Shown one piece after another: positions 1 to 20,485 of a stretch of DNA of 20,485 nt (positions within the stretch are counted from its first letter, which is position 1; each line of letters opens with the position of its first letter). The notes beneath the pieces were generated by a model that saw only the letters and a list, made by a program, of their open reading frames with translations, did no database searches and was not told the DNA's origin. A program made the position numbers and the translations under genes. The stretch is taken from positions 1 to 20,485 of IMG/VR virus record IMGVR_UViG_3300045950_000311. One strand, 5' to 3'. Source of the stretch: a virus.

Positions 1-1005
1 GGCGGCCACGTCGCGCACGGTCATGCCGGCCGCGAAGCACTCGAAGGCCTCGGCCTTCTCGTCGGTGCGGATGGGCAGCGGCGCGGGCTTGGGTGCGCGG
101 TCCGCACTCGCCTTCGCGGGGGCGGCGGGTTGTGGCGGCGGCGCGTCTGGTTCGGTCGTCTCCTCGGCGGCGGCGGGCGGTTCCACGGCCACATTCTTCC
201 GCCGCCGCCCGCGTGCGGCGCGCGCTGCCTCGGCCTCGCGCACGATGCCGAGGGACTCCGCCTTCTTGCGCAGCGCGTCCACGCTGGCGATCGGGTCGCC
301 CGGCAGGGCGTTGACGCGCGCGAGCAAGGCGGGAAGGTCCGTGCAGTCCGGGTAGTCGGCGCGCAGCAGGGCAACGCGCTGCGCGGTCCATTTCATCGGG
401 CCTAGGCCCTTCTCCCGCCGGGCCTCGGCCGAGGCGCGGCCGTTGCGCGACATCAGTTCCAGCACCAGGGCGGGCGCGCGCCGGATGCCGAGCAGGCAGG
501 CGCGGCGCCGCAGCGCCGTGATCGAGGCGACGGGCCATGGCGCCGGGATGGCGTTGAGCGCGGCCAGCAGCGCGGCGTCATCGGTCTGCGTCGGGAACCG
601 TTCCCGCAGCAGCGCGTCGCGTTCCGTCACCCACACCTCGGCCGGGCGGCCGGTGCGGCGCGGGGCGGCTTGTGCGTGGGCGGGCTGCGATTCCTCGGCG
701 GTCAGCGAGGGGGCGTGAAAGATGGGCGGTGCGGGCGTCCCCGCGTTTTCAGAAGCGGGACGGTTCGCCGCTCTCGGCGTCCCGATGGGCATGGTCGTCC
801 GCTTCTGAGCAGCCGCCGCCCCGGCCGTCTCGTCCAATCCGTTCGCCGCGCCGCGCAGCGCGGCGATGATGTCCGCGAGCGTCGTCACGCGCTCGGCCAG
901 CCGGATGCGAAGGTCGCTGCCCGGGTCGCTCGTGTCGTCGGCGATCATGCCCTGCATGACGACGCCGAGCCGCCGGGCAATGTCGTGCAACGCCTTCTCC
1001 GTCAC
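1..1005 (-). CDS. Myb/SANT-like multi-repeat DNA-binding protein, C-terminus cut by window edge
   Basis: The reading frame is open from a GTG at 1005 to the left edge (335 codons, no stop), so the protein is partial. The GTG overlaps the TGA of the upstream gene as GTGA, which decides the start. Two similar ~50-residue segments are visible: residues about 124-177 (beginning VWVTERDALLRERFP, ending LLGIRR) and 205-256 (beginning KWTAQRVALLRADYP, ending SLGIVR). Each has a leading Trp, a charged helix and a Leu-Gly-Ile-Arg end, like Myb/SANT helix-turn-helix repeats. A third helix-turn-helix-like stretch (ECFAAGMTVRDVAA) begins at the edge. Ala/Pro-rich linkers lie between. It is the last visible gene of the repressor-controlled leftward operon. 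A DNA-binding role is inferred; the target is unknown. Confidence 0.7.
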   Translation of the reverse strand, partial: MTEKALHDIARRLGVVMQGMIADDTSDPGSDLRIRLAERVTTLADIIAALRGAANGLDETAGAAAAQKRTTMPIGTPRAANRPASENAGTPAPPIFHAPSLTAEESQPAHAQAAPRRTGRPAEVWVTERDALLRERFPTQTDDAALLAALNAIPAPWPVASITALRRRACLLGIRRAPALVLELMSRNGRASAEARREKGLGPMKWTAQRVALLRADYPDCTDLPALLARVNALPGDPIASVDALRKKAESLGIVREAEAARAARGRRRKNVAVEPPAAAEETTEPDAPPPQPAAPAKASADRAPKPAPLPIRTDEKAEAFECFAAGMTVRDVAA

Positions 1006-1289
1006 GGCCGCCGCCCCTGGCCGCGGGCCATGCGCGCCTCGAGCAGCGACACCACGGCGCCGGTCGCGAGCTCCTGCAACGTGGGCTGCGTGCGCCGCTC
1101 GGGCCCGCGCGGGACGGCGATGTAGGCATGCCGTTCCATCGCCTCCACGCGCCCGCGCAGGTCTTCCAAGACCTCGATCGCCGCCTGCACGCGCGCGGCG
1201 AAGGCGGCCGTCTCGGGCTGCTGCGCCAGCGCTGCCCGGGTCTGCGCCAGCAGCACCAGCGGGCCGATCATGTCGGTCGCGATGGTCAT
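1002..1289 (-). CDS. Small helical phage protein, unknown function
   Basis: This 95-residue protein starts at an ATG with a good Shine-Dalgarno (GGGAGGG) just upstream, and the ATG overlaps the stop of the preceding gene (ATGA). Its own stop overlaps the GTG of the next gene. The sequence is mostly helical, with an amphipathic segment around residues 30-55 (QAAIEVLEDLRGRVEAMERH) that could form a coiled coil, and a short basic C-terminus. There is no signal peptide or membrane segment. I do not recognise the family. The tight coupling on both sides shows it is expressed with the leftward early operon. Confidence 0.65.
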   Translation of the reverse strand: MTIATDMIGPLVLLAQTRAALAQQPETAAFAARVQAAIEVLEDLRGRVEAMERHAYIAVPRGPERRTQPTLQELATGAVVSLLEARMARGQGRRP

Positions 1290-1453
1290 GCGAGCGCCCT
1301 CCCGATCAGATGCACGGCCAGGAACACCAGCCCCCACGCCGCGAGCGCGAGCGCGAGGCCGAGTGCGGGTTCGCCATGCGCGGCGCGCGGCGCCGGCGCG
1401 GGCGGGGCGAGGCGGAAGGCGATGCCGCCCATGGCCTTGCGCGGCAGGCTCAT
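1286..1453 (-). CDS. Single-pass small membrane protein (55 aa)
   Basis: A 55-residue protein starting MSLPRKAMGGIAF. It has a basic and proline-rich N-terminal half and one hydrophobic segment at about residues 30-52 (GLALALAAWGLVFLAVHLIG) ending in a short Arg tail. The predicted topology is one transmembrane helix. Both ends overlap neighbours by 4 bp (ATGA), so it is translationally coupled. A longer in-frame extension upstream exists but is antisense-like and passes through the two preceding genes, so I reject it. Function is unknown. Small membrane proteins expressed from a prophage immunity operon can act in superinfection exclusion, but nothing in the sequence proves that. Confidence 0.6.
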   Translation of the reverse strand: MSLPRKAMGGIAFRLAPPAPAPRAAHGEPALGLALALAAWGLVFLAVHLIGRALA

Positions 1454-1569
1454 GCCGGCACCAGCGCGACGGCGATGAGGGAGAAGCCCGCCAGCGCCGC
1501 CAGCAGGCAGACGCAGGCGAAGAGATCCTCGGCGAACTCGCGCAGGATCTGGCGATTGCGGCGGTTCAT
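1450..1569 (-). CDS. Very small single-pass membrane protein (39 aa)
   Basis: A 39-residue peptide starting MNRRNRQILREFAEDLF, followed by a hydrophobic segment (residues 17-38, CVCLLAALAGFSLIAVAL) and ending VPA. The positive N-terminus followed by one membrane helix predicts N-in topology. The ATG overlaps the stop of the upstream gene and its stop overlaps the ATG of the next, in a four-gene ATGA chain. This supports a real gene despite its size. Two Cys residues lie in the membrane segment. Function is unknown; pairing with the adjacent 55-residue membrane protein is suggestive. Confidence 0.55.
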   Translation of the reverse strand: MNRRNRQILREFAEDLFACVCLLAALAGFSLIAVALVPA

Positions 1570-1916
1570 GCGGCGCCCCAGGTGCGGCGGGTGGTGAACT
1601 TCCCGGCGCCGCCGCCGCGCTGCTCGGGCATCGGCCATGCGGGCTCGCGCGGCGGGTGCGGGTAGCGCGGCGCCGCGTCGCGCAGGATCGAGGCGAGGCG
1701 CGCCATCGCCGCGCTCTCGGCGTCCCCGCCGGGGAAGAGGCTGCGGCGCTCGGCCGCCCCGGCATCCAGCGCGTCGGCGACGATCAGCAGCGTGTCGGCG
1801 GTGACGCCGGGGGCGGCGAGCAGGCTCTCGCCGAGCGCGGCGAAGCCGTCCGGCAGGTCCGCCAGCGCGGCCTGGGTCTGCGCGGGCGTGGGTGGGACGG
1901 TGGAGGTGAGGGGCAT
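1566..1916 (-). CDS. First gene of leftward early operon, unknown 116-aa protein
   Basis: The start ATG at 1916 has a clear Shine-Dalgarno (GGAGGC, five bases upstream) and lies about 22 bases after the predicted start of the leftward promoter. The protein is soluble, with an Ala/Leu-rich helical N-terminal 80 residues (ADLPDGFAALGESLLAAPG, then VTADTLLIVADALDAG) and a basic, Pro/Gly-rich C-terminus. No family is recognised. Being the first gene after a repressor-controlled promoter suggests an early function. Its stop overlaps the start of the 39-residue membrane peptide. Confidence 0.7.
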   Translation of the reverse strand: MPLTSTVPPTPAQTQAALADLPDGFAALGESLLAAPGVTADTLLIVADALDAGAAERRSLFPGGDAESAAMARLASILRDAAPRYPHPPREPAWPMPEQRGGGAGKFTTRRTWGAA

Positions 1917-1944
1917 CGGCGCCTCCGTCTGTGGACGGGGCGAT

Positions 1945-1972
1945 GCTATCCACGTTCCGTGGAAACTATCAA
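1945..1972 (-). promoter_or_regulatory. Leftward early promoter with embedded operator
   Basis: On the minus strand the sequence reads TTGATA, 16 bases, then GATAGC. The -35 matches TTGACA at five of six positions; the -10 matches TATAAT at three. The spacer is filled by a palindromic operator (1947-1965). The same layout (TTGA, 16-base spacer holding the operator, GATA) occurs at 2459-2486 on the other strand, which strengthens both calls. Transcription should start near 1938 and give a leader of about 22 bases for the gene at 1916. Confidence 0.6.
1947..1965. promoter_or_regulatory. Operator O1 (palindrome ATCCAC-N5-GTGGAA)
   Basis: An inverted repeat with one mismatch: ATCCAC, GTTCC, GTGGAA. 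It is one of three copies in the immunity region with the same 6+5+6 spacing. It lies between the -35 and -10 of the leftward promoter, so a bound repressor would block RNA polymerase. Confidence 0.75.
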
Positions 1973-1979
1973 GCGCAAA

Positions 1980-1998
1980 AATCCACGAACTGTGGATT
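1980..1998. promoter_or_regulatory. Operator O2 (palindrome AATCCAC-N5-GTGGATT)
   Basis: A perfect 7-bp inverted repeat with spacer GAACT. Its centre is 33 bp (about three helical turns) from the centre of O1, a spacing that would allow cooperative binding on one face. It is upstream of the -35 of the leftward promoter and ends two bases before the repressor stop codon. Confidence 0.75.
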
Positions 1999-2000
1999 GC

Positions 2001-2408
2001 CTATTGTTGCGGTTCGTGCAGGGACCGCAGCGGTCGCGGTGGCGGACGGGCTGGGTTGTCCCGCGCGTCGGTCGGAAACTCGGGCACGGGGCCGCCGATC
2101 GTGGCGCCAAGGGCAGCGGCGCTTTCGGTCAGCCGCTGCGCAATGTCGTAGTCGGTCCGCCTCAGGTCGCCTGCATAGAGCCATTCCATGGGGACGCGCT
2201 CGAGCGCGAAGAGGCGGTAGGCGGGCAGCGGCGCGATCATGTTCTGGCCGCTCTCGTAGGCTTGGTAGGCCTTGAGCGAGAGGCCCATCAGGTGCGCCAT
2301 CTCGGCCGCGCTGCGGCCGAGCATGTGCCGCACGGCCGCCAGCCGCAGGCCGGTGTGGCGGCGGAGCAGCGAGGCGGCGTCGAGCGCTGGCTTCTTGGGG
2401 CGGGGCAT
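2001..2408 (-). CDS. XRE-family CI-like phage repressor
   Basis: A 135-residue protein starting MPRPKKPALDAASLLRR. A helix-turn-helix of the XRE/Cro-CI type occupies about residues 18-65 (SAAEMAHLMGLSLKAYQAYE is the recognition part). It is followed by PMEWLYAGD, a phrase typical of single-domain phage repressors just after the DNA-binding domain. The C-terminus is Pro/Arg-rich without a peptidase domain, so RecA-triggered self-cleavage of the LexA/CI type is not expected. It is divergent from a Cro-like gene, with operator O3 between them and O1/O2 at its 3' end. No Shine-Dalgarno precedes the ATG. Repressor role is inferred from fold and context. Confidence 0.8.
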   Translation of the reverse strand: MPRPKKPALDAASLLRRHTGLRLAAVRHMLGRSAAEMAHLMGLSLKAYQAYESGQNMIAPLPAYRLFALERVPMEWLYAGDLRRTDYDIAQRLTESAAALGATIGGPVPEFPTDARDNPARPPPRPLRSLHEPQQ

Positions 2409-2458
2409 GCCGCGCGTTGTGCGCGGATCACGCGCAGGAATCCGCCCATTCTTCGTGC

Positions 2459-2486
2459 TTGACGATATCCACATTTCGTGGATACC
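2459..2486 (+). promoter_or_regulatory. Rightward promoter of the Cro-like gene with embedded operator
   Basis: The sequence reads TTGACG, 16 bases, then GATACC. The -35 matches the sigma-70 consensus at five of six positions and the -10 at three. The spacer carries operator O3. The layout is the same as the leftward promoter at 1945-1972. With normal -10 to start spacing, transcription would begin at about 2493-2494, which is the ATG of the Cro-like gene. Confidence 0.6.
2466..2484. promoter_or_regulatory. Operator O3 (palindrome TATCCAC-N5-GTGGATA)
   Basis: A perfect 7-bp inverted repeat with spacer ATTTC, between the divergent repressor and Cro-like genes. It shares the ATCCAC/GTGGAT core and the five-base spacer with O1 and O2. 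It overlaps the -35/-10 spacer of the rightward promoter. Confidence 0.8.
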
Positions 2487-2493
2487 GTTAGGC

Positions 2494-2727
2494 ATGGTGC
2501 TTCGGGAACTTGTCTCCGCCCTTGGCGGGCAGCGCGTGGTGGCTGAGCGCCTCGGCGTCGGCGTTACCGCCGTGTCGAATTGGGTGGTGCGTGACCGCGT
2601 GCCGGCGCAGCACAGGTTGACCCTGTGGCAGATGGCCTTGGACGCAGGCCTCGACTGGACGCCGCCCGGCGCCGAGGCGCTGCGCGACAAGCTCCGCGGC
2701 GCTTCCGAAGCGCCGGAGGCCGCCTGA
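2494..2727 (+). CDS. Cro/YdaS-like helix-turn-helix regulator
   Basis: A 77-residue protein starting MVLRELVSALGG. Residues about 10-50 form a helix-turn-helix (QRVVAERLGVGVTAVSNWV, then an Arg/Pro loop), the pattern of YdaS/Cro-type regulators whose recognition helix contains the S-N-W residues. It is divergent from the XRE repressor and sits right after operator O3, the classical Cro position. No usable Shine-Dalgarno lies upstream (only AGG touching the ATG), and the predicted transcription start coincides with the ATG, so the mRNA may be leaderless. Its 3' end is 11 bp from the convergent secreted-protein gene. A role in the lysis-lysogeny switch is inferred. Confidence 0.75.
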   Translation: MVLRELVSALGGQRVVAERLGVGVTAVSNWVVRDRVPAQHRLTLWQMALDAGLDWTPPGAEALRDKLRGASEAPEAA

Positions 2728-2738
2728 CGATGGCCGCG

Positions 2739-3521
2739 CTAGTTCACCGGCTGCACATCGCGCAGCGCCCCGCCAGGCCGGGTGCGCAGGCGTGCTCCAG
2801 TGGCAGCCGCGGCGTCGGCCTCCCGCATTTCGGGCCATGTCCGCAGGCTCTGGCACAGGCTGGCGCCGAAGACGCGATGCGCGATGGTGGGCGATTGGTC
2901 CGCGAACGCGCCGGCCCCGTTCAGAATTCCATTCGCGCGCTGGCGTGCCTCGCGATCCACGGAACCAGGGGGCGGTCCCGGTGGCATGCGGGCGAGCAGC
3001 TGGGGGAACGCATCCTCGAACCACTGCTTGCCACGGAGCCGACAGGGGCCAGAGGCAAGCGAGGCGACGAAGATGAGCGCGCCGGGCGCGGCGGCCTCCT
3101 CGGGGAGCGGCTCGGGCGCGGCGGCGTTCGCGCCACGCTCGGCCATCGGGTCGGACATGGTGGCAACACGGGCGGCTTCCGCGCAGGTGCGGCTTTGCAT
3201 GCGTGCATGGAGCAACGTGCCGATATGGCGGGCCATGCCTATGGCGCCCTGCGCGTAGTTCGTGCCGATCGGGTCGGCGTAGCGGACGCCGAGCGTCCTG
3301 CGGATCTGGATGCCCCAGCGTTCCGGATCGCGAAATGCCTCGTCGAAGAGGCCGCGTTGAAGCGCCTCGCCCCACGCGGCATCGCGAAGGCCGCAGGCGG
3401 GCACGGTCGCTGCCAAGTAGGCGCTCCAGGCGCGCTGCGTGGTGCGTGTCGGCGGTTCCTGTGCGGCGGGGGCCTGCGGCGTCAGAAGCAGTGCCGTGAG
3501 TATGAGCAGCGCAGCTCGCAT
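2739..3521 (-). CDS. Secreted protein of unknown function (possible lysogenic cargo)
   Basis: A 260-residue protein with a signal peptide (MRAALLILTALLLTPQAPAA, cleavage likely near AAQ). The ATG has a strong GGGGAGGAGG upstream. The mature part has four or five Cys (for example PACGLRD, SRTCAEA, GPCRLRG, ASLCQSL), consistent with periplasmic disulfides, and many Arg and Trp residues. No catalytic motif or known family is recognised. It points leftward like the repressor, between early control and early genes, where prophages often carry cargo expressed in the lysogen. A longer upstream reading frame exists, but the signal peptide and ribosome site decide the start. Confidence 0.7.
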   Translation of the reverse strand: MRAALLILTALLLTPQAPAAQEPPTRTTQRAWSAYLAATVPACGLRDAAWGEALQRGLFDEAFRDPERWGIQIRRTLGVRYADPIGTNYAQGAIGMARHIGTLLHARMQSRTCAEAARVATMSDPMAERGANAAAPEPLPEEAAAPGALIFVASLASGPCRLRGKQWFEDAFPQLLARMPPGPPPGSVDREARQRANGILNGAGAFADQSPTIAHRVFGASLCQSLRTWPEMREADAAAATGARLRTRPGGALRDVQPVN

Positions 3522-3649
3522 GATGGCGTCCTCCTCCCCGCCATCCTGCCGCGCCGCGGCCGTGCCGGAGAAGCCCCGTGCGCGGCGTGAGCAGCCTTGC
3601 GATGCAATGCGGCACATCGGTCGCCGTGCTGGGCCCGGAAGGCGTCGTC

Positions 3650-3907
3650 TCACTCATCGGCCTGCCGTGCCCGCACGACTGCCGCCTCGAACAGGTGCTC
3701 GAAGTGCTGCAGCGCCTCCCGCCCGACCTCTGCCTGGTCCTCGATCGGGATGCCGAGCGGTTCCGCGTTCTTCACCGCGCGCAGGCCGGCCTCCCGCGCG
3801 GCGGCGATGGCCTGCTCGCCCAGCCTGCCGGCGCGGATCGCGGCTTCGAGCGCGGCCTGCAATCCGAAGGCGGCGCCCGTCATCTCGAGGAAGGGAAAGC
3901 GGCTCAT
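3650..3907 (-). CDS. Small Ala-rich helical protein, unknown function
   Basis: An 85-residue protein starting MSRFPFLEMTGAAFGLQAAL. The sequence is almost wholly helical and Ala/Glu-rich, with the central phrase AAREAGLRAVKNAEPLGIPI and a charged C-terminal helix (ALQHFEHLFEAAVVRARQ). A GAGAGGAA ribosome site precedes the ATG at 3907. No membrane segment or signal peptide is present. It may be co-transcribed with the secreted-protein gene 128 bp downstream; that gap shows no other gene and no clear terminator. The family is not recognised. Confidence 0.6.
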   Translation of the reverse strand: MSRFPFLEMTGAAFGLQAALEAAIRAGRLGEQAIAAAREAGLRAVKNAEPLGIPIEDQAEVGREALQHFEHLFEAAVVRARQADE

Positions 3908-3948
3908 CGTGTGCTGTTCCTCTCGGTCATGCCTGGGGATCGAGGCAC

Positions 3949-4209
3949 ATGCGCCGGCTGATCGAGCGCATCCTCCTCTCCCCGCGCGGGCTCGACGCCG
4001 CCGAATGGCTGTTCTCGCGCTGGCCGCTGCGCGATGTCCTCGATGCCCTGGCTGCGCGCCACGCCGAGGCGTTGTGGGCGGTCATAGACCAGCGCATGCG
4101 CGCGCGGACAGCCGCGCTCAAGGCTGTGCTCGCCGAGGCGCCGCCCCCTCCGAGCGACGGCGGCACCTACGCCCCGCCCGGCAGCGAGCGCAGGAGGGAT
4201 TGCGCATGA
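3949..4209 (+). CDS. Small unknown phage protein (86 aa)
   Basis: An 86-residue protein starting MRRLIERILLSPRGLDAAEW. Codons have strongly GC-biased third positions and the composition is natural, unlike the antisense frame over the same bases, so the plus strand is chosen. It is helical with two Trp-containing segments and a Pro-rich C-terminus. GAGG lies upstream of the ATG. It is divergent from the gene ending at 3907, with 41 bp between. Its last 43 bp overlap the 3' end of the opposing gene at 4167-4517. Function is unknown. Confidence 0.5.
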   Translation: MRRLIERILLSPRGLDAAEWLFSRWPLRDVLDALAARHAEALWAVIDQRMRARTAALKAVLAEAPPPPSDGGTYAPPGSERRRDCA

Positions 4210-4517
4210 CGCCACCCCGCGCTGTTGCCCTCCGCCTCGAACTCGCGGCCGAGTGCATGCACCAGGATCAGCCCGCCGTCGCCGAGCGGCGTCACGGCCG
4301 CCAGCGCGCCGCGGATCTGCGCGGCAAACACGCGCCCGCGCAGATACAGCGCCAGAACGCCGGCATCCTTCACCAGGAAGGCCAGGTGGCAGCGCCCCGG
4401 CGTCAGCCGCGCCGCGGCCTGCTGGATGGCCGCGGCCTGCGCCACGCTCAGCGGCCCGCGCCCGGTATGCACCACGGCCAGGAACACCCGGTCGGGGGCG
4501 TCTCGGTTCTCCATCAT
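4167..4517 (-). CDS. Unknown compact alpha/beta protein (116 aa)
   Basis: A 116-residue protein starting MMENRDAPDRVFLAVVHTGR, after a GGGAGAGG ribosome site. Hydrophobic beta-like segments alternate with helices: VFLAVVH, an Ala-rich helix, CHLAFLVKDAGVLALYLRG, VFAAQIRGALAAV, GGLILVHALG. The ending (GWRHAQSLLRSLPGGA) is basic. No family is recognised and no active-site motif is evident. It converges on the plus-strand 86-residue gene with a 43-bp overlap, and is divergent from the early operon at 4678 across a structured 160-bp gap. Confidence 0.6.
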   Translation of the reverse strand: MMENRDAPDRVFLAVVHTGRGPLSVAQAAAIQQAAARLTPGRCHLAFLVKDAGVLALYLRGRVFAAQIRGALAAVTPLGDGGLILVHALGREFEAEGNSAGWRHAQSLLRSLPGGA

Positions 4518-4570
4518 CCTCTCCCTGCGCGTGCCCCGAGGGGGCGGGTTCCGGCGCGCAGCGTGGGGGC

Positions 4571-4603
4571 GGGGCGGCGCGCGGGCAACCGCGGCGCCGC
4601 CCC
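4571..4603. repeat. Long inverted repeat in the divergent intergenic region
   Basis: GGGGCGGCGC at 4571-4580 is the exact reverse complement of 4594-4603. The inner bases continue the pairing (GCGG with CCGC) around a GCAA loop with one bulged G, giving about 14 bp of stem. It lies in the 160-bp gap between the gene starting at 4517 (minus) and the early operon at 4678. It has no T-run, so it is not a classic terminator; it could be an operator or an RNA structure. Confidence 0.6.
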
Positions 4604-4625
4604 TGTCCTGCCTCTCTCCTTCCTC

Positions 4626-4664
4626 GCTGATCTCGTCATCGGGGCTCGCATCCCGGAGATCAGC
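4626..4664 (+). promoter_or_regulatory. Perfect 9-bp inverted repeat directly before the early-operon ribosome site
   Basis: GCTGATCTC at 4626-4634 pairs exactly with GAGATCAGC at 4656-4664, and an inner CGGG/CCCG pair extends the stem. The right arm ends where the strong ribosome site AGGAAGGAGG (4665-4674) begins, 13 bases before the ATG. It is either a DNA operator for an early regulator or an mRNA leader hairpin affecting translation. No clear -10/-35 can be read nearby. Confidence 0.5.
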
Positions 4665-4677
4665 AGGAAGGAGGCCC

Positions 4678-5121
4678 ATGGTGGCGGGTATTCCACCCAG
4701 CGCGGCGGGCGGCGTCATGGCTGACGCGGCCGCGCTTGAGATCGTCGAGAGGCGCGTCGCCGCCGAACTGCGGCGTGAGCGTGCGGCGGGCCAGCCGCTC
4801 AAGGCCGCGTTCCACGCCGTGGCGCGGCGCCTCGGCCTCAGCCCGCGGCGCGTGCGCGCCTACCACCACCGGGAGGTCGAGGCCGAGGACGTGCGCGCGG
4901 CCGAGCTGCTCGCCGCCCACGCGGCGATGCGGGAGGAGCTGGACGCGCTGTGCGCCCGGCTGGATGCGATCAGGGGGCTGATCGGTGTGGAGATTCCTGG
5001 CGCGACTGGCCGATGGCCGGGCGAGGCGATGGCTCAGGCGCGGGGATCGCGCGGCGGTGAAGGCGGCGTGCTGGCTGCGGGTCGCGGCCTGGCTGCGCGC
5101 CCGGCGGGGGGAAGCCCATGA
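4678..5121 (+). CDS. Helix-turn-helix DNA-binding protein, first gene of rightward early operon
   Basis: A 147-residue protein. The ATG at 4678 is preceded by AGGAAGGAGG at ideal spacing; an internal ATG at 4717 has no comparable site. Residues about 22-65 contain a helix-turn-helix-like segment (AFHAVARRLGLSPRRVRAYH), followed by a coiled helix (EDVRAAELLAAHAAMREEL). The C-terminus is Gly/Ala/Arg-rich and probably disordered. The stop overlaps the next ATG (ATGA). It is probably a transcription regulator of the early operon; the structured leader just upstream is a possible autoregulatory target. The family is not named with confidence. Confidence 0.65.
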   Translation: MVAGIPPSAAGGVMADAAALEIVERRVAAELRRERAAGQPLKAAFHAVARRLGLSPRRVRAYHHREVEAEDVRAAELLAAHAAMREELDALCARLDAIRGLIGVEIPGATGRWPGEAMAQARGSRGGEGGVLAAGRGLAARPAGGSP

Positions 5122-6059
5122 ACGGCATCGGTAGGCCATCGGTCCTGCACCAGCGCATGGCGGCGCTGGTGGCCTTCGTTCGTGCCGAGGCCGCCGCGGG
5201 GCGGCAGGCGCCGGGCAATGCCGCGCTCGCGCGGGTGCTCGGCCTGCGCGGGCTGACCGGCGCGAAGGAAGTGCTGGCGGAGGCCGAGGCGCGCGGGCTG
5301 CTCGTCGTGGAGCGCGGCCCCGCCTGGCGCATCATGTCCGCGCCGGACGGCGCTTGGCGCACCGCCCCGCCCGTGCCGCGGCCGCAGCCGCAGGGCGGGC
5401 GCCCATCCTCCTTCGATGCCGGCGAGGATGCCGCGCTGCGCGCCGCCTGGGCCGAGGGGCTGACGCTCGGCGCCATCGCCGCGCGGCTCGGGCGCAGCCG
5501 CAACAGCATCGCCGGGCGCGTGCGTCGGCTCGGCCTGCCGCCGCGGCCCTCGCCGATCGGCCAGCGCGCGCCCGAGCGCGAGAAGAAGCCCGCGCGCGTG
5601 ACGGTGCGCGACCTGCAGCGCGCCGCGCGCATCGCCGCCCGCCGCGCCGTCGCGCCCATCCGCAGCGATGGCGTGCGGCCCGTCACCTATGCCGGCGCGA
5701 AGGGCCTCGCCCGCGCGCAGGCCAACAGCATCCCGGCGGCGCCTCGCGCGCCCGTCGGCGATCCGGCGCCCGTCCGGTCAACGGGTGGTCTCTTGGACGT
5801 TTCCTCCCTTGACCTACCCCGGCCGGTGGCCCCGGCCGGGGGATTTTCCGGCCCCGGCGGCTGCCGCTGGCCGATGTGGGGAAACCGGGAGCGTCCGAGC
5901 CACGTCTATTGCGGAGCGCCCGTCAGCCACCGGCGGGACGGCACCCCGCGCCCCTACTGCGAGGCGCACGCCGCGCGCGCCTTCACCGACAAGATGGAGG
6001 GCGAGCCCGGCCATGTGATCACGCGCGGCACCTTCGCCTGGGGCGGGGTGCGCGCGTGA
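5118..6059 (+). CDS. GcrA-like cell-cycle regulator fused to an N-terminal winged-helix domain
   Basis: A 313-residue protein in three parts. Residues about 5-75 resemble a LexA/MarR-like winged helix (MAALVAFVRAEAAAGRQAPG, then a LARVLGLRGLTGAKEVLAEA helix pair and a VVERG wing). Residues 98-142 match the GcrA N-terminal helix-turn-helix (WAEGLTLGAIAARLGRSRNS, then IAGRVRRLGL). Residues 247-290 match the GcrA C-terminal module (GCRWPMWGN, then VYCGAPVS, PYCEAHAA) with Cys249, Cys265, Cys281 and His284 spaced for metal binding. Host GcrA recruits sigma-70 RNA polymerase to promoters with methylated GANTC. Here a promoter-control role for phage or host genes is inferred. The extra N-terminal domain and long Arg/Ala linker are unusual. 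ATGA and GTGA overlaps place it inside the operon. Confidence 0.8.
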   Translation: MNGIGRPSVLHQRMAALVAFVRAEAAAGRQAPGNAALARVLGLRGLTGAKEVLAEAEARGLLVVERGPAWRIMSAPDGAWRTAPPVPRPQPQGGRPSSFDAGEDAALRAAWAEGLTLGAIAARLGRSRNSIAGRVRRLGLPPRPSPIGQRAPEREKKPARVTVRDLQRAARIAARRAVAPIRSDGVRPVTYAGAKGLARAQANSIPAAPRAPVGDPAPVRSTGGLLDVSSLDLPRPVAPAGGFSGPGGCRWPMWGNRERPSHVYCGAPVSHRRDGTPRPYCEAHAARAFTDKMEGEPGHVITRGTFAWGGVRA

Positions 6060-6343
6060 GCGGCGATGTGCTTGGCGGCCTGACGGAAGGCGAGGAGCAG
6101 CGCCGCGCCGATGTCGCGCTGCATGTCCTCTCGGTGCTGCGCGCCCGCGCCTTCACGCCGGCGGACCAAGTGATGGTGCTGATGATGGTCGCGGGCTCGC
6201 TCATCGCCACCAACACGCCGCGCCAGGAGGACCGGATCGCCGCCGTGCTCTTTGCCGGCCGCGCGCTCGGCAGCGGCGTCTCCGGCGCGGCGCAGGCGCT
6301 CGACGAATGGATGGCCGAGATCCCGGCGGAGGGCCGCGCATGA
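6056..6343 (+). CDS. Small unknown helical protein (95 aa)
   Basis: The start is a GTG overlapping the stop of the GcrA-like gene (GTGA); a longer ATG-started frame would run 180 bp into that gene and is rejected. The protein is helical, with segments VALHVLSVLRARAFTPAD, MVLMMVAGSLIATNT and IAAVLFAGRALGSGVSGAAQ. The mid segment is hydrophobic but broken by polar residues, so membrane insertion is doubtful. The stop overlaps the next ATG. The family is not recognised. Confidence 0.6.
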   Translation: MSGDVLGGLTEGEEQRRADVALHVLSVLRARAFTPADQVMVLMMVAGSLIATNTPRQEDRIAAVLFAGRALGSGVSGAAQALDEWMAEIPAEGRA

Positions 6344-6588
6344 GCCTGCGATGGTCCCACGATCCGCGGCGGGATCTCTACACCGCGCGCTGCGGCTCGC
6401 AGTTGCAGGGGATGGCGCGGGTCTGGCTGCACGCCGATGGCTGGCGCTGGGCGCTCGACATGCTGCCCGAAGACCAGGAGCCGGTGATCCGCTCCACCGT
6501 CGGCTACGCCACGGCCGAGGAAGCGATCGGCATGGTCGAGGCGCAGGCGGTGATCTGGCCCGTGCTGGTGCGGGAGGCGGTGCGGTGA
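6340..6588 (+). CDS. Small Trp-rich protein (82 aa), unknown function
   Basis: An 82-residue protein starting MSLRWSHDPRRDLYTARCGS. It has five Trp residues and alternating beta-like strands (RVWLHADGWRWALDML), then a helix (TAEEAIGMVEAQAVI). The compact size and pattern resemble single-domain phage accessory proteins, but I cannot name the family. It is coupled by ATGA to the preceding gene. Its stop overlaps a GTG (6585) that could be an alternative start for the next gene. Confidence 0.6.
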   Translation: MSLRWSHDPRRDLYTARCGSQLQGMARVWLHADGWRWALDMLPEDQEPVIRSTVGYATAEEAIGMVEAQAVIWPVLVREAVR

Positions 6589-6614
6589 GCGCGCGATCGG
6601 CGAGGGAGGTGGCC

Positions 6615-7043
6615 ATGGCGGATGACATAGACACGGTGCGCGTGAACGGTGGCCCGCCGGTGCCCCTTTCGGAGGTCAAGCGGGCGGTGCTTGTGGCCAC
6701 GGCCGCCAAACGTCGAGATCGGGCGCTCTCCACGAGCGGCGATCAGCGCGACATCGAAGCGCCCGACGGGGCAGGAGTTCACCCGCGACAGTTGGAGCGA
6801 GAGGCCGAAGCGGGTGGAATCGCGGCCGACCGGCTGCGCTCGATCATCGAGCGGATCGAGCGGCTGGAGGAGGAGAAGGAGGCGCTCTCCTCCGACATCA
6901 AGGACATCATGTCGGAGGCGAAGTCGGCCGGCTTCGACGTCAAGGTGATCCGCCAGGTGCTGCGCATCCGCAAGCAGGAGCCCGCCGAGGTGGAGGAGCA
7001 GGAGGCGCTGCTCGACCTCTACCGCCGCGCGCTCGGAATGTGA
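6615..7043 (+). CDS. gapR: GapR/DUF2312-family nucleoid protein with N-terminal extension
   Basis: A 142-residue protein. Residues about 68-142 match the whole of GapR/DUF2312: a coiled-coil helix (RSIIERIERLEEEKEALSSD, then IKDIM), the family core EAKSAGFDVKVIRQVLRIRK and the ending LLDLYRRALGM. GapR dimers clamp AT-rich, overtwisted DNA and help topoisomerases during replication in Alphaproteobacteria. The usual protein is about 90 residues; here about 65 extra residues precede it, with a basic patch (AAKRRDR) and no recognised domain. The ATG at 6615 has GGGAGGT upstream. A coupled GTG at 6585 would add ten residues. Placed in the early operon before the replication ATPase, it probably acts in phage replication or chromosome takeover. 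Confidence 0.85.
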   Translation: MADDIDTVRVNGGPPVPLSEVKRAVLVATAAKRRDRALSTSGDQRDIEAPDGAGVHPRQLEREAEAGGIAADRLRSIIERIERLEEEKEALSSDIKDIMSEAKSAGFDVKVIRQVLRIRKQEPAEVEEQEALLDLYRRALGM

Positions 7044-7048
7044 CGCCG

Positions 7049-7138
7049 ATGACCGTGGATCAGGCCTGGTCCCTGACTGTGCTTGCCATTGCCGCGGTCG
7101 TGGCTGGCATGATTTTGCGGCAGATCGTGGCCACATGA
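7049..7138 (+). CDS. 29-residue membrane peptide
   Basis: A tiny open frame starts ATG at 7049, six bases after the GapR stop, and ends in TGA overlapping the next ATG (ATGA). The product reads MTVDQAWSLTVLAIAAVV then AGMILRQIVAT: one hydrophobic helix from about residue 8 to 24 with a single Arg after it. The exact coupling on both sides and its fill of the only gap in this part of the operon support translation. Function is unknown. Confidence 0.5.
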   Translation: MTVDQAWSLTVLAIAAVVAGMILRQIVAT

Positions 7139-7692
7139 GCGCCGCGCTCGAAACCCCGCCCGATGACGCCGCCGCCTGGGCGGCCGAGGCCGCGCGCTGG
7201 TGGCAGGAGCGGCATCCGCTCCCGCGCCTCGGCACGCCGGAGGGCGACGCGCCCGCATGGTCCTTCGCCAATGTCTGCGCCGGGTATGACGAGGCCTCGA
7301 TGGCGCGCGTGCTGGTCGAGATGGGGCTGCGGCGCGTCGCGACGCTGGCGCGCGGGGATATCCGCTGGTGGCCGCCGGAATACCACCGTGCCTCCCGCCA
7401 TTGGGAGCGGGAGGAAGCGGCGCGGCTCAACCGCTTCCTCCGTGGCAGCCGTGTCTTCCTGATGCAGGAGCGTGGCGGCGCGGGCCGCGTGATCCCGCCG
7501 CCCGACCTGATGCTCGCCGTGGATGTGGACGCCGGTGCCGGCGCCTGGCGTACGCTCTCGGGCGGTGCCGTGGGGGAGGACTGGATCAGCCTCGGCGCCT
7601 TCTGCTGGCGGGTCGGCCGCGGCGCGGCGGCGGCGCGGATCGTGCGCATCTGCGGCTACAGGAGGTTGCCCCGTGTCGGCGACCTCCGATGA
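7135..7692 (+). CDS. Unknown early phage protein (185 aa)
   Basis: A 185-residue protein starting MSAALETPPDDAAAWAAEAA. It is rich in Trp and Arg (ARWWQERHPLPRLGTPEG, DIRWWPPEYHRASRHWERE), with a C-terminal half of beta-like strands (RVFLMQERGGAGRVIPP, then LMLAVDVDAG). No catalytic motif or known domain is recognised. The ATG overlaps the stop of the 29-residue peptide. Its last 20 bases overlap the start of the replication ATPase gene. It may be a partner of that ATPase, by position only. Confidence 0.65.
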   Translation: MSAALETPPDDAAAWAAEAARWWQERHPLPRLGTPEGDAPAWSFANVCAGYDEASMARVLVEMGLRRVATLARGDIRWWPPEYHRASRHWEREEAARLNRFLRGSRVFLMQERGGAGRVIPPPDLMLAVDVDAGAGAWRTLSGGAVGEDWISLGAFCWRVGRGAAAARIVRICGYRRLPRVGDLR

Positions 7693-8974
7693 CAATGACG
7701 ACTTCGCCGCGGCCGAGGCGGCGGCGATCGCGCAGTTCTCCGTCATCCCCGGCGGGCGGCGCGCGCCGCTGCGGGCCGAGCAGCGCGGCGGGCCGCCGCC
7801 GCTCTGGGTGGAATCGGGCGCCTGGGACGAGAGCGCCATCCCGCCGCGCCCCTGGCTCGCGCGCGGCTACCTGCTGCGCGGCAGCGTCACCGTGCTCGCC
7901 GGGGTGGGCTCGGCGGGCAAGTCATCGCTCTGCGTCTCCTACGCTGTCGCGCTCGCCCTCGGCATGCGCTTCGGGCGGTTCGAGCCGGCCGGGCTGCCGG
8001 AGTTCCAGGATGCCGGCGCGCCGAAGCGCAAGGTGCTGCTCTACAACGTTGAGGATGACGACGACGAGCAGCGCCGCCGCCTCAGCGCCGCGCTGCGCCA
8101 GTTCGGGGCCGCCCCGGCCGATCTCGACGGCCACGTCTTCCGCTGCGGTCCGGCGAGCATCGGCACCCTGCTCGAGCGCGACGCCTACAGCGGCGCCGTG
8201 GGCTTCACCGATGCCTGGCACGCGCTGGAAGGGCTGATCGCGCACCACAAGCCGGACCTCGTGGTCCTCGACCCGCTGGTCGAGCTGCACACGGCCGAGG
8301 AGAACGACAACACCGCGCTGCGCGCCGTCATCGCGCATCTGCGCGGCATCGCCCAGCGGCACCGCTGCGCGCTGGTGCTGGTCCATCACACGCGCAAGGG
8401 CGCCGAGGCGGGGGACATGGAGGGCATCCGCGGCGCCGGCAGCATCGTCGGCGCGGCGCGCATCGCGCTGACCTGCGCGCCCATGACGCGGGAGGAAGCG
8501 GATGCGCTCGGCGTGCCGCTCGATCTCCGGCGGCGCTTCTTCCGGGTGGACAACGCCAAGGCGAACTACTCCCCGGCGACCGAGGCGGCGTGGCACGAGC
8601 TCACGGAATACGAGCTCGACAACGGGGACTACGTGGCCGCGGCCGTGCCCTGGAAACCGCAGGATGGCGCCGCGGCCGGGCCGGGCGGCGCGGCGCCCGA
8701 GGCGCTCGCGCTGCTCGAGGCCGAGGTCGCGCGCGGCACCGAGCACGGACCCTACAGTCCGCGGCTCGAACCGCACGAGCTGCGCAGCGTGGCAGCGGTG
8801 ATGGCGCGGCTCGGGATCGAGAAGCCCGTCGCCCAGCGGTCGGCGCTGCGCTGGCTGATGGGGCGGGGCTTCACCGTGCAGCAATACCGGGACGCGCAGA
8901 GGCGCATCCGCAAGGGCCTGCGTGCCCATGATGGCGGCCCCGAAGCGCGCTGGCTGGATGCGGCCGATGCATAG
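7673..8974 (+). CDS. RepA/AAA_25-type replication ATPase
   Basis: A 433-residue protein starting at GTG 7673 with AGGAGG upstream; the longer ATG frame lacks a ribosome site and lies inside the previous gene. Walker A is GVGSAGKSS (residues 77-85), Walker B LVVLD (196-200), and a VHHTRKG motif (237-243) is typical of RecA-fold hexameric helicases of the RepA/RSF1010 and AAA_25 group. An acidic segment (NVEDDDDEQ, 125-133) matches the conserved glutamate region. The C-terminal third (EPHELRSVAAVMARLGIEKP onward) may be a helix-turn-helix. These proteins unwind DNA at phage or plasmid origins. A dense repeat array follows directly, supporting origin firing as the role. Confidence 0.85.
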   Translation: MSATSDDNDDFAAAEAAAIAQFSVIPGGRRAPLRAEQRGGPPPLWVESGAWDESAIPPRPWLARGYLLRGSVTVLAGVGSAGKSSLCVSYAVALALGMRFGRFEPAGLPEFQDAGAPKRKVLLYNVEDDDDEQRRRLSAALRQFGAAPADLDGHVFRCGPASIGTLLERDAYSGAVGFTDAWHALEGLIAHHKPDLVVLDPLVELHTAEENDNTALRAVIAHLRGIAQRHRCALVLVHHTRKGAEAGDMEGIRGAGSIVGAARIALTCAPMTREEADALGVPLDLRRRFFRVDNAKANYSPATEAAWHELTEYELDNGDYVAAAVPWKPQDGAAAGPGGAAPEALALLEAEVARGTEHGPYSPRLEPHELRSVAAVMARLGIEKPVAQRSALRWLMGRGFTVQQYRDAQRRIRKGLRAHDGGPEARWLDAADA

Positions 8975-9111
8975 GCAGGAATGGACCGCCCCGAAAGCGC
9001 CCCGAAAGCGCCCCGAAGTGGAGGGGCGCGGCGCAACTTCGGGGCGCCCCGAAAGCGCCCCGAAAGCGCCCCGGAAATCAGGGGGCGGCGCAACTTCGGG
9101 GCGGGGGCAAG

Positions 9112-9131
9112 AATGGCGGAAAACCGCCATT
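9112..9131 (+). terminator. Hairpin with AAAA loop, possible terminator or origin structure
   Basis: AATGGCGG, AAAA, CCGCCATT forms a perfect 8-bp stem, followed by TTC (TTTTC when the last stem T bases are counted). The short T-run makes it a weak intrinsic terminator for the early operon; it may instead be a structural part of the origin. Confidence 0.4.
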
Positions 9132-9146
9132 TTCGGGGGCCTCGCC

Positions 9147-9175
9147 TACGCGCGTGCGCGCGTGCGCGCGCGCAC
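9147..9175. other. 29-bp alternating purine-pyrimidine tract (Z-DNA-prone)
   Basis: Strict alternation from T9147 to C9175, almost all CG and GT steps. Such tracts flip to left-handed DNA under negative supercoiling. It lies inside the candidate origin, between two hairpins. Confidence 0.7.
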
Positions 9176-9189
9176 CCCCTTCGGGGGTG
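9173..9189 (+). terminator. Hairpin CACCCCC-TTC-GGGGGTG followed by GGGTTTTC
   Basis: A 7-bp perfect stem with a TTC loop, then GGG and four T bases. The loop overlaps a near-copy of the origin repeat in inverted orientation. It could end early transcription or be an origin structure. Confidence 0.35.
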
Positions 9190-9307
9190 GGGTTTTCGGG
9201 GCGCTTGCGGGGCGCCCCCGGAAAAGCGCCCCGAAGAGCGCCCCGGCCTGGGGGCCGGAGCGACTTCGGGGCGGTCTTCGGGGCGGCGGCATCAGGCGGG
9301 GGTGGGC

Positions 9308-9880
9308 ATGAGCGCATCGGCGGTGATGGATCGGCAGATCGTGCTGGAAGACCTTCCGGCGCCCTACTGCACGCCGGAGGCGGTCGCCGCCCGCTACCGC
9401 CCGGAGCCTGTCGAGGTGGCGGAGGACGAAGCGCCGCGCCTGCGCCCGCTGCGCCGCGACCCGCTGATCCTGCTCGAGGCCGATGGCGCCATTACCACGA
9501 AGCAGCGCGAGGCGGGGCAGGAGATCCTGCGCGTGTTCACCGCCATCACCGCCGCCGCCGCGCCGCGCGGCGTGTGCGGCTATGCCGAGCGGCTGTCGCG
9601 CAGCACGAGCGATGACCTGCCGGTCTCCCTGCGCCTGGCCTACACCAACCGCTACGGCCCGTGGCGGGACTGGGCGGGGCGAGAGCCCGCCAGCCGCCGC
9701 CAGCGCCGCGCGTCGCTCGCGGACCTGACGCTGCTGGTCTGCGTGGATGGGCTGGGGCAGGACCAGGCGGGCTTGCGGCTCGGCATGTGCAGGCGGTCCG
9801 TCGTGGCGCGGCTGGCATACAGCCTGCACCACTACTGCCTGCTGGCGGGCTGGATCGCGCCCGAGAAATCGGCCGCTTGA
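9308..9880 (+). CDS. DUF6456-like phage protein, possible late regulator
   Basis: A 190-residue protein starting MSASAVMDRQIVLEDLPAPY at ATG 9308; the longer frame through the repeat array is low-complexity and rejected. The region ITTKQREAGQEILRVF, then an Arg/Ala-rich middle, DLTLLVCVDGLGQDQAGLRL and a C-terminal helix (SVVARLAYSLHHYCLLAGW) resembles DUF6456-type alphaproteobacterial proteins, which have a similar order of segments and probably bind DNA. It is the last gene before the late region, where phages often place an activator or antiterminator. That role is inference from position. It is followed by a strong stem-loop. Confidence 0.55.
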   Translation: MSASAVMDRQIVLEDLPAPYCTPEAVAARYRPEPVEVAEDEAPRLRPLRRDPLILLEADGAITTKQREAGQEILRVFTAITAAAAPRGVCGYAERLSRSTSDDLPVSLRLAYTNRYGPWRDWAGREPASRRQRRASLADLTLLVCVDGLGQDQAGLRLGMCRRSVVARLAYSLHHYCLLAGWIAPEKSAA

Positions 9881-9921
9881 CTTTCACCCGGTTTCAGCAC
9901 CAAAAATCTCCATCGTCGCGA

Positions 9922-9959
9922 ATCGCGCCCGGCAGGGGTCAGCCCCTTCCGGGCGCGAT
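9922..9959 (+). terminator. Strong 16-bp stem-loop between early and late regions
   Basis: ATCGCGCCCGG (9922-9932) pairs exactly with CCGGGCGCGAT (9949-9959). After one C/T mismatch, AGGGG pairs with CCCCT around a TCAG loop. It sits 42 bp after the early-region stop. Only three T bases follow, so it may be a terminator, a Rho-assisted one, or a target for antitermination. Confidence 0.5.
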
Positions 9960-9979
9960 GCTTTCGGGGGGCAGGTGCC

Positions 9980-10576
9980 TTGCTGACCGTCTCCGTCAGC
10001 GCCGATTTCGAGCGCCTGCGCCTCACCCTCGATGACTTCGGCCGCCGTCAGCTCCCCTACGCCGCAGCCCGTGCCTTGACCGCCACGGTCCAGGGCGCCC
10101 GGCGTGAGGTGCAGGAAGGCATGCCGCGGGTGTTCGACCGCCCGACGCCCTTCACGCAGCGCGGCATATCCATCCGCTCCGCGACGCGGAACAACCTCGA
10201 AGCCGCCGTGCTGGTCCTGCCGGTGCAGGCCTCCTACCTCCGCATCCAGGAGCAGGGCCTTCGCCGTGAGCCGAAGCGCCGCGCGCTGGTCACGCCGGCT
10301 GCGGTTCGCCTGAACCAGTATGGCAACATCCCGGCCCGTGCCCTGGCTCGGATGAAGGGCCGATCGGATGTCTTCGTGGGCACGGTGAGAGGCATCGGCG
10401 GCTTCTGGCAGCGCCTGCCGGATCGAGGTCTGCGCCTGTTAGCCCGCTTCGAGGGGCCGAAGAAGGGCGCCGAGCGCCCCTTCTTCTTCCCCGCGGTCGA
10501 GCGATCCCTGCGCCGCGACTTCAACCGCCTCATGGGCGACGCGCTGGCCGAGGCGCTGCGGACGGCCAGGCCCTAG
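9980..10576 (+). CDS. Phage virion-associated protein (tail/neck-type, unnamed family)
   Basis: A 198-residue protein starting at TTG 9980 with GGGGGGCAGG upstream; the ATG at 9958 is in another frame. The phrases VFDRPTPFTQRGISIR, NNLEAAVLVLPVQASYLRIQ, a PAAVRLNQYGNIPARAL segment and GGFWQRLPDRGLRLL recur in a family of phage proteins of about 200 residues found in lambda-like and mosaic prophages near head or tail genes. A structural, tail or neck role is inferred from that context only. It is the first gene of the late region, just before the small terminase. Confidence 0.6.
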   Translation: MLTVSVSADFERLRLTLDDFGRRQLPYAAARALTATVQGARREVQEGMPRVFDRPTPFTQRGISIRSATRNNLEAAVLVLPVQASYLRIQEQGLRREPKRRALVTPAAVRLNQYGNIPARALARMKGRSDVFVGTVRGIGGFWQRLPDRGLRLLARFEGPKKGAERPFFFPAVERSLRRDFNRLMGDALAEALRTARP

Positions 10577-10717
10577 GGGGGGGCTCCGGGTCCTTCCCGC
10601 CGGACGCCCCACCGCGCGTATTTCGCGCCGCGGTCGGACGCCGAATTTTTGTGCAGAAACAATGGGTTCTGTTGTGGTTCGCTTTGCGGTTTGCGCGCGA
10701 CCTTGGAGGTGAGGCCG
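10577..10717. other. Non-coding gap before terminase genes, candidate cos/late-promoter region
   Basis: The 141-bp gap contains a hyphenated palindrome ACCGCG...CGCGGT (10611-10634, 12-bp centre), a direct repeat CGGACGCC (10601-10608 and 10635-10642), an AT-rich island from about 10644 and an imperfect inverted repeat CAGAAAC/GGTTCTG (10654-10671). In lambda the cos cleavage and small-terminase binding sites lie directly upstream of the small terminase gene, so this is the expected place. No convincing sigma-70 promoter can be read. Confidence 0.35.
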
Positions 10718-11299
10718 ATGCCCACGGTCAATCTCGATGAGATGGCTAGGGTGCTCCGCGTGTCCCTTCCTACCCTCCGTGCGTGGATCAGGCGGCACCC
10801 CGACTTCCCCGTCGTGGCTGAGGGGCGCAACGGGCTCCCCTGGGAACTCGATCCCGAGGCGGTCATCGCATTCGTCCGCCGTAAGAATGATGAGGAGGCT
10901 GCCAGGCAAGCGGAGCGCGATGACCTTCTTGCCCAGATCAGCCTGCCGATCGAGGATCTGGTGCCGGCCGAGAACCGTGGTCTCACGGCGGCCGAGCGGC
11001 TCAAGCTCGCGCAGGCGATGCGCGTGGAGGATGAGGTCGCGAAGCAGCGCGCCTTCCTCGTCCAGACTTCCGAGATGCGTGCCCGCCTCACGGATGCCTG
11101 GGGGCCGCTGAACCAGTTCCTTCAGTCGCTGCCCGGCCAGCTTGGCCGCCGCCATAACCTGCCCGATGCAGTCGTCCGCGACATGCGCCGGGCCATAGAG
11201 ACGCAGCAGCGGGAGCTGCACCGGCGCTTGGTGGATCTGCTCGATCCCGGTGCCGCAGCGCCGCCGCACGAGGAAGAGGAGCATGCCGCAGCCGCCTGA
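10718..11299 (+). CDS. terS: Terminase small subunit, Nu1-like
   Basis: A 193-residue protein starting MPTVNLDEMARVLRVSLPTL, with GGAGGTGAGG upstream of ATG 10718. Residues 3-55 form a winged helix-turn-helix (TLRAWIRRHPDFPVVAEGRN, then LPWELDPEAVIAFVRRK) like lambda Nu1 and other phage DNA-packaging small subunits. The middle (LTAAERLKLAQAMRVEDEVA) and C-terminal helices (MRRAIETQQRELHRRLVDLL) fit oligomerisation and binding to the large subunit. It selects phage DNA at the packaging site for the terminase motor. The last 17 bases overlap the large subunit gene, as expected for a terminase pair. Confidence 0.85.
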   Translation: MPTVNLDEMARVLRVSLPTLRAWIRRHPDFPVVAEGRNGLPWELDPEAVIAFVRRKNDEEAARQAERDDLLAQISLPIEDLVPAENRGLTAAERLKLAQAMRVEDEVAKQRAFLVQTSEMRARLTDAWGPLNQFLQSLPGQLGRRHNLPDAVVRDMRRAIETQQRELHRRLVDLLDPGAAAPPHEEEEHAAAA

Positions 11300-13409
11300 C
11301 CCGGCGCGCTTCGCCTATGCCGATGCGCGGCGCATCCTGCGCGAAACGCTGGATGCGCTGCTTCCGCCGCGGCGCATGTCGGTCGCCGATCACGCGGCGC
11401 TGCATCGCTGGGTGAAGTCCCCGGTCGGCGCGCACATGGAGCGATGGGATCATCGCACCGCGCCCTACCTTCGCGAGCCGATGGAGTGGCTATCCTCGGA
11501 CGATTACGACACGGTCGCGATCGTCGGGCCTGGTGCTTGCGGCAAGACGATGCTGGCCGAGAACTGGCTGCTCTACAGCATCGACGCCGACCCGGCGGAC
11601 CTGCTGTGGTATATGCAGACCGACCCGGCCACCGAGGCCTATGTGAAGGGCCGGATCGAGCCGATGCTCGAGGCGCATGAGCGCCTGATCGGCGACCGGC
11701 GCCACGGCCGCGACAGCGTGGCCTTCAAGCGGTTCCGCGGCATGCGGGCGGAGTTCCTGACCTTCACGGCCTCCGCGCTGGTCAACAAGCACGTCGCGCG
11801 CATCGTTGCGGACGAGATCGACAACTACGACGAGAGCCTGGGCGACCCGCTGGCGCTGCTGAACCCGCGTCGCCAGGCCGCCGGGGCGGATTCGAAGCTG
11901 CTGCTGATCAGCCATCCCGACCGTGGCGCCCCGCCGGACGCCCCGCGGGCGCGGCAGCGCGGCATCATGGCGGTCTACGCCGACAGCACGCGCTGCACCT
12001 GGTGGTGGCGCTGCCCGCATTGCGGTGCCTACTCGTCGCCGCATCCCGGCACGGCGCGGCGCATGGTGCTCGACTGGCCGCAGGACGCGCCGCTCGACGT
12101 GATCCAGCGGGAAGCGCGGCTGGTATGTCCGGCCAATGGCTGCCTGATCGAGGACGGCGAGCGCCACGCCATGAACCTCACCGGCAAGTGGGTCGGGGCG
12201 GGCGAGACGATCGACGAGGGCGGCCGGATCGAAGGCGAGCGCATCAGGACCCGCACCGCCGGGGCCTGGATTCTCGGCGTCATGTCGCCCTTCACGAAGG
12301 ACGGCATCGGCGGCCTGGCCCGCGCCCGTGCCGCGGCCGAGCGGGCGGCAGAACTGGGCGAGATCGAGGGCCTGCGCCAGGTCATGGTGAAGAGCTGGGG
12401 CGAGCCCTACGCCCCGCCCGCCCGGCTCGGCAGCGTGGATGCCGCCGTTCTGGCCGAGCGCGCGGAAGAGGGGCTGCGGCTCGGCTTCGTGCCGGATGGG
12501 GTGCGCTTCCTGACCGCCTGGGCGGACGCGCAGGGCAGCCGGTTCGAGGTGCTGGTCCGCGGATGGGGGCCGGGCGGCGAATCCTGGGTCGTTGATCACC
12601 AGGTGATCCCTGCCGAGCCGGCGACGAACCCGGATGACTGGGATGCGCTGATCGAGCGGCTGACCGAGGGCGCATTCCCCCTTGCCGACGGCAGCGGGCG
12701 CGTGATGCGGCTGCGCGGCGCCGGCTTCGATGCCTACGGCCAGCCGGGCGTGACGGAGCAGGCCTATGCGGCCTGGCTCCGCGCCCGCAAGGCCGGGAAG
12801 GTGAAGCGCCTGGGCGTGGTGGAACACCGCGACGTGTGGTCCCTGGTGCCGACCAAGGGCGCGCCGGGGCGAGCGGCGCCGCGCATCCAGGTGGTCTATC
12901 CGAACAGCCAGCGGAAGGACCGCCGCGCGACCGCGCGGGGGCAGGCGCCGCTGCTGCTGTTCAACGCGAACGGGGCGAAGGACGCGCTGGCAGCGCAGCT
13001 CGCGGTCGCCCCGCCATCGGTGGGTGCCGTGCATATCCCGCGCGGGCTGCTGAGCCCGGCGGGGCCGCCGCACGACTTCCTCGAGCAGCTCTTGGCCGAG
13101 GCCCGCAACCCGACCACCGGGGCGTGGGAGAAGGTGGAGAAGGCCCGGCGCAACGAGGCGCTGGACCTGATGGTGGGCTGCGAGGTGGTGGCGCGGCTGC
13201 ACGGGCTGCACCGGATCGACTGGGAGGCGCCGCCGGCCTGGGCGTCGCGGTGGGAGAGCAACAGCGCCGTCGCGCCGGCCTCCGCCGCAGAGGATGCGCG
13301 CGATCTGGCGCCGCCGCCGGCCGCCGTGGTGGCGGCGGTGCCGCAGCGCCCGGCAACGGTGGCGATGCGCGGGCGCGGGGTGATCGGTATGGGCCGCAGG
13401 CTCGGTTGA
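11283..13409 (+). CDS. terL: Terminase large subunit, GpA family
   Basis: A 708-residue packaging ATPase/nuclease starting at ATG 11283 with GAAGAGGAG upstream. Walker A is VGPGACGKT (residues 81-89), Walker B ARIVADEID (172-180). The GpA-family Cys pairs CPHC (244-247) and CPANGC (282-287) suggest a metal-binding insertion. The nuclease half starts near FLTAWADAQGSRFEVLVRGW, whose Asp fits the RNase-H-fold active site. Length is normal for lambda GpA-type enzymes. It cuts concatemeric DNA and drives it into proheads through the portal. The C-terminal 50 residues are Ala/Pro-rich. Frame and motifs are intact, so packaging function appears preserved although capsid genes are lost. Confidence 0.93.
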   Translation: MPQPPDPARFAYADARRILRETLDALLPPRRMSVADHAALHRWVKSPVGAHMERWDHRTAPYLREPMEWLSSDDYDTVAIVGPGACGKTMLAENWLLYSIDADPADLLWYMQTDPATEAYVKGRIEPMLEAHERLIGDRRHGRDSVAFKRFRGMRAEFLTFTASALVNKHVARIVADEIDNYDESLGDPLALLNPRRQAAGADSKLLLISHPDRGAPPDAPRARQRGIMAVYADSTRCTWWWRCPHCGAYSSPHPGTARRMVLDWPQDAPLDVIQREARLVCPANGCLIEDGERHAMNLTGKWVGAGETIDEGGRIEGERIRTRTAGAWILGVMSPFTKDGIGGLARARAAAERAAELGEIEGLRQVMVKSWGEPYAPPARLGSVDAAVLAERAEEGLRLGFVPDGVRFLTAWADAQGSRFEVLVRGWGPGGESWVVDHQVIPAEPATNPDDWDALIERLTEGAFPLADGSGRVMRLRGAGFDAYGQPGVTEQAYAAWLRARKAGKVKRLGVVEHRDVWSLVPTKGAPGRAAPRIQVVYPNSQRKDRRATARGQAPLLLFNANGAKDALAAQLAVAPPSVGAVHIPRGLLSPAGPPHDFLEQLLAEARNPTTGAWEKVEKARRNEALDLMVGCEVVARLHGLHRIDWEAPPAWASRWESNSAVAPASAAEDARDLAPPPAAVVAAVPQRPATVAMRGRGVIGMGRRLG

Positions 13410-13422
13410 GGGGACGATCGGC

Positions 13423-13644
13423 ATGGATGCGGTTCTGGCCTGGGCGCTCGCGCAGGCAGCTGGCACGCGCTGGCGCGAGCTGGCCGAGGCGTATGTCAGC
13501 GGCGCCACCCGCGTGACCTTCGAGGGCCGAACGGTCGAATACCGCAGCCGTGCGGACATGGAGGCGATCCTGCGCGCCGGTTTCAATGCCGAGAACCCGC
13601 AGGCGCGGCGCGGCCCGCGCATCTCGCTGGGCGCCGGCCGATGA
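13423..13644 (+). CDS. gpW-like head-tail joining protein
   Basis: A 73-residue protein starting MDAVLAWALAQAAGTRWREL. The core YVSGATRVTFEGRTVEYRS, then a helix (RADMEAILRAGFN) and the ending ARRGPRISLGAGR match the order of lambda gpW: helix, beta hairpin, helix, Arg-Gly-Pro tail. gpW closes the filled head and lets the tail attach. Position between terminase and portal is the lambda order. The stop overlaps the portal ATG (ATGA). Confidence 0.8.
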   Translation: MDAVLAWALAQAAGTRWRELAEAYVSGATRVTFEGRTVEYRSRADMEAILRAGFNAENPQARRGPRISLGAGR

Positions 13645-15260
13645 ACCTCATCGACCGCGCGATCGGCTTCATCTCCCCGGTGCGGCAGGTGGAGCGCGCG
13701 CGGGCGCGCCTGCAACTGCGCCGCATCGAGGTGGCCGCCTCGGCCATGTCGGGATACGAGGCGGCGAAGCGCGAGCGCGCGGCGCTGCGCTACTTCAACG
13801 CGAGCCCCCGCACGGCGGACGAGGATGTCCTGCCGGGGCTCGATGCCCTGCGCGCGCGCTCGCGGCAGATGATGATGAACGCGCCCATCGCCCGCGGGGC
13901 GGTGCAGACGGCGGTGACGAACGTGGTCGGTGCCGGCCTCCGCGTCTCGGCGCAGCCTGATCGCGCCGCACTGCGCACCCTGGCGAGCGTGTCGGAGATC
14001 CAGGTCGGCGCGTTCGAGGATGCGGCGCAGCGCGAATGGCGGCTGTTCAACAGGAAGGAGCACGCCGACATCCACGCCCGGCTGTCCTTCCGCCGCATGC
14101 AGGACCTGGTGTTCCGCTCGGTGCTGGTCTCGGGCGACTGCTTCGTTGCGGTCGTGCAGGCCCGCAAGGGCACGCCTTTCGACTTCGCGCTTCAGGTGAT
14201 CGAGGCGGACCGCGTCTGCAACCCGAACTACCGCAGCGACACCGAGACCCTGGCCGGCGGCATCGAATACGACGATGCGGGGACGCCGGTCGCGATCCAT
14301 GTGGCGGAGATCCCGCGCGGCGGCGGCGCGAAGCGCAACTGGCGGCGCCTGCCGATGCGCGCGCCGGATGGCGCGCCCCGCGTGCTGCACCTGATGCAGC
14401 AGGAGAGGATCGGCCAGAGCCGTGGCGTGCCCTATCTCGCGCCGGTCATCGGGCCGCTGAAGGATCTCGACCGATACAGCGAGGCGGAACTGACGGCCGC
14501 GGTCCTGAACGCCTCCATCGCCATCGTCTCGCAGAATGCCGACGGCGCCGCCGACATTGCCGAGAATGCGGCCCGCACCGGGCAGGCGCAGCCGGGCTTC
14601 CTGCGGGCGAACATCGAGTTCGAGCCCGGCATGGTGCTCGAAGGCTTCGCGCCGAACGAGGGCCCGAAGTCCTTCGCCGCCGACCGACCGAATGCGGGCT
14701 TCGATCCCTTCGTCCAGGCGGTGCTGCGGCAGGTGGGCGTCGCGCTCGAACTGCCGTTCGAGGTGCTGGTGAAGCACTTCACTGCCTCCTACTCGGCCGC
14801 GCGCGCGGCGCTGCTTCAGGCGTGGTCGTTCTTCCGCGTCCGCCGCGAATGGCTCGCCGAGGAACTGTGCCAGCCGGTCTATGAGCTGGTGCTGCGCAAC
14901 GCGATCCTGCGCGGCCGGGTCGCGGCGCCGGGTTTCCTCGAGGATGCCGCCATGCGGGCCGCGTGGTCCGCGACGCGATGGACCGGCCCCTCCATGGGCC
15001 AGATCCAGCCGCAGACGGAAATCCGTGCGGCGCGGGAGGCGGTCGAGGCTCGCTTCGCCTCCCGCACCCGCATCGCCGCCGAGATATTCGGCGACGACTG
15101 GGAAGCGGTGGAGGACGAGCTCGCCTGGGAAGACGAGCGCATCGGAGGCGCGCGGCCGGGGGACCCGCTCACCGGGCGCGGCGCGCCGCCGCCGGTCGAG
15201 CAGCCATCCGATGCCGGCGACGCCGAGGACGAGACCGAGCAGGAAAGGAACGCCGCATGA
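13641..15260 (+). CDS. Portal protein, lambda gpB family
   Basis: A 539-residue protein starting MNLIDRAIGFISPVRQVERA. Lambda-portal family features are present: LRARSRQMMMNAPIARGAVQ followed by NVVGAGLRVSAQPD near residues 70-110, the SVLVSGDCFVAVVQ strand pair (162-180), HLMQQERIGQSRGVPYLAPV (about residues 250-270), the helix ALLQAWSFFRVRREWLAEEL and the acidic C-terminal tail. Twelve copies form the ring through which DNA enters the head. Length is normal for the family. The start overlaps gpW and the stop overlaps the protease start. The reading frame is intact. Confidence 0.92.
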   Translation: MNLIDRAIGFISPVRQVERARARLQLRRIEVAASAMSGYEAAKRERAALRYFNASPRTADEDVLPGLDALRARSRQMMMNAPIARGAVQTAVTNVVGAGLRVSAQPDRAALRTLASVSEIQVGAFEDAAQREWRLFNRKEHADIHARLSFRRMQDLVFRSVLVSGDCFVAVVQARKGTPFDFALQVIEADRVCNPNYRSDTETLAGGIEYDDAGTPVAIHVAEIPRGGGAKRNWRRLPMRAPDGAPRVLHLMQQERIGQSRGVPYLAPVIGPLKDLDRYSEAELTAAVLNASIAIVSQNADGAADIAENAARTGQAQPGFLRANIEFEPGMVLEGFAPNEGPKSFAADRPNAGFDPFVQAVLRQVGVALELPFEVLVKHFTASYSAARAALLQAWSFFRVRREWLAEELCQPVYELVLRNAILRGRVAAPGFLEDAAMRAAWSATRWTGPSMGQIQPQTEIRAAREAVEARFASRTRIAAEIFGDDWEAVEDELAWEDERIGGARPGDPLTGRGAPPPVEQPSDAGDAEDETEQERNAA

Positions 15261-16681
15261 GCGCGCGCCTTGCGGAGCGGATCGCCAGCGTGCCCTGGCT
15301 GATCCTCGAGCCGGCCTTCCAGTCCCTCCTTGAGATCGCCAGCCGCGAGACGCCGGACCCGGACAACCTCGAGGCCTGGAAGGCCCTGCTCGCGCCCGCG
15401 CCAATGGCGGTGGACCTGCGCGCATCCTCCCCGCTGCCGGGTGCGCGGCGCGCCCAGCTTCGCGACGGCGTGGCGATCATCCGCATCAGCGGCCCCATCT
15501 TCCGCCATGCCGGTCTGTTCACCGAGCTTTCGGGTGCCACTGCGCTTGCCGATGTGGCGCTCGATCTCGGCCTCGCGCGGGATGACGGGCGGGTGAAGGC
15601 CATCCTTCTCGCCGTGGACAGCCCCGGCGGGGAGGCGACCGGCGTCGGGGACGCGGCGGAAGCCATCCGGGCGGCTGCGGCCATCAAGCCCGTCGCGGCG
15701 CATGTCGAGGGCGTCGCGGCCTCGGCGGCCTTCTGGCTGGCCGCGGGGGCGAGCGAGATCGTGGCGGCGCCCGAGGCCTTCGTCGGCTCCATCGGCGTCG
15801 TCATGCGCATGACCGACACCCGCGAGCGGGATGCCCGCAGCGGCGTGCGCGCGCACCAGTTCGTGTCGAGCCAGACGCCGGGCAAGCGCCCGGACCCCGC
15901 GACGGACGATGGCCGGCGGCAGATCCAGCGCCTGGTAGACAGCCTGGCCGGCGAGTTCGTCGCCGCCGCCGCGCGCCTGCGGGGGATGGAGGAGGACGCC
16001 CTTCTCGCCGCCACCCATGGCGGCGGGCTGGTGATCGGGCGGGAGGCGCTGGCCTCCGGCCTGGTCGATCGCCTCGGCAGCTTCGAGGAAACCCTGGCCC
16101 GCCTGGCCGCCGGCGCGGTGCCGCTGGCCGCAAGCAACCCGTCGCCTGGGCCGCGACGGCTGAAGGAGAACGTGACCATGACCAATCCCGCGCCCGCGCC
16201 GCAGGCCGAGGCCGAGACCCAGGCGCCCGCGCCCGCGCCCGCCGCCGCGAGCCAGCCGGCCGCGCCCGTCGCCGCTGCGGCGGAAGGCGGCGCCACCGAC
16301 CCGCAGGCGGCCGAGCGCGCGCGCTGCGCGGCCATCCTCGCCGCCCAGAAGCCCGGCTTCCAGCAGCTCGCCTCGCTCGCCATCGCGCAGGGCTGGTCGC
16401 CGCAGGTCTTCGCCCAGGCGCAGGATGCCTCGGCCGCCGCGGTGGCGGAGGCGACGCGCGCGGCGCAGGCGCAGGCCTTCGCGGCCAGCATGCCGGCCCC
16501 GGTCGCCGGCGCGGCCGAGCAGCCCGAGGCGTCCGCGCTGCCTGTCGAGCAGCGGGCCAAGGCCGAATGGGACAAGGACGCCAGGCTGCGCGCCGAGTTC
16601 GGCAACGACTTCAAGTCCTACCTCGCCTTCGCGAAGGCGCAGGACGGCAAGGTCGTGAAGCTCATCTCCCGCCCCGCCTGA
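15257..16681 (+). CDS. S49-family prohead protease with C-terminal scaffold domain (lambda gpC-like)
   Basis: A 474-residue protein. The S49/SppA fold is clear: LLAVDSPGGEATGVGDAAEA (118-137), nucleophile Ser156 in GVAASAAFWLA, then PEAFVGSIGVVM (172-183) and Lys210 in TPGKRPD, 54 residues after the Ser, the expected Ser-Lys dyad spacing. Residues 308-474 are Ala/Gln/Pro-rich and helical (QKPGFQQLASLAIAQGW, EWDKDARLRAEFGNDFKSYL), like a scaffold. In lambda, gpC processes head proteins and carries the Nu3 scaffold as its 3' end. The partner major capsid protein is missing downstream. Confidence 0.88.
   Translation: MSARLAERIASVPWLILEPAFQSLLEIASRETPDPDNLEAWKALLAPAPMAVDLRASSPLPGARRAQLRDGVAIIRISGPIFRHAGLFTELSGATALADVALDLGLARDDGRVKAILLAVDSPGGEATGVGDAAEAIRAAAAIKPVAAHVEGVAASAAFWLAAGASEIVAAPEAFVGSIGVVMRMTDTRERDARSGVRAHQFVSSQTPGKRPDPATDDGRRQIQRLVDSLAGEFVAAAARLRGMEEDALLAATHGGGLVIGREALASGLVDRLGSFEETLARLAAGAVPLAASNPSPGPRRLKENVTMTNPAPAPQAEAETQAPAPAPAAASQPAAPVAAAAEGGATDPQAAERARCAAILAAQKPGFQQLASLAIAQGWSPQVFAQAQDASAAAVAEATRAAQAQAFAASMPAPVAGAAEQPEASALPVEQRAKAEWDKDARLRAEFGNDFKSYLAFAKAQDGKVVKLISRPA
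16178..16681 (+). CDS. Nested in-frame scaffold protein (Nu3-like)
   Basis: Inside the protease gene an ATG at 16178 is in frame (codon 308) and preceded by AAGGAGAA at normal spacing, matching a real ribosome site inside a coding region. It would make a 167-residue protein containing only the Ala/Pro linker (PAPAPQAEAETQAPAPAP) and the helical scaffold segment. In lambda the scaffold Nu3 is made this way from inside gene C. A separate scaffold product is inferred from the start signal. Confidence 0.6.
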   Translation: MTNPAPAPQAEAETQAPAPAPAAASQPAAPVAAAAEGGATDPQAAERARCAAILAAQKPGFQQLASLAIAQGWSPQVFAQAQDASAAAVAEATRAAQAQAFAASMPAPVAGAAEQPEASALPVEQRAKAEWDKDARLRAEFGNDFKSYLAFAKAQDGKVVKLISRPA

Positions 16682-16691
16682 TCATCCAGCC

Positions 16692-16715
16692 GCGCGGGCC
16701 GGGTGCCGGCCGCGC
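16692..16715 (+). other. GC-rich hairpin before the decoration gene
   Basis: GCGCGGGCCGG and CCGGCCGCGC pair around GTG with one bulged G. It lies in the 62-bp gap between the protease stop and the decoration gene, upstream of GAAGGAGA. It could adjust relative expression of the two genes. Confidence 0.4.
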
Positions 16716-16743
16716 CATCGTTCCATCCTGAAGGAGACCAGCC

Positions 16744-17089
16744 ATGGCGCAGCTCGCCGCCAACCTGCAGCGCACCTACGTGCTCGGCGACGAGGCCGAG
16801 TATCCCGCCTCCACCGGCGCCGTCTATGAGGGCAGCGCGGTCGGCCTCACCTCCGGCTACGCCCGCCAGCTCGTCGCCGGGGACCCCTTCGTCGGCTTCG
16901 CCGTGCAGGGCTGCCCCGCCAGCGGCGCGAACGGCACCAACACCGTGACCGTGAAGCTGGAAGGCCGCGTGATCGTGCCCATCTCGGGCATCGCGCTGAC
17001 GAACGTGAACGCCCCGGTCTATGCCAGCGACGGCAACACCTTCACCCTCACGCAGTCCACGAACACGCTGATCGGCAAGGTCGTGCGCG
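16744..17089 (+). pseudogene. Capsid decoration/cement protein, 3' end lost at a deletion junction
   Basis: The start ATG 16744 has GAAGGAGACC upstream. About 115 codons look like a head-decoration protein: MAQLAANLQRTYVLGDEAEY, GDPFVGFAVQGCPASGANG, TVTVKLEGRVIVPISGIALT, FTLTQSTNTLIGKVVR. Position after protease/scaffold is the lambda gpD slot. After GKVVR the frame changes character (Gly/Arg-rich, RVGGGCRGRMGRRGGRP), and a baseplate fragment is open in another frame, so the gene is cut. The exact end is uncertain by about 15 bp. The uninterrupted frame actually reads on to 17667, so a chimeric product could still be made. The next expected gene, major capsid protein, is absent. Confidence 0.6.
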
Positions 17090-17230
17090 TCGGCGGTGGA
17101 TGTCGCGGCCGAATGGGGCGGCGCGGCGGGCGACCAGTTGCGCATGGTGGTGACGATCCGGCGGGAGGCCGATGGCCGCCGCGCCTCGGAGGTGTTCGAG
17201 ATGGTCTGGGCTGCGGAGGCATCGCGATGA
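17090..17230 (+). pseudogene. C-terminal fragment of a gp46-like baseplate protein
   Basis: In the +1 frame relative to the decoration gene, the sequence reads SAVDVAAEWGGAAGDQLRMV, then VTIRREADGRRASEVFEMVW and stops at 17228-17230. This resembles the C-terminus of Mu gp46/GP46-family baseplate proteins (a V-D-V-x-x-E strand, then a strand ending F-x-x-V-W). It has no start codon or ribosome site and begins at the junction. Its stop overlaps the ATG of a gp47-like gene, which is the native Mu-type gene order, so the fragment and its right neighbour came together from a tail module. Confidence 0.55.
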
Positions 17231-17508
17231 GTTTCCCGCGCCCCACCCTTTCCGCCCTGCGCGAGCTGGCGCGCAACGAGGTCGCGGCCCGGCTGCCCGG
17301 CGCCGACCCGGCGCTGCGGCGCTCGGCCATCATGGTGCTGGCCGAGACGCTCGCCGGCCTCGCGCATCACCAGTATGGCTACCTCGACTTCATCGCCCGC
17401 CAGGTGATCCCCGACACGGCGGAAGGCGAATACCTCGACCGCTGGTGCCGGATGGTCGGGCTGCAGCGCAAGCCGGCAACGGCGGCGGCGGGCAGCGTCA
17501 CCTTCCCC
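17227..17508 (+). pseudogene. Baseplate J/gp47-like protein, truncated after about 94 codons
   Basis: Starts MSFPRPTLSALRELARNEVA at ATG 17227, overlapping the gp46 stop. The N-terminal pattern is that of Mu gp47/baseplate J proteins: LPGADPALRRSAIMVLAETL, HHQYGYLDFIARQVIPDTAE, LDRWCRMVGLQRKPATAAAG and SVTF. Full-length family members have about 350-400 residues. Here the family match ends at SVTF, and the frame continues only as Arg-rich nonsense to 17667. The rest of the gene, and the genes that follow it in tail operons, are missing. Confidence 0.7.
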
Positions 17509-17590
17509 GCTGGTCGCCGCCATCGCGGCCGAGCTCGATCTCGACGCGCCGGCGCTCGACGCCCTCTTCGCTGCCGCCGCGCAGCTCTGA
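17507..17590 (+). pseudogene. C-terminal fragment of another gene, family unknown
   Basis: Directly after the gp47 match, a different frame reads PLVAAIAAELDLDAPALDAL, then FAAAAQL and a TGA at 17588-17590. The composition and codon use are natural, but there is no start codon or ribosome site. It looks like the helical C-terminus of a protein whose front part was deleted. The family is not identified. Confidence 0.4.
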
Positions 17591-17645
17591 CCTTCGCGCG
17601 CGGGCAGCGCGCGCCCCGACAACCGCATCAGCAGGAGCACGTCGC

Positions 17646-17894
17646 ATGGCCGTCCATGTGCGCATGAAGGAAGACGCGGCCGGGCTGCGGATGGGGGAGG
17701 ACGCCTCCCTCGACGCCGCCACCGCCAGGGCGCTGCACGCCGCAGGCAAGCTGTGGATCGTGGGCGGCGACCCCGCCGAGATCGAGGCCGCCGGCCTCGC
17801 ATGCGACGCCGAGGTGGGCCCGCCCGTGCGCTACGCCCCGCGGCCCGAGGCCGAAGAGTCCGTCAAGAGCGCCACCCCGGCGCAGGAGGGCTGA
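17646..17894 (+). CDS. Small unknown protein (82 aa), probably tail-region accessory
   Basis: An 82-residue protein starting MAVHVRMKEDAAGLRMGEDA at ATG 17646, with GCAGGAG upstream. A helix-rich middle (ATARALHAAGKLWIVGGDPA, then EIEAAGLACDAEVGPPVRY) ends in an acidic, low-complexity tail. The family is not recognised. Its reading frame is complete. In the deleted context it is the first intact gene after the junctions, so its usual neighbours are probably lost tail genes. Confidence 0.55.
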   Translation: MAVHVRMKEDAAGLRMGEDASLDAATARALHAAGKLWIVGGDPAEIEAAGLACDAEVGPPVRYAPRPEAEESVKSATPAQEG

Positions 17895-17897
17895 TCC

Positions 17898-18242
17898 ATG
17901 CTGGTGCGATGCCTCTCGGCCCTCACGGGCTACCGCTTCCCCGATGCCGCCTATGCGCGGGCCTGGCTGCGCGGGCAGGCGGGCTTCCTGCTCTCGCGCG
18001 GGCTCTCGCGCATCGGCCTCGGCGGGCTGATGGCGCCCCGCGCGCGCTTCGACTTCGAGCATCGCGCGCCGGATGGCAGGCTGCTCGCCTCCTGGGCGGC
18101 GTTCAACCTGGTGACCACGGTCGGCAAGACCGACATCGTGGCGGCCGAGGCCGGGCACTACGCGGTGCGCGCGACCTGCACCGGCCCCACCAGCGCGGCG
18201 AGCGAGACGGCATTCGAGGTGCTGCCAGGCGCCTTCGCCTGA
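17898..18242 (+). CDS. Phage protein, possibly a fusion of unrelated pieces (114 aa)
   Basis: The frame starts at ATG 17898 with GGAGGG upstream and is intact, but three parts look unlike each other. Residues 1-43 (MLVRCLSALTGYRFPDAAYA, then RAWLRGQAGFLLSRGLSRIG) are basic. Residues 45-81 (MAPRARFDFEHRAPDGRLLA, then ASWAAFNLVTTVGKTDIV) resemble the start of phage proteins with the phrase NLVTT-x-GK. Residues 82-114 (AAEAGHYAVRATCTGPTSAA, then a FEVLPG ending) look like the last beta strands of another protein. In-frame deletions could have joined them. Alternatively it is one genuine small protein. Function is unknown. Confidence 0.45.
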   Translation: MLVRCLSALTGYRFPDAAYARAWLRGQAGFLLSRGLSRIGLGGLMAPRARFDFEHRAPDGRLLASWAAFNLVTTVGKTDIVAAEAGHYAVRATCTGPTSAASETAFEVLPGAFA

Positions 18243-18263
18243 GGCGCGATTTCGCGGCGATTT

Positions 18264-18283
18264 CACGCGCGCGCGCGCGCGCG
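18264..18283. other. 20-bp alternating CA/CG tract
   Basis: CA followed by nine CG steps, strictly alternating, in the 63-bp gap before the lysis region. It is Z-DNA-prone and also prone to slippage. The rest of the gap holds only the GGAGG ribosome site of the next gene. Confidence 0.6.
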
Positions 18284-18305
18284 AGGCGCATATTCGGAGG
18301 CATGG

Positions 18306-18536
18306 ATGGCCGAGATTGATCCGCGCGCATTCGGCGGGCTCGAGCGCGACGTGAAGCACCTGTCCGAGCGGATAGACGACCTCGAGAAGGCCATCGAGCG
18401 CCTCGAATCCCGCATCGCCTCGCTCACCGCGCTGCTCGATCAGGCGCGCGGGGCGCGGTGGCTGCTCGGCGCGCTGGTGGCGGCGGCCTCCTTCGCCGCG
18501 GGCGTGGCGGCGACGGCGAAGGGCCTGTTCAAGTGA
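18306..18536 (+). CDS. XhlA-like coiled-coil membrane protein
   Basis: A 76-residue protein starting MAEIDPRAFGGLERDVKHLS at ATG 18306, with CGGAGG upstream. Residues 12-48 form a heptad-type coiled coil (DDLEKAIERLESRIASLTAL), and residues 52-72 (RWLLGALVAAASFAAGVAAT) are one membrane helix. This coil-then-C-terminal-membrane layout is that of XhlA-type proteins that accompany holins in phage lysis cassettes. The stop overlaps the next gene's GTG. Confidence 0.65.
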   Translation: MAEIDPRAFGGLERDVKHLSERIDDLEKAIERLESRIASLTALLDQARGARWLLGALVAAASFAAGVAATAKGLFK

Positions 18537-19114
18537 GGCCCGGCCTCTCCCATGCGCTGATCGCGGCGGGGCTGACGCTGGCGCTCGGGCTTCCGGCGTG
18601 GGCGCTGGGCGTCTCGCCGCTGATCGGCGCGGGCTTCGCGGTCGGCTTCTATGTCGGGCGCAAGCGGCGGCAGTCGGAGGAATGGGCGGGCAGCAACCGT
18701 ATCCCGCCATGGCGGTGGAAGCCGCGCGCGCTGAGGGATGTGCTTTGGCCTGCGCTGGCGGCGGGCGTGGTCGCGTCGCTGCTGATGCTGGCCCCGAAGG
18801 CATTCGCCCACACGCCCGGCCTGTCCGAGGCCGAGATCGCCTGGCTCGACCGGCAGCGCGCGCGGGATGGGACCAAATGTTGCGATGACCGCGACGTGCA
18901 GATCGGCCGCGCGGTGGAATGGCGCATCGTGGGCGGGCGCTACCAGGTGCGGATCACGGGCGAATGGCGTGACGTGCCGCCCGGCCGCATCCTGATGCCG
19001 CGCGCCGACGATCCTTCGCCCTGGCCCGGTGAGGCGCTGCTGTTCTGGCAGCCCGCGCCGCATGTGCCGGGCGGCTACTGGCTCTGGTGCTTCCAGCCCG
19101 AACCCCTGACCTGA
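18533..19114 (+). CDS. Two-domain membrane-anchored periplasmic protein, lysis region
   Basis: A 193-residue protein starting at a GTG overlapping the upstream stop (GTGA). It has two membrane segments (about residues 8-42, ALIAAGLTLALGLPAWALG, and 70-92, VLWPALAAGVVASLLML), ending in AFA like a signal-peptidase site. After that comes a soluble domain (94-193) with a Cys pair (GTKCCDDRD, 114-122), Cys186, and Trp/Pro-rich strands (EWRDVPPGRILMP, GGYWLWCFQP). The last domain recurs in many prophages as a short secreted protein with paired Cys, function unknown. The N-terminal part could be a separate membrane protein fused to it. Confidence 0.6.
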   Translation: MRPGLSHALIAAGLTLALGLPAWALGVSPLIGAGFAVGFYVGRKRRQSEEWAGSNRIPPWRWKPRALRDVLWPALAAGVVASLLMLAPKAFAHTPGLSEAEIAWLDRQRARDGTKCCDDRDVQIGRAVEWRIVGGRYQVRITGEWRDVPPGRILMPRADDPSPWPGEALLFWQPAPHVPGGYWLWCFQPEPLT

Positions 19115-19125
19115 CGGAGCGTGCC

Positions 19126-19323
19126 ATGTCCGATGCCGCCGCCGCGACCTCCGCGGCGCTTCCTGTCGTGCGCCAGATCGTCCAGCACCTCGCGGGCGTG
19201 GTCCTGGGCGCGGGCGCAATAACGGAGAACGAAGCCGCCGTCGTGGCCGGGGCCATCGTCGCGGTCGCAAACCTCGCCTGGATGCTGGTGGCGCGGGCGA
19301 AGGCGCAGAAGGCCGGGCCGTGA
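19126..19323 (+). CDS. Holin candidate (Pam3 gp28-like)
   Basis: A 65-residue protein starting MSDAAAATSAALPVVRQIVQ at ATG 19126, GGAG upstream. One or two hydrophobic helices (HLAGVVLGAGAITENEAAVV and AGAIVAVANLAWMLVARAKA) are joined by an acidic turn, with a basic C-terminus. Size, helical layout and place before spanins and endolysin fit small phage holins of the Pam3 gp28-like group. Holins form membrane lesions that release the endolysin. The stop overlaps the GTG of the spanin gene. Confidence 0.6.
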   Translation: MSDAAAATSAALPVVRQIVQHLAGVVLGAGAITENEAAVVAGAIVAVANLAWMLVARAKAQKAGP

Positions 19324-19526
19324 GCCTGGAACTCATCCTGGCCGCCCTCGTGGGCGTGGTCACGCTCGTCGTCGGGGCCTTCATGCGCGGCTCGAAAGCA
19401 GGCCGCGACGGCGCGGCGGCCGAGGCCGCGCGCAGGCGATCCGAAGCAGAGGAGAGGGGCAATGCGGCTGCTGCCGATGCTGGCCGTGACGGCGCTGCTG
19501 AGCGCCTGCGGCGCGGCGATTTCTGA
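19320..19526 (+). CDS. Rz-like inner-membrane spanin
   Basis: A 68-residue protein starting at GTG 19320, overlapping the holin stop. An N-terminal membrane anchor (MSLELILAALVGVVTLVVGA) is followed by a highly charged, Ala/Arg/Glu-rich helical periplasmic part (AAEAARRRSEAEERGNAAAA). This is the layout of Rz-type i-spanins, though shorter than the usual 120-150 residues. An outer-membrane lipoprotein gene overlaps its end in another frame, as in Rz/Rz1 pairs. The pair would link and fuse the two membranes at lysis. Confidence 0.65.
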   Translation: MSLELILAALVGVVTLVVGAFMRGSKAGRDGAAAEAARRRSEAEERGNAAAADAGRDGAAERLRRGDF

Positions 19527-19665
19527 CCGGCCCGCCTGCCGGGTCACGGAGTTCCCGCGCGACTTGCAGATGCAGGCGGCGGAGGAGCTCCGCACCGCCC
19601 CGGCGCTGCGGACGATGATGGACGCCATGGCGCAGGACCGGGCGTTCAACCGGGCGGTGCGCTGA
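19462..19665 (+). CDS. Rz1-like outer-membrane spanin lipoprotein
   Basis: A 67-residue protein starting MRLLPMLAVTALLSACGAAI at ATG 19462 with GGAGAGGGG upstream. A lipoprotein signal ends in the lipobox LLSAC, with Cys16 the lipidation site. The mature 52 residues are charged and helical. The first 65 bp overlap the i-spanin in another frame, the classic Rz1 position. It lacks the proline richness of lambda Rz1. Its stop overlaps the endolysin ATG (TGATG). Confidence 0.7.
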   Translation: MRLLPMLAVTALLSACGAAISDRPACRVTEFPRDLQMQAAEELRTAPALRTMMDAMAQDRAFNRAVR

Positions 19666-20378
19666 TGAGCCTCGATCAGCTCCGCGCCCTGTTCGCGCGC
19701 CCGCATCCGGTCCATGACGCGGGCATCGCGCAGGGCACCGTGCCCGTCCAGGCAGTGGGCGAGCCGAACTGGCGCGCCATCCTCGCCGCCGCCGGGATGG
19801 TCCGCCCGGAGGCATGGGCGGCCGTCATCGCCGGGCCGGCGCGGCGCTATGGCATCAACAACCGCCTGCGCGCCTGCGCCTTCGCCGCCACCATCGCCCA
19901 CGAGAGCGGCGGCGGGGCGCGGATGGTCGAGAGCCTGAACTACCGCCCCGAGGCGCTTCTGGCGACGTGGCCGCACCGTTTCAGCCCTGAGGATGCGCGG
20001 CGCATGGGGCGGGCGGACGGCAAGCCGGCCGATCAGCGCGCCATTGCCGAGCGTGCCTATGGTGGGCGGATGGGCAACGGGCCGGAGGGCTCGGGCGATG
20101 GCTGGCGATATCGCGGGCGGGGGCTGATCCAGCTCACCGGCCGCGACGCCTATCGCCGCGCCGGGCAGGCGACGGGCCTGCCGCTGGAGGATCAGCCCGA
20201 GATCGCTGAGCAGGAAGGCGTGGCGGCCGAGGTCGCGTGCTGGACCTGGGGCGCGTGGAAGGGCTGCAACCCACTGGCGGACGCCGAGGATGTTGACGGG
20301 TGGCGGCGAGCCATCAACGGCGGGCTGAACGGCCTGGGCGACGTGAAGGCGCGCTACGCGGCGGCGCTGGCGGCCTGA
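19665..20378 (+). CDS. GH19 chitinase-like endolysin
   Basis: A 237-residue muralytic enzyme starting MSLDQLRALFARPHPVHDAG. GH19-type motifs: catalytic Glu80 in FAATIAHESGGG, then LNYRPEALLATWPHRF, GNGPEGSGDGWRYRGRGLIQ and LTGRDAYRRAG (the family phrase YRGRGLIQLTG). There is no signal peptide, so release depends on the holin. The first 60 residues before the domain are Ala/Pro-rich. GH19 phage lysins cleave peptidoglycan glycan strands. Start and stop overlap neighbours as TGATG, placing it firmly in the lysis operon. Confidence 0.9.
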   Translation: MSLDQLRALFARPHPVHDAGIAQGTVPVQAVGEPNWRAILAAAGMVRPEAWAAVIAGPARRYGINNRLRACAFAATIAHESGGGARMVESLNYRPEALLATWPHRFSPEDARRMGRADGKPADQRAIAERAYGGRMGNGPEGSGDGWRYRGRGLIQLTGRDAYRRAGQATGLPLEDQPEIAEQEGVAAEVACWTWGAWKGCNPLADAEDVDGWRRAINGGLNGLGDVKARYAAALAA

Positions 20379-20485
20379 TGCTGGAAGCCTTCGCCGCGGC
20401 GCTGGTGGGAGAGCTGGTGGCGCTGGTCGTGGCGCTGATGCTGGTGGCGTTTGCCGCCGGCGTGTTGGTGGGGCGGCGGATGTGA
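20378..20485 (+). CDS. 35-residue membrane peptide at window end
   Basis: The ATG overlaps the endolysin stop (TGATG) and the TGA is the last codon of the window. The product reads MLEAFAAALVGELVALVVAL then MLVAFAAGVLVGRRM: one long hydrophobic helix with a basic Arg-Arg end. It may be a second holin-type or antiholin-type peptide; the translational coupling to the endolysin supports a lysis role, but this is inference. Confidence 0.55.
   Translation: MLEAFAAALVGELVALVVALMLVAFAAGVLVGRRM

Follow-up and report, generated by a model that had tools for sequence, protein, structure and literature searches.

Defective (cryptic) prophages are characterized by large deletions in the late region, near identity of the remainder to an intact relative, and the lack of a functional virion. 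In one survey, the genes that disappeared preferentially from incomplete prophages were those for terminase, portal, and lysis, with tail-fibre genes retained (PMC7744054). Phage satellites (P4, PICI, and PICMI) possess no capsid genes of their own, and defective interfering viral genomes, for which a general definition is available (PMC11281779), have lost genes for shared products. The stretch of DNA analysed here, referred to as the window, is the complete linear IMG/VR record IMGVR_UViG_3300045950_000311 (20,485 bp). An earlier note had described it as a packaging-and-lysis element, either satellite-like or a decaying prophage, in which a head decoration gene is joined to the end of a baseplate gene. 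We conclude, with a probability of roughly two thirds, that two recent deletions in a temperate phage left a defective derivative, likeliest a decaying prophage in a lysogen.

The window and its intact relatives

The window is best read as a fragment of a temperate contractile-tailed phage (myovirus) with a host presumably among the Acetobacteraceae. The tail genes of this phage are of the Mu type, and its terminase (gpA) and portal are of the lambda type. In the left half, a GcrA-like regulator and an AAA_25 ATPase are encoded; the former is a phage-borne homologue of the GcrA cell-cycle regulator (5118-6059; Pfam GcrA, 1.5e-12). Many short near-repeats (~60-bp copies of 80-92% identity, plus an inverted piece) lie at 8985-9275, between the AAA_25 gene and the gene that follows. 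At ~2.0-2.7 kb, two divergently encoded HTH proteins (a carph-isopro domain and a weak RstR-like match) would be consistent with a switch between lysis and lysogeny. Neither an integrase nor an attachment site or flanking host sequence was recognised in this linear fragment.

Two intact sister contigs, G001 (IMG/VR 3300044998_000766, 27,900 bp) and G002 (IMG/VR 3300045912_000331, 24,427 bp), come from two samples other than that of the window. Over the shared parts adjoining the junctions the window is 99.8-99.9% identical to them, and both encode the same portal as the window. The gene order is uninterrupted in both across the first junction; G001 stops short of the second, for which the comparison rests on G002. 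Window positions 1 to ~1144 have no counterpart in G001, positions 1145-1411 are ~80% identical, and the sequence beyond is identical at >99.9%, so that position ~1411 appears to mark a mosaic boundary. As its left end (1-1411) is unlike that of G001, the window represents a distinct strain. At 10576, the G run that follows the stop of the ORF 9980-10576 has one G more than its counterparts in both sisters, with the gene unaffected. Within the decoration gene, G002 7777-7877 (window 16957-17057) carries five C-to-T differences in 101 bp on the coding strand, three of them consecutive (CCC to TTT), relative to both G001 and the window. The other differences between G001 and G002 amount to two sites in 18 kb (a ragged contig end aside), one of which is also C to T.

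More distant relatives were found on Neoroseomonas contigs of 50-446 kb, two of which (L014 and L015) carry terminases of 73-74% identity. The order of portal, protease, tail terminator, sheath, and tube in G002 is shared by L014, L015, and several other viral contigs. Since the relatives, including the Neoroseomonas prophages, keep the intact order, the intact arrangement is ancestral and that of the window derived. A megablast search of annotated phages gave no match to the right half of the window, and two sample numbers gave no hits in a literature search. The lysis cassette (19138-20482) is ~90% identical to IMGVR_UViG_3300045922_000286 and 3300044961_000427; these two contigs are otherwise different phages, and the cassette is probably a recently exchanged module. 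Two candidates for full-length sisters (G003 and G004) were rejected, as only the lysis cassette (~90%) is common to them and the window.

Retained genes, lost genes, and the two junctions

The late genes and junctions are as follows.

10670..11299, + strand: HTH protein, probable small terminase subunit, Nu1-like by its position upstream of the large terminase gene (HTH_17, E=1.6e-4, below the curated cut-off)
11250..13409, + strand: terminase large subunit (gpA type), intact (Pfam GpA_nuclease 7.9e-59, GpA_ATPase 1.9e-50)
13641..15260, + strand: portal protein (lambda family), intact (Pfam Phage_portal_2 2.7e-90; full-length match to G002)
15257..16681, + strand: head maturation protease (S49), intact (Pfam Peptidase_S49 8.3e-26; phrog_53 1.1e-75)
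16744..17092, + strand: head decoration/cement protein, truncated after codon 116 of 130 (phrog_1731 3.4e-14)
17090..17092, no strand: deletion junction 1, 9,202 bp absent relative to G001 and G002, shared 3-bp TCG
17090..17230, + strand: 3' remnant of a Mu gp46-like baseplate wedge gene, last 46 of 157 codons, no start (intact copy phrog_180 3.4e-44)
17227..17505, + strand: 5' remnant of a Mu gp47-like baseplate gene, first 93 of 351 codons
17504..17505, no strand: deletion junction 2, 3,775 bp absent relative to G002, shared 2-bp TC
17504..17590, + strand: 3' remnant of the gene past the tail fibre, phrog_6034-like (G002 20956-21387)
17646..18242, + strand: two small genes past the fibre genes, intact, 82 and 114 aa (100% to G002)
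19665..20378, + strand: endolysin (glycoside hydrolase 19 / phrog_181), intact (100% to G002)

Terminase, portal, protease, and lysis genes had been described as unbroken, and terminase, portal, protease, and endolysin indeed match G002 over their full length. For the large terminase subunit, 100% of the residues were matched in both sisters, and the S49 protease was 100% to G002. Packaging, lysis, replication, and regulation can all be specified by the remaining genes of the window, whereas a particle cannot.

The switch from the decoration gene to the end of gp46, previously placed at about 17089, was found within three bases of that position: the decoration-gene match to G001 and G002 stops at 17092, and the gp46-like match starts at 17090. 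In both sisters, window sequence 16600-17092 is followed by 9,202 extra bases before the window sequence resumes, which supplies the size of the missing segment that the earlier note had proposed to obtain from intact relatives. The uncut decoration gene (130 aa) lies at G002 7564-7956. The gp46-like remnant is in a different frame from the decoration gene and, as had been claimed, has no start of its own; the next ATG, that of the gp47-like gene, comes at 17227. At junction 2, this gp47-like gene is joined to the end of the gene past the tail fibre. Between the two gaps the window keeps an island of about 0.41 kb, which is identical to G002, and to the right of the island it differs from G002 at 1 base in 2,976. 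Both deletion lengths are 1 modulo 3, so that each shifts the frame. By chance, the decoration ORF comes to be in frame with the gp47 remnant by way of ~46 wrong-frame codons, resulting in an ORF at 16744-17667.

Together, the two deletions amount to 12,977 bp and take in almost every gene for the head shell, tail, and baseplate. The first segment of G002 contains the final 14 decoration codons, the major head protein (phrog_371, 7e-54), and a small head gene, followed by the tail terminator, sheath (phrog_165, 3e-171), tube (phrog_185), and tape measure. Its baseplate part consists of hub genes (phrog_184 and phrog_177), a gene for baseplate assembly, and the initial 111 codons of the gp46-like gene (phrog_180). 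The presumed loss of capsid, connector, sheath or tube, tape-measure, and baseplate genes at this position was thus matched by major head, tail, and baseplate genes within the 9,202-bp segment, which bears out the earlier account of missing and kept genes. In the second segment are the final three quarters of the gp47-like gene, followed by the genes for a gp48-like wedge protein (phrog_203) and the tail fibre and by the greater part of the gene past the fibre. None of the deleted proteins was found elsewhere in the window by tblastn. Essential virion genes are therefore absent relative to a closely related intact phage, as in a deletion derivative.

Origin of the junctions

BLAST overlaps at the junctions measured 11 and 6 bp but include mismatched positions, and the two sides agree exactly over 3 and 2 bp. 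For deletions placed randomly in G002, the chance of at least 3 shared bases is 0.10 at the size of the first deletion, and that of at least 2 is 0.22 at the size of the second. As this is chance level, neither the collapse of a repeat nor homologous recombination was the cause, and repeat-mediated deletion was ruled out. The earlier suspicion of a deletion relative to intact phages was strongly supported by G001 and G002, and the caveat of assembly collapse over a repeat falls away with the 3 and 2 shared bases. Chance-level sharing and the frame shifts fit illegitimate recombination. In the mechanism we propose, two internal deletions would have hit the phage by end joining or slippage with almost no sequence homology, stripping 12,977 bp of head-shell, tail, and baseplate genes. 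The remnant genome could not form virions without an intact relative and would persist as a decaying prophage in a lysogen. As the rest is near-identical to the sisters and the remaining late genes are undamaged, the loss is recent.

A different account holds that the junctions are artefacts, chimeric library molecules or assembler gap closure having joined three true pieces of the intact phage (up to 17092; 17090-17505; and from 17504). This we consider unlikely, though a serious competitor. The junctions are seen in one contig, the cuts fall in genes at random, and the kept island of ~0.41 kb is near a typical short-read insert. Furthermore, the near-identical intact phages occur in two other samples, and the only other samples with the phage of the window show the intact form. 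30-mers across both junctions were found in no other viral contig of IMG/VR searched, a search from which records very near the window were possibly omitted. Against the artefact, 3 and 2 shared bases would not allow an assembler to connect the pieces by k-mer or overlap, and hence junction-crossing reads should have existed. Two independent chimeras in a single contig, both beating the intact path, would be improbable, and the window belongs to a distinct strain that differs from G001 at the left end. Two ordered, oriented deletions in one contig that passes both suggest that the deleted form dominated the sample of the window. We infer that both junctions, known from one contig alone, are present in real molecules; on the whole, the deletions are quite probably real.

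Lifestyle and comparison with known systems

The window most likely persists as a decaying prophage, and this part of the earlier alternative between a satellite-like element and a decaying prophage stands as the likeliest reading. The satellite-like part found no positive support, given the recent loss, cuts inside genes with remnants left behind, no hallmark gene among those scanned, and the single contig.

It is improbable that the window is a helper-dependent element, that is, a defective-interfering or satellite-like derivative that retains packaging signal, terminase, and lysis genes and is packaged into the virions of an intact sister (G001 or G002, for instance). In its favour, the genes for terminase, portal, protease, and endolysin are complete, and near-identical phages able to supply every missing part do exist. 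Among the genes scanned, however, no satellite hallmark (e.g., Sid, Psu, a redirecting or capsid-remodelling gene) was found; these genes match ordinary phage families or nothing. Remnants of four genes persist in the window, and the junctions have no second occurrence. Additionally, the deleted genome would be ~13 kb shorter than its parent, of which at least 33.5 kb is spanned. Lambda-type cos packaging accepts a limited range of lengths, and the deleted genome would fall below it if the rule of lambda applies. Marginally less probable still is a natural defective-interfering derivative that shed the entire virion-body block, kept packaging and lysis genes, and is spread by virions of its intact sister.

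Programmed or site-specific excision, or homologous recombination between repeats, is extremely improbable as the agent that removed the virion genes: an 8-bp word (GCGTCGCC) does occur near both ends of deletion 1, but it lies 5 bases off the actual joint, shared words of at least 8 bases within 15 bp of both ends arise in ~5% of randomly chosen pairs given the high GC content of the genome, deletion 2 has only a 4-bp shared word near its ends, and the two joints are unlike each other, out of frame, inside genes, and absent from other contigs.

As a decaying prophage, the window would document an early stage of phage decay, in which the parent form is known at ~99.9% identity and the size, content, and mechanism of the loss are consequently readable per base. 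Were the deleted form shown to travel in parent particles, a natural cheater of a tailed phage would have been found, and with it a model for the origin of satellites. On present evidence the window amounts to a common type of deletion derivative or else to an artefact, and its chief use lies in a caution against naming such contigs satellites.

Among known systems, the Neoroseomonas prophages (L014 and L015/L023) resemble the window in their related terminase (73-74%) and in the same order of portal, protease, tail terminator, sheath, and tube; unlike in the window, the deleted region is intact in them over the part examined. With defective interfering genomes the window shares the deletion of genes for shared products and, probably, the retention of cis signals. 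Similarly to P4, PICI, and PICMI, it has no capsid genes of its own, but the gene remnants and the near identity to an intact phage point to a recent deletion and not to a satellite shaped by evolution. The large late-region deletions, the near identity of the rest to an intact relative, and the lack of a functional virion are features of defective prophages, although the window keeps the terminase, portal, and lysis genes, unlike those in the survey (PMC7744054). This reversed pattern of retention is probably a matter of where two random cuts happened to land; as a single case, it says little for or against. The event is of a known type, in a phage that is itself new.
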